Assembly (NCBI GenBank): GCA_015057865.1
Contig: SVDH01000010.1
Span: 1 to 64,000, forward strand
DNA: 64,000 bases
Origin: Lachnospiraceae bacterium
Lineage (GTDB): Bacteria > Bacillota > Clostridia > Lachnospirales > Lachnospiraceae
Direction of reading: 5' to 3'
Below are positions 1-64,000 of the stretch, one piece after another; positions within the stretch are counted from its first letter, which is position 1, and every line of letters begins with the position of its first letter. Below the pieces are notes generated by a model. That model saw only the letters and a program-made list of their open reading frames with translations, was not told the DNA's origin and ran no database searches. The translations under genes and the position numbers were made by a program.

Positions 1-741
1 ATCCGGAACAAAGGACATCTGGCGTTAACACAGGCCGGACGGATCTTTTATGAAGACGCGTGCCGCATGACCTCAATGATGCGGAAAGCGGTCCAGCATA
101 CGCGCGCGGAATCTTCCGGCGCATCCGGAACCCTTACGATCGGATTCCCGCATGCGCAGTTTCTGAACGATTATGTGGTACAGCTCCGTCAGTTTACAAA
201 AGATCATCCGTTCATTGAGCTTTTGTTTACCACGCTCGACAGCAATACCCTTGCAGAAAAGACAAGTGATGGTTCCATCGATATTGCCATCGATCGTGAA
301 ATCGTGTTTTCGCGTGATAATGCGATTGAATGGAAATTCCTTTACAGCGAAGACTTTTATGCTATCGTCAGCGAGCGCCATCCGTTTGCCAAAAAAGAGG
401 TCCTTGAACTGTCAGAGCTGAAGAACGAGCATATCCTCGCGATGAACCGCGAGACCAATCCCGGCATGTTTGACATGATCACACACCTTTTCATGGCTTA
501 TGATGCATTGCCAAACCTCATCGCGACTGCAAATTGTCATGAGACGACACTGATGCGCGCCCGCATGAATGAAGGCGTCGTTATTCTGATGCCTTCCCTG
601 TTTCGGGACAATATGCCGGACGATCTGGTAGTGGTCCCAATCAATGCGCCGCTCGCCTCGCATACCATCGGTCTTGCATGGAATGTCAAAAATGAAAACC
701 CGGCCCTGCCCATCTTTTTGGATTATTTCCATACCACATAA
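1..741 (+). CDS. LysR-family transcriptional regulator, 5' end cut by window
   Basis: The reading frame is open from base 1, so the ORF-track start at 67 is internal. The first codons read LALTQAGRIFYEDA, which matches the end of the LysR helix-turn-helix and the start of its linker helix. The rest (GTLTIGFPHAQFLNDYVV onward) is the periplasmic-binding-like effector domain of LysR regulators. The N-terminal ~50 residues lie outside the window. It is followed directly by a terminator. It converges with the radical SAM gene of the molybdenum-hydroxylase cluster. A regulatory role for that cluster is possible but only inferred from position. Confidence 0.85.
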   Translation: MRNKGHLALTQAGRIFYEDACRMTSMMRKAVQHTRAESSGASGTLTIGFPHAQFLNDYVVQLRQFTKDHPFIELLFTTLDSNTLAEKTSDGSIDIAIDREIVFSRDNAIEWKFLYSEDFYAIVSERHPFAKKEVLELSELKNEHILAMNRETNPGMFDMITHLFMAYDALPNLIATANCHETTLMRARMNEGVVILMPSLFRDNMPDDLVVVPINAPLASHTIGLAWNVKNENPALPIFLDYFHTT

Positions 742-769
742 AAAAAGCCCGGCTTACGCCGGGTTTTTT
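741..769 (+). terminator. Rho-independent terminator after LysR gene
   Basis: CCCGGC-TTAC-GCCGGG stem followed by six T and preceded by six A, starting at the LysR stop codon. The A-run makes it potentially bidirectional, so it may also end the minus-strand radical SAM transcript. Confidence 0.85.
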
Positions 770-782
770 CAATGGATCTCCT

Positions 783-2048
783 TTAACGGTTATGGTAAAC
801 GCAAAACGGGATGAAATGTCCGTCCCGGTAAACATGAACCGAACAATGCATCGTTCTTGCAAGATCAAGTGTATCCGGATCCTGAAACAGCATCCCACTG
901 ATGCAAAAGCTCTGATCACTGATCGTCTTCCTCAATTCTCCCATGGAACCGGGCGGATATGACCCGTCCGGGATACGCGTCCACCGGTTCTTGACATGCA
1001 GCTGATTTTTCACTACATCATTCGGTCCGGCCGCATCACTGCAGCACCCTTCACTGTCCTCTGATGTAAGGCAGTGCAGACCGTCCTCTTTTCGCTGAAA
1101 CTCCGCATGGAATCCACAAAGCGGTGCATCACAGGCAGACGGCAGGATCTGGTCTCTCCGGATCAGTCCGTCACTTTGCGATTCGATCGCAGAAAGCATT
1201 TCCGGGATGGTGATCCGCCTCCCCTGTTCAAATCTTCCCGTATAGGTAACCGGCTGATAGTGCACGCCGCGGACAGCCGGCATGTGTGTATAAGCAAATT
1301 GAAGGATCGGTCCGATCTGATCATCATTGATCCCAGCGATCACAGTCGGAACCAGGACGACACCCAGCTGCGCTTCATCGCAATAACGGATCGCCTGCAT
1401 TTTTTGATCCAGCAAGGCCTGTCCGCGTACTTTTTGATATACTTCATCCGTCATGCCGTCAAACTGCAGGAATACACAGGATGTACCGGCTTGTGCCAGC
1501 GCTTTTGCAAAACCGAAGTCCTGCGCGATCCGAATACCATTGGTATTGAGCTGAATATATGCAAACCCCTTCTCTTTTGCATAAGATAGGATTTTTAAAA
1601 TATCCGGATGTACTGTCGGCTCTCCGCCGCTGATATGTAGGAATCTGCGCCCTTTCGCATAGATATCATCCAATGCGTCACAGACCTCTTCAAACGGCAT
1701 GTCCTCACCGGTTCCACCATCAGCAAAACAGTACGGGCAGCGCAGATTGCAGCGATTCGTAATGTCCAGGATCACACAGCAGGTCGGTGTCTGATGCTTT
1801 TCACACAACCCGCACACGTATGGACAATCCGGGTTTGCATACGGTTCCGGATGCCATCCCTCGCACCACTTTAAGAAATCTTTCGCATTTCCTCTCCAGA
1901 TATCCACTCCGTGTACACCGTGCACCGGGCAGAATTTCTCCAGACGCACGCCGTCCGGATATTGCATATATGCCGCAGGTACCCGCTTTTTACATACCGG
2001 GCATAACGAAGTTGTCTGGAATAATATTTTCATTGTCTGATAAGCCAT
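783..2048 (-). CDS. Radical SAM enzyme (TrsS/Tes-like architecture)
   Basis: The radical SAM cluster motif CNLRCPYC is clear, at about residues 100-107 from the start used here. It is preceded by a cysteine-rich N-terminus with SLCPVCKKRVPA and further CxxC pairs, as in the MJ0619/tetraether-synthase-like branch of radical SAM proteins. The SGGEPTVHP segment fits the SAM-binding core. I recall a family annotated TrsS in DVU_155x-type clusters with this layout; that assignment is from memory. The ORF track starts at 2078. I prefer the ATG at 2048 (MAYQTMK) because GGAAAG precedes it. An ATG at 2033 overlapping the upstream stop (ATGA) is also possible. It is translationally coupled to the AMP ligase. 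Substrate is unknown. Confidence 0.75.
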   Translation of the reverse strand: MAYQTMKILFQTTSLCPVCKKRVPAAYMQYPDGVRLEKFCPVHGVHGVDIWRGNAKDFLKWCEGWHPEPYANPDCPYVCGLCEKHQTPTCCVILDITNRCNLRCPYCFADGGTGEDMPFEEVCDALDDIYAKGRRFLHISGGEPTVHPDILKILSYAKEKGFAYIQLNTNGIRIAQDFGFAKALAQAGTSCVFLQFDGMTDEVYQKVRGQALLDQKMQAIRYCDEAQLGVVLVPTVIAGINDDQIGPILQFAYTHMPAVRGVHYQPVTYTGRFEQGRRITIPEMLSAIESQSDGLIRRDQILPSACDAPLCGFHAEFQRKEDGLHCLTSEDSEGCCSDAAGPNDVVKNQLHVKNRWTRIPDGSYPPGSMGELRKTISDQSFCISGMLFQDPDTLDLARTMHCSVHVYRDGHFIPFCVYHNR

Positions 2049-3316
2049 TTTTTCTTTCCGATCATGTGTTCCTTGCATTGATAATCTCTGGTTGCCGAGA
2101 CACAGGAAATTTCCATCCCTTTGTCAGAAAACAGTTTTTGTACCGCCTGTGAAACTGCCGTTTCCTTTGTGCGCTCATCCGGAAGCGTATATAAAATGAT
2201 CCGCAGCACTTCTTTTTCCATCATGCAGTCAAAATCGACCACCGCCGGATCCTGATAGACAGCCTCTGCGATGTCCCGAAGAAACAGCTCCCCTTTCGGC
2301 AGGGAGATGGCATTGGTTTTTCTCCCCCGGATCGTTTCGATCCTTTGCAGCGGGCTTCCACAGGCACAGGATGATGTCGTCATCCGTCCGATGTCTCCCG
2401 TACGGTAGCGCAAAAGCGGCATCGCTTCATGATGCAGCGTCGTCACAAGAATCTCTCCATAACCGTTTGCATCCGGTCTGTCAATCTCAAACAGGTGGTC
2501 GCACGCCCGCATATGATATCCGTCTGCGCCAAGGCATTCCACAGCACCGAACATGCAAAGCTCCGTCATCCCATAGTGTCTGAAAGTATGACAGTTCCAG
2601 TTCCTGCGAAGTCTCTGACAGATCGCCTCGGGCACATCATCTGCGCTCAGCAGCACACTCTTCGTCTGAAAATGCATGCCGTTCTTTTTCATATATCCTG
2701 CCAGCGCTGCCATCTGCTGGGGGACGCCGACCAGCACATCCGGCTGTATGCGGCATACCTGCGTGGCCGCATCTTCCAGATCCCGGATCTCTCCGTACAC
2801 ACTCGCCTGTACCTGCATCGGTTCCAGGCCGCGTGCCACATTATCCCCAATACTGCCCGGTCTTCCGCCTGACATCATCACGAGCACCTTATCTCCCGGC
2901 TCGCACATCACAGAAAACCCGGTCGGCGCAAATGCCATGGCCAGACGCAGGTCATTTTCTGTAAACGAAATCCGCTTCTGCTGTCCGTGTGTCCCGGTTG
3001 TCGGAACCGTCACGACCCTTCTGACGCGATCCGGATGAACACACTGGAATTTCCACTCCTGTCCGATAAGGTCTGTTTCTGATGTCGTCGGCAGGGCCTG
3101 AAAATCCTGCATGGAACGGATATCGCATGCTTCCATCCCCTTCAGATGCGCTTCGTAAAACCGACTGTTTTCTTTCAGATATGTGATCAGATTCCGCGCT
3201 GCCGCAAGCTGGTATTCGATAAGCCTTTCCTGCGACAATTCCTCCGGAGCAATCTGTAATCTCTGTGCCGTCCAAAGATCCACCGGTGAGCGCGCGATCG
3301 TCTTACATGATGTCAT
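2030..3316 (-). CDS. AMP-dependent acyl-CoA ligase-like protein (PaaK/CapK family, DVU_1553-like)
   Basis: About 428 residues, the size of phenylacetate-CoA ligase-like adenylate-forming enzymes. Visible motifs are TVPTTGTHGQ (P-loop-like A3 motif), RHYGMTELC (A5, aryl-acid ligase type) and RYRTGDIGRM with GSPLQRIETIRGR (A7/A8 hinge). The expected chemistry is acid + ATP to acyl-AMP, then a thioester or other acceptor. In this neighbourhood it recurs as an accessory gene of aldehyde-oxidoreductase clusters. The ATG at 3316 (MTSCKT) is chosen because GGAGAT lies 5 nt upstream; the track start is 3337. It overlaps the C_GCAxxG gene by 14 nt, so the two are probably coupled. Substrate not determinable. 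Confidence 0.75.
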   Translation of the reverse strand: MTSCKTIARSPVDLWTAQRLQIAPEELSQERLIEYQLAAARNLITYLKENSRFYEAHLKGMEACDIRSMQDFQALPTTSETDLIGQEWKFQCVHPDRVRRVVTVPTTGTHGQQKRISFTENDLRLAMAFAPTGFSVMCEPGDKVLVMMSGGRPGSIGDNVARGLEPMQVQASVYGEIRDLEDAATQVCRIQPDVLVGVPQQMAALAGYMKKNGMHFQTKSVLLSADDVPEAICQRLRRNWNCHTFRHYGMTELCMFGAVECLGADGYHMRACDHLFEIDRPDANGYGEILVTTLHHEAMPLLRYRTGDIGRMTTSSCACGSPLQRIETIRGRKTNAISLPKGELFLRDIAEAVYQDPAVVDFDCMMEKEVLRIILYTLPDERTKETAVSQAVQKLFSDKGMEISCVSATRDYQCKEHMIGKKKWLIRQ

Positions 3317-3731
3317 CCAATATCTCCAATGCTGCATTCACATAGTCCGGACAGCGTGATACAAACACGCCTGCCTGTTCTGCCTGTTCAAACGCGCCTT
3401 CCTCTGAAAAATCAAATCCTGTCAGCTCTCTGCAGACAAGCGATCCGCAGCGTTCGGCAAACTGTTCCTTAAATTCGGAAATCTTTTCGATCATACGCTG
3501 ATTTCCTTCTACGTCTCCCCATTCAAAGTGGCCGTATTCCGCACCGATCACCATCAGTGCCCCCGCCACACAGCCACAGACATCTCCGTGAAAGCAGCCT
3601 CCGCCAAACGGACCTGCCATCCGGAGCGCCGTATCTTTGTCGAGCCCAAGCTCATCTGCCCACTGACTGACCACGATCTGCGAGCAATGGATTTTTCCCG
3701 CAAACAGTTCCAATATCTCTTTCCTATCCAT
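3303..3731 (-). CDS. C_GCAxxG_C_C family protein (DVU_1555-like)
   Basis: 142 residues with GPFGGGCFHGDVCGCVAGALMVIG, the signature region of the C-GCAxxG-C-C family, in which conserved cysteines probably bind a metal or act in redox. Two more cysteines follow in CGSLVCRELTG and one in SRCPDY. The family is small and cytoplasmic, and often sits in redox operons. First gene of the C_GCAxxG/ligase/radical SAM operon; start at 3731 has GGAGAAACGT in front. The gene is divergent from the methyltransferase at 3808. Function is unproven; family assignment is firm. Confidence 0.8.
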   Translation of the reverse strand: MDRKEILELFAGKIHCSQIVVSQWADELGLDKDTALRMAGPFGGGCFHGDVCGCVAGALMVIGAEYGHFEWGDVEGNQRMIEKISEFKEQFAERCGSLVCRELTGFDFSEEGAFEQAEQAGVFVSRCPDYVNAALEILDDIM

Positions 3732-3765
3732 ACGTTTCTCCTTTCGGATCTTATATCCTCCATGA

Positions 3766-3771
3766 TATAAT
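3766..3771 (+). promoter_or_regulatory. Possible -10 box for the methyltransferase gene
   Basis: A TATAAT hexamer lies in the 76-bp divergent gap between the C_GCAxxG gene and the methyltransferase. The matching -35 (TTCGGA, 17 bp upstream) is weak. Confidence 0.4.
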
Positions 3772-3807
3772 TAAAAACAGAAATCCGGTTCTGTTAAGGA
3801 GGCTCTC

Positions 3808-4530
3808 ATGCACATGCAAGAACAGCTGCCGCTCCGTCCGGGCGGTCTGAATCTGACAAAACAGGCTGCATCTTTCGCAGGCTTAACATCCGCATCCCGT
3901 GTACTCGACATCGGATGCGGCAGGGGTGCTTCCCTGACATATCTTCACCGGGAATATGGCTGTCCGGTCACAGGGATCGACTGCTCCGTCACGGCCCTGG
4001 AAGCCGCCGGCAAACTGTTCTCCTGCGATCAGGAAACCTTCCCTGACCGGATGAACCATTTTGATCCGGCTGCTTCTGTAAACCTCCTTCTGACAGATGC
4101 ATCTGCACTTCCTCTGCCGGATGCCTTCTTTGATTTTGTCATGATGGAGTGCACACTGACGCTGTTTGACGAGCCGATGAAAGCACTTTCTGAAGCCGCC
4201 CGTGTATTAAGTCCCGGCGGCTGGCTTTATGTTTCTGCACTGTGTCAGAAAAACCCGTCCGCATCCGATCAGATCGTGACAAACGGTCTTCTGCACACGG
4301 ACCTTTTCTGCGGATCACTGCATGCTCTCGGATTTGAAAAGAGCTCCTTTTGCATTTCCGACCAGACACCTGCTCTGATTCAGTTTGTTGCCGACATGAT
4401 CTTTCAACATGGCAGTCTGGATGCCTATTTCAAAAAAGCCTCTCTGCAAACGGACGGCTGCATTTTCAACTGCGCGATCGCGCCAAAAGAGACCGGCTAC
4501 GTCGCCATTTGGGCAAAACGTACCTCCTGA
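3808..4530 (+). CDS. SAM-dependent methyltransferase (DVU_1556-like) of the Mo-hydroxylase cluster
   Basis: 240 residues. The class I methyltransferase glycine loop reads VLDIGCGRGASL near residue 35, with the acidic motif II VTGIDCSVTALE and the post-motif LPDAFFDFVMMECTL. The N-terminal LRPGGLNLTKQA is a conserved lead-in I associate with the DVU_1556 family. It is the only plus-strand gene inside an otherwise minus-strand accessory cluster and ends one base before the convergent mini redox gene. The methyl acceptor is unknown; the neighbourhood suggests a role in making or tuning a cofactor or metabolite for the aldehyde oxidoreductase. Start has AGGAGG 7 nt upstream. Confidence 0.75.
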   Translation: MHMQEQLPLRPGGLNLTKQAASFAGLTSASRVLDIGCGRGASLTYLHREYGCPVTGIDCSVTALEAAGKLFSCDQETFPDRMNHFDPAASVNLLLTDASALPLPDAFFDFVMMECTLTLFDEPMKALSEAARVLSPGGWLYVSALCQKNPSASDQIVTNGLLHTDLFCGSLHALGFEKSSFCISDQTPALIQFVADMIFQHGSLDAYFKKASLQTDGCIFNCAIAPKETGYVAIWAKRTS

Positions 4531-4722
4531 TCATTTCTCTTCTAACTGCGCCTCTACCTCTACCATTTTCCCGTTTGCCAGATCCTGCGGGATGAAGACT
4601 CTCCCGCATTTCGGGCAGCGCGGCAGTTTTTCACTGAAATTCAGGGATAGATAATCAAAGACTACATTCTGTTCTGTTAATTCCATACCGCATTTCCGGC
4701 ATTTCCAGATTTCGTTTTCCAT
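4531..4722 (-). CDS. Small zinc-ribbon/redox protein (DVU_1557-like)
   Basis: 63 residues with two CxxC pairs (WKCRKCGMEL and RCPKCGRVF), the geometry of a rubredoxin-like or zinc-ribbon knuckle. The C-terminus is acidic. It lies between the large flavin/Fe-S protein and the convergent methyltransferase, in the position of DVU_1557 in Desulfovibrio-type aldehyde-oxidoreductase loci (recalled order). It probably binds Zn or Fe and could pass electrons, but no activity can be read from sequence. Confidence 0.65.
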   Translation of the reverse strand: MENEIWKCRKCGMELTEQNVVFDYLSLNFSEKLPRCPKCGRVFIPQDLANGKMVEVEAQLEEK

Positions 4723-4789
4723 GTTCTGCTCCCTTATGTCTCGCCCGTCCGGTTATATTCCCGTATCTGTTCTTTTCGTCACCCTTTAA

Positions 4790-7072
4790 CTAGCGCTCAT
4801 CCTCCCGGATATGCATGCGATGCGCATACACTTCCCGCAGATGATAAATCTCATCTTCTTTCTGATATTTGACCCAGCAGGTGATGTAGTCTCCGACCAT
4901 CCGGCAAAGGACTTCTCCAAACTGGTTCTCAAAACCCTCTCCGGTTTCCTCATTGATGTAAATGGTTTTCTTCACATCACGAAGCGGGATCAGTAATCGC
5001 TCCATCTCTGATTGAACCGTCTCCGGCACTTCCACAGACAGCGCATCCCAGGGTTCTGTCTCCGGCCGGTACGCTTCGTTCCAATAGGTCTCCAGAATGC
5101 GTTGCTTGACAAACCGGTTATTCTCCCGTTTTTCTTCGAGGGTTGTCATCTTCCTGCGGGTTTGGTCCAGATGGAATATCAGATCCAGGATATGTCTGGT
5201 CTCTTTCCCGTGTGCGGCAAACACCTCCATACAGTTCACACAGTAGGTCAAAAACATCTCTTCGGATTCACTGCACCGCCGGTTTGCCACTTCATCATAA
5301 AAATCCGGATTGGCCAGTTGGATATGTCCGCCGTATCCGCAGCATTTTCCGTTGCTGTCATACGCCGTTACCATACCGCCTGTCCGGCCCGCCAGTTTTC
5401 GGACCGCTTCTTTTACTTCGCCCATACCGTATGCGGCACAGGGGTCAAAAACATCATATTTTGTCTGAGCCGCTTCCGGATCTGTGCCGGTCTCTGCAGT
5501 TCTGATCGTTCCGTCAGACAGTCCCAGTTCGAGCATTTCATACAGTGAGATCAGCGGAACTTCCGGAAGAAAACGTGCAAACGTCCGTCTGCAGCTTGCG
5601 CACGCATAAATGACAGCCGGGCTTCCCATCTGTTCCCAGTCTTCCCGCATCTTTTCAATATGTGAGACAAACTGATCCTCTTCTCCTGCCCAGAGCGCGG
5701 GAATGCCGCAGCATCCAAGCCAGATGCCGGTCTCCTTGTGCTGCCCCAGCAGCGCTTCATAGGATTTTAACGGGTAATCCGGATGAACTCCGCCCAGGCG
5801 GCACCCGGGGAAAAAGAGGTATGACGTTTCCTTTGCACCGTTTGGTGCCGGGCGCAGCAAAGCGCCTGAAGAGACTGCTTCTTCCATCTCCCGCATCCAG
5901 TATCCGTGAAATGCCGGCGGATACAGATTGCTCTTAACACGGTCTTTTCTGGACAGTTCAAATAACCCGCCGATATCCACATGCTCCTCACAGACCTGCG
6001 CACAGTGTCCACACTGATTGCAGGACCAGGTCTGTCTCGTGATACACGCCGTACTGACAGAATTTCTCGTCATGCCGTCCTGTGCCACATCGATCGCGAT
6101 GCGCGGCGGCTTTTTCTTAAACTTTGTCAGAAGGTCACAGTCCTTAAAACACTCCTCACAGTCACACTGCATACAGCGGGAGGCTTCGGTTTGTATTTCT
6201 TCTTTTGTATAAAACTCCCCTGTGGGCACAACATGCTCTGTCGGGGCTTCGTTTGGATGCGGCACATCCCTGCTGCATCCGGTCTTTTCCCAGTTTACTG
6301 ACGCATAGGAGGCATTTCCGGTCTGCAGCCAGGATTCCATCGCCTTTGAGATATCTAAAGTCTGCGCGATCCCGTCGATCCGTTCTGCGCCGGTCATCTC
6401 ACCACCCATAAAAATCCTGGGGATCCCGGTTGTCCCCAAAGAAGGATCCAGACTTTCCCGCAGTCCGAAGTCCTCTCCGTCCTTTCCGGTCGCTAAAAAG
6501 ACCACATCGAATGCATCCAGCTCCGACAGGTCCGCCACCTCCTGACCGAAACAGAATGTCACATCTGCAGATGCGAATTTGCGGATCCATTCTGCTTCAA
6601 ATGCAGGAAAACGCAAATGATCTCTGAGGCTTCCTCCCCAGCCCGGTTCTTTTTCAAACACTGTGACCGGGAACCGTTTTCTGCTCAGATGCAGTGCACA
6701 GGCAAGGCCTGCCGGTCCCGCGCCGACCACAGCTGCCCTCTGCGGCAAAGATTCCAGCGTATATGTTTTTCTCTCTTTGTTTTCATTTGAATTTGCGCAG
6801 GAACGCTCCAACAGACGGATATCGATCGTCTCTTCTCCGAGAACCGTCTTACGCTGGCAAACGTCCTGACAGGGATGCGGGCACAATTCACTGATCAGTA
6901 CGGGAAACGGCAGTGATTTGTTTAACTCCTGCGCAGCTGCGCCGATCCGTCCTTTTGCCGCTTTTTTCAGGAATGCTTTGATATCCAGATGAAACGGACA
7001 GGCAGCAATGCAAGTGGCCGGCTCTCCGTTGATACATTTTTCGGTAAACGCAAATGCCTCTTCTCTTTTCAT
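4790..7072 (-). CDS. FAD-dependent oxidoreductase fused to Fe-S and HdrB-like CCG domains
   Basis: 760 residues in three parts. The N-terminus has a GltD-type dicluster lead (CIAACPFHLDI, ELCPHPCQDVC) and an FAD Rossmann fold (AAVVGAGPAGLACALHL). The middle has further cysteine clusters (SRCMQCDCEECFKDC, NQCGHCAQVCEEH). The C-terminal half carries two CCG-type cysteine-rich domains as in heterodisulfide reductase HdrB (FFPGCRLGG with GCCGIPAL; DPCAAYGMG with GKCCGYGG). About 120 charged residues follow. Such proteins move electrons between flavin, Fe-S and thiol/disulfide pairs. The gene sits 4 nt after xdhC and is a plausible electron acceptor for the aldehyde oxidoreductase. The partner is not identifiable from sequence. 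Confidence 0.8.
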   Translation of the reverse strand: MKREEAFAFTEKCINGEPATCIAACPFHLDIKAFLKKAAKGRIGAAAQELNKSLPFPVLISELCPHPCQDVCQRKTVLGEETIDIRLLERSCANSNENKERKTYTLESLPQRAAVVGAGPAGLACALHLSRKRFPVTVFEKEPGWGGSLRDHLRFPAFEAEWIRKFASADVTFCFGQEVADLSELDAFDVVFLATGKDGEDFGLRESLDPSLGTTGIPRIFMGGEMTGAERIDGIAQTLDISKAMESWLQTGNASYASVNWEKTGCSRDVPHPNEAPTEHVVPTGEFYTKEEIQTEASRCMQCDCEECFKDCDLLTKFKKKPPRIAIDVAQDGMTRNSVSTACITRQTWSCNQCGHCAQVCEEHVDIGGLFELSRKDRVKSNLYPPAFHGYWMREMEEAVSSGALLRPAPNGAKETSYLFFPGCRLGGVHPDYPLKSYEALLGQHKETGIWLGCCGIPALWAGEEDQFVSHIEKMREDWEQMGSPAVIYACASCRRTFARFLPEVPLISLYEMLELGLSDGTIRTAETGTDPEAAQTKYDVFDPCAAYGMGEVKEAVRKLAGRTGGMVTAYDSNGKCCGYGGHIQLANPDFYDEVANRRCSESEEMFLTYCVNCMEVFAAHGKETRHILDLIFHLDQTRRKMTTLEEKRENNRFVKQRILETYWNEAYRPETEPWDALSVEVPETVQSEMERLLIPLRDVKKTIYINEETGEGFENQFGEVLCRMVGDYITCWVKYQKEDEIYHLREVYAHRMHIREDER

Positions 7073-7076
7073 GCAA

Positions 7077-8015
7077 TCACTCTCCCGGCATATAATACAG
7101 CATGATCTTCATCGTCCCGCCACAGACCATGCCTTCATCAGAAGCAACATCATTTGTCAGATCCAGAAGCATGCTTTTATCCTGCTTCTTTAAAAAAACG
7201 TTTCTTGCCTGCATCGTCACTTCATGTTCTCCGCAGCCGCCGCCAACTGTCCCATAGCTTTTACCCAAACGGTCTATGGCCATAATGGCGCCCGTCTTTA
7301 CCGGCGCTGAACCTGAGCGTCCGACGACCAGCGCGATTACTTTTTCTTCGTTGTTCTCCACATACTCCAAAAAGACCGGATCCGCATTGGTCTGGTCAAG
7401 CATGTCCTTTGTGCGATTGTTCTTTTCGCTCCGGACTTTGATCAGTTCTGCAAGGATCGAGATCCCGATCTCTTCCGGCGTAACAGCCCCAATCGACAGT
7501 CCGATCGGCGTATAGATCTGATCCAGCCGTTCTCTTTCATATCCTTCCTCTTCGAGTGCGTCCATCAACTGGATCACTCTTCTTTTGGAACCGATCTGTC
7601 CAACATAAGCCGGCATCGGTTTTTTCTTATCCAAAAGCGCACGAAGGCACAGTACATCATGCCTGTGCCCTCGTGTAACAACGACAACAAAATCTGTCTC
7701 ACGAATCTTGATTTTATCGATCGCATTTTCAAAACTGTCACAAATGACCTCATCCGCATCCGGAAAAAGACCGTGATTCGCAAAAGACGGTCTGTCATCT
7801 GTCACTACGACATAGAATTCCAATGCGGACGCAAACCGGCACAATGCCTGTGCCACATATCCGCACCCAAGGATGATCAGACGGGTCGGCTTCTGAAACA
7901 GCCGCTTATACTCCTGTCCGGCATCCTCTCCCGGAAACACCAGCTCCGTTGATTCGCCCTTTTCATATCGATTCTTTATAGTCCGTAACGCCAGCAAAAA
8001 TTCTTTTCGATCCAT
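7077..8015 (-). CDS. XdhC/CoxI-family molybdenum hydroxylase maturation protein
   Basis: 312 residues. A Rossmann part (LIILGCGYVAQALCRF, VVVTDDRPSF) comes first, at about residues 45-190. An XdhC_CoxI part (ALVVGRSGSAPVKTGAIM, GTVGGGCGEHEV) comes second, at about 225-312. In classic XdhC proteins the CoxI-like domain precedes the Rossmann domain, so the order appears swapped. XdhC proteins bind sulfurated molybdenum cofactor and insert it into hydroxylases of the xanthine dehydrogenase family. The gene directly follows the oxidoreductase, which it presumably serves. RBS AGGAGG is strong. Confidence 0.85.
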   Translation of the reverse strand: MDRKEFLLALRTIKNRYEKGESTELVFPGEDAGQEYKRLFQKPTRLIILGCGYVAQALCRFASALEFYVVVTDDRPSFANHGLFPDADEVICDSFENAIDKIKIRETDFVVVVTRGHRHDVLCLRALLDKKKPMPAYVGQIGSKRRVIQLMDALEEEGYERERLDQIYTPIGLSIGAVTPEEIGISILAELIKVRSEKNNRTKDMLDQTNADPVFLEYVENNEEKVIALVVGRSGSAPVKTGAIMAIDRLGKSYGTVGGGCGEHEVTMQARNVFLKKQDKSMLLDLTNDVASDEGMVCGGTMKIMLYYMPGE

Positions 8016-8032
8016 AAGGGCTCCTCCTGTTT

Positions 8033-10870
8033 CTAGATCGGATTCTCTTTGATGTACTCCAGTTCATCTTCAAACTCGCTGCCGAAGAAGTATTTCGGCG
8101 GTGTCAGATCTTCGCCGTTTTGCTTCTTCTCCCAAGCTTCTTTTACCTTCTTCGGTGTTGCGGGCAGATCATAGATCCGTACGCCACACGCATTGTTGAT
8201 CGCGTTAATGATCGGCATATGTGTACATGCCTGGAAGACTTCTGCTGCGCCGCCTGAGCCAAACGGTCCGTCCGGACGCGGATTGTCTTCATAATATTCT
8301 ATTCTAATATCATCCGGGATATCTGTACAGGTCGGAACACCGCAATATGCCATATTATTTGCACGATCTGTCGCATCATAATCCTCGCTCAGCGCAAAGC
8401 CGATGCCATGTGAGATCCGTCCGTAAGCCTGACCGTCGATTGAAAGTCTGTTGCCGATCTTTCCGATGTCAACCGCCTGTGCAAACTTCAGCACAGTTGT
8501 CTTACCGGTTTCCACATCCACTTCAACCAATGCGCATGCAACACCGTAGGTATAGGTTGAGAAACGGTCACCTTCTCCAGTATTCGGATCCTGTGCCGGG
8601 TCATAACCTCTGCCGACTTCATCCGCATGACCACGGTATCTGGTCGGAATGCCTTCCGCTACCATCTCCTCATAGGTACGGTAGGTTCCGTCATCCTTCT
8701 TCATTGCGCCCAGAAGCTTTTCTGCCGCATCGCAGATCGCGCGTCCATTCATATAGTGCGAACGGCTCGCCGCAGACAATCCGGAATCCGGTGCCAGCTT
8801 CGTATCCATGGTTACCTGACGGACTTTCTCCGGATCGATATGAAGCGGTTCAAGTGCCTTTAAGGTCAGTGCCAGTGTACCGATGTCGCCGCCCTGGCCG
8901 AGATCCTGCCAGGTATTGTAGACATTGATATAACCGTCGGCACAAAGCTCCAGATCATTTTCGCAATGATCGATAAATCCCTTTCCGACATTAAATCCGC
9001 CCATACCCATGCCGACGCCGACATGACGGCCTTCCTTCTTCGCCTCATCCGCGATCGCCTTGAACTCATCATAATGCGGTTTCAAAAGTTCCAGAAGCTG
9101 CGGATATGTATAATCATGATATGCTCTGCTGTTGATCGTCAGATCTCCTTCATGCGCCACATTCTTCATGCGGAACTCCCAGGCATCAACGCCTGCCGCC
9201 TCTGCCGCCATATCCGTCAGCGCCTCACTCATCGTATAGATCTGCGGTCCGCCAAATCCACAATATGCGCAGGTAAATGCATGGTTTGAAGCGCCTGCTC
9301 TCGCCAATGCCTTTACATTCGGAATGTTATAGCCCTGGAACGGCACTGAGATCAGGTTACCAAACGCGATCGACGCCGTTCCTGCATATGCGCCGTGATC
9401 CTGAACGACATCAAATTCCACGCCCTGGATCTTTCCGTCTGCATCGCAGGCCAGACGGCCGTTGGAAAAAGTACCGGACCGTTTACCTGTCATATGCATA
9501 TGTTCTTCATAGGTCAGTGTCATGGAGCATGGCATATCCAGTGCCATGACTGCCACACCCGCGATCGCGAAAATATTTGAGATCGTGGAATAACCGAAGC
9601 ATCCGCCAGCCGGATTGTCGATCATACGGATCTTTTCCGGATCCATGCCGATCGCCGGCGCCAGCTCATCCCGGCATCCGTACAGATCATGGGTCTTACT
9701 CATGATCGTCAGCATCCCGTCTTCATCCCAGTAGCCCTGGAAGACATCCGGCTCAATCGTCAGGTGGGGCTGACGCTGTGAATGCCAGCTGCCTTCAACT
9801 ACAATATCCGCATCCTCAAAGATCTCCTCTGTATCCTCACCCTTATAAAGCGGTGCAAACAGATACTGATTCGGAATGTTCGGGTAAAGCTGCAGTGCTC
9901 CCGGCATAGAAGATTCCAGTACGCTCATATAGGATGGCAGGATCTCCAGATCTGCCTTTACCTTTTTCGCTGCCTCTCTGGCGATCTCTGTCGAAACCGC
10001 TGCCACGACTGCGTATACATCACCACGTCGGTTGATCACATCTTCCGCGATAACAGGGAACTTCGGTGCGCCCTGTCCTTTCTGACGCGGTACAACTGCC
10101 GGGAATGAAATATCATTGGAGCCCTGCACGTCTGCTGCTGTTAAGACCTTAATAACGCCCGGTATCGCTTCTGCTTCCGATACATCGATGCTCTTGATCT
10201 TTGCATGCGGCACGCCTGCCATAACAGGTGCCAGATACGCAACGGTTCCCGGCATCTTCAAAGCAACATCATCACCATAATCCGTCAGACCGCAGACCTT
10301 TGCGAGCGCAGTCGGACGTGGCATCTCGCTGCCGTACAGGTCTTCACCCTCTTTCGGCTTCCAGGTAATGTCTTCGATGGTTTTCTCGCCGCGCATCACA
10401 GCCGCCGCATCCATGACGCCGTCGATCAGCTGCTTGTATCCGGTACACCGGCAGACATTATGATTCTTTGCAAACCATTCCCGCACCTCTTCTCTCGTCG
10501 GGTCCGGATTGACCATCAGAAGGCCATACGCCGACATGATAAAGCCCGGCGTACAAAAACCGCACTGCGCGCCGCCGTTTTTGATCCATGCCACCTGGAT
10601 CGGATGCAGGTTCCAGGGCGTTCCAATGCCTTCGATCGTAATGACCTCCGCGAAATCCGGGACCTTTGTCATCTTCACGATACAGGATCTTACTACTTTT
10701 TTATCCAGGACAACCGTACATGCGCCACAGACACCTTTCTCACAACCAACCTTTGTTCCGGTCAGACCAAGGCGGCGCAGGACATGTACCAGCGTATCCT
10801 TTTCGGGATCATAGACGACGTATCGCTGTACGCCGTTGATCACAAGGGATTTTCTTGATATTTTTGCCAT
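8033..10870 (-). CDS. Molybdopterin aldehyde oxidoreductase (Mop/xanthine dehydrogenase family), single chain
   Basis: 945 residues in one chain, as in Desulfovibrio Mop. A plant-type [2Fe-2S] domain (GCEKGVCGACTVV, C43/C48/C51/C63) is followed by the helical second [2Fe-2S] domain (QCGFCTPG and VCRCTGY, C103/C106/C140/C142) and then the large Moco domain. The C-terminal GSGGAAEVFQA should hold the catalytic glutamate. There is no FAD domain, so electrons must leave to a separate partner, perhaps the neighbouring flavin/CCG protein. Expected reaction: aldehyde + H2O to carboxylate + 2e-. Substrate unknown; the upstream alcohol dehydrogenase would supply aldehydes. No in-frame TGA is seen. Confidence 0.88.
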   Translation of the reverse strand: MAKISRKSLVINGVQRYVVYDPEKDTLVHVLRRLGLTGTKVGCEKGVCGACTVVLDKKVVRSCIVKMTKVPDFAEVITIEGIGTPWNLHPIQVAWIKNGGAQCGFCTPGFIMSAYGLLMVNPDPTREEVREWFAKNHNVCRCTGYKQLIDGVMDAAAVMRGEKTIEDITWKPKEGEDLYGSEMPRPTALAKVCGLTDYGDDVALKMPGTVAYLAPVMAGVPHAKIKSIDVSEAEAIPGVIKVLTAADVQGSNDISFPAVVPRQKGQGAPKFPVIAEDVINRRGDVYAVVAAVSTEIAREAAKKVKADLEILPSYMSVLESSMPGALQLYPNIPNQYLFAPLYKGEDTEEIFEDADIVVEGSWHSQRQPHLTIEPDVFQGYWDEDGMLTIMSKTHDLYGCRDELAPAIGMDPEKIRMIDNPAGGCFGYSTISNIFAIAGVAVMALDMPCSMTLTYEEHMHMTGKRSGTFSNGRLACDADGKIQGVEFDVVQDHGAYAGTASIAFGNLISVPFQGYNIPNVKALARAGASNHAFTCAYCGFGGPQIYTMSEALTDMAAEAAGVDAWEFRMKNVAHEGDLTINSRAYHDYTYPQLLELLKPHYDEFKAIADEAKKEGRHVGVGMGMGGFNVGKGFIDHCENDLELCADGYINVYNTWQDLGQGGDIGTLALTLKALEPLHIDPEKVRQVTMDTKLAPDSGLSAASRSHYMNGRAICDAAEKLLGAMKKDDGTYRTYEEMVAEGIPTRYRGHADEVGRGYDPAQDPNTGEGDRFSTYTYGVACALVEVDVETGKTTVLKFAQAVDIGKIGNRLSIDGQAYGRISHGIGFALSEDYDATDRANNMAYCGVPTCTDIPDDIRIEYYEDNPRPDGPFGSGGAAEVFQACTHMPIINAINNACGVRIYDLPATPKKVKEAWEKKQNGEDLTPPKYFFGSEFEDELEYIKENPI

Positions 10871-10883
10871 AGTTTTTCCCCCA

Positions 10884-11987
10884 TTAATCCATACAAAGAA
10901 CTGCCTTCAGCACTTTTCCTTCTTTCGTATCTGCAAATGCCTGATTGATATCCTCAAAATCATAATACTGTATCAGCTTGTCAAATGGGAACATTCCTTT
11001 TCTGTAATAATCCAGAAGCTGCGGGATAAAGATCTTCGGATTGGAGCATCCTTCCACGACACCTGCCAGAGTCTTTCCAAGTCCCATCAGTTCTTCTTCT
11101 ACGTGAATGGTCAGCTCCTGCGTTGCGCCGAGAACGACACAGGTACCAAGCGGACGCGTGCAGTTTAAGCTCTGTCTTACGATCGCGCCGATTCCTGTAC
11201 AGTCGATCGCATAATGCGTGCCCATGCCATCGGTCATATCCTTGACAACAGTCGGCACATCCGGGATCATTTTTGAATTGATCGCATCCGTCGCGCCAAG
11301 CTCGATCGCCAGATCCAGACGGGACTGTACGACATCACACGCGATGATCTTGGTACAGCCGGCAATCTTTGCTGCCATCACAGCACTTAACCCCACCGGA
11401 CCGCATCCTGTGATGATGATTGAACTGTCCGGTCCCGGACGCAGGAAATTCAATACTGCTCCTGCACCGGTCTGGATGCCGCATCCCATCGGTGCAACCA
11501 TCTTCAGATCGATATCGTCTGCTACCGGAATCAGGTTGTTGACATGTACGACCGCATGTGTCGCAAACGCACCCTGTCCGAAGAACGAGGATACAAATGT
11601 ATCATCTTTTAACAGACGTTTGGTATTGTCATACTGTACGCCGGAGAAATTCAGCCGGCGGTTTTCTTTGCAGCCATATGGTTTTCCCGTCCGGCAGGCT
11701 TCGCATACGCCACATGAGCCAAACGAAAAACCAACCCGGTCACCCGGTGCAAATTCCGTCACACCCGGTCCAATCTTCTCGATCACGCCACAGCCCTCAT
11801 GGCCAAACACTGCCGGCAACGGAACCGGAATGATCTGGTTTCTTGCCACATCATCCGTATGACAAACGCCGCACGCGGTTACTTTAACAAGTACTTCTCC
11901 CTGTTTTGGATCATTCAATTCCAGTTCCGTAATCTGAAAGGGATCGCCCTGTTTTTCAATTAATGCCGCCTTTATTTTCATAAACAT
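10884..11987 (-). CDS. Zinc-dependent alcohol dehydrogenase (aryl-alcohol dehydrogenase-like MDR)
   Basis: 367 residues of the medium-chain dehydrogenase family. Zn ligands are visible in CGVCHTDD and GHEGCGVIE, the structural zinc lobe in SCGVCEACRTGKPYGC, and the NAD-binding GCGPVGLSAVMAA. The size and the motif set resemble XylB-type aryl- or allyl-alcohol dehydrogenases. It lies 13 nt upstream of the aldehyde oxidoreductase, suggesting alcohol to aldehyde to acid conversion. The track start at 11987 (MFMKIK) has AAAGGA only 4 nt away; ATG 11981 (MKIKAAL) is equally likely. A hairpin upstream separates it from the symporter genes. Confidence 0.85.
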   Translation of the reverse strand: MFMKIKAALIEKQGDPFQITELELNDPKQGEVLVKVTACGVCHTDDVARNQIIPVPLPAVFGHEGCGVIEKIGPGVTEFAPGDRVGFSFGSCGVCEACRTGKPYGCKENRRLNFSGVQYDNTKRLLKDDTFVSSFFGQGAFATHAVVHVNNLIPVADDIDLKMVAPMGCGIQTGAGAVLNFLRPGPDSSIIITGCGPVGLSAVMAAKIAGCTKIIACDVVQSRLDLAIELGATDAINSKMIPDVPTVVKDMTDGMGTHYAIDCTGIGAIVRQSLNCTRPLGTCVVLGATQELTIHVEEELMGLGKTLAGVVEGCSNPKIFIPQLLDYYRKGMFPFDKLIQYYDFEDINQAFADTKEGKVLKAVLCMD

Positions 11988-12012
11988 TCTTTCCTTTCTC
12001 TTTGTTTATAAT

Positions 12013-12054
12013 GAAAAGTCCGGAATTCCCCCTCTGGGAAATTCCGGACTTTTC
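12013..12054 (-). terminator. Long hairpin between symporter genes and alcohol dehydrogenase
   Basis: GAAAAGTCCGGAATT pairs with AATTCCGGACTTTTC around a short loop with further CCC/GGG pairing. On the minus strand it ends CTTTTCATT, so it may be a weak or partial terminator that lowers read-through from the transporter into the dehydrogenase/oxidoreductase genes. Confidence 0.6.
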
Positions 12055-12126
12055 ATCCACAGGAAGTGCTGTCTTATTTCATTTCCGTTCTAAACAGACT
12101 TCGTACTTCCCAGATCATCACGGATC

Positions 12127-12243
12127 CTACTCGACGGTCTCTCCGCGTTCTTTTTTCTTTTTGTAGGCAACGATGCCCAGAATCAGGCATACGACCATTA
12201 CGCCTATAAGATATAATGCTACGAAGGTATCTACTGGTTGCAT
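12127..12243 (-). CDS. 38-residue single-pass membrane protein (symporter accessory candidate), absent from ORF track
   Basis: Read directly from the minus strand: MQPVDTFVALYLIGVMVV... followed by CLILGIVAYKKKKERGETVE and TAG. The ATG has a textbook AGGAGGGATGAT ribosome site. One hydrophobic helix of about 20 residues is followed by a Lys-rich cytoplasmic tail (positive-inside). It follows the 56-residue membrane protein by 1 nt and the Na+/solute symporter by about 200 nt, so it is probably co-translated. Very small proteins annotated as symporter accessory proteins are known beside SSS transporters; membership here is inference. Confidence 0.7.
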   Translation of the reverse strand: MQPVDTFVALYLIGVMVVCLILGIVAYKKKKERGETVE

Positions 12244-12244
12244 A

Positions 12245-12415
12245 TCATCCCTCCTGTTTTTCTCCTCTTAACTCTCTTAACTCATTTAATACGCGAACCT
12301 CTTCGTCACCATCATCAAGATGACGGCCCATGCCTTTGAAGACCGCATGTACGATCAAATTCGCAACCAGGCATACGGCCAGACCACCGACGATGTCAAT
12401 AATTATCCAATTCAT
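12245..12415 (-). CDS. 56-residue membrane protein downstream of symporter
   Basis: The ATG at 12415 (MNWIIIDIVGG) has AGGAGG 6 nt upstream, so the longer track start (12439) is unlikely. One transmembrane segment (IIIDIVGGLAVCLVANLIVHAVF) is followed by a charged tail ending RELRGEKQEG. It lies 33 nt after the symporter stop and 1 nt before the 38-residue gene. The three-gene arrangement suggests small subunits or assembly factors of the symporter. No named family is recognised with certainty. Confidence 0.7.
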   Translation of the reverse strand: MNWIIIDIVGGLAVCLVANLIVHAVFKGMGRHLDDGDEEVRVLNELRELRGEKQEG

Positions 12416-12448
12416 ACTCTTGCCTCCTATTTCAACCATTCAAAAGCA

Positions 12449-13978
12449 TTAAGCATTCATTTTTGCTTTCAGAGCTGCAAGCTCTTCTTTTTCTGCTTTT
12501 TCCATATCTTTCATCTGGCGAAGGAGTCCCTTTTCCCAACCCGGCATAACTGCCAGCAGGATTGCTCCCAGGCCAAGAGATACGAATGCGACCGGCCAGA
12601 ACGGAAGGGTGAACAGACCTGCCCACGGAGGACAAGCGAAGGTCCACCAGAAGTTCACGGCCGTACATACAATTACCGTGATCCACGCCGCCTTTCGATT
12701 GATCCTCCAACACATTCCGAACATATAGTTGACCATGATCGGCATGGAAATAGCAAAGCACCACATAAACAGAGTGATCAGAAGCGAAACCTTCATCGCC
12801 GGAAGGAGACATGCCAGTAACAGAACAATGATGCAGCCACGGCTGATTCCCAGGTAACCTTTATCACCCGGCTTTTTGTTTACGATCGGGCAGATCAGGT
12901 CATCGATGATAACCTGTGAGGTTGCCAGAAGCATACCGGAACCGGTGGACAGAAGCGCCGCCAGAAGCGATACGATCAACAGACCGATCATGATCTGCGG
13001 CAGAGCCTGCAGTGCCAGGTTTGATACCGCCAGAAGCGGGGTGTCTGCTGCGATCGACGGAATCGACTGTGCAATAACAGAGAGGATTACGAAGGGCAGG
13101 CAGGCTGCAGTATTGATCAAACCACCGATCAGAGCGCCGCGGCGCATGGAGTGGTTGTCTTTTACTGCCATAACCGGCTGATACATACACTGCTCAGATG
13201 ATACTGACAGGACATGCTGTACGATCATCGGAATAGCTACATTCATCAATACAACCGGGGTCAGATGGAATATGTTGGTATGCCATTCATTCCCACTTGC
13301 TGCAAGTGCTGCATAAACGCCGGCTGCTCCGTCCTGAACATTATGAATCGCTACGGAAACAGCGATATAAGCGCCGACGATCAGTACGATCGCATTGATA
13401 ACGCCCATGTAAGAAGCCTGCAGGATGCCGCCGAACAAAACGTAGATCAGCATCAGTGCTCCGGCAATGATTACACACCAGGGTGCAAATGCAAGCCGGC
13501 CGGCTGTCAGAGCGTAAATACAGGTCGCTGTTCCCAGAAGCTCGGACATCGTAATACCAAGCCATCCAGCCGGTGAAAGCGACGTATTAACAACCTTCAT
13601 TTTGGATCCGAACAGTTTTTCTGTTGCCTGCGGGAAGGTAACAATTCCATATCTGCTGTTCAGCTTACGGAACCAAGGCGCGATAAAGAGCAGGAAAATC
13701 GGTACGAACACACCACCGCCGAGGATGCCCCACCATGCAACTGCTGCACCCATTCCGAACTGCTGCTCGATCAGAGCTGTCGTGTGACCGCCGCCCAGCG
13801 GAGCCAGGGTAAAGGCACACATGAAAGCGATCCAGCCGATCTGTCCCGATGCCGTAAAGAAGCTTTTTCCGGAACCACCGTCACCTGTAGCCGCATTTCT
13901 TTGTTTTCTTATGGATATCGTGCCGAAAAGAACACTGAAAAATCCAAAGTATATAACCGCAAATAAAATAGGTATCAT
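12449..13978 (-). CDS. Sodium:solute symporter family transporter (SSS)
   Basis: About 509 residues with 13 or so hydrophobic segments. The FTLAPLGGGHTTALIEQQFGMG region and the alternating helices fit the SSS (LeuT-fold) family. The start is moved to ATG 13978 (MIPILFAV) because GGAGGG lies 9 nt upstream; the track start at 14008 lacks this. It would import an organic solute with Na+. Because it heads the stretch leading to alcohol dehydrogenase and aldehyde oxidoreductase, it may bring in their substrate (inference). A tandem palindrome upstream may be its operator. The C-terminal tail is rich in Lys, Glu and Ala. Confidence 0.82.
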   Translation of the reverse strand: MIPILFAVIYFGFFSVLFGTISIRKQRNAATGDGGSGKSFFTASGQIGWIAFMCAFTLAPLGGGHTTALIEQQFGMGAAVAWWGILGGGVFVPIFLLFIAPWFRKLNSRYGIVTFPQATEKLFGSKMKVVNTSLSPAGWLGITMSELLGTATCIYALTAGRLAFAPWCVIIAGALMLIYVLFGGILQASYMGVINAIVLIVGAYIAVSVAIHNVQDGAAGVYAALAASGNEWHTNIFHLTPVVLMNVAIPMIVQHVLSVSSEQCMYQPVMAVKDNHSMRRGALIGGLINTAACLPFVILSVIAQSIPSIAADTPLLAVSNLALQALPQIMIGLLIVSLLAALLSTGSGMLLATSQVIIDDLICPIVNKKPGDKGYLGISRGCIIVLLLACLLPAMKVSLLITLFMWCFAISMPIMVNYMFGMCWRINRKAAWITVIVCTAVNFWWTFACPPWAGLFTLPFWPVAFVSLGLGAILLAVMPGWEKGLLRQMKDMEKAEKEELAALKAKMNA

Positions 13979-14089
13979 ACTTTTCAATCCCTCCAATAAT
14001 ATTGTCATTATTTACATCGAGTTATCAAAACATCTCTCCCTCTTTTATCACCTCCACCATTTTCCTCTACTCTTAGATACGTTCTCACT

Positions 14090-14110
14090 GTTTATAAACA
14101 GTTTATAAAC
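14090..14110. promoter_or_regulatory. Tandem palindrome upstream of the symporter operon (operator candidate)
   Basis: Two copies of the perfect 10-bp palindrome GTTTATAAAC, separated by one base, about 110 bp upstream of the symporter ATG. Tandem palindromes in this position suggest binding of a dimeric regulator. No regulator gene is adjacent. Confidence 0.45.
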
Positions 14111-14170
14111 TTTCCAGAAATTATTACAGCGAACATACTCGATGAGGGCATCAAGTTTTTTCATGCCGAC

Positions 14171-14206
14171 AAAAAAGGTCTGCCGCAAAAATGCGACAGA
14201 CCTTTA
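14171..14206 (-). terminator. Terminator after isochorismatase-like gene
   Basis: On minus: GGTCTGTCGCA-TTTT-TGCGGCAGACC followed by TTTTTT, a strong Rho-independent terminator 23 nt after the stop codon of the isochorismatase-like gene. Confidence 0.85.
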
Positions 14207-14228
14207 TCTGAAAAACATATTTTTCTCT

Positions 14229-14828
14229 TTACTGTTCTAATTCCCCCAGGATTTCATCACAGCTCATCGCACGGCCAAAGATATCCATGTTGGCGATTGT
14301 CGCCGCCTGTGCTTCCGGCGTATGTGCCGAGCAGACATCCGTTCCAAGGACCACCTTATAATCCCTGAAAAACGCGTCCCGGATTGTTGACTCGCAGCAG
14401 ATATTGGTCACAGTCCCGCAGACAATGATCGTATCCACAGGCTGTTCCATGCCACGGATATTTTTGAGGATGATCTCCAGATCCGTCTGATAAAACGCGG
14501 AAAACCGGCGTTTTCGAATGATATGCTCTCCGGGTTCCGGTTTTAATTCATCGATGATCTCAATCCCTTCCGTGCCTTCCCGCATGCCGGCTTCTTTGAG
14601 CCACGGCTGGCCGATCACCTCCATCGGACAGAATACGGCATCCGTGATCTGCTGGGTGTAGATCACCGGTATTCCCAGCTCTCTACAGCATTTGATCAAC
14701 CGCTGGATCTGCGGAATCTGCCCCTTTGCGTCTTTGACTTCCATGATCGCGCCTTCGCGCACAAAATCATTTTGCATATCCACAACGATCAGCGCGCAGC
14801 GGTCTTTATTCAACGTCCAGATTGGCAT
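14229..14828 (-). CDS. Cysteine hydrolase, isochorismatase/nicotinamidase superfamily
   Basis: 199 residues. The catalytic triad is visible: Asp in ALIVVDMQNDF, Lys in IIRKRRFSAF, and Cys in VTNICCEST with the usual cis-peptide region before it. Members hydrolyse amides or vinyl ethers (nicotinamide, ureidoacrylate, N-carbamoyl compounds, isochorismate); the substrate cannot be chosen here. It is transcribed alone and ends at a strong terminator. The RBS GAGGGAA precedes the ATG. No pathway partner is adjacent. Confidence 0.85.
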   Translation of the reverse strand: MPIWTLNKDRCALIVVDMQNDFVREGAIMEVKDAKGQIPQIQRLIKCCRELGIPVIYTQQITDAVFCPMEVIGQPWLKEAGMREGTEGIEIIDELKPEPGEHIIRKRRFSAFYQTDLEIILKNIRGMEQPVDTIIVCGTVTNICCESTIRDAFFRDYKVVLGTDVCSAHTPEAQAATIANMDIFGRAMSCDEILGELEQ

Positions 14829-14887
14829 GGCTTTCCCTCGCTTTCTTCTCTAAAACTTATACTTTTTAAGATGCACCAGGTATATCA

Positions 14888-15064
14888 ATTCTCATTACAT
14901 GCCACGAAAAAACAAAACTTGATTTTCTCGATTTTTCTCTGCCGCTTATTCACTCGGTCTCCGCGGGATGACAGGTTTGCACCCGTCTCCGACCTCGTTG
15001 CTATGCTCGAAAAATCTTCGAAAACACTGCGAAAATTGTTTTTTTGTAACATGTAATTGAGAAT
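14888..15064. repeat. 177-bp imperfect foldback element with ~30-bp terminal inverted repeats
   Basis: The left end ATTCTCATTACATG...AAAAAACAA is matched in inverted orientation by the right end (ATTCTCAATTACATG...AAAAAAACAA on the other strand), with one bulge and few mismatches. Further in, GATTTTTC pairs with GAAAAATC, and short GC helices (GGTC/GACC, CGGG/CCCG) occupy the apex. It could be a MITE/REP-like element or a structured RNA. No transposase is present. Confidence 0.55.
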
Positions 15065-15112
15065 ATGACATACCAGATTGCTGTATCATCACTTTTTCGT
15101 AAAGAGAGCACT

Positions 15113-15264
15113 AGTGTTTCAAGAAGGTTACAAGGTTTCAGAGAGGGCAAAATTTATTATCCACAATAAATTTTGGGTGAATAGGAGTGGCGTTTTTATC
15201 AAAAAACGGCAACGACTATGAGGTGTACCTCTCAGAAACCGCAGAAAGCTTTTTTAGAAACACT
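15113..15264. repeat. 152-bp nested inverted-repeat element
   Basis: Outer arms AGTGTTTC/GAAACACT enclose GGTTTCAGAGAGG/CCTCTCAGAAACC (12 of 13 pairs). Inside are a perfect 11-bp hairpin (CAAAATTTATT/AATAAATTTTG) and CGTTTTT-ATCA-AAAAACG. A GAGGT/ACCTC hairpin competes with the second arm. The order of helices is that of a branched structure, not a simple terminator. Confidence 0.55.
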
Positions 15265-15335
15265 TCGCGAACGGCAAGAAAAAGGATGTGCAGCAACTGT
15301 GTGGCATATCTTAAAGCAATGTTAAAACGTATAGA

Positions 15336-16481
15336 TTACCGAAACAATTTGAAAAATGCCCTCATATCCTCTGTCAGCAATTTGGGCTGCTCCAACGCCG
15401 GGAAATGTCCGCCGCATGGCATCACATTCCACTGCACCAGGTTGTAATGCTTCTCGGCCCAGCTTTTCGGCCGGTTGAACGGATCCTTCGGGAAAAATGC
15501 AACCCCCGTCGGAGACTTGATCTGCGGATCAGGCGCACCCCAGTGCAACTCCGGATTGTGAAACGATTCATAATACAATCTGGCTGCAGAAAATATGCTG
15601 TTCGTCGCCCAGTAAAACATGATGATCGTCAGCAGCTTATCCTTTGTATAAACAGACTCCAGATCGCCGCCGCAGTCACTCCAGGTCCTGAATTTCTCAA
15701 TAACCCATGCAGCAAATCCGGCAGGCGAATCACACTGCGCCACAGTCAGGGAATCCGCTTTGGTCTCCATGATCAGGTGATAAGCACCTTCCATGAAATC
15801 AAACTCCATCTGTCTCTGACATGCCTCCATATCCTCCGGCGGCAGTTCGTCGATCATCGGGACCGGCAGATTTGCGTAGTTTAAATGGATCGCGCATACC
15901 TGCTCCGGATAACGGGTCCCGAGTCTTGCACAGATCATCGAACCCCAGTCACCACCCTGTGCGCCATAAGAAGGATAGCCCAATGCTTCCGTCATCAGTA
16001 CATGCACAGCCTGCGCCATCCGGTCCGCACCCCATCCCGGGTCTTTCGGATGTCCGCTGAACCCGAATCCCGGCAGATCCGGGATCACAACATCAAAGCT
16101 GTCCGACGGGTCCCCTCCATAGGCGGCCGGATCCGTCAGTGGTCCGATCATTTCGAAAAACTCATAGCTTGCGCCGGGCCAGCCGTGCAGCAGTAAAAGC
16201 GGAAACGGATTCTCCCCTTTTCCCCTTACATGCCAGAAGCGGATATCGACACCATCGATCTCTACGATATAAGAAGGCCATTTGTTCAGCTCTGCCTCCC
16301 ATTTGCGCCAGTCATAAACATATTGCCAGTAAGCACAAATCTCCCTGATATAATCAATGTTCGATCCGTATTCCCAGCCGGACCCCCGTATCGGTTCCGG
16401 CCATCTGGTCCGGCCCAGACGGAATTTCAGATCTTCGAGCACCTCTTCCTCTACATGGATCGTATATGGTCTGACTTCCAT
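15336..16481 (-). CDS. Epoxide hydrolase-family alpha/beta hydrolase
   Basis: 381 residues. The N-terminal EHN region (RPYTIHVEEEVLEDLKFRLGRTRWPEP) leads into an alpha/beta hydrolase fold. HGWPGASYEF is the oxyanion loop, GGDWGSMICARLG carries the nucleophile Asp, and CGGHFPALEQP holds the catalytic His. The family opens epoxides to diols through an ester intermediate at Asp; many bacterial members have unknown natural substrates. No signal peptide, so cytoplasmic. It starts at ATG 16481 with GGAGG upstream, followed upstream by nitroreductase and DsrE-like genes on the same strand. Confidence 0.85.
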   Translation of the reverse strand: MEVRPYTIHVEEEVLEDLKFRLGRTRWPEPIRGSGWEYGSNIDYIREICAYWQYVYDWRKWEAELNKWPSYIVEIDGVDIRFWHVRGKGENPFPLLLLHGWPGASYEFFEMIGPLTDPAAYGGDPSDSFDVVIPDLPGFGFSGHPKDPGWGADRMAQAVHVLMTEALGYPSYGAQGGDWGSMICARLGTRYPEQVCAIHLNYANLPVPMIDELPPEDMEACQRQMEFDFMEGAYHLIMETKADSLTVAQCDSPAGFAAWVIEKFRTWSDCGGDLESVYTKDKLLTIIMFYWATNSIFSAARLYYESFHNPELHWGAPDPQIKSPTGVAFFPKDPFNRPKSWAEKHYNLVQWNVMPCGGHFPALEQPKLLTEDMRAFFKLFR

Positions 16482-16533
16482 AGGCAGCCTCCTCCGTATT
16501 TTACAAATCTTCAGGAGCGGTCAAACATTCTTT

Positions 16534-17052
16534 TTACAGATAGCTGACAAACGCATCCAACGGTTTTCTGACCACATGCACCGGCGCCGGCTGGCAGTCC
16601 TCTGCCGCATAACCGAGCGGCATCAACAGAACCATCTGCTCATCTTCCGGCAGTCCAAGCACCTTTTTGCATCCCTCAAAATCGAAATCCATCACCCATG
16701 TTGAGTCTACATCCAGCTCTGCTGCCTGCAGGATTGCCTGTGTCGCCATGATGCTCACATCGATCTGTCCGGAAGGATATAAGATCTCTTCCCGGTTGTT
16801 GACCCATTCTTCGTCTTTGCTGTAGGCAAATGCCAGAACCGTTCCCGCACCATACCGGCAGGGTGTAACCCCATCGATCTTTTCCATCCATTCCTTACCC
16901 TGCAGTACATAGATCTTCCACGGCTGCTGATTGTGTGCAGACGGTGCTGCCTGTGCTGCTGCCAGGATCTGATCCAGTTTCTCTTTTTCTAACAGTTTGT
17001 CAGAATATTTTCTGCAGGAATACCTTTTTTTACACAGTTCTAAAAATGTCAT
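16534..17052 (-). CDS. Nitroreductase-family FMN protein
   Basis: 172 residues, the short form of the family. The N-terminal FLELCKKRYSCRKYSDKLLEKEKLDQIL and PSAHNQQPWKIYVL are the FMN-binding signatures, and the later LMPLGYAAE completes the fold. Members reduce nitro-aromatics, quinones or flavins with NAD(P)H. It lies between the DsrE-like gene and the epoxide hydrolase on the same strand, so the three may form a short operon. Substrate unknown. Confidence 0.85.
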   Translation of the reverse strand: MTFLELCKKRYSCRKYSDKLLEKEKLDQILAAAQAAPSAHNQQPWKIYVLQGKEWMEKIDGVTPCRYGAGTVLAFAYSKDEEWVNNREEILYPSGQIDVSIMATQAILQAAELDVDSTWVMDFDFEGCKKVLGLPEDEQMVLLMPLGYAAEDCQPAPVHVVRKPLDAFVSYL

Positions 17053-17076
17053 AATGTGCCTCCTTTTTCAATTGTC

Positions 17077-17445
17077 TTATATGCTAAGCAGATGCTTCCC
17101 TTCCTGTTGAAGCAACGCGATCCGCTCACCCCACGGGGTTACTTCGATCCCCATTTCTTCCAATGCGTCCTTTGTGCCCAGGTTCACTGCGCATCCGATG
17201 CAGGCAGAAAATGTCACGCCTGCCTTTTTTGCGATGTCCATCCGTGCCCGAATCGCCTCATCGTTGATCACATACTTCTGCGTCGCGCCCCAGATGATGA
17301 CTGTGATCTGATCCCACCAGCCGCGAAGCATGCCGTTCGTGGCATACATCATCACCATATGTTCCGACGTATCAGGATCCGCATTTGTCCACAGGATATG
17401 CAAATGTCGATCCGCCACTTCTTCAATCTGTTCAAATGCCTTCAT
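17077..17445 (-). CDS. DsrE/DsrF-like sulfur-relay fold protein
   Basis: About 122 residues with HILWTNADPDTSEHMVMMYATN at the start and FSACIGCAVNLG later. This is the pattern of DsrE-like small proteins with a cysteine at the active edge. They handle persulfide sulfur or serve unknown redox roles. The ATG at 17445 is preferred over the track GTG at 17448 because AGGAGG sits 5 nt before it. It is divergent from the histidine phosphatase. Confidence 0.65.
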   Translation of the reverse strand: MKAFEQIEEVADRHLHILWTNADPDTSEHMVMMYATNGMLRGWWDQITVIIWGATQKYVINDEAIRARMDIAKKAGVTFSACIGCAVNLGTKDALEEMGIEVTPWGERIALLQQEGKHLLSI

Positions 17446-17554
17446 CACTACCTCCTTTCCTATATACTAACCCACTTTTTACTATATAAAGCACGGCGAA
17501 TACGGTCAAACGAATCATTCCGATAATCCTATCTATTAATTGTTGCGAAAGAAG

Positions 17555-17608
17555 AAAACCTCCTGTAAAGTAAGAGAATACATACATGTTCTTCTTACAG
17601 GAGGTTTT
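17555..17608 (+). promoter_or_regulatory. Inverted repeat covering the ribosome binding site of the histidine phosphatase
   Basis: AAAACCTCCTGTAA (17555-17568) and TTACAGGAGGTTTT (17595-17608) are perfect 14-bp complements with a 26-nt loop. The right arm contains the AGGAGG of the phosphatase gene, 4 nt before its ATG. If the transcript starts upstream of 17555 the site would be sequestered; otherwise it may be a DNA operator in this divergent promoter region. Confidence 0.55.
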
Positions 17609-17612
17609 TATC

Positions 17613-18350
17613 ATGTCCATACCATCTCAGGACGTTTTCTCGATACCGGGCTGCCTGCTCTCACACTCAGAACAGGAGGCTGATCCGTCCGCCCGCAGGA
17701 TCATTCTTGTGCGCCACGGCGAGATACAGGATGCCCATCTGATGCGCTGCATCGGCAGGATGGATGTGCCCTTAAGTGAAAAAGGCCATTCCGAGGCGCA
17801 CCTGGCCGGGAAATGGCTGAAAAAACAAAACATTTCGTTTTCTCTCTGGAGCAGTCCGCTGACACGCTGCCAACAGACAGCAAAGGCCATTCAGGAAGAA
17901 ACCGGATGCGGACCGATCCATATAGAAAATGACCTGGTTGAAATGTCTGCCGGCGCCTGGGAAGGCATGACCTTTTCTGAAATTCAGGAAGAATATCCCA
18001 GGGAATACGAAGAGCGCGGCAAAAACCTGATCCATTATCAGACACCGGATGGAGAATCCTTTTTTGATGCCGGCGCGAGATTCCTTGGGGGGATCAGAAA
18101 GATCCTGACCTTGGAAGATTCCAATGCAGATCCACTCGTCATCGTTGCGCACAGCGGCGTGATCCGAAGCGCCCTCTGTCATCTCGGTGCGTGGTCATTT
18201 GATTACATGCTCTGTATCCCGCAGCCAAATGCAGGCATCACGATCCTGCAGGCAAAAAAGAGGGCTGCTCCCACAGATTCGGAAGACGCCTGGGAGATCA
18301 TCCCGACAGAGCAGATCGGCGTGCCGACAACCGATAAAGAAGTTTCATGA
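17613..18350 (+). CDS. Histidine phosphatase family (phosphoglycerate mutase-like) protein
   Basis: About 245 residues. The RHG motif IILVRHGEIQDAHLMRCIGRMDVPLSEKG, SSPLTRCQQTAKAIQEE and the late VIVAHSGVIRSALCHL give both catalytic histidines and the phosphate pocket. It is a typical small-molecule phosphatase such as an alpha-ribazole phosphatase or PGAM-like enzyme. The first 25 residues before the fold are an unusual leader without signal-peptide character. Start at ATG 17613 (MSIPSQ) with AGGAGG upstream; the track start 17586 is too early. It is followed within 15 nt by the 615-residue membrane protein. Confidence 0.82.
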   Translation: MSIPSQDVFSIPGCLLSHSEQEADPSARRIILVRHGEIQDAHLMRCIGRMDVPLSEKGHSEAHLAGKWLKKQNISFSLWSSPLTRCQQTAKAIQEETGCGPIHIENDLVEMSAGAWEGMTFSEIQEEYPREYEERGKNLIHYQTPDGESFFDAGARFLGGIRKILTLEDSNADPLVIVAHSGVIRSALCHLGAWSFDYMLCIPQPNAGITILQAKKRAAPTDSEDAWEIIPTEQIGVPTTDKEVS

Positions 18351-18365
18351 TACAAGGAGATTCTG

Positions 18366-20213
18366 ATGAAAAAACCTATTACGATCCATATCATTATTGA
18401 GATCCTGATCGCTGCGCTCTTCTGGTTCGTCTGGTGGAAAACGCTGCCCGCGATCAACATTCATGCCCGGGAGATCTGGGTCTTTGTCTTTGCCTTTTTG
18501 TTCTTTACGGCACTCAACATCATGGCGTGGCGCTCCCGCGGTTACGGAAAAACTTCCTTCATGGAAAATATGAAGATCCGTTCCGAACAGAGAAAAACGG
18601 CAAGGCGCTTCAAAAAAGGTGCTGCCAGTTCTGATGAAGCAGGTTCTAAATCCGGCCGTTTCACTTCTCTCAAACAGCTCCCGCTGCCGGTATGGGTGAT
18701 CATCGTCGCGATCATCTGTCTGGGTATCGTTCCGATCTTTTCGGATTCCAAGCTGCTGCATGCCAATGCCTACAGCAGCATCCTGCAGGTAGAAGAAGCC
18801 GATGCGACAGAACTTCCGGACGCGGAACTGACCAATAAGATCGCGCTGATGGATACTGCTTCCGCCGAAAAACTCGGTGACAGAGAGATCGGTTCTCTTT
18901 CCGATGTCGTTTCACAGTATGCTGTCACGAACTATACGCAGATCAACTACTTAGGCGACCCTGTCAAGATCGCACCGCTTGACTACGCAAGCTTTTTCAA
19001 ATGGTTCCGGAACCGTCAAAACGGAACACCCGGATATGTCACCGTCAGTCCTGTCAAAATGGACGCGGAATATGTCAAACTTGACAGCGGTATGAAATAC
19101 ACACCGCATGCCTGCTTCCGGAAAAATCTGATGCGGCATCTGCGTTATTCTTATCCGACCAAGATTTTCTGGGGGTATCACTTTGAAGTCGATGAAGACG
19201 GCAAGGCATGGTTTGTCGCACCCACCGTCACAAAGAAGATCGGTCTGTTCGCCGGCACAGTTGTAACCGGTGCTGTCATTACCGATCCTGTTACAGGCGA
19301 TACACAGTGGTATGAAAATGATAAGATCCCGACATGGGTGGATTATGTGTTCGACGGCAATCTGATCTGCACGCAGTACAACTGGTACGGTCAGCTCTCC
19401 AACGGATTCTGGAATTCCAAGCTGAGCCAGCGCGGCTGCCGGAAGGTAACGGAATCTTCCACATCTGCGGAAGATGGCAGCTTCCTGTCCGATTATGGAT
19501 TCATTGCAAAGGATACCGACATCTGGATCTACACCGGCATCACATCTGTCAACGGCGACAGCTCCAACATCGGTTTCATCATGTCCAACCAGCGGACGAG
19601 CGAGACCAAATACATCCCCTGTGCAGGCGCGGACGAGTTTTCCGCCATGGCATCTGCAGAAGGTGAAGTACAGGAAAAACGCTACGAGGCTTCCTTCCCG
19701 TCTCTGATCCTGCTGGACGGAGACCCGACCTATATCATGGTTTTGAAAGACAAGAGCGGTCTGGTCAAGGCCTATGCCTGTGTCAATGTCGAGCAATATA
19801 ATAAAGTAGCAGTTGCTTCTACACAGGATGACTGCATCCAGAAATATAAGGCATTGGTTGGCGGCACACTTTCCGCAGAGGATGCGATCGACACCAATAC
19901 TGCTGCCGATGCGGCTGTCGATTCAGATGCTTCTTCCGGCTCTGAGAGCTCGGAAACGAATCCTGCTTCCGGCGCAGGCAGCACAGCGATCGATGCCCCG
20001 ACGCCGATCGATCTGACCAACGCCGAAGAAAAAGAAATTACCGTTTCGAAGATGGAGACCATCGATCAAAACGGTAATACCTGGCTTTATATTGTAGATA
20101 GTGAGAACAACATCTACAGCGCAAAATACGCGGATGTTTTAAATATGCTTTTGGTAAACGAAGGCGATACGATCACGATCCTGACAGACGGAACCTACTA
20201 TCGATATCCGTGA
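18366..20213 (+). CDS. Membrane-anchored protein of unknown function, 615 residues
   Basis: No family is recognised with confidence. Three hydrophobic segments are visible near residues 8-26, 37-56 and 107-128, separated by a basic loop (RSRGYGKTSF...RRFKKG). A large domain of about 480 residues follows, probably outside the cell. It contains aromatic-rich stretches (WGYHFEVDEDGKAWFVAP, WVDYVFDGNLICTQYNWYGQ), a Ser/Ala/Asp-rich linker near 505-545 and a final compact domain (NTWLYIVDSENNIYSAKY). The ATG has AAGGAG upstream. It may be co-transcribed with the histidine phosphatase. It converges with argC with only 19 nt between. Confidence 0.6.
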   Translation: MKKPITIHIIIEILIAALFWFVWWKTLPAINIHAREIWVFVFAFLFFTALNIMAWRSRGYGKTSFMENMKIRSEQRKTARRFKKGAASSDEAGSKSGRFTSLKQLPLPVWVIIVAIICLGIVPIFSDSKLLHANAYSSILQVEEADATELPDAELTNKIALMDTASAEKLGDREIGSLSDVVSQYAVTNYTQINYLGDPVKIAPLDYASFFKWFRNRQNGTPGYVTVSPVKMDAEYVKLDSGMKYTPHACFRKNLMRHLRYSYPTKIFWGYHFEVDEDGKAWFVAPTVTKKIGLFAGTVVTGAVITDPVTGDTQWYENDKIPTWVDYVFDGNLICTQYNWYGQLSNGFWNSKLSQRGCRKVTESSTSAEDGSFLSDYGFIAKDTDIWIYTGITSVNGDSSNIGFIMSNQRTSETKYIPCAGADEFSAMASAEGEVQEKRYEASFPSLILLDGDPTYIMVLKDKSGLVKAYACVNVEQYNKVAVASTQDDCIQKYKALVGGTLSAEDAIDTNTAADAAVDSDASSGSESSETNPASGAGSTAIDAPTPIDLTNAEEKEITVSKMETIDQNGNTWLYIVDSENNIYSAKYADVLNMLLVNEGDTITILTDGTYYRYP

Positions 20214-20232
20214 GTCAAGGGGACGGTTCGGC

Positions 20233-21168
20233 TTACTCTAAGCCGCAGCGCTCGTCGATCCCCAGCATAATATTCATGTTTTGTACAGCGGCCCCTGAGG
20301 CACCTTTTCCAAGGTTGTCGAAGCGGGCCGTTATGCTTGTCTGCTCTTCATGTCCGCAGACAATGATCTCCAGCCTGTTGGTTCCCGCCAGCGTGTTCGC
20401 ATAGATCGTTCCGCTCACACTTCCAAACGGCAGAACGTTTACAAAGTACGCATGCTGATAGTATTCCTGCAGACGTGCACAGATCTCTTCTGCAGACGGT
20501 GTTCCGTTCAGGAGACGGTTCTGCAGACTGATCGTCGTCGCCATTCCTTTATAATAGTCATCCACAACCGGCAGGAATACCGGCGGATAATCGATTCCGC
20601 TTACCTTCTGCATTTCCGGCAGATGCTTATGCTTTAATGTCAGCCCGTAAATGCCCGGTGCATCCAGATCTTCTTTTCTTCCATCCGCTTCATAATTCGC
20701 GATCATTTTTTTCCCGCCGCCGGAATACCCGGTCAGGGAATAGCAGGTCAACGGATAATCCTTTGGCAGGATCCCCATACGGACAAGCGGTGCCACAGTA
20801 GAGATAAACCCTGTCGCATGGCAGCCCGGGTTCGCAACGCGCTTACTGCTTGCGATCGCTACTCTCTGCTCTTTGGAAAGCTCCGGGAAGCCGTAGTCCC
20901 ATGCATCATTGGTCCGATGCGCAGTCGAAGCATCGATCACACGGACATCCGGATTCTCGATCAGGGAAACCGCTTCTCTTGCCCCGTCATCCGGCAGACA
21001 TAAAAATACGATATCCGCTGCGTTCAGAAACTTCTTTCGCTCCTCTAAATCATGTCGCTTATCCTCATCGATCCGCAACAGCTCCAGATCATCTCTCTGT
21101 CCGATTCGGTCATAGATCTGAAGTCCTGTCGTTCCGCTCTGTCCGTCAATGTATACTTTGGTTTTCAT
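20233..21168 (-). CDS. argC: N-acetyl-gamma-glutamyl-phosphate reductase (type 2, short form)
   Basis: 311 residues. The NADP Rossmann start VYIDGQSGTTGLQIYDRI and the catalytic Cys in VANPGCHATGFI are clear, with TGYSGGGKKMI and KHKHLPEMQ as further family markers. It reduces N-acetylglutamyl phosphate to the semialdehyde in arginine synthesis. The length and the IDGQSGTTG start mark the short ArgC class. It stands alone here, away from other arg genes. The ATG has AAGGAAG upstream. Confidence 0.92.
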   Translation of the reverse strand: MKTKVYIDGQSGTTGLQIYDRIGQRDDLELLRIDEDKRHDLEERKKFLNAADIVFLCLPDDGAREAVSLIENPDVRVIDASTAHRTNDAWDYGFPELSKEQRVAIASSKRVANPGCHATGFISTVAPLVRMGILPKDYPLTCYSLTGYSGGGKKMIANYEADGRKEDLDAPGIYGLTLKHKHLPEMQKVSGIDYPPVFLPVVDDYYKGMATTISLQNRLLNGTPSAEEICARLQEYYQHAYFVNVLPFGSVSGTIYANTLAGTNRLEIIVCGHEEQTSITARFDNLGKGASGAAVQNMNIMLGIDERCGLE

Positions 21169-21302
21169 ATAATATTCTTCCTTTGTTGTCTTGTTGAAAC
21201 TGCCCGGTTGTTACTGCAATATCTGGTTTTTAATGCTATCACAAGGGGCTTTTTGCGTCAAATCTCTTCCTGCTTCATGTTCTAAGTGACTATACAATGA
21301 AA

Positions 21303-21328
21303 CCGGACGGTGAAAACTCACCGCCCGG
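21303..21328 (-). terminator. Terminator after TrpX-like gene
   Basis: CCGGGCGGTGA/TCACCGTCCGG hairpin (read on minus) with a GTTTT loop, followed by TTTCATT. It lies about 38 nt after the stop of the substrate-binding protein and before argC. Confidence 0.65.
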
Positions 21329-21365
21329 CACATTCATACATGAAAAGATTTTTTAAGTGCAGCTA

Positions 21366-22382
21366 TTATTCTGCAGCCGGAATCGGCTCATAGCCTTCCG
21401 GAACCTGAATTCCAAGTGCTTCGCAGATTTCCGGATTGTACTCTTTTGTAAATGCGTCTGCATACTGGATCTCCATTGTGGACGGATCAGCACCGTTTGC
21501 AAGGATCTCTGCTGCCATCTTACCGGTCTGTACACCAAGGTCATAGTAGCTGATCGACAGTGTTGCGATACCTGCTGCGCAAAGACCTTCTTCACCTGCG
21601 ATTACCGGAATCTTTGCATCAACAACGATATTCTTGATGGTCTCAACGCCGTTTGCCATCGTGTTATCGGTCGGAACATACAGTGCGTCGCTTTCCTGGC
21701 AAGCCTTTGTTACAACAGACTGAATCTCGTTGGAATCAGCTGCTGTGTACTCTGTATAAGAAAGACCGTCTTCTTCCAGAGCTGCTTCGAACTGTTTTGC
21801 CTGGAAAATGGAGTTCGGCTCAGCAGAGCAATAGATGATACCGATCTGCTTTGCATCCGGTAAAAGCTCTACCAGCATATCTTCCTGACCGTCGATCGGT
21901 GCCAGATCAGAAGTACCGGAAACGTTGATGCCTGTTGTGCCGTTGAATGCGCTCGCATCCTGGCCAAGAGCAGTTGCATAGTCTGTTACAGATGTTCCGA
22001 GGATCGGAATATCAGCTGTACCTGAAGTAGCTGCCTGCAGTGACGGTGTTGCGTTTGCAAGGATCAGATCTTTCTTCGCGGAAACGAATCCGTTAACGAT
22101 CGTGGTATTGTTTGCTGCTTCACCCTGAGCGTTCTGAACGTCAAATTCTACGCTTCCTTCACCTAATGCCTCAACGAGTGCATCCTGGAAGCCCTGTGTA
22201 GCTGCATCCAGAGCCGGATGCTCTACGTGCTGTACGACACCAACCTGATATACTGTTCCGCTTGCAGCCGCTTCGCCGCCTGCAGAACCTGCTGCTTCCT
22301 GTCCGCCACCGTTAGAACCGCAAGCTGCCAGCGCTGCTGCCATAGCTGCGATCACTGCAATTGCTAAAACTCTTTTTTTCAT
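21366..22382 (-). CDS. ABC transporter substrate-binding lipoprotein, TrpX-like (ABC_sub_bind family)
   Basis: About 338 residues with a lipoprotein signal (KKRVLAIAVIAAMAAALAAC, Cys21) and the family hallmark VGVVQHVEHPALDAATQGF followed by ANATPSLQAAT and DIPILGTSVTDY. TrpX-type proteins are linked to tryptophan uptake and Trp T-boxes; here the gene follows a T-box-controlled trpB2, which supports that role. No permease or ATPase follows, so it must share one encoded elsewhere. The ATG at 22382 is used, since the track start is a TTG. It has its own strong promoter. Confidence 0.82.
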   Translation of the reverse strand: MKKRVLAIAVIAAMAAALAACGSNGGGQEAAGSAGGEAAASGTVYQVGVVQHVEHPALDAATQGFQDALVEALGEGSVEFDVQNAQGEAANNTTIVNGFVSAKKDLILANATPSLQAATSGTADIPILGTSVTDYATALGQDASAFNGTTGINVSGTSDLAPIDGQEDMLVELLPDAKQIGIIYCSAEPNSIFQAKQFEAALEEDGLSYTEYTAADSNEIQSVVTKACQESDALYVPTDNTMANGVETIKNIVVDAKIPVIAGEEGLCAAGIATLSISYYDLGVQTGKMAAEILANGADPSTMEIQYADAFTKEYNPEICEALGIQVPEGYEPIPAAE

Positions 22383-22421
22383 TTTCAAAATTCTCCTGTC
22401 AACAAAATTTCACTTTGACAC

Positions 22422-22435
22422 TTTGACGCGTCAAA
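22422..22435. promoter_or_regulatory. 14-bp perfect palindrome in the TrpX-gene leader (operator candidate)
   Basis: TTTGACGCGTCAAA is self-complementary and lies just downstream of the -10 box of the TrpX-gene promoter. A second TTTGACA lies 8 nt nearer the gene. The position suits a repressor site. Confidence 0.45.
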
Positions 22436-22449
22436 TTGTAACATCATAG

Positions 22450-22478
22450 ATAATACTCTGATTCACGCATTTTGTCAA
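22450..22478 (-). promoter_or_regulatory. Sigma-A promoter of the TrpX-like gene
   Basis: TTGACA (22473-22478), a 17-bp spacer, and TATTAT (22450-22455) on minus, 70 nt upstream of the ATG and just inside the end of trpB2. Confidence 0.75.
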
Positions 22479-22482
22479 CTTT

Positions 22483-23871
22483 TTAGAACTCATTTCCCGG
22501 GAATTTCGGAATGCCTGCAAATCCCTTTGCAAGATCCTCATCCGTCGGAATGTAATCCGTCATCTCACCGTCATGGAATCTCTCATATGCTACCATATCG
22601 AAATATCCTGTTCCTGTCAGACCGAATACGATGGTCTTCTCTTCGCCGGTTTCCTTACACTTCAGTGCTTCATCGATCGCAACACGGATCGCATGGCTGC
22701 TTTCCGGAGCCGGCAGGATGCCTTCAATTCGGGCAAACTGTTCTGCTGCTTCGAATACCGCAGTCTGCTCAACCGCAGTTGCTTCCATCAGACCGTCATG
22801 ATACAGCTGAGACAACGTCGTGCTCATGCCGTGGAATCGTAAGCCGCCTGCGTGGTTTGCGGACGGAATGAAGCTTGATCCAAGCGTATACATCTTCGCC
22901 AGCGGACAGATCATACCTGTATCGCAGAAATCATAAGCAAATACACCGCGTGTAAAACTCGGGCAGGATGCCGGTTCGACAGCTATAATGCGGTAATCTT
23001 TTTCACCACGCAGCTTCTCACCCATAAACGGCGCGATCAGTCCGCCAAGGTTTGAACCGCCGCCTGCACAGCCAATGATGATATCCGGGTCAATGCCGTA
23101 TTTATCCAGCGCTGCCTTGGTCTCAAGACCGATAATAGACTGATGCAGGAGCACCTGGTTCAAAACACTTCCCAGAACATAGCGATAGCCTTCATTCTGT
23201 GTTGCCACTTCAACCGCTTCAGAGATCGCGCAGCCAAGACTTCCGGTCGTCCCCGGATGCTCTGCCAGGATCTTTTTACCGATCTCAGTTGTCATTGACG
23301 GAGACGGCGTTACGGTTGCGCCATAGGTGCGCATAACCTCTCGACGGAACGGCTTCTGCTCATAGGACACCTTGACCATGTAAACCTTGCAGTCAAGGTC
23401 AAAGTAAGAGCATGCCATGGACAGTGCGGTTCCCCACTGACCTGCTCCGGTCTCTGTGGTAACACCTTTTAAGCCCTGCTTCTTTGCGTAATAGGCCTGT
23501 GCGATCGCAGAATTTAATTTATGGCTTCCACTGGTGTTGTTTCCCTCAAATTTATAATAGATCTTTGCCGGCGTGCCCAGCTTCTCTTCCAGACAATATG
23601 CACGGACAAGCGGTGACGGACGATACATTTTATAAAAATTACGGATTTCTTCCGGAATCTCGATATAAGCATCCGTATCGTTCAGTTCCTGATCTACCAG
23701 CTCTTCACAAAAGATCGGTGCAAGCTCTTCCTTTGTCAGCGGCTGATGTGTTCCCGGGTTCATAAGCGGCGCCGGCTTATTCTTCATATCCGCGCGCACG
23801 TTATACCAGGATGTTGGCATTTCCTGTTCTTCCAGATAGATTTTGTAAGGGATCTTTTTCTCTTCTGACAT
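22483..23871 (-). CDS. TrpB2-type tryptophan synthase beta chain-like PLP enzyme
   Basis: 462 residues, longer than classic TrpB and matching the TrpB2 class. GNNTSGSHKLNSAIAQAYYAK carries the PLP-binding Lys. TETGAGQWGTALSMAC, GCAGGGSNLGGL (phosphate-binding glycine loop) and the final GLTGTGYFD are also seen. It joins indole and serine to tryptophan; TrpB2 can act without TrpA, as a salvage enzyme for free indole. It is controlled by a tryptophan T-box and paired with a TrpX-like gene. The ATG has AAGGAGG upstream. Confidence 0.9.
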   Translation of the reverse strand: MSEEKKIPYKIYLEEQEMPTSWYNVRADMKNKPAPLMNPGTHQPLTKEELAPIFCEELVDQELNDTDAYIEIPEEIRNFYKMYRPSPLVRAYCLEEKLGTPAKIYYKFEGNNTSGSHKLNSAIAQAYYAKKQGLKGVTTETGAGQWGTALSMACSYFDLDCKVYMVKVSYEQKPFRREVMRTYGATVTPSPSMTTEIGKKILAEHPGTTGSLGCAISEAVEVATQNEGYRYVLGSVLNQVLLHQSIIGLETKAALDKYGIDPDIIIGCAGGGSNLGGLIAPFMGEKLRGEKDYRIIAVEPASCPSFTRGVFAYDFCDTGMICPLAKMYTLGSSFIPSANHAGGLRFHGMSTTLSQLYHDGLMEATAVEQTAVFEAAEQFARIEGILPAPESSHAIRVAIDEALKCKETGEEKTIVFGLTGTGYFDMVAYERFHDGEMTDYIPTDEDLAKGFAGIPKFPGNEF

Positions 23872-23925
23872 AATAAATACCTCCTTGTCAGGTTGGTGGG
23901 GTGTAGGTCCGGGTTCTTCAAAAAA

Positions 23926-24084
23926 GTATAAGCTACGGATTGCTCCGCACTTCGTGCTCCCACAATCCTACAGCCATTCGCAATCCGGCCAACAGGCCTG
24001 CTTGCTCATAACTGTTGCCTTGCGCCATGTCTGAGAAATATCTTGCAAGCAAGTATTTCTCAGCCGCGCCGCAAGAGCTTATAC
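23926..24084 (-). other. 159-nt cloverleaf-shaped element in the trpB2 leader
   Basis: A closing helix GTATAAGCT/AGCTTATAC (9 bp, perfect) joins three back-to-back hairpins. These are 24020-24074 (TTGCG/CGCAA then the perfect 10-bp CTGAGAAATA/TATTTCTCAG), 23987-24019 (8 bp with one bulge, CAACAG/CTGTTG) and 23936-23987 (8-bp CGGATTGC/GCAATCCG with GCAC-TTC-GTGC). Almost no unpaired bases separate the arms. It lies between the T-box terminator and the trpB2 RBS. The 67-codon ORF across it is not thought to be a gene. Function unknown. Confidence 0.65.
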
Positions 24085-24087
24085 ACA

Positions 24088-24400
24088 TAAAAAGAACCCA
24101 TCCCAAACAGTTACTGCTGGGACAGGTTGATCTCATCTACCTGCGGTGCCACCCGGCTTGATGCTTTCACATCCACTTAGCGCATACTCAGGATCTGCCG
24201 GAACACCTATTCCTTTGAAAGCATACCATCATATGCCAAACTTTGTTTACGGAGGTTTGAATCTCCGTCTCCCATACTCTGTAAAACATTTCTGGTCGCC
24301 CTCAGAAGTCCATTCGGCAAAAGCACTTTTGCTGCAATCCCACCGCCTGCAGCTCTCTCGAAAAAGGAGGCTATCGCTTACTCACTCTTCTTCAACGGTT
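24088..24400 (-). ncRNA. T-box riboswitch, tryptophan-specific
   Basis: On minus the T-box sequence GGGTGGCACCGCAGG is at 24154-24140. A stem III-like hairpin (ACGGAG/CTCCGT) lies upstream. The specifier is read as TGG at 24312-24310, in CGAATGGACTTC, which fits the usual codon-plus-A context and the trpB2 target. The terminator alternative (CCCAGCAG-TAA-CTGTTTGGG then TTCTTTTT) spans 24128-24088. Uncharged tRNA-Trp would favour the antiterminator and allow trpB2 transcription. Confidence 0.88.
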
Positions 24401-24406
24401 TCACAA

Positions 24407-24435
24407 AGCTTAGCACATCATTTTTTCTGTGTCAA
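24407..24435 (-). promoter_or_regulatory. Sigma-A promoter of the T-box/trpB2 transcript
   Basis: TTGACA (24430-24435), a 17-bp spacer, and TAAGCT (24407-24412) on minus, placing the transcript start near 24400, just before the T-box leader. Confidence 0.8.
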
Positions 24436-24590
24436 CAAATAAAATGAAACTTTTTGTTTTGGATAGCTACTAAAAACATCGGACATTTGCCCGGAGTATT
24501 TGCTCCGGTTTGACACGCTTCGCAGGATATGAGATAGTATAGATAACTTTTGTTATAAACGATTCTATATATAAACAGGGGGTTGACGTT

Positions 24591-25745
24591 ATGAAAAAAC
24601 GTATCAAAAGAATTATCACACTTTCCCTGTCGGCTGCACTGGTGATTTCCATGTTTGTCGGCTGCGGAAAGCAGGAAGAAGAAGTTCAGAAGATTTCCAG
24701 TGTAAAGGCCGTCGTAGAAGAAGAGCCTGTCGATGAGCATCCGGGGGAAACACGCAGCCCTCTTACAGGTGAATGGATTCCGGATGCGCTTGCTGCACAG
24801 CGTCCGATCGCTGTTATGGAGAGCAACAACAAATCATCCCTGCCGCAGTACAGTCTGACGCTGGCAGATGTTGTTTACGAAGCACCCATGGAAGGCAAAG
24901 AGACCCGCTACATGCTGGTCATCCAGGATTGGAAAGACATCGAGATGCTGATGCCGATCCGCAGCTGTCGCCATTACTTCCTGTTCTGGGCGAATGGTCT
25001 GGATGCCATCTATGTTCACTACGGACAGTCTTATATCGCAAAAGATTATCTGGAAGAAGATACGGTTTATAACTTAAATGGTATGGATGGTGATCTTGCA
25101 AACGTTACCTTCTTTAGAGACTCCTCCAGAAATGCGCCGCAGAACGCTTATGCAACCGGCGAAAGCATCCAGGCAGGTATTGAAAAGCGTGGCTACTCCG
25201 ATCAGCATAAAGAAGGATTCCAGAGCGGATTCAAGTTCAATGAAGACGATGAGCACGAAGTTGAATTAAGCGGCGAAAACGCAAAGGAAGCTCTGGAAGT
25301 CGATCCGGGCTATGCAGTTGGTGACTCTTACTTCGTCTATGATGAGGAAAGTAAGCTTTACAAACGCTTCCAGTTTGGCGGAGAGACCATGGACGGCACG
25401 ACAGAAGAACAGGTTGCAGTTAAGAACCTCATTCTCCAGATCTGTGACTGCCACGTTATCGAAGGTGACGAAAAAGGCCGCCTTGACCTGGACAACCTCG
25501 GCACAGGATCAGGATACTACATCACAAACGGTATGTACGTTCCGATCACATGGGAAAAGACCGATGAGTACGCACCGGTTCATTACTACTATGAAGACGG
25601 CACCGAAGTGGCTCTGAACCAGGGCCAGACCTGGATCTGCACGATCGAAGCCGATGACGCGGAAGAAGGCGTGATTGACATCTCAGGCGGTGAAGAAGAG
25701 ACAGAAAACGCTGATGAAGGTGAAAGCACGGAAGAAGCAGAATAA
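24591..25745 (+). CDS. DUF3048 (YerB-like) lipoprotein
   Basis: 384 residues. The lipoprotein signal ends in VISMFVGC (Cys25). DUF3048 features follow: SPLTGEWIPDALAAQRPIAVMESNN, SLTLADVVYEAPMEG, RSCRHYF and FFRDSSRNAPQNAY. A C-terminal domain after about residue 230 has WEKTDEYAPVHYYYEDG. An acidic tail (EEETENADEGESTEEAE) ends the protein. The family is extracellular and membrane-anchored, with no established activity. Unlike many members it is next to a small membrane protein gene 18 nt downstream, with which it is probably co-transcribed. Confidence 0.82.
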   Translation: MKKRIKRIITLSLSAALVISMFVGCGKQEEEVQKISSVKAVVEEEPVDEHPGETRSPLTGEWIPDALAAQRPIAVMESNNKSSLPQYSLTLADVVYEAPMEGKETRYMLVIQDWKDIEMLMPIRSCRHYFLFWANGLDAIYVHYGQSYIAKDYLEEDTVYNLNGMDGDLANVTFFRDSSRNAPQNAYATGESIQAGIEKRGYSDQHKEGFQSGFKFNEDDEHEVELSGENAKEALEVDPGYAVGDSYFVYDEESKLYKRFQFGGETMDGTTEEQVAVKNLILQICDCHVIEGDEKGRLDLDNLGTGSGYYITNGMYVPITWEKTDEYAPVHYYYEDGTEVALNQGQTWICTIEADDAEEGVIDISGGEEETENADEGESTEEAE

Positions 25746-25763
25746 TCAAAAAGGAGAATTACC

Positions 25764-26006
25764 ATGAATAACAAAGCAGATGGAAAAGCCATTGCCTCTC
25801 TGGTCATTGGCATTATCGGATTATTTATAGGCGGTATCATCCTTGGTATTATCGCTTTGGTTCTGGCTAATAGCTCTATCAAAACCAACGGACCTTCCGG
25901 TCCTGCTAAAGCAGGCAGGATTCTTGGTATTATTGCGATTGTTGTCTTCTTTATCATGCTGATCGTAGGTATTGTTGGCGGAGTCGGCATGTACGCTTTC
26001 AATTAA
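25764..26006 (+). CDS. Small two-helix membrane protein (DUF4190-like)
   Basis: 80 residues. Two hydrophobic helices (ASLVIGIIGLFIGGIILGIIALVLA and LGIIAIVVFFIMLIVGIVGGVGMYAF) are joined by a short polar loop. The GKAIASLVIGIIGL start is typical of DUF4190-type proteins. Function unknown. It follows the DUF3048 lipoprotein with AAGGAG before the ATG and ends at a strong terminator. Confidence 0.7.
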   Translation: MNNKADGKAIASLVIGIIGLFIGGIILGIIALVLANSSIKTNGPSGPAKAGRILGIIAIVVFFIMLIVGIVGGVGMYAFN

Positions 26007-26040
26007 TGCACATCCATATGATATCCGTGTAATCAAAACA

Positions 26041-26080
26041 AAGCCACCGTATGGTATGATACTTCATACGGTGGCTTTTT
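26041..26080 (+). terminator. Terminator after the DUF3048/DUF4190 genes
   Basis: AAGCCACCGTATG/CATACGGTGGCTT stem followed by T5, a strong Rho-independent terminator. Confidence 0.9.
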
Positions 26081-26176
26081 CATGCGCATTTCCCATCACG
26101 GATGACCGGTGATGCATTGACTTTTCCAAATCCTCTTAATATACTAATAAGCATCACGAGAAGGGAGACAAATTCG

Positions 26177-27400
26177 ATGACTTGTTATGAAGAACTGGTT
26201 GCCCGCGGACTAATCGCACAGGTAACCGACGAAGAAGAGATCAAAGAACTGGTGGACAATGGTAAAGCCACTTTTTATATTGGATTTGATCCGACTGCAG
26301 ACAGTCTGCATGTCGGACATTTTATGGCGCTCTGCCTGATGAAGCGGCTGCAGATGGCCGGTAATAAGCCCATCGCTCTGATCGGCGGCGGCACCGGTAT
26401 GATCGGTGATCCGTCCGGGCGGACCGATATGCGTCAGATGATGACCGTTGAGACCATCGAGCACAACGTTGAGTGCTTTAAAAAGCAGATGTCCCGTTTC
26501 ATCGACTTTTCCGACGGAAAAGCACTGATGGTAAACAATGCCGACTGGCTTCTGGATCTGAACTACGTACAGATGCTCCGCGAAGTCGGACCACACTTTT
26601 CCGTTAACAACATGCTGCGTGCAGAATGCTACAAGCAGCGGATGGAAAAAGGCTTAAGCTTCTTAGAGTTTAACTACATGATCATGCAGAGCTATGACTT
26701 CTACCGCCTGTTCCAGGACTATGGCTGCAACATGCAGTTCGGCGGGGATGACCAGTGGTCAAACATGCTCGGCGGAACCGAGCTGATCCGTAGAAAGCTT
26801 GGGAAAGACGCTTATGCGATGACCATTACGCTGCTGCTGAATTCCGAAGGCAAGAAGATGGGCAAGACGCAGTCCGGTGCCGTCTGGCTTGATCCAAACA
26901 AGACTTCACCATATGAGTTCTATCAGTACTGGAGAAACGTTGCAGACGCCGATGTCTTAAAATGCATCCGCATGCTGACCTTCCTGCCGTTAGAGCAGAT
27001 CAATGAGATGGATGCCTGGGAAGGCAGCCAGTTAAATAAAGCAAAAGAGATCCTTGCATATGAGCTGACCAGTCTGGTTCACGGTAAGGAAGAAGCCGAA
27101 AAGGCACAGGAAGCTGCGCGCGCGATCTTCTCATCCGGCAATGCCGCGAACATGCCTTCCACCACGATCACGGAAGCTGACCTGACAGATGGAAAGATCG
27201 ACATCTTAGGTATCCTGGTCGCAACAGGCCTCTGCACAAGCCGCGGTGATGCCCGCCGGAATGTCCAGCAGGGCGGCGTCAGCGTTAACGGTGAAAAGAT
27301 CACTGATATTGACACCTCTTATGCACCGGAAGACATCCAGAAAGAAGACTTTATCCTCAAAAAGGGGAAGAAAAATTTCAGAAAGATCATCTTTGAATAA
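26177..27400 (+). CDS. tyrS: Tyrosyl-tRNA synthetase
   Basis: 407 residues from the ATG at 26177 ([12 protein letters not shown]), which has GGGAGA upstream; the track start 26102 is spurious. The class I signature HVGHF ([15 protein letters not shown]) and the KMSKS-like KKMGKTQSG are present, with the tyrosine-site QSYDFYRLF and [12 protein letters not shown]-terminal S4 domain ([26 protein letters not shown]) binds tRNA. No T-box precedes it: only about 95 bp separate it from the upstream terminator. Confidence 0.95.
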
Positions 27401-27405
27401 TCATG

Positions 27406-27438
27406 AGAGAGCTGCTTTTGAGCAGTTCTCTTTTTTTT
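27406..27438 (+). terminator. Terminator after tyrS
   Basis: AGAGAGCTGCT-TTTG-AGCAGTTCTCT with one wobble pair, followed by eight T. Confidence 0.9.
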
Positions 27439-27535
27439 GCACGGTTTTCTTTAATAAGAGATTTCCTGATGATATAATATGATTATCATATCAACAATGT
27501 CTCTGCATAAGGATCAAAGACATCCGGGAGGAAGT

Positions 27536-30340
27536 ATGAATCAAAACATGCCAGTAAAACCTTTGGACCGGTATTTATCACCGATCGATATTTGGGGAAT
27601 GGCCTTTGGCTGTATGGTAGGCTGGGGTGTCTTTGCGATGCCGGGAAACACTTTTCTGCCAGTTGCCGGACCCGCGGGGACGATCATCGCCATGCTGATC
27701 GGAATGATCATCATGCTGATCATTGCCAGAAACTTTTCCTATCTGATGGGACGAAGCTCTCTGACCGGCGGTGTATACACATATACCAAAGAAGCCTTTG
27801 GCCGGGATCATGCCTTTTTAAGCTCCTGGTTTCTTTGTCTTTCCTATCTGACCATCGTTTTTCTGAATGGAACTGCTCTGTTTTTTGTCATACGTATCCT
27901 GTTCTATGACGCTGTGAAAAACGGCCCGCACTATTCCATTGCCGGAAACACGATCTATATCGGTGAGACCGTCGCTTCCGTTCTTGTTCTCGCAGGAATC
28001 GGTGTGCTCTATATCCTCGCCAAGCCTGCTCTGCAAAGAATACTCACGATCCTTGCCATCGTTCTCTTTGCCGGCATTATCCTAACGGCCATTTTCTGTG
28101 CACCGTCAGCCATCGCAAGCGGCGCTCTGAAATCCTTCGGCACAGGATCCGTATCTCCCAGTTATGCCATTTTCAGTCTGATCATTCTGGCCCCTTGGGC
28201 ATTTGTCGGTTTTGAGGTCACTTCATTCGAAACAGCGCATTTTCGTTTTCCAATCAAAAAATCCGGCAAAGTGATCTTTTTTGCCATCATTGTGGCCACC
28301 TTTGCCTATATTTCCATGGCAATCGTCAGCGTCGCTTCCGTACCGGATGGCTTTTCTTCCTGGCAGGATTACATCGGCGGGCTGAATGGCTTAAGCGGAG
28401 TGGATTCCGTACCTACTTTTTATGCTGCGAGATCCCTTATGGGAAGCGCCGGTCTGATCATCATGACCATCACTGCCGTCGCAGCAATCCTGACTGGTAT
28501 CATAGGCGGCTATCGTGCCACCACACGTGTCCTCTCTACAATGGCAGAAGATCGTATTCTTTCTGAAAAGTTTTCCAAAACGACCTTCAGCATCGTGTTC
28601 ATCATGATCCTGTCGATCATTCTCTCCCTTTTAGGAAGAAACACGCTCAACTGGTTTGTTGATCTGACCTCTTTTGGTGCCATTGTCGCCTTTGGCTATA
28701 CCTCTGCCGCTACACATAAGATTGCTAAATCTGAAGGAAACAAGCGAATCCAGATGACCGGACTGGTCGGCACCGCGATCTCTGTTCTGCTCGTAGTCGT
28801 ACAACTGGTCCCACGGCTTTCCGCTATGGAAGCTATGGGCAGCGAGGCCTTCCTTTTGCTGTCTCTCTGGTGTCTGCTCGGTTTCGTATTCTATTTACAT
28901 ACCGTCTCCCGCAGTACACTCACAGAATTCAGTGGCATGTCTGCTTCCGGCATCGTTTTATTTGCACTGCTGCTCTATGCCGTACTGATGTGGATGGCCA
29001 AACTTCTTATAGCCCGCGAAACAACCGCACAGGTGAAGTCCTCTCTGATCGGCGGCGGGATCGTACTTCTCTGCATTATTTTTGTCGGTCTTTCCGTCAT
29101 GTTGTATGTGCAAAATGTAGTACGACAAAAGCATGAGGCTGCGGAACGGGAGAAAATCCGCGCAATGGAGAGCAGTCTGGCAAAAAGCCAGTTCCTTTTC
29201 AATATGTCCCACGACATCCGCACACCCATGAACGCAATCATCGGTTATACAAATGTCGCACGAAAAGAGACAGATCTATCTGTCATTCATGACTATCTGG
29301 ACAAGATTGACGCCTCAAGTGAACATCTGCTGGCTCTGATCAATGATATATTGGAAATGAGCCGCATTGAAAGCGGCAAGATCGAGCTGGAATACGTACC
29401 GACGGATCTTTGTGCCGTATTTGACGGAATGCGGGACTTGTTCTTCGAACAGATGAATCAGAAAAACATGGATTACACCATTCATACCAGCCAGATTTCG
29501 CATCGCTATGTCTGGTGTGACAGGAAGAACCTGAACAGGGTCCTGCTCAACATCATCAGCAATGCCTATAAGTTTACCCCGGAAGGCGGCAAGATCACGG
29601 CATCTATATTAGAAGTCGGAAGCACGGATCCTAATTATGGTGCCTACGAAATCCGGGTACGGGACAATGGTATCGGTATGTCAGCGGAGTTCGCTGCACG
29701 AATGTTTGATGCCTTTGAGCGTGAACGCACATCTACGATCAGCGGGATCGAAGGTACCGGACTCGGCATGTCCATTACCAAGAGCATCGTCGATCTTATG
29801 GGCGGAACGATAGAAGTTCTGACAGCTCCCGGCAGCGGCACACAGATCGTCATCCGCCTGAAATTTCAGCTTGCAGAAGAAAAAGATATTCCGACAGCAG
29901 AAAACATGTCCGGAGGAACTTCTCCGGAAGCAGCTGTCAATGATACAGAAGTTGACCTTTCTACGAAACGTGTGCTTCTGGTAGAGGATAATATGGTTAA
30001 CATGGAAATCGCCAATATGATCCTCACCCAGGCCGGTCTGACCGTAGAGACCGCAGAAAACGGAAAGATCGCCCTGGATCTTGTGTCATCTTCGGCACCG
30101 GGTTATTATGATGCGATACTCATGGATATACAGATGCCTGTCATGGATGGATACGAAGCAACAAAGGCAATCCGGGCACTGGATGATCCCGCCCTTTCAA
30201 ATATTCCCATTCTGGCCATGACGGCAAATGCTTTTAAGGAAGACATAGAAGCATCCAAGGCGGCCGGCATGCAGGCGCATATCGCCAAACCCATTGATGT
30301 AAATACACTGTTGAATACCATTCGGTCCGTTTTGAGATAA
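27536..30340 (+). CDS. Hybrid sensor histidine kinase with an APC amino-acid permease as sensor domain
   Basis: 934 residues from ATG 27536 (MNQNMPVKP, GGGAGG upstream). Residues 1 to about 520 are an APC-type permease: SPIDIWGMAFGCMVGWGVFAMPGNTFLP resembles the unwound TM1 substrate loop, and about 12-14 hydrophobic segments follow, with VGFEVTSFETAHF in the TM6 region. Then come a short coiled linker, HisKA with His559 (FNMSHDIRTPMNAI), HATPase (LLNIISNAYKFTPEGG, VRDNGIGM, GTGLGMSI) and a receiver with Asp864 (ILMDIQMPVMDGYEA) and Lys in AHIAKP. It may sense or import an amino acid and relay phosphate to a separate HPt. No response regulator with DNA-binding output is adjacent. The second hybrid kinase starts 16 nt downstream. 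Confidence 0.88.
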   Translation: MNQNMPVKPLDRYLSPIDIWGMAFGCMVGWGVFAMPGNTFLPVAGPAGTIIAMLIGMIIMLIIARNFSYLMGRSSLTGGVYTYTKEAFGRDHAFLSSWFLCLSYLTIVFLNGTALFFVIRILFYDAVKNGPHYSIAGNTIYIGETVASVLVLAGIGVLYILAKPALQRILTILAIVLFAGIILTAIFCAPSAIASGALKSFGTGSVSPSYAIFSLIILAPWAFVGFEVTSFETAHFRFPIKKSGKVIFFAIIVATFAYISMAIVSVASVPDGFSSWQDYIGGLNGLSGVDSVPTFYAARSLMGSAGLIIMTITAVAAILTGIIGGYRATTRVLSTMAEDRILSEKFSKTTFSIVFIMILSIILSLLGRNTLNWFVDLTSFGAIVAFGYTSAATHKIAKSEGNKRIQMTGLVGTAISVLLVVVQLVPRLSAMEAMGSEAFLLLSLWCLLGFVFYLHTVSRSTLTEFSGMSASGIVLFALLLYAVLMWMAKLLIARETTAQVKSSLIGGGIVLLCIIFVGLSVMLYVQNVVRQKHEAAEREKIRAMESSLAKSQFLFNMSHDIRTPMNAIIGYTNVARKETDLSVIHDYLDKIDASSEHLLALINDILEMSRIESGKIELEYVPTDLCAVFDGMRDLFFEQMNQKNMDYTIHTSQISHRYVWCDRKNLNRVLLNIISNAYKFTPEGGKITASILEVGSTDPNYGAYEIRVRDNGIGMSAEFAARMFDAFERERTSTISGIEGTGLGMSITKSIVDLMGGTIEVLTAPGSGTQIVIRLKFQLAEEKDIPTAENMSGGTSPEAAVNDTEVDLSTKRVLLVEDNMVNMEIANMILTQAGLTVETAENGKIALDLVSSSAPGYYDAILMDIQMPVMDGYEATKAIRALDDPALSNIPILAMTANAFKEDIEASKAAGMQAHIAKPIDVNTLLNTIRSVLR

Positions 30341-30355
30341 GGGAGGCCTCCATAT

Positions 30356-33223
30356 ATGTTTAGAATACAAAAAGAATGTCGGAACCGGTTTTTCTGCCGG
30401 CTTCTGGTTGTCGTCTTTATCCTGCTCACAACCGTGTCATTTTTACCTGCTGATACGTTTGCAGCTGAAGCGGATGCTGTCACGGTCAGGGTTGGATACT
30501 ATGAAAACGAAGTCTTCGAGGAAGGTGCTGAAGATGGCGCGATCAAAACCGGATATGCCTATGAATACTATCGGAAGATCTCAGAATATACCGGATGGAA
30601 ATATGAGTATGTCTATGGCGATTTCAATGATCTGTACCAAATGCTCTTAGACGGTGAGATCGACCTGCTGGCCGGTCTTGCCTGGAAAGAAGATCGTTCC
30701 GATCTGATCGGTTATCCCAATCTCCCTATGGGAAATGAAACGTATAACCTGGTGAAACATATCTATGCAGAAGATATTACTTCAGACCCCTCGACCATGT
30801 CTGGAAAAAAGATCGGCGTCTTAGACAGTGCCATGGTTGATGTGTTGAACCAGTATCTGGAAAGCAATGAAATCACCGCATCCATCAGTACATACACAGA
30901 CTATACCGTCCTGTTCGAAGATTTTGACGCAGGCAAACTGGATATCATCGCTGCAGAAGGCGACGGGGCATATGGCAGAGACGATGCCGAGGTCCTGCTT
31001 CCCTTCGGCACTTCAGACTATTTCCTCTGCGTAAATAAAGATCGTCAGGATCTGTTGGCACAGCTGAACCACGCTCAGTCTACCCTTTCCACAGAAGAAC
31101 CCAATTATCTCTATACGCTGAACACAAAATACTACTCCGGCAGTATTTCCGCGCGCGCATTCTCTTCTGTTGAAAAAGAATGGCTTGCTTCCCATAAAAC
31201 ACTCCACGTCGGTTATCTGGAAAACTATCTGCCTTACAGCGGAACCGATGAACAGGGAGAAGTAACAGGTATTGTCAAAGATATCATCCCGGAGATCCTG
31301 AAAGGCTTAGGCATTTCGGATATTACTGTATCCTATACGGGCTATGAAAGCTACGATGCCATGATCGCTGATATGACTGCCGCGAAGATCGATGTTGCGT
31401 TTCCGGTTGGCGGCGGACTGTACTTTTCCGAGGAAAACGGCCTTTATCAATCACTTCCCGTCGCTTCTGCTCCTACGGAGCTTGTTCATAAAGGCGCTTA
31501 TTCCGAAGAAACGACCGCTCACTTTGCCGTAAATGAAAACAACCGCATGCAGTATTATTTTGTGCGGTCCAACTTCCCAGATGCCGAGATCACCATGTAT
31601 CCTTCCATTGATGCCTGCCTGGAAGCAGTGGTTAATGGAGAAGTCAGCTGCTCGACATTGAATGGTCTTCGTGCAAATGACATGCTGAAAAACTCCAAGT
31701 ACAGGGACCTTGCACTATACCAGCTGGCCCGCAATGATGACCGCTGCTTTGGTGTAGAGATCGGAAATGAAGGTCTTTTAAAGCTCCTCAACCGTGGCAT
31801 CAATGTCATCGGCAATGACTATGCGCAAAACATTTCTTATCGCTATACCGGTGGTCTGTATTCCTATAATCTCAAAGATGCATTTATAGATCATATCGCG
31901 GTATTCGGTACGCTTTTCCTTGCAATCGGTGCTTTCATTATCTATCTGCTTGCCCGCAGCGGCCGGCGCACAAAGAAACAGATGATAGAAAAAGAAGCAT
32001 TCAATGCACGTCTCGAAGAGAAAAACCTGGAGCTCGAGGCCAGCCAGAAAGAACTGGCAGATGCACTCGTCGCAGCGGAAAGTGCCAATCGTGCAAAAAC
32101 AACGTTCCTCAACAATATGTCGCATGATATCCGCACACCAATGAATGCAATTGTCGGATTCACATCTCTCGCAGAGTCACATATTGATGACAAGGAACAG
32201 GTGCAGGACTACCTTGGAAGAATCTCGGTATCCAGCCAGCATCTGCTTTCACTGATCAATGATGTTCTGGATATGAGCCGCATCGAAAGCGGAAAGATGA
32301 CATTAGAGGAAAGTGATGTTCACCTTCCGGAATTGGTCCACAATCTGCAGACGATCATCCAGGAAAATGCCAACGCCAAGCAGTTAGCGCTCTCGTTTGA
32401 TTCACAGGATGTGGTACACGAAGATATCGTGACGGATAAGCTGCGTTTGAACCAGGTACTGCTTAACATCCTGTCAAATGCTGTTAAGTTTACACCAAAC
32501 GGTGGCACGATCAGCTTCTGTGTGAGAGAAAAGGAATCGACATCAAAAGATGTTGCAAACTTTGAGTTCCGCATCAAAGATACCGGCATCGGTATGAGCA
32601 AAGAGTTCCAGAAAAGTATATTTGAGGCTTTTACCCGCGAAAAGACCAGTACCGTCAGCGGCATCCAGGGAACCGGCCTAGGTATGGCAATCACAAAGAG
32701 TATCATCGATATGATGGGCGGTACGATCTCGGTACAGTCCGAGGAAGGTGCCGGCAGCGAATTTATCGTAAATCTGCCTTGCAGGATCAGCAGCCACGCT
32801 GCTTTTGCCGAATCAGAAGCAAAAATCCAAAAAGATACACTTGCCGGAAAACGTGTTTTGCTTGCGGAAGATAACGAGATGAATCAGATGATCGCGGAAA
32901 CGATCCTGACAGAATCGGGACTTCTGGTTGAAATCGCAGACAACGGAGAAATAGCCGTAGAAAAGATGAACACACAGCCTGCCGGTTATTATGACATTGT
33001 ACTTATGGATATTCAAATGCCAAAGATGGACGGATATGAAGCAGCAAGGCAGATCCGTAACATGACGGATCCGGCAAAAGCGAATATTCCAATCGTTGCC
33101 GTGACTGCCAATGCATTTGAGGAAGACAAAAACACCGCTCTCGAATCAGGAATGAACGGTCACCTGGCAAAACCATATGATATTCCAAAGATAATGGAAA
33201 CACTGGAATCATTGATTAAATAG
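30356..33223 (+). CDS. Hybrid sensor histidine kinase with two periplasmic solute-binding (SBP_bac_3) domains
   Basis: 955 residues with BvgS/EvgS-like architecture. A signal peptide (LLVVVFILLTTVSFLPADTFA) precedes two solute-binding domains, starting at VTVRVGYYENEVFEE and LHVGYLENYLPYSG. A transmembrane helix (AVFGTLFLAIGAFIIYLLARS) lies near residue 520-540, followed by a coiled linker, HisKA with His590 (LNNMSHDIRTPMNAI), HATPase and a receiver with Asp885 (IVLMDIQMPKMDGYEA). It has no HPt domain. The external domains most likely bind amino acids or similar small ligands. It is probably co-transcribed with the permease-kinase and the two may work on one pathway. Confidence 0.88.
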   Translation: MFRIQKECRNRFFCRLLVVVFILLTTVSFLPADTFAAEADAVTVRVGYYENEVFEEGAEDGAIKTGYAYEYYRKISEYTGWKYEYVYGDFNDLYQMLLDGEIDLLAGLAWKEDRSDLIGYPNLPMGNETYNLVKHIYAEDITSDPSTMSGKKIGVLDSAMVDVLNQYLESNEITASISTYTDYTVLFEDFDAGKLDIIAAEGDGAYGRDDAEVLLPFGTSDYFLCVNKDRQDLLAQLNHAQSTLSTEEPNYLYTLNTKYYSGSISARAFSSVEKEWLASHKTLHVGYLENYLPYSGTDEQGEVTGIVKDIIPEILKGLGISDITVSYTGYESYDAMIADMTAAKIDVAFPVGGGLYFSEENGLYQSLPVASAPTELVHKGAYSEETTAHFAVNENNRMQYYFVRSNFPDAEITMYPSIDACLEAVVNGEVSCSTLNGLRANDMLKNSKYRDLALYQLARNDDRCFGVEIGNEGLLKLLNRGINVIGNDYAQNISYRYTGGLYSYNLKDAFIDHIAVFGTLFLAIGAFIIYLLARSGRRTKKQMIEKEAFNARLEEKNLELEASQKELADALVAAESANRAKTTFLNNMSHDIRTPMNAIVGFTSLAESHIDDKEQVQDYLGRISVSSQHLLSLINDVLDMSRIESGKMTLEESDVHLPELVHNLQTIIQENANAKQLALSFDSQDVVHEDIVTDKLRLNQVLLNILSNAVKFTPNGGTISFCVREKESTSKDVANFEFRIKDTGIGMSKEFQKSIFEAFTREKTSTVSGIQGTGLGMAITKSIIDMMGGTISVQSEEGAGSEFIVNLPCRISSHAAFAESEAKIQKDTLAGKRVLLAEDNEMNQMIAETILTESGLLVEIADNGEIAVEKMNTQPAGYYDIVLMDIQMPKMDGYEAARQIRNMTDPAKANIPIVAVTANAFEEDKNTALESGMNGHLAKPYDIPKIMETLESLIK

Positions 33224-33257
33224 AAAAAAGCTGCCTCGTTGCTTGAGGCAGCTTTTT
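33224..33257. terminator. Bidirectional terminator between kinase operon and MATE gene
   Basis: AAAAAAGCTGCCTC/GAGGCAGCTTTTTC hairpin with A-run on one side and T-run on the other. It serves the plus-strand kinases and the convergent minus-strand MATE gene. Confidence 0.88.
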
Positions 33258-33259
33258 CG

Positions 33260-34648
33260 TTATCCTTCCGCCGCGACCTCGTCGCGCGTAAGCTTCTTGA
33301 TCCACGTATATTTTCGGAACCGGACAAACACCGGAATACATTTAAACAGCTGGTCGGACTGAATAATCAGTACCAGTAAAACGATCGGCACATGCCACCA
33401 GTAAGCGCCCATAAATGTCAATGGGATGACGATACACCAGGTACAGATCGAATTCATCTTCACAACAAATCCGGCATCGCCGCCACCCTGAATAACACCA
33501 AAGGATACCGGCATCTGATATGCCATGCCAAGCATGATCACCGCCTGCAGGATGATCAGGCTGTCTGCAAGGGCCAGCGCTCCCGGCGTAAGCGTGTAAA
33601 GCGACAAAAGCGGTTTTCTTAAGAAGAACAACAGTGCCGCCAGCGCGATCCCCAGGAACACATCGATCACACTTAAGGTTCTGCCTTCCTGTTTTACCAG
33701 TTCTCTATCTCCCTTTCCGATCGCATTTGCGATCATAACACCGGAACACGACGACATCGCAAAGGTCACAACCTTCGCATATTGGTAAAACGTCGACGCG
33801 ATATTGTTCGCTGCCAGCGCATCCGAAGAAATGTGTCCCAGTATCGCTGTCTGGATCGGGATCGATACCGCCCACACAACTGTCGAGAAAAAGATCGGCA
33901 CATACATCTTCGTAAAATCCCGCTTAAGGCCTTTATCCTTCATAAACAGCTCTTTTTGGATCAGCGCGATCTTCTTATCCTTTAAACAAAAGATAAATAC
34001 AATGATAAATTCCAGGATTCGGGTAATCAGTGTTCCGATCGCCGCACCGCGAATCCCCAATTCCGGCAGACCGAACTTTCCAAAGATCAGGCAATAGTTG
34101 ATGCTGCAGTTGACAATAACGGACACGATCGATACGTAGAATGCGATTTTAACAATACCGACAGACCTAAGTGCCGCATACAGGGTACTCGTGATGCAGA
34201 AAATGCCAAACGACCAGCACACGATCACCATATACTGCCGTCCCTGTTCAATAATTGCCGGATCTGCCGAAAAAACAGAACAGATCTGTGACGGGAACAG
34301 CATGCCGCCCACGATGATCCCGATTCCAATATACGCACTGAGCCGCAACGCGTAGCCACTTAAGATGCGAATCGGCTTTTTCCGGCCTTCTCCCCAGTAC
34401 TGACCTGAGAGTGCAACCAGCGCATTTGCGACCGATACGCCAAACTGCTGAATCAGAAAGAAGATCTGATTCACTGTCGCCGCGCCTGACAGCGCCTCCT
34501 GGCTGTAGCGTCCAAGCATCATATTATCCGCCATATTGACCGTATAACCAATGACATTCTGCAATGCGACAAATGCCACGAGACTGATCAGCGTCCGGTA
34601 AAAATTTCTGTCATGTGAAAGAAATGTATATTTTCCTGCCTGCTCCAT
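33260..34648 (-). CDS. MATE-family multidrug/Na+ antiporter
   Basis: 462 residues with 12 hydrophobic segments in two halves. The N-terminal LISLVAFVALQNVIGYTVNMADNMMLGRYSQEALSGAATVNQIFF matches the MATE entry sequence, and SVANALVALSGQYWGEGR and AAIGTLITRILEF follow. It would export cationic compounds or metabolites using H+ or Na+. Single gene with a weak GGAG ribosome site. Substrate unknown. Confidence 0.9.
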   Translation of the reverse strand: MEQAGKYTFLSHDRNFYRTLISLVAFVALQNVIGYTVNMADNMMLGRYSQEALSGAATVNQIFFLIQQFGVSVANALVALSGQYWGEGRKKPIRILSGYALRLSAYIGIGIIVGGMLFPSQICSVFSADPAIIEQGRQYMVIVCWSFGIFCITSTLYAALRSVGIVKIAFYVSIVSVIVNCSINYCLIFGKFGLPELGIRGAAIGTLITRILEFIIVFIFCLKDKKIALIQKELFMKDKGLKRDFTKMYVPIFFSTVVWAVSIPIQTAILGHISSDALAANNIASTFYQYAKVVTFAMSSCSGVMIANAIGKGDRELVKQEGRTLSVIDVFLGIALAALLFFLRKPLLSLYTLTPGALALADSLIILQAVIMLGMAYQMPVSFGVIQGGGDAGFVVKMNSICTWCIVIPLTFMGAYWWHVPIVLLVLIIQSDQLFKCIPVFVRFRKYTWIKKLTRDEVAAEG

Positions 34649-34765
34649 GAATTGTTGATTTCTCCGTTAAAATTACTCAAATCTTTCCAAAAAAGAATAC
34701 TTTACCTATTCTATACCTTTCCGTTGAAAAAACAAGTCAAACTGTTATTCTAAATGTTCTAATAA

Positions 34766-34802
34766 AATACCCGGGGAGATTCGAATATCCCCCCGGGTAT
34801 TT
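34766..34802 (-). terminator. Terminator after MFS gene
   Basis: AATACCCGGGG / CCCCGGGTATT stem of 11 bp, followed on minus by TTATT, about 45 nt after the MFS stop codon. Confidence 0.75.
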
Positions 34803-34847
34803 AATATTATATCCGTTCGTTTTACTGATTGTTTAAACAGCTTTTTG

Positions 34848-36197
34848 TTATTTTCTTCCTGCCAGTGCGTCATCAAGCGGCTTGCCAGCTGCTTCTCTGT
34901 ACTTGTCGTCTTTTGCCTTTACATGCTTAGACTGGAACAGAGCGCACAGGATGATGGAAACGATACCTGCAAACAGGATTACAACGAAGATTGCGTTGTA
35001 GCCTTTTGCGATCATAACGATTGCGATGATCATCGGGCCAAGAGAGGACAGGATGTTTGCGATCGGGTTAACTGCCGCAAATACTGTACTGAAGTCCTCA
35101 CGTCTCCAATACTGCGCTGCCAGAGATACCGTAAAGTTTGAAGATGCTCCCATGAACAGTGCCAGGAAGATTAGCGCTGCTACCAGAAGACCCGGCTTCT
35201 CCGGACTGGATGCCGCACCGAAGATACCTGCGATCAGCATAACTGCACATGCAATGATCATTGCGCGCTGTGTACCCATCTTCTGATCCAGAAGACCAAG
35301 CAGATAACTGCCGATCAGACCGAAGATCATGATCATCAACATAACGCCTGAGAATCCGCCGAACTTATCAAGACCTGCGCCCATCTGTCCGAGGATCGCA
35401 TTGGTCTGTGTCATCGTACCTACAGAGAACATAAGCAGGAAGCCTGCCGGAATGGTCAGGAACCAGAAGTCTCTTGTAGTAAGTGTATGATTCAGCTTCC
35501 AAACTGTGGTCTTCTTGTTCTCGATCTCCTGCTCCATCATGGCTTTTGCCATCTCCGGTGTCATGTTCGGATCGTTATCACGATAGCCGCCCTTCTCTTC
35601 CGGATAATCCGGAATGAATGCAACACCGATCAGCCAGCCGACGATCAGAACGATCAGGAACGGAAGGAAAGCAGATGCGATGTGCGGTGTGCCGCCTTTA
35701 AATGCTGCAGCAGCGAACGGGCCGATCACACCATTACCGATCGGGAATGCAAGTGTAGCAACACCCATAACGGAACCCTTCTTGGTCGGGAACCACTGTC
35801 CAACCAGGATGGACAGAGAGAATGTGCCGTACATAACAGAGAGAACAGTACCTACACCGTATACAACTCTCCAGATCATCTGCGGTGTACCCGGAATATA
35901 ACCCGGAATGAGCATGATACCGATCAGTGCCAGGATACTTAACAGACCCATGATCGAACCAAACTTCTTGATACTCTTCATGCGGCCGATAAAGTTACCA
36001 AGTACCAGCTGAACGATGATACCGATAACGGATGCCGTCGTATAGATCGTTGACAGAACTGCCTGTCCGCCATAAAGATCTGCAAGAATATTCAACGGAT
36101 AGTTACCGATTACCATATAAGCGATAAATGCGGTAGCGATCCATGCGATTAAGAGCCAACCTCTTGGGCCGTAACCTTTTCTAGCCTTTTGTTCCAT
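34848..36197 (-). CDS. MFS transporter of the oxalate/formate antiporter (OFA) type
   Basis: About 449 residues, 12 hydrophobic segments. RGWLLIAWIATAFIAYMVIGNYPLNILADLYG, VLSVMYGTFSLSILVGQWFPTKKGSVMGVATLAFPIGNGVIGPF and the large central loop (DYPEEKGGYRDNDPNMTPEMAKAMME) are characteristic of OxlT-like proteins. They exchange or take up small carboxylates; the substrate is not fixed by sequence. ATG 36197 has AGGAGG 6 nt upstream (the track TTG at 36203 is not needed). A good promoter lies 65 nt upstream. Transcribed alone. Confidence 0.82.
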   Translation of the reverse strand: MEQKARKGYGPRGWLLIAWIATAFIAYMVIGNYPLNILADLYGGQAVLSTIYTTASVIGIIVQLVLGNFIGRMKSIKKFGSIMGLLSILALIGIMLIPGYIPGTPQMIWRVVYGVGTVLSVMYGTFSLSILVGQWFPTKKGSVMGVATLAFPIGNGVIGPFAAAAFKGGTPHIASAFLPFLIVLIVGWLIGVAFIPDYPEEKGGYRDNDPNMTPEMAKAMMEQEIENKKTTVWKLNHTLTTRDFWFLTIPAGFLLMFSVGTMTQTNAILGQMGAGLDKFGGFSGVMLMIMIFGLIGSYLLGLLDQKMGTQRAMIIACAVMLIAGIFGAASSPEKPGLLVAALIFLALFMGASSNFTVSLAAQYWRREDFSTVFAAVNPIANILSSLGPMIIAIVMIAKGYNAIFVVILFAGIVSIILCALFQSKHVKAKDDKYREAAGKPLDDALAGRK

Positions 36198-36262
36198 AAA
36201 CAACCTCCTTTTCGCTTCGTACTACATTTTACGAACGGTTTCCCCTCCGGGAAGTTACCACA

Positions 36263-36291
36263 ATTATACAAAAAACGATTTGAAAACTCAA
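36263..36291 (-). promoter_or_regulatory. Sigma-A promoter of the MFS gene
   Basis: TTGAGT (36286-36291), a 17-bp spacer, and TATAAT (36263-36268) on minus. Confidence 0.75.
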
Positions 36292-36486
36292 CCTGTTTCG
36301 TAAAATTGCCTAAAAAATATAAACAAAATATAAACCGCCCATTTGCAGAAATTTTATCACAAGCCCAAAAGAAAAAGAAGACCTATTTTGCATGATATAC
36401 AATCAAGTATCTTATGAGGTCATGCCTTTTGGTAATGGAACTATTAAAATTTAGTTATCTCTGGGAGGGTGAGGTGTTAGATTTTA

Positions 36487-36612
36487 ACGGGTTTGTATCT
36501 TCGACTGTTAGACTTTGGCGGCTTTGCGCCTTTTTTGAGCGCAAAGTCGGCCTTTTTTAACATCTCAGTGCGCAAACCCGACAATCTTTAACAATCACGA
36601 TCACAAACCCGT
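36487..36612. repeat. 126-bp foldback element with internal hairpin
   Basis: A perfect 10-bp outer pair ACGGGTTTGT/ACAAACCCGT encloses a 10-bp hairpin GGCTTTGCGC/GCGCAAAGTC (one G-T pair) whose right arm is followed by GGCCTTTTTT, terminator-like on plus. On minus, related GGGTTTG-containing phrases recur (GACGGGTTTGTG, GTCGGGTTTGCG). It could be a small RNA gene or a dispersed palindromic element. Confidence 0.5.
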
Positions 36613-36676
36613 CATTCCTTCACACTTGCGACTTTTTGACAGGAGTGCACACCCTACTTGCCCGACTTTCTCACGC

Positions 36677-36712
36677 AAAAAAAGAACTGCAGCTACGCTA
36701 CAGTTCTTTTTA
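36677..36712 (-). terminator. Terminator after tRNA-Cys
   Basis: AAAAAGAACTG/CAGTTCTTTTT stem around a short GC loop, directly 3' of tRNA-Cys on minus. Confidence 0.85.
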
Positions 36713-36714
36713 AG

Positions 36715-36785
36715 AGGCGCCAACCGGAATCGAACCGGTGATAGAGGTGTTGCAGACCTTTGCCTTACCGCTTGGCCATGGCGCC
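36715..36785 (-). tRNA. tRNA-Cys (GCA)
   Basis: On minus the 7-bp acceptor GGCGCCA/TGGCGCC, the anticodon loop CTGCAAC (GCA), the TTCGATT T-loop and discriminator U are all readable; 71 nt. No encoded CCA. It follows tRNA-Asn in the same transcript. Confidence 0.95.
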
Positions 36786-36817
36786 ATATTTAATTCTTGA
36801 ACACTTTGGTGCTCTAG

Positions 36818-36890
36818 CTCCCCGAGTAGGACTCGAACCTACGACAACTCGGTTAACAGCCGAGCGCTCTACCAACTGAGCTATCGAGGA
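36818..36890 (-). tRNA. tRNA-Asn (GTT)
   Basis: On minus: acceptor TCCTCGA/TCGGGGA with discriminator G, D-arm AGCTCAGTTGGTAGAGC, anticodon loop CTGTTAA (GTT) and TTCGAGT T-loop; 73 nt. Confidence 0.95.
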
Positions 36891-37010
36891 TTATATAGGC
36901 TGTCAGCATTGCTGACAGCCTACAAAGAATAGCATATCTAAATATGATTTGTCAACCATATTCTACATAATCTACGGATGACTCCGTACGATATGAGCTA
37001 ATGCAATTAT

Positions 37011-37367
37011 TTATTTTGCCGGCGGAAGAAGAACTACCAGCATCTGAGCGGATTCTGTACCTGTATTTGTAACGCACTTCGGTGAACCACCTGCGATATG
37101 AACGCTGTCGCCTTTTTTCAGAACTGTCTCAACGCCATCTTCGCCTTTGAATGTCATCTCGCCTTCAAGAATGAAGTAAATGGACTCAGCCGGGTTAGCT
37201 GCGAATTCTGTGCCGCCGCCTGCCGGAAGGAAATGTGTAATACCATTGATCAGCTGACCGCCATCAACGTCCTGCGGATCATGCAGTCTGGTGCATTTGC
37301 ACTCAAGATGTCCCGGTGCTGTGTAAACGTATGTGCCGTCTTTTTTTGTGATTTTGTATCTTGCCAT
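37011..37367 (-). CDS. Small single-domain cupin
   Basis: 118 residues of one cupin barrel. Motif 1 is degenerate (GGGTEFAANPAESIYFILEGEMTF) and motif 2 is GDSVHIAGGSPKCVTNTG. The usual metal-binding histidines are mostly replaced (only one His, in motif 2), so it may bind a ligand rather than catalyse. Many such cupins are sugar- or small-acid-binding or isomerase-like. It is transcribed alone, upstream of the tRNA pair on the same strand. Confidence 0.78.
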   Translation of the reverse strand: MARYKITKKDGTYVYTAPGHLECKCTRLHDPQDVDGGQLINGITHFLPAGGGTEFAANPAESIYFILEGEMTFKGEDGVETVLKKGDSVHIAGGSPKCVTNTGTESAQMLVVLLPPAK

Positions 37368-37516
37368 AATCGCTACCCTCCTGAAGAAGTACGTATCATT
37401 TTAAGTACCTCTTTAATCAAAATGTTAACAACATATCCAATATACACCTTTTTTTTGGTAAAATCAACGGTTCCGGACAAGATTAAGACCTGCTTCCGAC
37501 ATGGAAATAACAGACC

Positions 37517-38305
37517 TTATCCCAATGCCACGTCCAGAGCCATCATCAGACTGAAACCGACAGCAAAAAACAAAACGCCGATATTGGAATGTTCACCCGC
37601 GGACATTTCCGGAATCAACTCTTCCACTACCACATATAACATGGCTCCGGCCGCAAACGTCAAAAAATATGGCATCGCCGGAACTACCAGACTTGCGACC
37701 AAAATGGCCACCCCACCAAAGACCGGCTCAACCGCCCCGGAAAGAACACCAAGCCCAAACGACTTCGGTTTACTTTTCCCCTCTGCAAAAAGAGGCATGG
37801 AAATGATCGCGCCTTCCGGGAAGTTCTGTATTGCAATACCAAGCGCCAGCGCCAGCGCTGCACCCGCGGTAATACCGCCGGATCCGGAAATCAGGCCGGC
37901 ATAAACGACCCCTACTGCCATGCCTTCCGGGATGTTATGCAATGTCACAGCCAACACCATCATCATGGTCCGATCCAGCCTGCTTTTCGGGCCTTCCAAC
38001 TGATCCGTCTGCCCGATCCTCCTGTGAAGATGCGGTATCAAATGGTCCAGCAGAAACAAAAACAAAACACCCAGCCAAAAACCGATCACTGCCGGAAGAA
38101 ATGCCCATCGGCCCCGTTCCGCCGACTGTTCAATGGCCGGTATGATCAGGCTCCAGATCGAAGCTGCTACCATTACCCCAGCTGCAAAGCCGGTCAGAGC
38201 CCGCTGAACGCTGACCTTTAAATCGTTTTTAAGAAGAAAAACACAGGCAGCTCCTGCTGATGTACCTATAAAGGGAATCAAAAGCCCGATGATACTCATG
38301 TTCAT
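37517..38305 (-). CDS. ZIP-family divalent metal transporter
   Basis: About 262 residues with 8 hydrophobic segments. The metal-path motifs VTLHNIPEGMAVG (TM4) and IAIQNFPEGAIISMP (TM5) are clear, with a His-containing loop (LDHLIPHLHRR) between TM3 and TM4. It imports Zn, Fe or Mn. The ATG at 38305 (MNMSIIG) is used, with AAGGAC upstream; the track start 38329 would overlap the previous gene. It is the last gene of an operon with two methyltransferases, preceded by a possible DtxR-type site. Confidence 0.85.
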   Translation of the reverse strand: MNMSIIGLLIPFIGTSAGAACVFLLKNDLKVSVQRALTGFAAGVMVAASIWSLIIPAIEQSAERGRWAFLPAVIGFWLGVLFLFLLDHLIPHLHRRIGQTDQLEGPKSRLDRTMMMVLAVTLHNIPEGMAVGVVYAGLISGSGGITAGAALALALGIAIQNFPEGAIISMPLFAEGKSKPKSFGLGVLSGAVEPVFGGVAILVASLVVPAMPYFLTFAAGAMLYVVVEELIPEMSAGEHSNIGVLFFAVGFSLMMALDVALG

Positions 38306-38315
38306 CTTTTTGTCC

Positions 38316-38939
38316 TTACTTTTTCGCAAGCACCGTGATCCACGGCATTTTCGGATGATGCCAGGAACGAACCTGGGAGAATCCGGCTGTTTGCAATACT
38401 TCCGTGAGCTGTTCAGCGGTATAACACGTCATACCGTTGATTATTTTCTCATATTTAAGTCCGGTTTCATCCATACCATCGGATTCATTGCAGATCAAAA
38501 AATACCCGCCCGGTTTCAGGACACGGTTTACTTCCGAAAAGCAACGCTCCAGTCCCGGCCAGAAATAAACGGTTTCAAAAGCCGTAGCCAGATCAAAGGT
38601 TCCCTCTTTAAATGGCAGCGAAGCCACACTGGCCTGCTTTACAAGACATCGGCCTGCCACTATCATTTCACGGTTGATCTTTTTTGCTTTTTCGACAGAA
38701 ATATCCGAATAATCAACCGCGATCAGTTTTGCTTCCGGATAATGTTTCAACAGTTCTGCTGCATTTCTGCCGCCTCCGCATCCAAGTTCGACAATACGCC
38801 TCGCCTCTACCTCATCCAGATATGACATTCCCCAGTCGGCCTGCTTCACATGACCGCTGTTCATACCTCTGACCATCATTTTACCGAGGACCCCCTCCGG
38901 TTTTCGTGTTTGATTCACAAAGTTTTTAAACAATCCCAT
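38316..38939 (-). CDS. Class I SAM-dependent methyltransferase
   Basis: 207 residues. IVELGCGGGRNAAELLKHYP is the SAM glycine loop, LIAVDYSDISVEKAKK is motif II, and LATAFETVYFWPGLERCFSEVNRVLKPGGYFLI is the Methyltransf_11 core. The C-terminal AGFSQVRSWHHPKMPWITVLAKK closes the fold. It lies between a membrane-anchored methyltransferase and the ZIP gene, 6 nt after the former. Substrate is unknown. Confidence 0.82.
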   Translation of the reverse strand: MGLFKNFVNQTRKPEGVLGKMMVRGMNSGHVKQADWGMSYLDEVEARRIVELGCGGGRNAAELLKHYPEAKLIAVDYSDISVEKAKKINREMIVAGRCLVKQASVASLPFKEGTFDLATAFETVYFWPGLERCFSEVNRVLKPGGYFLICNESDGMDETGLKYEKIINGMTCYTAEQLTEVLQTAGFSQVRSWHHPKMPWITVLAKK

Positions 38940-38945
38940 ATTTTG

Positions 38946-39737
38946 TCACTTCCTTCCGGTAAGCAGTGCAGATCCGGAAAGTGCCATCCACGCAGCTTCC
39001 CGCTTCATCATAAATCTGCCATTAGTAGTATCAATCAGTTGAACCTCGTCGTACCCCATCGTTTTCAGTTTTTGGACAAACGCCTGCATATCACCATATT
39101 TTGATTTCGAAAAAATATCATGCAGGGCAAACGTACCGCCCTTTTTCAGAACACGAAGCGTTTCCAAAAGTACCGCCTGGCGGTCATCCGTCGGAATATT
39201 ATGATAAACATAATTACTTACGACCGCATCAAAGCTCTCATCCGGAAAGTCGAGATGTGTCGCATCTCCTTTCTGAAAAGAGACATTGCTTACACCCTCA
39301 GATTTTGCATTCATCTCACACAACGGTTTGTTAAAAGAAGCATATTCCCTGCCCCAGCGATCAATACCGACAAAGTCCGTCCCCGGGTTTCGTTTTGCAC
39401 AGGCAATCGTAAGCGCGCCGCTTCCACAGCCAACATCCAGTCCCTTTGCGCCATCCGGAAGTATCACACAATCCGCGATCCCCTCAATGATCTGTTTCGA
39501 CATCTGCCGCCTGCCGTTGTAGGAAAAAGCACGGTACATGAGAGTCATCCATATGGAAACACAAGCCCCTAATACCGTCAGAATAAGAAAAATAACAGAC
39601 AGCACGGTTTTCTGTACTCCGGCAGTAATACCGCTCAGACCAAAGATCATAAACAGCACCAGACATACGACCGTCACCAGAACAGTGGTCAGCACCATGC
39701 CCTTCGGCATCCAGTTTTTATAATCCGGTTTCATCAT
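38946..39737 (-). CDS. Membrane-anchored class I SAM-dependent methyltransferase
   Basis: About 263 residues. Two N-terminal transmembrane helices (GMVLTTVLVTVVCLVLFMIFGLSG and VLSVIFLILTVLGACVSIWMTLMY) precede a methyltransferase domain (GLDVGCGSGALTIACAKRNP, FVGIDRWG, LDFPDESFDAVVSNYVYHNI, LKKGGTFALHDIF). The membrane anchor suggests a lipid or quinone-like substrate, but that is inference. The ATG at 39737 has AAAGGAA upstream. First gene of the methyltransferase-methyltransferase-ZIP operon. Confidence 0.8.
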   Translation of the reverse strand: MMKPDYKNWMPKGMVLTTVLVTVVCLVLFMIFGLSGITAGVQKTVLSVIFLILTVLGACVSIWMTLMYRAFSYNGRRQMSKQIIEGIADCVILPDGAKGLDVGCGSGALTIACAKRNPGTDFVGIDRWGREYASFNKPLCEMNAKSEGVSNVSFQKGDATHLDFPDESFDAVVSNYVYHNIPTDDRQAVLLETLRVLKKGGTFALHDIFSKSKYGDMQAFVQKLKTMGYDEVQLIDTTNGRFMMKREAAWMALSGSALLTGRK

Positions 39738-39790
39738 CAACAATTCCTTTCTTTTTTGTATAGATGATAGTTTTTATGCTTATCACTAGT

Positions 39791-39865
39791 TTAGACTAAC
39801 CCATATTCAAAAAAAATATCCTTGCAAGCGATCGATAGTATTATTTAGGTTAGCCACATCTAACC
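39791..39865. promoter_or_regulatory. DtxR/IdeR-like operator candidates upstream of the ZIP operon
   Basis: GGTTAG-CCACAT-CTAACC (39848-39865), within TTTAGGTTAGCC, and TTAGACTAA (39791-39799) resemble the TTAGGTTAGCCTAACCTAA type of iron/manganese regulator box. They lie 54-128 bp upstream of the operon that ends in a metal transporter. Confidence 0.5.
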
Positions 39866-39918
39866 AGTGTTATTATACATCCTTTGCAAACATCCTTCAA
39901 GAGTCTTCCTATGTAACA

Positions 39919-39960
39919 CAAAAAAAGACATCGGAATGCTTTTGCATATCCGATGTCTTT
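39919..39960 (-). terminator. Terminator after tRNA-Ser
   Basis: AAAGACATCGGA...TCCGATGTCTTT hairpin with TTTTTTT following on minus, 3' of tRNA-Ser. Confidence 0.85.
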
Positions 39961-39965
39961 CTTTA

Positions 39966-40054
39966 CGGAGAAGGAGGGATTTGAACCCTCGCGCCGGTCT
40001 CCCGACCTACACCCTTAGCAGGGGCGCCTCTTCAGCCAACTTGAGTACTTCTCC
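39966..40054 (-). tRNA. tRNA-Ser (GCT)
   Basis: 89 nt with the long variable arm of serine tRNAs. Acceptor GGAGAAG/CTTCTCC with discriminator G, anticodon loop CTGCTAA (GCT) and T-loop TTCAAAT are seen on minus. Confidence 0.95.
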
Positions 40055-40170
40055 TCATTTGCCTGAGCCTTTTGCTCTTATGAAATTCACAGCCGTTATT
40101 CGATGACTGCACATGTCAGTATACTAAAGTCCGCTTTTCTTGTCAACCGATGAAATGTCAGGAAATGAAT

Positions 40171-40195
40171 GGAAGCGGTCTTTTTATGACCGCTC
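40171..40195 (-). terminator. Possible terminator after the 62-residue membrane protein
   Basis: GGAGCGGTC/GACCGCTTCC hairpin with an A/T-rich loop about 12 nt after the stop codon; there is no clear T-run. Confidence 0.4.
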
Positions 40196-40206
40196 CCGCT
40201 TTGCAT

Positions 40207-40395
40207 TTAACTATTTTGACTTGGCTCTTTTGGTTTCATCACCAGGTTGATGATCAGAGCAATCCAGGAAAAGAATATACTCAAAACCACCCAGGCTGCG
40301 ATCGAACGATTTTTCTGTTTCGCCACATAGATGTTAAGGACCAGACACACAATCCATATGATAATACCTACAATTGAAACACCAGGATTTGCCAT
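40207..40395 (-). CDS. 62-residue two-helix membrane protein
   Basis: Two hydrophobic helices (VSIVGIIIWIVCLVLNIYVA and IAAWVVLSIFFSWIALIINLVM) flank a short basic loop (KQKNRS). The arrangement resembles small phospholipase-D-nuclease-N-like or superinfection-type membrane proteins, but no family is certain. A strong AAAGGAGGATAG ribosome site supports translation. It is single, between tRNA-Ser and the flavodoxin-like gene. Confidence 0.65.
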   Translation of the reverse strand: MANPGVSIVGIIIWIVCLVLNIYVAKQKNRSIAAWVVLSIFFSWIALIINLVMKPKEPSQNS

Positions 40396-40493
40396 AACCC
40401 TATCCTCCTTTAAAAAACATGTTTACAGTTCAATCTCCTGTTTCAGTTTACTACTTTTGTTCTATTATGTCTATAATTAATTGATCCCCACTG

Positions 40494-41420
40494 TTATTTG
40501 ATCGGCTCCGGCAGTTCCATCGCTCTGTCATAAGCAGCGTACTTCGGTGATTTTTCTTTGATCGTCGCCATGTTGTCAGCCGCTTTTTTGTGACCTTTTC
40601 TGATGTTGTTGTCATGCAGGCGCTTGCCCCAGATCGACCAGCGGTTCTTTGCGATCTCTTCCTCTGTGAAATCAACGATCAGATCGTCATCCACCATAGA
40701 AAGTGTTGCCTTGGTCAGGCACTGCGGGCAGTACCAGCCGTCCGCTCTCTTCTCTAACAGATTGCCGTGGCAGTCCGGGCAGATACCGGTCGTGCCGACA
40801 TATGCCGGTGCTTTGCCTTCCTGTTTTGCAAGATATGCATCCGCCAGGTTGTCACCCATCTTGCGCATACGCTCTAACACATCATCCTCTAACAAAACCG
40901 CGCCCTTTGACGGCATGAAGTCAAAATGGACCGCATCGACCAGTGCCTCGTAAGATCCTGCCATCTCCATCGCGATCATCTTGCAGACATTCAATGTAAA
41001 GTTTGTCCAGTCCGTTCCGCCGATCGAGAATGCCGCGCCGATCTTGTTTTCTTTTTCCACCATGTCTCTGTAATTGCCGGAAGCATGCATCTTATTCAGC
41101 AGCTTGATCAGCTGGCCGGTCGGCAGAAGATTATATGCCGGGCTTGAAACGATGATGATATCCGCCTCACGCATCTTCTGCTCGATCGCGTAAAAATGAT
41201 CGGAACCGTTTTTATGGATGCAGCGGAACTCCCAGTTCCCTTTCAGATGATTGATCATGCAGCTCTCACATCCGATGCAGGTATTGATATCTGTCTCCTG
41301 TACGCGTACGAACTCGCATTCCGCATCCGGTAAACGTTTTTCAATCTGCATGAAGACTTCCTTCATCATGATCTCAGTGTTGCCGTTCTTTCTGCCGGAA
41401 CAAAATCCAAAAACCTTCAT
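40494..41420 (-). CDS. Flavodoxin-family NAD(P)H reductase with C-terminal zinc ribbon
   Basis: About 308 residues. The N-terminal part is an iron-sulfur-flavoprotein/NADPH-FMN reductase-like fold (FGFCSGRKNGNTEIMMKEVF, TCIGCESCMINHLKG, IIIVSSPAYNLLPTGQLIKLLNK). After residue 210 a two-CxxC module (GICPDCHGNLLEKRADGWYCPQC) is added, then a basic tail. Such proteins bind FMN and a metal or Fe-S site; the electron partner is unknown. ATG 41420 has AGGAGG 6 nt upstream. Transcribed in the same direction after the fumarase genes. Confidence 0.8.
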   Translation of the reverse strand: MKVFGFCSGRKNGNTEIMMKEVFMQIEKRLPDAECEFVRVQETDINTCIGCESCMINHLKGNWEFRCIHKNGSDHFYAIEQKMREADIIIVSSPAYNLLPTGQLIKLLNKMHASGNYRDMVEKENKIGAAFSIGGTDWTNFTLNVCKMIAMEMAGSYEALVDAVHFDFMPSKGAVLLEDDVLERMRKMGDNLADAYLAKQEGKAPAYVGTTGICPDCHGNLLEKRADGWYCPQCLTKATLSMVDDDLIVDFTEEEIAKNRWSIWGKRLHDNNIRKGHKKAADNMATIKEKSPKYAAYDRAMELPEPIK

Positions 41421-41450
41421 TTTCAACCTCCTTTACAAGCTACAACCTCA

Positions 41451-42014
41451 CTATTTGAATTTCTGACGATATTCCTCCACTGCGGTCTCATACAGATTGT
41501 TTCCTTCACAATCCGCAACCACGATGACCGGAAAATCTTCTACCCAAAGCTTTCTGACTGCCTCAGCGCCCAGATCATCATAAGCGATCACTTCTGATTC
41601 TTTGATCCGTTGTGACAAAAGCGCTCCCGCGCCGCCGACTGCAGCAAAGTAAACTGCCTGATTTCTGCAAACAGCATCCAACACTTCCGGAGAACGCTTG
41701 CCCTTTCCGATCATCCCGGAAAGGCCCATGTCCAGAAGCGTCGGTGCATAGCGATCCATCCGTGTCGCTGTCGTCGGACCTGCAGAGCCGATCGGACGAC
41801 CTTCTCTTGCCGGAGACGGCCCCATGTAATAAATCACCGCGTCCTTTACCTCAAACGGAAGCTCTTTTCCTTCGTCCAGGCCTTCGATCATGCGCTTATG
41901 TGCCGCATCACGTGCCACATAGATCGTACCGGTCAGATAAACATAATCACCTGCGCGGAGTGAGGAGGAAATCTCTTTGGTGAGTGGTAAGTTCAGTTTC
42001 ATTTCTTTGGACAT
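41451..42014 (-). CDS. fumB: Fumarate hydratase, beta subunit (class I, Fe-S)
   Basis: 187 residues matching the C-terminal half of class I fumarase/tartrate dehydratase. LNLPLTKEISSSLRAGDYVYLTGTIYVARDAAHKRM, YYMGPSPAREGRPIGSAGPTTATRMD and YFAAVGGAGALLSQRI are characteristic. It pairs with the alpha subunit 12 nt upstream to make the oxygen-sensitive [4Fe-4S] enzyme interconverting fumarate and malate. L-tartrate dehydratase is an alternative; the two cannot be separated by eye. Confidence 0.85.
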   Translation of the reverse strand: MSKEMKLNLPLTKEISSSLRAGDYVYLTGTIYVARDAAHKRMIEGLDEGKELPFEVKDAVIYYMGPSPAREGRPIGSAGPTTATRMDRYAPTLLDMGLSGMIGKGKRSPEVLDAVCRNQAVYFAAVGGAGALLSQRIKESEVIAYDDLGAEAVRKLWVEDFPVIVVADCEGNNLYETAVEEYRQKFK

Positions 42015-42026
42015 AGCTTTTTCCTC

Positions 42027-42866
42027 CTACACCGTCACCGAAATATGCCGGTTCACATGGCAGCAGATATTGACTGCCACCGGAAGTCCCGCAATGTGCG
42101 TCGGATAGGTGTTGATATTCACTGCGAGTGCTGTAGTCGTTCCGCCAAGTCCTCCGGGCCCGATTCCGAGACCGTTGATCTTATCAAGCAGCTCTTCTTC
42201 CATCTCGCGGACATACGGAATCTCTGAATGTGTTCCGACCGGTCTTGTAAGCGCCTGCTTTGCCATCAGCGCACACTTTTCAAATGTACCGCCGACACCA
42301 ACGCCCAGCACCATCGGCGGACATGCATTTGGACCCGCATCGGCTGCTGCAGTCAGGATCGCGTTCTTCACGCCTTCGATGCCGTCTGCCGGCTTCAGCA
42401 TGAAAACACGGCTCATGTTTTCACTGCCGAATCCTTTTGGCGCAAGTGTGATCTTTACCTGCTCACCGGGTACGATCGACGTATGGATCACAGCCGGTGT
42501 ATTGTCCTTCGTATTTTCACGGATCAGCGGATCTGAAACGACAGACTTTCTTAAATACCCTTCCGTATAGCCCTGTCTCACACCTTCGTTCACAGCATCC
42601 GTAAAATCACCGCCGACAAAGTGTACATCCTGTCCGATCTCAAAAAACAGAACCGCCATTCCCGTATCCTGACAGATCGGGATCATCTCCGACTCGGCAA
42701 TCTTAAGATTTTCCTGCAGCTGTCCGAGAATCTTTTTTCCAAGCGGAGACTTTTCCGAAGCCTCTGCTCCGTTCAGCGCCTGCTTCATATCATCCGACAA
42801 CTCATGGTTGATCCGGATACACATATCACGGACATTCTCTGTGATTTCGTTGACATTTATTTCTCT
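42027..42866 (-). CDS. fumA: Fumarate hydratase, alpha subunit (class I, Fe-S)
   Basis: About 279 residues. Fe-S ligands are seen in IPICQDTGMAVLF, DAGPNACPPMVLG and TFEKCALMAKQA, with GIGPGGLGGTTTALAVNI near the end. The ATG at 42866 (MREINVNEI) follows the gyrA stop by 10 nt and uses AGGAG inside the gyrA end; the track start 42899 lies inside gyrA. The gene is therefore in the gyrB-gyrA transcript. It converts fumarate and malate together with the beta subunit. Confidence 0.85.
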   Translation of the reverse strand, partial: REINVNEITENVRDMCIRINHELSDDMKQALNGAEASEKSPLGKKILGQLQENLKIAESEMIPICQDTGMAVLFFEIGQDVHFVGGDFTDAVNEGVRQGYTEGYLRKSVVSDPLIRENTKDNTPAVIHTSIVPGEQVKITLAPKGFGSENMSRVFMLKPADGIEGVKNAILTAAADAGPNACPPMVLGVGVGGTFEKCALMAKQALTRPVGTHSEIPYVREMEEELLDKINGLGIGPGGLGGTTTALAVNINTYPTHIAGLPVAVNICCHVNRHISVTV

Positions 42867-42876
42867 CATGCTTCTA

Positions 42877-45396
42877 CTACTCCTGGACTTCTGCCACATC
42901 AGATGCTTCTACTGCATCTTCACCACCATCGGCTTCCTCTTCCGGCGGGAGTGGGTTTTCTTCCTGCACCTTAGCGATACTTGCTACCGTGACGCCGTCC
43001 TGCATATTGATCAGCTTGACACCGGATGTGGATCTTCCGATCACGGAAATGTCTGCCACGCGCATCCGGATGAGGATACCCTCTGTCGTGATCATCATGA
43101 TCTCATCATCTCTGCTGACTGCTTTGACGCCTGCAAGTTCACCGGTCTTATCCACAATCTTATAGCAGCGGACACCCTTTCCTCCACGGTTCTGTGGGGA
43201 GAATTCATCCGTCTTTGTGCATTTCCCAAGACCTTTTTCTGAAACGAAGAGGATATATTCTCCTTCTTTCTCTGTCTGAACGCCGATCACTTCATCCGCA
43301 TCCACGAGTCGGATTCCTGTAACGCCCATTGCGGAACGACCGCTGCAACGGACATCGGTTTCATGGAAACGGATGCACTGTCCCTTTCTTGTCGTCAGGA
43401 AAATATCCTGCTCGCCATCGGTGTATTTTACTTCGATCAGATCATCCTCATCCCGCAGGGAGATCGCGATGATACCGGTCTTTCTGATATTTGCAAAATC
43501 AGAAATAGAGGTGCGTTTTACAATACCCTTCTTTGTCGTAAAGAAGAGATAACCTTCCTTTTCAAACGAATCGATCGGAATGACAGCCGTGATCTTTTCT
43601 TCCGGCATCAGCTGAAGCAGGTTGATCACTGCCGTACCGCGGGAGGTTCTGCTCGCCTCCGGGATCTCATACGCCTTCAGACGATACACCCGACCTCTGT
43701 TTGTGAAAAACAGAATGTATTTATGTGTCGTCGTCATAAAGAGGTTTTCGATATAATCATCCTCAATTGTCTCCATTCCCTTGATGCCGCGTCCGCCGCG
43801 ATGCTGTGCACGGAAGTTATCCGGAGACATGCGTTTCACATAGCCGACATTCGTCATCGTGATCACGGTATCCTTGTCCGGGATTAGATCTTCCATGGAA
43901 ATGTCATATTCATCATATCCGATGGATGTACGGCGGTCATCGCCATACTTATCAGAGATCTGCTGGATCTCTTCACGGATCACGCCAAGAAGTTTTTTCT
44001 CATCCGCAAGGATCGCCTTCAACTCCGCGATCTTTTCCATCAGCTCTTTATATTCATTTTCAATCTTCTCGCGTTCCAGACCGGTCAGCGCACGAAGACG
44101 CATATCGACGATCGCCTGTGCCTGTGCATCTGTCAGACCAAAGCGCGCGATCAGGTTTTCCTTCGCTTCCTGTGTATTCCGGCTGCCGCGAATGATGGAA
44201 ATGACCTCATCGATATTATCAAGCGCGATCAGCAAGCCCTCTAAAATGTGAGCCCGCTCTTCCGCTTTGTTCAGTTCATACTTTGTCCGGCGTGTTACAA
44301 CATCCTTCTGATGATCCAGATAATGTGTCAGAAGCTGATGGAGGTTTAACACCTTCGGCTCGTTGTTGACGAGCGCCAGCATGATCACACCAAACGTATC
44401 CTGCAGCTGCGTATGCTTATACAGCTGATTTAAGATCACATTCGGGTTTGCGTCACGTCGAAGCTCGATGCAGACACGCATACCCTGTCTGTCAGACTCG
44501 TCTCTGAGATCCGTGATTCCGTCGATCCGCTTGTCACGGACCAGCTCAGCGATCTTTTCGATCAGACGTGCCTTGTTTACCAGAAACGGGAGTTCCGTAA
44601 CAACGATACGGTTCTTTCCGTTTGCCATCGGTTCAATATCTGTCACGGCGCGCACACGGATCTTGCCGCGTCCTGTCCGGTAAGCCTGCTCGATCCCGGA
44701 AGTACCGAGGATCTCGCCGCCGGTCGGGAAATCAGGACCCTTAACGATCTTCAGCAATTCTTCGATCGTCGTGTCTCTGTCTTCTTCAATAATGTTATCG
44801 ATGATCTTCACAACGGCAGCGATCGATTCCCGCAGGTTGTGCGGCGGGATATTCGTTGCCATACCGACAGCAATACCGGTCGTACCGTTTACAAGAAGAT
44901 TCGGATAGCGGGACGGCAGAACCGTCGGCTCTTTTTCCGTCTCATCAAAGTTCGGCATGAAATCAACGGTATTCTTATTAATGTCTGCCAGCATCTCCAT
45001 CGAGATCCTTGAAAGACGTGCTTCTGTATAACGCATCGCCGCAGCACCGTCGCCATCGACGGAACCAAAGTTTCCGTGTCCGTCAACAAGCGGATAACGC
45101 GTCGACCATTCCTGTGCCATATTGACCAGAGCGCCATAGATCGAGCTGTCACCATGCGGATGATATTTACCCATGGTATCACCGACGATACGCGCACTCT
45201 TTCTGTGTGGTTTGTCGGGACCGTTGTTCAGTTCGATCATCGAATACAGAACACGCCTCTGCACAGGCTTCAGACCATCTCTGACATCCGGAAGCGCACG
45301 CGAAGCGATAACGCTCATCGCATAATCGATATAGGATGTCTCCATTGTTTTTTTCAGGTCCACCTCGTGGATCTGATCAAATACTTTATCGTCCAT
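42877..45396 (-). CDS. gyrA: DNA gyrase subunit A
   Basis: 839 residues. The breakage-reunion domain has [11 protein letters not shown], the helix [17 protein letters not shown] and the active Tyr in [10 protein letters not shown]. The six-bladed C-terminal domain includes the GyrA box [10 protein letters not shown]. The C-terminal tail is acidic ([21 protein letters not shown]). Ser84 (E. coli Ser83) is present, but position 88 (E. coli Asp87) is Gly. It introduces negative supercoils with GyrB, 14 nt upstream. Confidence 0.97.
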
Positions 45397-45410
45397 GTTG
45401 TCCCTCTTTC

Positions 45411-48471
<3,061 letters not shown>

Positions 48472-48475
<4 letters not shown>

Positions 48476-48681
48476 GCTTCAATCTGAAAGCTTTCATCCT
48501 GAAATGTCACCACATCACCCGGATACAGCTTTTTTCCTCTCTGAAGTTCGACTTCTCCGTTCACGAAAACCAGACCATCCTGGATCACCATCTTTGCGTC
48601 TACACCTGATCCGACCAGGCCGGCAAGCTTTAGCGCCTGGCCAAGCTTGATGAAGTCGTCCTTTATTCTTACATACTCCAT
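48472..48681 (-). CDS. yaaA: S4-domain RNA-binding protein YaaA
   Basis: 69 residues, an S4-like fold (FIKLGQALKLAGLVGSGVDAKMVIQDGLVFVNGEVELQRGKKL) as found between dnaN and recF in most Firmicutes. It probably binds RNA, perhaps in ribosome assembly. It directly abuts dnaN (stop at 48682) and overlaps recF by 4 nt. Confidence 0.9.
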
Positions 48682-49794
48682 TTAGTAGTCTCCCTCATTA
48701 AAGTTTACCGGCAGAATCAGATAGGTATACATTTCTTCCTCATCTCTGATAAAGCACGGTGCTTTCGGATTGATCAGATAAAGTGTGATCTCTTCTTCAT
48801 CGAGAACACGCAGCGCATCGATAAAGAACTTCGGATTAAAGCCGATCATCAGATCTGCGCCTTCCTTCTGGATCGGAATAATCTCATTCATCGATCCGAC
48901 AAATGAACGGATCTTTAATTCCATCTGATTTTCCTTGATATCAAAGATTACCGGCTTCTTTTCACTTTCGCTTGTCAAAAGGGATCCGCGCTCAATACAA
49001 TCAAGCAACATTCTCCGGTTGATCACAAGCTTCGTCTCATAATCAGATGAAAGCATCTGTTCGATCTGGAAATAATTTCCTTCGATCAGACGGGATACGA
49101 CCAGAGTCTCATCAAATGCAAACAAAATGTGGTTATCTGTATAATAGATATTCACATTTTTATCCGCATCTCCCGGTAATATCTTGCTGATCTCCTGCAG
49201 AGACTTTCCGGGTACGATCAGTCTGCGGTCTTCATACTGGTTGTTCAAGACTTCTTTACGGATCGAGATCCGATGTCCGTCCAAAGATGCCACTTCGAAT
49301 TTATCACCTTTGATCTCAAACAATTCACCGGTCATGATCTTATTGCTGTCATTGTCCGCAATGGAGAAGATCGTCTGGCGGATCATTTCCTTTAATGTAA
49401 ACTGTGATAATGTCACAGCATCAGACATCGCTACAAATGGAAGCGGTGAAAACTCATCCGCATCCTGTCCGATCAGTTTGAACTCTGCATTTTCACAGGT
49501 GATCTTTGTCTGGAAAGATTCGCCTGTTTCGATCGTCACTTCGTTATCCGGCAGTTTTCTTACAATATCGAAAAACAGCTTTGCATCCAGCGCGATCTTT
49601 CCTCTTTCAAGAATCGCACCTTCGATCACTGTCTCAATGCCAAGTTCCATATCATTTGCAGTCAGCTTAATCTGATCTGCTTCCGCATTGATCAGAACAC
49701 AATAAAGGATCGGCATTGTCGTTCTGCTCGGCACTGCTTTATTTACAGTAGAAACACCTTTGATCAGATTTTGTCTTGAACATGTAATTTTCAT
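48682..49794 (-). CDS. dnaN: DNA polymerase III beta clamp
   Basis: 370 residues in three clamp domains. MKITCSRQNLIKGVSTVNKAV, SRTTMPILYCVLINAE and the C-terminal YTYLILPVNFNEGDY are typical. It forms the sliding clamp ring that tethers the polymerase. It starts 317 bp downstream of dnaA with AAGGAG upstream; the gap carries the DnaA-box cluster. Confidence 0.97.
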   Translation of the reverse strand: MKITCSRQNLIKGVSTVNKAVPSRTTMPILYCVLINAEADQIKLTANDMELGIETVIEGAILERGKIALDAKLFFDIVRKLPDNEVTIETGESFQTKITCENAEFKLIGQDADEFSPLPFVAMSDAVTLSQFTLKEMIRQTIFSIADNDSNKIMTGELFEIKGDKFEVASLDGHRISIRKEVLNNQYEDRRLIVPGKSLQEISKILPGDADKNVNIYYTDNHILFAFDETLVVSRLIEGNYFQIEQMLSSDYETKLVINRRMLLDCIERGSLLTSESEKKPVIFDIKENQMELKIRSFVGSMNEIIPIQKEGADLMIGFNPKFFIDALRVLDEEEITLYLINPKAPCFIRDEEEMYTYLILPVNFNEGDY

Positions 49795-50111
49795 AATGTG
49801 AACAACTCCTTCCGGGATGAACTCTATTTATTTATAAAATGGTTTCGTATTCTTAATCGTAGTGGCTGTGAATATGTGGAAAACGGAAAAATGACTGAAA
49901 AACAGGCAATTTTCACTGTTCATAGTTCCGGATTATTTTGTTGGTATTTTGCGAAAAGAATTCGGATAATCCGTGGATGAAACAAATGCTGTTTCAAACA
50001 CAGATTTTTATAAATCAATGAAAAAAATCATTTTACACACAGAAAAATGAGTTATTCACGTTGATTCCACGAACTATACACAATAAATACCGGGTTTTCC
50101 ACAGTTCTTTG
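49795..50111. other. dnaA-dnaN intergenic region with DnaA-box cluster (oriC candidate)
   Basis: 317 AT-rich bases with at least six near-consensus DnaA boxes (TTATNCACA). On plus: TTTTACACA (50031), TTATTCACG (50052), CTATACACA (50074) and TTTTCCACA (50095). On minus: ATATTCACA (49867-49875) and TTTTCCACA (49875-49883). TCATCCACG (49972-49980, minus) is a weaker match. The box density and AT-rich runs suggest the unwinding region of a Bacillus-type origin. Confidence 0.7.
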
Positions 50112-51467
50112 TTAATAATTCGGATTGATTTTTTTCTGAATGGTTTCTACGGTCTGTCTGAAATCCTTATCCTTGTCAAACTCATCCTTTACCTTATTGA
50201 CGCCATGCAGGATCGTGGAGTGATCCCGTCCGCCGATCAGGCGGCCGATGGATTCCAAAGGAAGGCTGGTCATATTTTTACAAAGATACATGACGATCTG
50301 TCTTGGAAGCGCGATGTCCTTTGTACGGGATTTTGACATCAGCTGGTCTACCGTGATACTGAAGTGCTCTGCAACAACCTCCATGATCAGCTGCGGTGTC
50401 ACTTCTTTTTTGGTATCCGGATTGATCAGATTCTCAAGCTCCTTTTGGGCGATCTCCATCGTGATCTCTTTCTGTTCCAGATTCGAGTAGGCAAGAAGCT
50501 TATTCAATGCACCTTCCAGCTCGCGGATATTGGATTTCAGATTAACGGCGATGTAGTTTAAGATCTCATCATCCATATAGAAGTTATCCTGCTCGATCTT
50601 TTTTCGAAGGATCGCCATTCGTGTCTCATAATCCGGTGAACCGATGTCTGCCGTCAGTCCCCATTCGAAACGGGAACGGATCCGCTCTTCAAGTGTAACC
50701 ATCTCTTTTGGCGGACGGTCACTGGAGATGATGATCTGTTTTTTAGCAACATGCAACTCATTAAATGTGTGGAAAAACTCTTCCTGTGTACTTTCTTTTC
50801 CGATGATAAACTGGACATCATCTACCAAAAGGACATCTGTATTCCGGTATTTTTCCCTAAGCTTCTGCATCGTGCCGTTACGGATACCGTCGATCACTTC
50901 ATTGGTAAACGTTTCTGAAGTGACATAAAGTACCTTCAAATCCGGCATCGTTTCCTGAATGTAATGCGCGATGGAATGCATCAGATGTGTTTTTCCAAGA
51001 CCGACGCCTCCATATAAAAACAGAGGATTGTAAATTTCGCCGGGCTGCTCCGCAACAGCCAGTGAAGCGGAATGCGCAAAGCGGTTGTTATTACCTACAA
51101 CAAACGAATCGAATGTGTAATTCGGATTCAGATTCGAATAATTCTCATCCTTCCGGCTTTCGTTTTTTCTGTTGTTCATAGGCAAAGGTGCGGCCTTTTT
51201 TTGGGGCACCTGTCCCTGCATGACAAAATCAATCTCATAAGGAACGCCTGTCATCTCTTCGATCACAACCTGAAGGGGAAGTGCGTATTTCTTCCTTATT
51301 AAAGTAACAGCGATGGATTCATTTGTAACCAGCAGTGTGATTTTGTTATCTTCAACAGAATAAATCTTAAGAGGTTTCAGCCAGGTATTAAACGCAACAT
51401 TCGTGATATCGTAGTCTTCTTTTACTTTTTCCAGGATCTGATCCCAGTTTTTTTCTATAAATGTCAT
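50112..51467 (-). CDS. dnaA: Chromosomal replication initiator DnaA
   Basis: 451 residues. Domain I (WDQILEKVKEDYDITNVAFNTWLKPL), a short domain II, the AAA+ domain III (Walker A GGVGLGKTHLMHSIA, Walker B LLVDDVQFI) and DNA-binding domain IV with GGRDHSTILHGVNKV. It recognises the DnaA boxes and melts the origin. GGAGAAC precedes the ATG. Confidence 0.98.
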   Translation of the reverse strand: MTFIEKNWDQILEKVKEDYDITNVAFNTWLKPLKIYSVEDNKITLLVTNESIAVTLIRKKYALPLQVVIEEMTGVPYEIDFVMQGQVPQKKAAPLPMNNRKNESRKDENYSNLNPNYTFDSFVVGNNNRFAHSASLAVAEQPGEIYNPLFLYGGVGLGKTHLMHSIAHYIQETMPDLKVLYVTSETFTNEVIDGIRNGTMQKLREKYRNTDVLLVDDVQFIIGKESTQEEFFHTFNELHVAKKQIIISSDRPPKEMVTLEERIRSRFEWGLTADIGSPDYETRMAILRKKIEQDNFYMDDEILNYIAVNLKSNIRELEGALNKLLAYSNLEQKEITMEIAQKELENLINPDTKKEVTPQLIMEVVAEHFSITVDQLMSKSRTKDIALPRQIVMYLCKNMTSLPLESIGRLIGGRDHSTILHGVNKVKDEFDKDKDFRQTVETIQKKINPNY

Positions 51468-51535
51468 ATAGTTCTCCAGAATGAAAAATTAGAAATATCT
51501 CTTTTGTCTGGCGGTATAAAAATACTCTGTTACCT

Positions 51536-51564
51536 ATTGTAACTCATTATCTTAGGATTATCAA
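51536..51564 (-). promoter_or_regulatory. Promoter of dnaA
   Basis: TTGATA (51559-51564), a 17-bp spacer and TACAAT (51536-51541) on minus, 70 nt upstream of the dnaA ATG. Confidence 0.7.
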
Positions 51565-51656
51565 TCATGAACTGGATTTAATGTATAACAGATAATAGAA
51601 ACAAAAAAACGCAAAATTAGGCAAAATAACGGTTTATTTGCAGAAAACATTCATTC

Positions 51657-51684
51657 TTGACAGAGAAAAGGTTTCTGATATAAT
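51657..51684 (+). promoter_or_regulatory. Promoter of rpmH
   Basis: TTGACA (51657-51662), a 16-bp spacer and TATAAT (51679-51684). A consensus sigma-A promoter in the dnaA-rpmH divergent gap. The remaining bases of this 284-bp gap are AT-rich and contain no consensus DnaA box. Confidence 0.85.
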
Positions 51685-51751
51685 AAAAAAGCTACGGTTT
51701 GAAAGCATGCGCGATCAGACCATAATAAGGAAGAAAGGGAGGTGAATCAAC

Positions 51752-51886
51752 ATGAAGATGACATATCAGCCGAAGAAAAGACAGCGAAAGAAAGTACATG
51801 GATTCCGTCAGAGAATGCGTACTGCAGGTGGCCGTAAAGTAATCGCTGCCAGAAGAGCAAAGGGAAGAAAGAAACTGACTGCTTAG
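51752..51886 (+). CDS. rpmH: Ribosomal protein L34 (too short for the ORF track)
   Basis: 44 residues, [20 protein letters not shown]... ending KGRKKLTA, with the KRxHGFRxRM core of bL34. AAAGGGAGGTG lies 7 nt before the ATG. It heads the rpmH-rnpA-yidD-yidC-jag operon of the origin. Confidence 0.97.
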
Positions 51887-51917
51887 GCCACACTCCTATG
51901 TGGTCTTTTTCTTTTTT
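51886..51917 (+). terminator. Terminator/attenuator between rpmH and rnpA
   Basis: GGCCACA/TGTGGTC stem with a 6-nt loop, followed by T5CT6. It would reduce read-through into rnpA, matching the need for much more L34 than RnpA. Confidence 0.75.
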
Positions 51918-51990
51918 CAAGGAAAGATTCCCTTTCGGGTTTTTGTAGGTTTTAGGCCCGGGAGGATTCCGCTGACAAGAAGGAGATCAG

Positions 51991-52359
51991 ATGCGATTTT
52001 CAGAATCATTGAAAAAAAATGAAGATTTTCGCAAGGTTTACCGGAAGGGGAGATCCTTTGGCAACCGGCAGCTTGTCTTATATGTGTTAGAGAACAGTGC
52101 CGGGAAGAACCGCCTTGGTATTTCGGTCAGTAGGAAAGTCGGAAACAGTGTTGTCAGGCATCGTCTGACAAGACTGATCAGAGAAAGCTATCGACTCCAT
52201 GAAGAAGAGTTCATTTGTGGACTTGATCTGGTGGTGATAGCAAGGACTGCAGCGAAAGATGCGACCTATCATGAGATCGAGTCAGCATTGCTGCATGTTA
52301 GCAGAAAACAATATATCCTGAAAGAAAACAGGATGGATACCGGAAAAGAAGAATCATGA
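51991..52359 (+). CDS. rnpA: Ribonuclease P protein component
   Basis: 122 residues. [26 protein letters not shown] and the RNR-like [27 protein letters not shown] motif are the family signature. It is the protein cofactor for tRNA 5' processing. The stop overlaps the yidD start by 4 nt (ATGA). Confidence 0.95.
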
Positions 52360-52619
52360 AGAAAGTACTTTTAGGAATCATCAGGGTTTATCAAAAGTAT
52401 ATCTCTCCCATGAAAACCACAAAGTGTCCTTATTTTCCTACCTGCTCGTGTTACGGGAAGGAGGCGATCGAGGTGCACGGTGCTTTGAAGGGAGGTCTTC
52501 TTGCTGCCTGGAGAATCCTTCGGTGTAATCCGATTTCAAAGGGAGGCTATGATCCGGTTCCTTTACTGAAAACAAAAGATAGTGAATGGGCGGATGCGAA
52601 ACCGCAGAATACCAAATAA
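52356..52619 (+). CDS. yidD: Membrane protein insertion efficiency factor YidD
   Basis: 87 residues with [63 protein letters not shown], which is diagnostic for YidD. It helps YidC-dependent insertion at the membrane. Located in its conserved place between rnpA and yidC. The Ser at SCSCYGKEA replaces the more usual second Cys-Ser pattern only slightly. Confidence 0.95.
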
Positions 52620-52649
52620 TCCACCGGTTCACTACAGGAGGAAATTCTT

Positions 52650-54068
52650 TTGAGTGCAATTGTATTGTCAATGAACGCAGGTATCTTAAAGCCGATCGCG
52701 ATCGCTTTGGGACACCTGATGGATGGGATTTACATGCTCTTGAGCAGAGTAGGCATTACCAATGTCGCTTTGACCATCATCATTTTCACGATTGTTATCT
52801 ACATGATCCTTTTGCCGCTGACCTATCAGCAGCAGAAGTTTTCCCGGATGACGATCATCATGAATCCCGAAATCCAGAAAATTCAGAAAAAATACCAGGG
52901 CAAGCGTGACCAGGCATCGGTAAATGCCATGAATATGGAAACGCAGGAAGTCTACAAAAAGTACGGCGTCCGCCCGACAGGAAGCTGCGTCTTCATGGGT
53001 ATCCAGCTTCTGATCCTGTTCCCTCTGTATCGTGTAATCTATAACGTTCCGGGTTATGTAAACAGCGTAAAAAATACAATGTCAAACCTGGCAAATGCGA
53101 TTATGGGAACTTCCGGTTATGAAAATACCATAACCGACTTCTTTAACACCGTTAAAGAAGGTAACTATGTATACCGTGGAACAAGTCTTGATTTTTCCAC
53201 GACGGAGACGGCACACGATTCCATCATTGATGTAATCTATAAATGTACAGATTCGAACTGGAGTCTTTTGGCAGATAAGTTCCCGGATCTGTCCACACTG
53301 ATCGCAACAACGCATGAAAGTGTCAACCATTTTAACAATTTCCTGGGTGTCAGTATCGTGTACTCTCCGAAGATCCTGATCCAGAATGCGATGCACGGAA
53401 ACGGATCCGCGATCATTGTTCTTGTAGCAATCCTGATCCCGATCATTTCCGCAGCGACACAGTTTTTAAATATTCGTCTTTCTCAGAGCCTGAATCCGAA
53501 TGCGACACAGGGAAACCAGATGGCGGCACAGATGAAGATCATGAACTACATGATGCCGATCTATTCTCTGATCCTCGTATTCTTCCTGCCGGTTGGTATC
53601 GGTATCTACTGGATCGCCGGTGCTCTGATCCGAAGCATTCAGCAGTTTATCATCAACAAACGCTTCGATAAGATGGATATGGAAGCACTTGTTAAGAAAA
53701 ATCAGGCAAAAGCAGCTGCAAAGGAAAAGGAAAGAATCGAGAAAAAGGGCGTTTCCGGTCAGACGATCGCAAGAAATGCTTCGATCAATACCAGAAACAT
53801 TGCTGCTGATCCGAATGCCGCACGTCGTAAGACAATGGCAGAAAAAGCTGCATCTGCAGCAAACATCAGTGTCGATACGACAAAGCAGACTGTGAAAAAA
53901 GGAAGTCTGGCAGAAAAAGCCGGAATGGTAAAAGATTTCAACAGCAAGTCTCCGGAAGAATGGAAACAGGCAAAGGCTGCTGCTGAAAAAGAAGCAGAAA
54001 AAGCTTCCGGCCAGTCAAAGAACAAGAATCAGTCTAAGAAGAAAAGCAAGAACAAAAAGAAAAAGTAG
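52650..54068 (+). CDS. yidC: Membrane protein insertase YidC/SpoIIIJ
   Basis: 472 residues, starting with TTG at 52650 (AGGAGG 8 nt upstream). The fold has helices at IYMLLSRVGITNVALTIIIFTIVIYMILLPLTYQQQKFSRM, RPTGSCVFMGIQLLILFPLYRVIYNVPGY and the LNPNATQGNQMAAQMKIMNYMMPIYSLILVFFLPVGIGIYWI segment. An insert of about 100 residues (140-220) separates TM2 and TM3. The tail after residue 345 is Lys/Ala-rich, ending KNKNQSKKKSKNKKKK, suited to ribosome contact. Confidence 0.93.
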   Translation: MSAIVLSMNAGILKPIAIALGHLMDGIYMLLSRVGITNVALTIIIFTIVIYMILLPLTYQQQKFSRMTIIMNPEIQKIQKKYQGKRDQASVNAMNMETQEVYKKYGVRPTGSCVFMGIQLLILFPLYRVIYNVPGYVNSVKNTMSNLANAIMGTSGYENTITDFFNTVKEGNYVYRGTSLDFSTTETAHDSIIDVIYKCTDSNWSLLADKFPDLSTLIATTHESVNHFNNFLGVSIVYSPKILIQNAMHGNGSAIIVLVAILIPIISAATQFLNIRLSQSLNPNATQGNQMAAQMKIMNYMMPIYSLILVFFLPVGIGIYWIAGALIRSIQQFIINKRFDKMDMEALVKKNQAKAAAKEKERIEKKGVSGQTIARNASINTRNIAADPNAARRKTMAEKAASAANISVDTTKQTVKKGSLAEKAGMVKDFNSKSPEEWKQAKAAAEKEAEKASGQSKNKNQSKKKSKNKKKK

Positions 54069-54080
54069 GAGTAACTGATC

Positions 54081-54902
54081 ATGGAATATATGGAATTTTC
54101 CGGAAAGACGGTAGATGATGCCATTACAGAGGCTCTCGTGTCACTGGGAATAACCAGTGATCAGGTCGAGTACGAAGTCATCGAAAAAGGCGGCAGCGGT
54201 TTTCTCGGATTTAATGCAAAACCGGCAAAGATCCGTGCACGCAAAAAAGTCGAAACACCGGTTGAGGAAGCAGTCGAAGAGGTTTCTGACACAGTATCAG
54301 AAGCAGCTGAGCCGATTGTTGAAGAAGTAAAAGCCGGCGAAGTTTTAAAATCAGCTGCAGCAGCAACAGGAATTGCTGTGAGCGAAGCGGTACAGGAAGT
54401 GGCTTCTGAAGTAAAAGCTGTCGAAAAAGAGCCGCTGGATGTTAAGGATGCAGAAGCCAAAATCAAGGAATTCCTTTCACAGGTATTTGAAGCGATGAAC
54501 ATGAATGTTGAGATCATCGTATCAGAATCCAGTGAGAAGGATATGCTCGATGTCGAACTGAAAGGTGATGACATGGGCGTACTGATTGGCAAGCGCGGAC
54601 AGACCCTCGATGCACTGCAGTATCTGACCAATCTGACACTGAACAAGCATTCTGACCGGTATATCCGTGTGAAGATGGACACGGAAAACTATCGTGAAAG
54701 AAGAAAAGCGACGCTTGAGAATCTTGCAAAGAACCTCGCAAGCAAAGCAAAACGCACCGGCAAAGACGTTGAGCTTGAGCCGATGAACCCATACGAGCGC
54801 AGGATCATTCACTACGCGCTCCAGGGAGACAAAGCGGTAGAGACACACAGCGTAGGGGAAGAACCTTACAGACATGTGGTCATCACACTGAAAGAAAAAT
54901 AA
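54081..54902 (+). CDS. jag: RNA-binding protein Jag/KhpB (Jag_N, KH, R3H)
   Basis: 273 residues. Jag_N (MEYMEFSGKTVDDAITEALVSLGI) is followed by an acidic/Ala-rich linker with VEEAVEEV and EVASEV repeats. The KH domain has VLIGKRGQTLDALQYLTNL and the R3H domain PMNPYERRIIHYALQ. It acts in RNA regulation with KhpA and affects cell-wall growth in related bacteria. It follows yidC by 12 nt. Confidence 0.92.
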   Translation: MEYMEFSGKTVDDAITEALVSLGITSDQVEYEVIEKGGSGFLGFNAKPAKIRARKKVETPVEEAVEEVSDTVSEAAEPIVEEVKAGEVLKSAAAATGIAVSEAVQEVASEVKAVEKEPLDVKDAEAKIKEFLSQVFEAMNMNVEIIVSESSEKDMLDVELKGDDMGVLIGKRGQTLDALQYLTNLTLNKHSDRYIRVKMDTENYRERRKATLENLAKNLASKAKRTGKDVELEPMNPYERRIIHYALQGDKAVETHSVGEEPYRHVVITLKEK

Positions 54903-55019
54903 GAATCAGAAAATGAGCTGTCGATTTGGGCAGCTCATTTTTTTACTTGAGTGAAATACCGGTAAATGCTACAATGCCAAAGAAGTATTTTTGGAAATGG
55001 ATAAGAAGGAGCGATACAT

Positions 55020-56408
55020 TTGCGGGAATTCAGGCAGACAGAGACAATTGCGGCGATCGCGACAGCAATGGCGCCTTCCGGAATCGGGATCATCAGGATC
55101 AGCGGCGAGGACGCGATATCTATTGCTGAGCAGATCTTCGATCCGAAGCAGCCGGGAAAAAGATTATCGGAGCAGAACAGTCACACCATTCATTACGGCT
55201 ATATCAAAGACGGAGAAACGGTCGTAGACGAAGTGCTTCTTCTTTTGATGCGCGCGCCGAATACCTATACCAGAGAAGACACCATCGAGATCGATACGCA
55301 TGGTGGCGTTCTTGTGATGCAGCGCATTTTGGAAACGGTACTGAAATACGGTGCCCGCCCTGCGGAGCCGGGAGAATATACAAAGCGCGCATTTTTAAAT
55401 GGCCGGATCGATCTGACACAGGCAGAATCCGTCATCGATGTGATCCAGGCAAAAAATGACAATGCCCTCAAAAGCTCTGTCAGTCAGTTAAGAGGTGTTC
55501 TTTCAGAAAAGATCAGGAAGATCCGTGAAACACTGTTATATGAACTGGCGTTTATCGAATCCGCGATCGATGATCCGGAGCACTACTCTCTTGATGACTA
55601 TCCGCCGGTACTGAAAAGTAAGATGGATCAGATCCGGAATACGCTGCAGGAAATGATTCGAAAAGCGGATGACGGACGCATTTTAAAAGAAGGTATCCAG
55701 ACCGTGATCGCAGGCAAACCAAATGCCGGAAAGTCTTCTTTACTGAATGCACTTCTCGGTGAAGACCGCGCGATCGTGACAGAGATCGCCGGAACAACGC
55801 GGGATGTGCTCTCAGAACAGATTCAGCTAGATGGGATCGGTTTGCACATCATGGACACGGCAGGCATCCATGATACGGAAGATGTGGTTGAGCAGATCGG
55901 TGTTCAGAGGTCAAAAGATGCCATGGAGGAAGCCGACCTTGTTTTGTTTGTGGCGGACGCTGCTTCCGGACTGGATGAAAACGACCGGCTGATCCTCTCT
56001 GAGATCAAAGAGAAAAAAGCGATCGTTTTGTTAAACAAGACAGATCTGGAAATGAAGATTCAAAAAGCAGATCTTGAGAAACTCACAGATCACCCGGTTT
56101 TATCGGTTTCGATGAAAGAAAAAACAGGACTTTCCGAACTGACAGAAACCATTCGAAGCATGTTTTTCGCAGGGCAGCTGCAGTTCAATGATGAAGTGTA
56201 CATTTCCAATCTTCGTCAGAAGAATGCATTGCTCAACGCAGAAAAGAGCATCGGTCAGGTACTGGAAAGTCTGAAGAATCAGATGCCGGAAGACTTTTTG
56301 ACGATCGATATGATGGATGCTTACGAAGAACTCGGATATATCATCGGAGAATCCGTTGAGGATGATCTGGTGGATAAAATATTCTCAGAATTTTGCATGG
56401 GGAAATAA
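55020..56408 (+). CDS. mnmE: tRNA modification GTPase MnmE
   Basis: 462 residues from a TTG start (AAGGAG upstream). N-terminal [22 protein letters not shown], a helical domain, the G domain ([36 protein letters not shown]) and the C-terminal FCMGK with the family Cys. With MnmG it makes the cmnm5U34 modification of tRNAs. Confidence 0.97.
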
Positions 56409-56410
56409 GA

Positions 56411-58300
56411 ATGCTACAGATAGAAGAACATTATGATGTATGTGTTGTGGGTGCCGGCCACGCCGGATGCGAGGCAGCCCTGGCCTGTGCCCGCATGGGA
56501 CTTGAGACGATCATTTTTACCGTCAGTATCGAGAGCATCGCAATGATGCCGTGTAATCCGAACATCGGCGGCAGTTCAAAGGGACATATCGTCAGGGAAG
56601 TGGATGCGCTTGGCGGCGAGATGGGGATCAACATTGATCACACCTTTTTGCAGTCCAAAATGCTGAACCGCTCAAAGGGACCTGCAGTTCACTCTCTTCG
56701 CGCACAGGCAGACAAAGCCGCATACAGCGCGCGGATGCGGGAAATCCTGCAGACACAGGAGCATCTTGCTGTCAGACAGGCGGAAGTCGCGGGCCTTTTG
56801 TGGGAAGATGTGGCGGATCATCGCAGGATTATGGGTGTCACCACGGTTTCCGGCGCGAAGTATTTCAGCAAAGCCGTGATCCTTTGTACCGGAACTTACT
56901 TAAATGCCAGATGTCTGTGCGGCGAAGTCATTGACTATACCGGGCCGAACGGTTTGCAGGCAGCGACCCATCTGACCGATTCCTTAAAAGAATGCGGTGT
57001 GGAAATGCAGCGTTTCAAAACCGGAACGCCCGCCAGAATGGATGGACGCACCATCGACTTTTCCAAAATGCAGGAACAGTTCGGAGATACACCCATCGTA
57101 CCGTTTTCCTTTACGACGGATCCGAAAGATGTGCAGATCGATCAGGTAAGCTGCTGGCTGACCTACACCAACGAAGATACGCATCGTGTGATCAGGGAAA
57201 ATCTGGACCGCTCTCCCATGTACTCCGGCGTGATCGAAGGAACCGGACCGCGCTACTGCCCTTCTATTGAGGACAAGGTCGTGCGGTTTGCGGATAAAAA
57301 CAGACATCAGGTATTCTTAGAGCCTGAAGGACTGCACACGACGGAAATGTATGTAGACGGGATGTCGAGTTCGCTTCCGGAGGATGTGCAGGTAGCAATG
57401 TACCGTACCGTTCCCGGTCTTGAAAATGCGAAGATCGTCCGAAATGCCTATGCGATCGAATATGACTGTATCGATCCGCGCCAGCTCAAATCCTCTCTTG
57501 AATTCAAAAACATCGAGGGACTGTTTGCGGCTGGTCAGTTTAACGGAAGCTCCGGATATGAAGAGGCGGCCGGTCAGGGTATCGTAGCCGGGATCAATGC
57601 AGCATTGAAGGTACAGGGAAAAGAGCCGATGATCCTCGACCGCTCCGAATCTTACATTGGCGTACTGATCGATGACCTGGTGACCAAAGAAAACACGGAG
57701 CCGTACCGGATGATGACATCGCGTGCAGAATATCGTCTGCTTTTGCGCCAGGATAATGCAGACCTGCGGCTGACACCGAGAGGTTACGAAGCAGGCCTGA
57801 TCTCTGAGGAACGCTATCAGCATATCCTGGAGAAAGAACAAGCCATTGAGGAAGAGGTCAAGCGGATCCGTACCGTGCACTTAGGCGGGTCCGAACCGGT
57901 GCAAAAGCTTTTGGAAAGCTTAAACAGCCAGCCGTTGAACACGGGAACAGGGCTTGAAGAGCTGATCCGCAGGCCTGAGCTTGATTATGATAAGCTTGCA
58001 CCACTCGATCCGGAGCGCCCGGCGCTTTCTGACGAAGTGCGGGAGCAGGTCAATATCAGGATCAAGTACGAAGGCTATATTGAGCGGCAGATGAAGCAGG
58101 TCAGACAGTTTAAGCGTCTGGAAAAGAAAACCCTGCCGGAAGATCTGGATTATATGCAGATCTCAGGGCTTCGGAGGGAAGCACAGCAAAAACTTGCCCA
58201 CTACCGCCCTGCTTCGATCGGCCAGGCATCACGGATCGCGGGTGTTTCTCCGGCAGACATCTCGGTGCTTTTGGTATATCTGGAGCAGATGAAAGGATGA
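56411..58300 (+). CDS. mnmG: tRNA uridine 5-carboxymethylaminomethyl modification protein MnmG
   Basis: About 629 residues. FAD-binding [42 protein letters not shown] and the helical tRNA-binding end ([44 protein letters not shown]) are typical. ATG 56411 (MLQIEEHYD) is used, since the track start 56393 lies inside mnmE; GGGGAA precedes it. It partners MnmE. Confidence 0.97.
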
Positions 58301-59034
58301 GGGAATATATGAATCTGGAAGATTTAAACGCATTAGAATCAGGACTTTCTGAATATGGTCTCTCACTTTCGGACAAACAAAAGAATCAGTTTGTTACTTA
58401 CGGATCCATGCTGCAGGAATGGAATCAGAAAATGAACCTGACCGCGATCACAGATTCAGAAGAAATCGCTGTGAAACATTTTCTGGACAGCCTTACCGGA
58501 ATCAGACTTGTTGACTTTTCTAAAGTAGAAACGCTGATCGACCTGGGTACAGGCGCCGGATTCCCGGGCATTCCGTTAAAGATCATGTTTCCGGAAATGA
58601 AGGTGACGCTGGCAGATTCTTTGAATAAAAGGATCAATTTTCTTAATAGTGTTATAGAACAACTAGAATTAAATATAGTTACTGCTGTTCACGGACGTGC
58701 CGAGGACCTTGCCAGAAAGCCGGAGTACCGGGAGCAATTCGACGTATGTGCATCGCGGGCTGTTGCAAACCTGGCAACATTGTCTGAATATTGCATTCCA
58801 TTTGTCAAAAACAAAGGGTGTTTCTTATCTTATAAAGGGCCGGATGCAGATTGGGAGATCCGGGAGGCGAAAAACGCGATCGAACGAATGGGAGGAAGGT
58901 TTGAAAACAGTGATCACTTCACTCTTCCACCCTATCAGGATGAACGGGTACTGGTTTTGATCAGAAAGGAAAAACCGACACCAAAGAAATATCCAAGACA
59001 GGCAGGGACGCCGGCGAAGAAGCCGATTCAGTAA
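58297..59034 (+). CDS. rsmG: 16S rRNA (guanine-527-N7) methyltransferase
   Basis: 245 residues. [32 protein letters not shown] and [19 protein letters not shown] carry the SAM site of RsmG, and the late [20 protein letters not shown] is also conserved. The start overlaps the mnmG stop (ATGA); ATG 58309 with GAGGG upstream is an alternative. It methylates G527 of 16S rRNA. It is followed by a terminator that contains parS. Confidence 0.96.
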
Positions 59035-59041
59035 ATAATAA

Positions 59042-59079
59042 AAGGAGATGTTTCACGTGAAACATCTCCTTCTCTTTAT
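59042..59079 (+). terminator. Palindromic terminator of rsmG with embedded parS
   Basis: A perfect 30-bp palindrome (AAGGAGATGTTTCACG and its complement) followed by CTCTTT. It reads as a hairpin terminator for rsmG and, at its centre, contains the parS sequence. On minus it also lies at the end of the alpha/beta hydrolase gene. Confidence 0.7.
59049..59064. other. parS centromere site 1
   Basis: TGTTTCACGTGAAACA, the perfect 16-bp ParB/Spo0J site, in the centre of the rsmG terminator palindrome. Confidence 0.95.
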
Positions 59080-59080
59080 A

Positions 59081-60031
59081 TTACAGTAATCTTTCAATGA
59101 CATTACAAAAACCATTCCGGTCTTCTAAATGAGGAAACTTTGCAGTGTTTCCAAGTACATACATGCCAGCGCTGGACACCTGCGAACGATATGATTCAAA
59201 AACCTGCCGATAATTTGGATAAGCACTGCCAAATATAAAGTAAAGCTTCTTATGATACAAATGAAGAGAGTCCGTAATATCAAGATTCAAATATCTGCTG
59301 GCGATTGCTGCATATAAGAATTTGGCCTGCTGATAATCATAATGCGCTGATTGATAGATCAGTCTTGCAAACTTAGGGTCCAGCTTTTCAATGTCATAAA
59401 AACCATAATTAACCAATCTGTCGGTAGTTGCTATATTGCTAAACATCATATTATAAAGATAAGTTCCAACAATAGGCGATCTTAAAATTGCCCTGGTGAT
59501 TGTCTGCAAATAGGTCGGATAATTACCGAAACTATGTAATGCCGGCGGATTTACAGCAATAATGTGATCAAACGCATCAGGATTCATCCGATCTGCAAGA
59601 ATCACTGTCGCAAAGGACCCGCCTGAAGAAATCACGTCAATTCCGTTTCCGGTCACGTCTTCTACGAAATGATTGACCAGCTGTACATATAAATATCTTG
59701 TATAGGAAAGCCTTGGCTTGTCTGATCTTCCGCATCCGGGCAGATCGAGCGCATAAACAGTCCTTGTTTTGGACAGACGTAAAGCTGCTGCCCGCCATTC
59801 CTCGGCGGAAAACCCGGGATATAGCTCATGCAAAAGTAAAATCGGTCTATTTTCTGATTCAGGACACTCGAATTTCAAATAACAGACATTTCCGTTTTGA
59901 GTATTGTAATAATGAACGTTGTCAAAAGGCATGTTGATATTATGGTTTGAAACCCGGTTTACAAATGCATTGGATATGGCCATATAGGCCAGGACTCCTG
60001 GTGCAGATAAGGAAAACAGTCTTTTTTTCAT
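59081..60031 (-). CDS. Alpha/beta-fold hydrolase between rsmG and parA
   Basis: 316 residues. A likely N-terminal membrane anchor or signal (FSLSAPGVLAYMAISNAFV) precedes an alpha/beta hydrolase core. LLLHELYPGF occupies the oxyanion position (HEL instead of HGxxG). The nucleophile elbow is SSGGSFATVI, i.e. GxSxA rather than GxSxG. The late FPHLEDRN holds the probable catalytic His. Substrate unknown. It is opposite in direction to the ori genes and is flanked by parS sites on both sides, an unusual place for a hydrolase. Confidence 0.75.
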   Translation of the reverse strand: MKKRLFSLSAPGVLAYMAISNAFVNRVSNHNINMPFDNVHYYNTQNGNVCYLKFECPESENRPILLLHELYPGFSAEEWRAAALRLSKTRTVYALDLPGCGRSDKPRLSYTRYLYVQLVNHFVEDVTGNGIDVISSGGSFATVILADRMNPDAFDHIIAVNPPALHSFGNYPTYLQTITRAILRSPIVGTYLYNMMFSNIATTDRLVNYGFYDIEKLDPKFARLIYQSAHYDYQQAKFLYAAIASRYLNLDITDSLHLYHKKLYFIFGSAYPNYRQVFESYRSQVSSAGMYVLGNTAKFPHLEDRNGFCNVIERLL

Positions 60032-60149
60032 TTTTTGGTCCTTAGATAATATAAATAAATATGTTATGTAACGCTATTTTAAGTACGGCCTGGCATTGCA
60101 GGCACATGGTAAGTATATCATATATTGAATAATATCTTCAACTATCCGA

Positions 60150-60165
60150 TGTTTCACGTGAAACA
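60150..60165. other. parS centromere site 2
   Basis: Perfect TGTTTCACGTGAAACA, 141 bp upstream of the parA ATG. Confidence 0.95.
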
Positions 60166-60187
60166 TTGAAAAGATAACAGAACATTA

Positions 60188-60203
60188 TGTTTCACGTGAA
60201 ACA
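60188..60203. other. parS centromere site 3
   Basis: Perfect TGTTTCACGTGAAACA, 22 bp downstream of site 2 and 102 bp upstream of the parA ATG; it could also serve in parAB autoregulation. Confidence 0.95.
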
Positions 60204-60305
60204 TTTCTGGAACAATACACTTTCATATGTTATACTTGATTTACAAATAATTCCGAAGCGTTACGGGGTTAAGAATCAATCCCATGGAGTATAAATGGAG
60301 GCTTT

Positions 60306-61073
60306 ATGAATAGAATTATTGCTATTACAAACCAGAAAGGTGGCGTTGGAAAGACAACGACAGCGATCAATTTGGCTGCGTGCATCGCAAATGAAGGCCA
60401 TAAGACGCTGCTGATCGACCTGGATCCGCAGGGAAATGCCACAAGCGGGCTCGGATTCGACAAGAATGATCAGGAAAAGACAAGTTATGATGTGGTGCTG
60501 GGACATTGCAAAGCCGAAGAAGCCATTCTGCATACAAACAGTAAGAAACTGGATCTGATTCCTTCTAATGTCGATCTGTCCGGAGCTGAGGTGGAGCTTG
60601 CAGAGATGGAGATCAAGCAATATCTTTTAAAAGCACAGATCCTGGTACTGAAAGATGAATATGAATATATCATTATAGACTGTCCGCCGTCACTGGGACT
60701 TCTGACTGTGAATGCACTTACCGCAGCTGATACAGCGCTTGTCCCGATTCAGTGCGAATATTTTGCGCTTGAGGGTCTTTCCCAGCTCATTCAGACGGTA
60801 GATATGATCCGTGAGGCGTTAAATCCGGAGTTAAAGATCGAAGGTATTGTCTTTACGATGTTTGATATCAGGACCAGACTGGCAAATGATGTCGTAAACA
60901 ACGTTCGTGAGAATTTGCAGCTGCATGTTTATAAGACAGCCATTCCAAGAAATGTACGTCTTGCAGAGGCACCAAGTTATGGTATGCCGATCATCGATTA
61001 TGATTACCGGTGTTCAGGATCAAGAGCTTACAGAAAACTCGCAAAAGAAGTAATAAAGAGAGAGGATATTTAA
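60306..61073 (+). CDS. parA: Chromosome partitioning ATPase ParA/Soj
   Basis: 255 residues. Deviant Walker A KGGVGKTTTAINLAA, ADP/ATP switch DLDPQGNATSGLG and Walker B IIIDCPPSLGLLTVNAL are present. It drives segregation of the ParB-parS origin complex and regulates DnaA in related bacteria. GGAGG precedes the ATG. It is 0 nt from parB (stop and start adjacent). Confidence 0.97.
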   Translation: MNRIIAITNQKGGVGKTTTAINLAACIANEGHKTLLIDLDPQGNATSGLGFDKNDQEKTSYDVVLGHCKAEEAILHTNSKKLDLIPSNVDLSGAEVELAEMEIKQYLLKAQILVLKDEYEYIIIDCPPSLGLLTVNALTAADTALVPIQCEYFALEGLSQLIQTVDMIREALNPELKIEGIVFTMFDIRTRLANDVVNNVRENLQLHVYKTAIPRNVRLAEAPSYGMPIIDYDYRCSGSRAYRKLAKEVIKREDI

Positions 61074-62210
61074 ATGGCAAAAAAAGGCGGATTGGGAAAA
61101 GGTATGGAAGCTCTGATCGGCAACCAGCCAAAAGAAGAAACTAAAAATATAGTAAGTGAAGATGTATTAAAACTTGCTGCCGAAGAAGCTAAGAAAACCT
61201 CCGGGAAAAAGACATCGACGACAAAGAAGACGGCATCAGGGAAGAGTACATCAAAAGACAAAACGAAAAAAGTAGTAGAGAAAACTGCGAAGAGCACATC
61301 GAAAAAAGCGGAACCGAAGAAATCGACCGCAAAAGCTTCGACGGAAAAAACAACAGCGAAGAAATCAGCTGCCAAGACAACGACGAAGAAGACGGCTGCA
61401 AAACCAGCGGTATCGGAGCCGCAGACAGCGGAGCAGTTTCTCCCGATCAATAAGGTGGAGCCAAACCGTGATCAGCCGCGTAAGGTATTCGATGAAGATG
61501 CATTGAATGAGTTGGCGGAATCGATCAGGATCTATGGCGTGCTTCAGCCACTGCTTGTGCAAAAAGAGAAGGATTATTACCGGATCATCGCCGGGGAACG
61601 CCGTTGGCGTGCAGCAAAGATCGCCGGGTTAAAAAAGGTTCCTGTCATCATAAAAGAACTGTCAGAAAAAGAGATCCTGGAGATTTCCCTGATCGAAAAC
61701 CTGCAGCGCGAGGATCTGAATCCGATCGAAGAGGCCGAAGGATACCAGCGGCTTTTGCAGGAATTTGATATGACACAGGAAGATCTGGCGCAGCGAGTAT
61801 CAAAGAGCCGCTCCGCGATCACCAATACGATCCGTCTGCTGAAGCTTGATGAAGGGGTTCAGAAGATGCTTTCAGACGGTGCGCTTTCTCCCGGGCATGC
61901 GCGCGCATTGCTTTCACTGGAAGATAATGAAATGCAAAAAGAAGCGGCGGAGCGTATCATCCGTGAGGGGTTAAGTGTCCGCGATACAGAGCGCCTCGTG
62001 AAACGGCTGACAACCAAAAAGCCGGAGAAACAGCCGCCACTCCCGGCACAGGATGATTTCATTTACAGAGATCTCGAGGAAAAGATGCGTCAGATCCTGG
62101 AGACAAAAGTACAGATTAAAAACAAGGGCAAACGCGGACGGATCGAGATCGAATATTATTCTCCGGACGAGCTTGACCGCATCATGGCGATGCTGCAGAC
62201 GATCCGATGA
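61074..62210 (+). CDS. parB: Chromosome partitioning CTPase ParB/Spo0J with Lys/Thr/Ala-rich insertion
   Basis: 378 residues, about 90 longer than usual. The N-terminal ParA-contact motif GGLGKGMEALIG is followed by a low-complexity basic stretch (about residues 35-120) made of KKT, KST, TAKK and AAK units, like histone H1 tails. The CTP-binding core then starts at LPINKVEPNRDQPRK and continues with GERRWRAAKIAG and ENLQREDLNPIEEAEGY. The HTH (VSKSRSAITNTIRLLKL) recognises parS. The C-terminal dimer domain is intact. It follows parA immediately. Confidence 0.95.
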   Translation: MAKKGGLGKGMEALIGNQPKEETKNIVSEDVLKLAAEEAKKTSGKKTSTTKKTASGKSTSKDKTKKVVEKTAKSTSKKAEPKKSTAKASTEKTTAKKSAAKTTTKKTAAKPAVSEPQTAEQFLPINKVEPNRDQPRKVFDEDALNELAESIRIYGVLQPLLVQKEKDYYRIIAGERRWRAAKIAGLKKVPVIIKELSEKEILEISLIENLQREDLNPIEEAEGYQRLLQEFDMTQEDLAQRVSKSRSAITNTIRLLKLDEGVQKMLSDGALSPGHARALLSLEDNEMQKEAAERIIREGLSVRDTERLVKRLTTKKPEKQPPLPAQDDFIYRDLEEKMRQILETKVQIKNKGKRGRIEIEYYSPDELDRIMAMLQTIR

Positions 62211-62266
62211 CAACAGACGGAATATCATATGGTACATGTACTTGACAGTTTCGGAAGGACATCACT

Positions 62267-63154
62267 ATGATTCATTCATTTTTAAGATCAATCGGGTTTC
62301 GTGAGAAGCGAAACAGCAAAGAGATTTTTGAAATATTGGAAGATATCGTCAGGCATCCGGATGCGCACACGCGGACGCAGGATGCAAACGGCAACCCGAT
62401 CGGTACCTTTTTGAAGTATTACGGAAAAGGGTTCGGGATCAAGGTTTGCGGTGATTTTTTCAATGGATCGGAATTCCATATTTCCGACTATTTTCCGTAT
62501 TTTAACGGATCCTATGTATCGACATATGAGCAGATCGAGCTGGAGCGCTATGCGGCAAAAGATGCTTTTGCCGGCATTTGTGATGAGATGCGTCTCGGTG
62601 TGACATTGATCTTTTATGTCAACAACATGGAAGATGTAATGGAAAACCGACTGCTCTACGGAAGTCAGCTCATGGCTTCAAATGCGGTCTTGTCTGGATT
62701 GGCAAGTGGTGGTAAAATCTTATTGCCGATCATGAAGACCGATGCGCAGCAGCGTGAGATGGCAGAAAAGTCCAAGCAGCGGATCCGCCTGATGCAAAAG
62801 GCCAGAGAGGGCAGCCAGCAGGCGATGGAGACGCTGACGATGAGTGACATGGATACCTATTCCATGCTGACACGCCGGATCACGCAGAACCGCGAAGACA
62901 TCCTGAGTGTGGTGGAGGGAAGCTTTATCCCTTATGGTATGGAAAGTGACCAGTACATGATCATTGGTGAGATCTTAAGCTGTTATACACAGGTAAACAG
63001 CCTGACCGGTGAGATCGTTTGGAATATTTCCCTAAGCTGCAATGATGTGAAATTCGACATCCTGATCAATGAGAGGGATCTGATCGGAGAGCCTCAGATC
63101 GGACGGCGGTTTCGCGGCCGCATTCAGATGCAGGGCAGCATCAACTTCATGTAA
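62267..63154 (+). CDS. DUF3881-like conserved protein
   Basis: 295 residues, soluble, no signal or membrane segment. FLRSIGFREKRNSKEIFEILEDIV at the start and the late IPYGMESDQYMIIGEILSCYTQVNSLTGEIVWNISLSCNDVKFDILINERDL match a family I know as DUF3881 from Clostridia, often found near the ParB/serS region (recalled). Function unknown. GGAAGGA precedes the ATG. tRNA-Arg begins at the base after its stop codon. Confidence 0.65.
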   Translation: MIHSFLRSIGFREKRNSKEIFEILEDIVRHPDAHTRTQDANGNPIGTFLKYYGKGFGIKVCGDFFNGSEFHISDYFPYFNGSYVSTYEQIELERYAAKDAFAGICDEMRLGVTLIFYVNNMEDVMENRLLYGSQLMASNAVLSGLASGGKILLPIMKTDAQQREMAEKSKQRIRLMQKAREGSQQAMETLTMSDMDTYSMLTRRITQNREDILSVVEGSFIPYGMESDQYMIIGEILSCYTQVNSLTGEIVWNISLSCNDVKFDILINERDLIGEPQIGRRFRGRIQMQGSINFM

Positions 63155-63226
63155 GTCTCCGTAGTTTAACGGATAAAACAAACGCCTCCTAAGCGTTAGC
63201 TCTGGGTTCGATTCCCGGCGGGGACG
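63155..63226 (+). tRNA. tRNA-Arg (CCT)
   Basis: 72 nt. Acceptor GTCTCCG/CGGGGAC with discriminator G, anticodon loop CTCCTAA (CCT), T-loop TTCGATT. It starts immediately after the stop of the DUF3881-like gene, so its precursor probably shares that transcript. Confidence 0.95.
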
Positions 63227-63252
63227 TAACATTGTGCCGCACATGCGGCAAT

Positions 63253-63297
63253 AAACGCTGAGGTCAGCATATCACTTGCAAGGCCTCAGCGTTTTTT
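63253..63297 (+). terminator. Terminator after tRNA-Arg
   Basis: AAACGCTGAGG/CCTCAGCGTTTTTT stem with a 20-nt loop. A small GCCGCACATGCGGC hairpin (63236-63249) precedes it. Confidence 0.85.
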
Positions 63298-63380
63298 AAC
63301 CAATCAGAAGCTGATGGTCAGAGGATTGGCGAATGGCATTGACAGTTTTTTCAATAATCGATTGACAAAAAATCACAATC

Positions 63381-63406
63381 ATCCCCTGGCCTGACGGTCA
63401 GGGGAT
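63381..63406. repeat. Inverted repeat upstream of the AAA ATPase gene
   Basis: ATCCCCTG/CAGGGGAT, a perfect 8-bp pair with a 10-nt loop (more pairing as CCTG/CAGG in register). No T-run; it may be a regulatory hairpin or weak terminator. Confidence 0.45.
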
Positions 63407-63429
63407 CTCTATATTTGTACGAAAAAAGG

Positions 63430-63458
63430 TTGAGAAAGAAGAAAAATATTGATAAAAT
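63430..63458 (+). promoter_or_regulatory. Promoter of the AAA ATPase gene
   Basis: TTGAGA (63430-63435), a 17-bp spacer and TAAAAT (63453-63458), 53 nt before the ATG. Confidence 0.65.
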
Positions 63459-63510
63459 CCTATTGAATATTATTTGGGTTTACAACAAAAATGTTCAATA
63501 GGGAGACGCC

Positions 63511-64000
63511 ATGATAAAACGGGATAAATACCTGGGACAATTGATAGAAAAGCAGAAGAATGGTTTGATCAAAGTAATCACCGGACTTCGGCGCGTGGGG
63601 AAAAGCTACCTTCTTTTCAATATTTATTATGATTACCTGATTGCCGATAACGTTTCAAAAGATCAGATTATAACATTGTCTTTGGATGATGATGAAAACG
63701 AAAACTATCGTGATCCGAAAGCTTTATCAAAGTATGTCAGAGAAAGAATAACGGATGCGTCGAAGACATATTATGTACTGCTGGATGAAATACAGATGGC
63801 GATCAGCGAGGAAGAAGCTGCAGGGAAAACAAACACCATAGAGATCTATAGTGTATTAAACGGTCTTTCAAAATTACGAAATATCGATTTATATGTGACA
63901 GGAAGTAATTCCCGCTTTCTTTCAAAAGATGTTCTAACAGAATTCCGGGGCCGGGGAGATGAAATTCATGTTTATCCTCTGACTTTTTCGGAATATATGG
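63511..64000 (+). CDS. AAA_14/DUF4143-type ATP-binding protein, 3' end cut by window
   Basis: The frame is open from ATG 63511 to the window end (163 codons, no stop), so it is missing from the ORF track. Walker A is TGLRRVGKSYLLFN, Walker B YVLLDEIQ and sensor 1 YVTGSNSRFLS, followed by LTEFRGRGDEIHVYPLTFSEYM, which is typical of this ATPase family. The C-terminal DUF4143 part would lie beyond the window. These proteins are common, variable accessory genes with unproven roles. GGGAGA precedes the ATG. Confidence 0.85.
   Translation, partial: MIKRDKYLGQLIEKQKNGLIKVITGLRRVGKSYLLFNIYYDYLIADNVSKDQIITLSLDDDENENYRDPKALSKYVRERITDASKTYYVLLDEIQMAISEEEAAGKTNTIEIYSVLNGLSKLRNIDLYVTGSNSRFLSKDVLTEFRGRGDEIHVYPLTFSEYM

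Follow-up and report, generated by a model that had tools for sequence, protein, structure and literature searches.

A copy of the Clostridiales-1 RNA in the trpB2 leader

The cloverleaf that separates the T-box from the coding sequence of trpB2 is a copy of the Clostridiales-1 RNA (Rfam RF01699), very probably a dispersed mobile element recently inserted in the trpB2 leader and probably a passenger there rather than a dedicated regulator of that gene. It was found in the window, that is, the whole stretch of 64,000 nucleotides of Lachnospiraceae DNA that was analysed. We regard RF01699 as a dispersed, MITE-like mobile element with an RNA core because terminal inverted repeats (TIRs) and 7-bp target duplications occur in several genera, because empty sites exist and because the copies are many. 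At the level of sequence comparison, family identity, structure, residence at many unrelated sites, three empty sites in a congener and TIRs with 7-bp duplications in related genera are all established. RF01699 was reported by Weinberg et al. in 2010 as a probable RNA annotated 'cis-reg: probably not', and the main text of that paper gives it no function (PMC2864571). To that table entry the present analysis adds inverted-repeat ends, target duplications and empty sites, and an RNA family unexplained since 2010 thereby gains a functional handle, its mobility. A limited search of open papers, including PMC2864571 without its supplements, found no report that RF01699 is mobile.

The leader and the element are composed of the following features, all on the minus strand of the window.

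22483-23871, minus: trpB2, tryptophan synthase beta-like, 462 aa (open reading frame, homologues)
23880-23886, minus: Shine-Dalgarno AAGGAGG of trpB2, kept also in the empty-site congener (sequence, leader comparison)
23926-24084, minus: Clostridiales-1 RNA element, RF01699, four-way junction with a 9-bp closing helix (Rfam match 23927-24083, fold)
23926-23934, minus: closing helix, 3' arm AGCTTATAC (fold, sequence)
23937-23968, minus: hairpin 3, GGAUUG..GGGAG..CGGAGCAAUCC, including the GCACTTCGTGC arm (Rfam alignment, fold, covariation)
23970-24015, minus: hairpin 2, conserved internal loops AUGAGCA / CGGAUUGCGAAU (Rfam alignment, fold, covariation)
24019-24075, minus: hairpin 1, long stem of variable sequence with a conserved loop of G(CUUG)C type (Rfam alignment, fold, covariation)
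24076-24084, minus: closing helix, 5' arm GTATAAGCT (fold, sequence)
24089-24128, minus: intrinsic terminator hairpin of the T-box with T-run (-18.3 kcal/mol plus T-run)
24115-24404, minus: T-box leader RF00230, UGG specifier at 24310-24312 (Rfam match below gathering score)

The 159 nt from 23926 to 24084 form a four-way junction in which a perfect 9-bp closing helix, GTATAAGCT/AGCTTATAC, holds three adjoining hairpins. This architecture had been described in the first-pass annotation and is real, since both strands fold far below shuffled energies: the plus strand reaches -60.7 kcal/mol (z -6.9) and the minus strand -76.9 kcal/mol (z -7.2), with 0 of 200 shuffles as stable in either case. 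The minus strand, which is the sense strand of trpB2, is the biologically relevant one. The same annotation knew no named RNA family of this form; such a family exists, and the Rfam scan matched RF01699 to minus 23927-24083 over the full length of the model (1-166 of 166) with 102.2 bits (E 5e-22), against a gathering cut-off of 48 bits. The Rfam consensus structure coincides with the independently computed minimum-energy fold of the minus strand. Alignment, fold and covariation place in the window copy the closing helix, the three hairpins and all of the loops AUGAGCA, GCGAAU and GGGAG/CGGAG, and the GCACTTCGTGC arm makes up the apex of hairpin 3, inside the conserved GGGAG...CGGAG hairpin of the family. 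Well above the cut-off in sequence and structure, the copy also comes from the same taxon as the described family (Lachnospiraceae, Clostridia).

As had been proposed, the cloverleaf lies in the 5' leader past the T-box decision point, between the terminator and the Shine-Dalgarno sequence; it begins about 5 nt beyond the T-run, in sense with trpB2, whose Shine-Dalgarno sequence follows about 40 nt downstream. Its upstream neighbour is a T-box leader with a UGG specifier, a GGGTGGCACCGC motif and a terminator, although the match to RF00230 (74.3 bits, E 4e-16) is under that family's gathering score of 93. The cloverleaf stands apart from this T-box: it lies 3' of it as a unit of its own and does not belong to that family. 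Downstream of trpB2, the open reading frame at 21366-22388 (minus) resembles an ABC substrate-binding lipoprotein when judged by eye from its sequence, and plausibly shares a transcript with trpB2 under the UGG T-box.

Empty sites and dispersal

The trpB2 leader of the congener G002 shares its T-box, its terminator and its ribosome site with this one but lacks the element. The available part of trpB2 is 95% identical; as far as the T-box terminator the two leaders share 87% identity, and their match picks up again at the Shine-Dalgarno sequence, with the matching leader blocks 193 nt apart in this genome versus 23 nt in G002. Outgroup trpB2 leaders likewise run from the terminator straight to the ribosome site. 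Only 2 of the 100 trpB2 loci scanned hold an RF01699 copy, namely the window and one locus in another genus (G032), where the copy (L051:2994-3150, minus) lies in sense directly behind that gene's own T-box terminator. On these comparisons the element is not a conserved part of the trpB2 leader, and one empty congener site together with outgroups devoid of the element favours insertion over loss, short of proving it.

Beyond trpB2, this genome contains 11 RF01699 copies, and 25 of 61 relatives carry the family with 1 to at least 35 copies per carrier, copy numbers that are lower bounds in these incomplete genomes because copies break assemblies at contig ends. The family was present in 12 of 293 genomes sampled across the class and in 0 of 14 control genomes; among the 61 relatives and the 293 class genomes, carriers belong mostly to the window's own family. 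No match was obtained on plasmids, and in phages there were only partial matches, in unannotated gut phage contigs. The copies are scattered at unrelated genes. A likeness to dispersed palindromic elements had been suspected from the outset, and many genomic copies at unrelated genes had been named beforehand as the outcome pointing to a mobile repeat, which is the outcome obtained.

For three copies of this genome (L003, which is the window copy, L002 and L008) the corresponding sites in G002 are empty, and of the two outside the window one is right after a stop codon TAG and the other at a stop codon. At the L009 site both congeners retain remnants of an internally deleted element. Two sites common to sister species hold copies with differing hairpins: in the pairs L001 and L217, and L005 and L216, the insertion site is one and the same and the copies differ in the sequence of hairpin 1 with pairing kept, a pattern that would fit an exchange of copies or a second use of the site. 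Tandem copies were observed at L184, L185, L186, L187, L195 and L205, several neighbours having one closing-stem strand in common.

Ends of the element and its possible movement

In G029, G004, G010, G005 and other genera an additional 3' arm, complementary to the start of the element, extends the unit past the Rfam boundary, and the unit then reads GATRCCAGGGTCAAAAG ... CTTTTGACCCCAACATC; the TIR in these related genera is GATRYYRGGGTCAAAAG, and a second end sequence, TGAGCCAAGGGACAAA ... TTTGTCGGGCAACTCA, is found in G005. Among 24 copies of other genera with a recognisable 3' TIR, 13 are flanked by duplications of exactly 7 bp, ATTTTAT, ATAGTAT and ATTATAT among them, and 15 by duplications of at least 6 bp, while a permutation test (5000 permutations) returned a mean of 1.1 and a maximum of 6. 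TIR-only derivatives, 36-70 bp long and devoid of the RNA core, also occur, and one of them has ATTATAT on both flanks. The window copy has no 3' TIR arm, only its palindromic closing stem, and no evident target duplication apart from a weak CTTTTT repeat on either side. Other copies of the window's genus similarly lack the 3' arm and a clear duplication, and end in the closing stem, often lengthened by pairing with the flanks. Because the ends are palindromic and the 3' inverted-repeat arm is missing, a different route of movement is possible in this genus, and RF01699 subfamilies may therefore move by different routes.

RF01699 resembles bacterial MITEs in being short, without an open reading frame and dispersed, in its empty sites and TIR-only derivatives, and, in related genera, in its TIRs and target duplications of constant length. 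It differs from them in a structured and strongly conserved core with constraint specific to one strand, in the missing 3' TIR arm of copies from the window's genus, and in that no partner transposase was found in the loci inspected. Loci with TIR matches beyond the listed copies proved to be core copies, fragments or TIR-only derivatives, and no transposase of an autonomous parent stood beside those inspected. As universal partners, a Y1 transposase (PF01797), with no match in the copy-rich G004, and a reverse transcriptase (PF00078), with no match in G000 (this genome), G010 or G032, were both rejected as not consistent with copy number. There is a single case (L158, G029:C29:36699-37232) of a copy whose 5' end exactly adjoins a broken Y1 (IS200-like) transposase frame.

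Group IIC introns and IS200/IS605 elements insert 3' of terminator hairpins or at T-rich targets, rely on structured nucleic acid and leave no target duplication. Copies of the window's genus are similar in siting, structure and absent duplication, but the missing reverse transcriptase and Y1 matches in the genomes just named, and the fact that Rfam recognised no intron domains in the window, set their system apart. At 7 of 134 copies a terminator hairpin with T-run stands directly ahead of the element in sense; the opposite side has 0 of 132, and other offsets give about 0-2 per 130, a contrast suggestive of insertion directly behind terminators in sense. Promoter-like sequence ending just before the 5' end was seen at 18 of 134 copies against 4-11 in other intervals, a modest excess; we treat both patterns as leads and not as findings. 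A bias in orientation towards the downstream gene (53 of 79, on crude open reading frame calls) vanished under stricter gene calls and is therefore not claimed.

The preferred explanation is thus that RF01699 is a mobile element that measures roughly 150-220 bp, carries a structured RNA core and lacks a protein gene; a putative transposase acting in trans would spread it by DNA transposition. Its insertion at trpB2, in sense and immediately 3' of the T-box terminator, would postdate the split of the species from the congener. The element would then be transcribed only on read-through of the T-box, as part of the leader, and fold independently; most likely a passenger, it may at most alter transcript stability.

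Constraint on the RNA strand and alternative explanations

Loss of pairing in homologues had been set out in advance as the result that speaks against the structure; pairing was instead found to be strongly kept. Standard pairs fill 91.9% of the paired cells in an alignment of 88 distinct copies, versus 34-42% in slid controls, and both sides have changed at 60 of 61 pairs, figures that lean towards structure because the alignment was fitted to it. In hairpins 2 and 3, G-U outnumbers A-C by about 64:18 in the summed table, an excess that is weaker in hairpin 1 and absent in the closing stem, although kinship of the copies inflates both pair and wobble counts. This distribution suggests single-strand constraint on the 3' half of the Rfam strand, and a closing stem that changes in the manner of a DNA inverted repeat. 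As conserved internal loops and wobble asymmetry exceed the needs of a plain MITE, the RNA may do something.

A purely DNA-level palindromic repeat, REP-like or MITE, whose hairpins serve DNA recombination alone and whose RNA is not under selection, would be a more restricted version of the preferred explanation, and both can hold. The TIRs with 7-bp duplications, the TIR-only derivatives that move without the core, and the scarcity or absence of a G-U excess in the closing stem and hairpin 1 all agree with it; the strand-specific wobble excess and sequence-conserved internal loops of hairpins 2 and 3 do not, nor does retention of the core in copies with differing ends, and we hold it to be possible but somewhat improbable. 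Slightly more doubtful is the idea that RF01699 is a selfish cassette of structured RNA that spreads with differing sets of ends, TIRs with 7-bp duplications in some genera and palindromic ends in others, and that it tends to land in sense-transcribed spots (behind terminator T-runs or -10 boxes) as its folded RNA is needed for spread or host tolerance. The conserved loops, the strong covariation and the 64:18 ratio could also be expected of a multicopy family of trans-acting small RNA genes with a function of its own, spread by duplication, to which the promoter-like sequence before 5' ends would also belong. That promoter enrichment is weak, however, many copies lie right behind a coding sequence or terminator with no promoter, copies per genome range from 0 to at least 35 between genera, and presence at single sites varies within a genus, so that we consider this family of genes unlikely.

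The first-pass annotation had suggested that the cloverleaf adds a second cis-regulatory layer to trpB2 (ligand sensing, processing or stability) after the T-box decision. Its sense orientation, its site between terminator and ribosome site, its very stable fold and the independent copy at the same position in another genus are what such a layer would predict. The suggestion is nevertheless not supported because other copies lie in scattered places next to unrelated genes, and because at trpB2 the congener and almost all loci scanned (98 of 100) lack the element; the published annotation 'cis-reg: probably not' (PMC2864571) also stands against it. The vacant site in the congener and the 100 trpB2 loci scanned led to the rejection of cis-regulation of trpB2, which we judge very unlikely. 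A passenger is more probable than a second trpB2 switch because the named family behaves like a jumping repeat that recently landed after the T-box, and a false lead, the riboswitch-like second layer, is thereby removed. The insertion could still affect trpB2 mRNA incidentally.

If the RNA strand is truly selected, the mobile element preferred here would stand as a clear example of a MITE in bacteria that carries a large structured RNA, and pipelines labelling RF01699 as a small RNA gene would need a caveat. Another dispersed REP-like palindrome, with the core GGTGCCAGGCACC, occurs in the upstream flank of one copy in this genome (L006, G000:C46) and at many places in the congeners G001 and G002.
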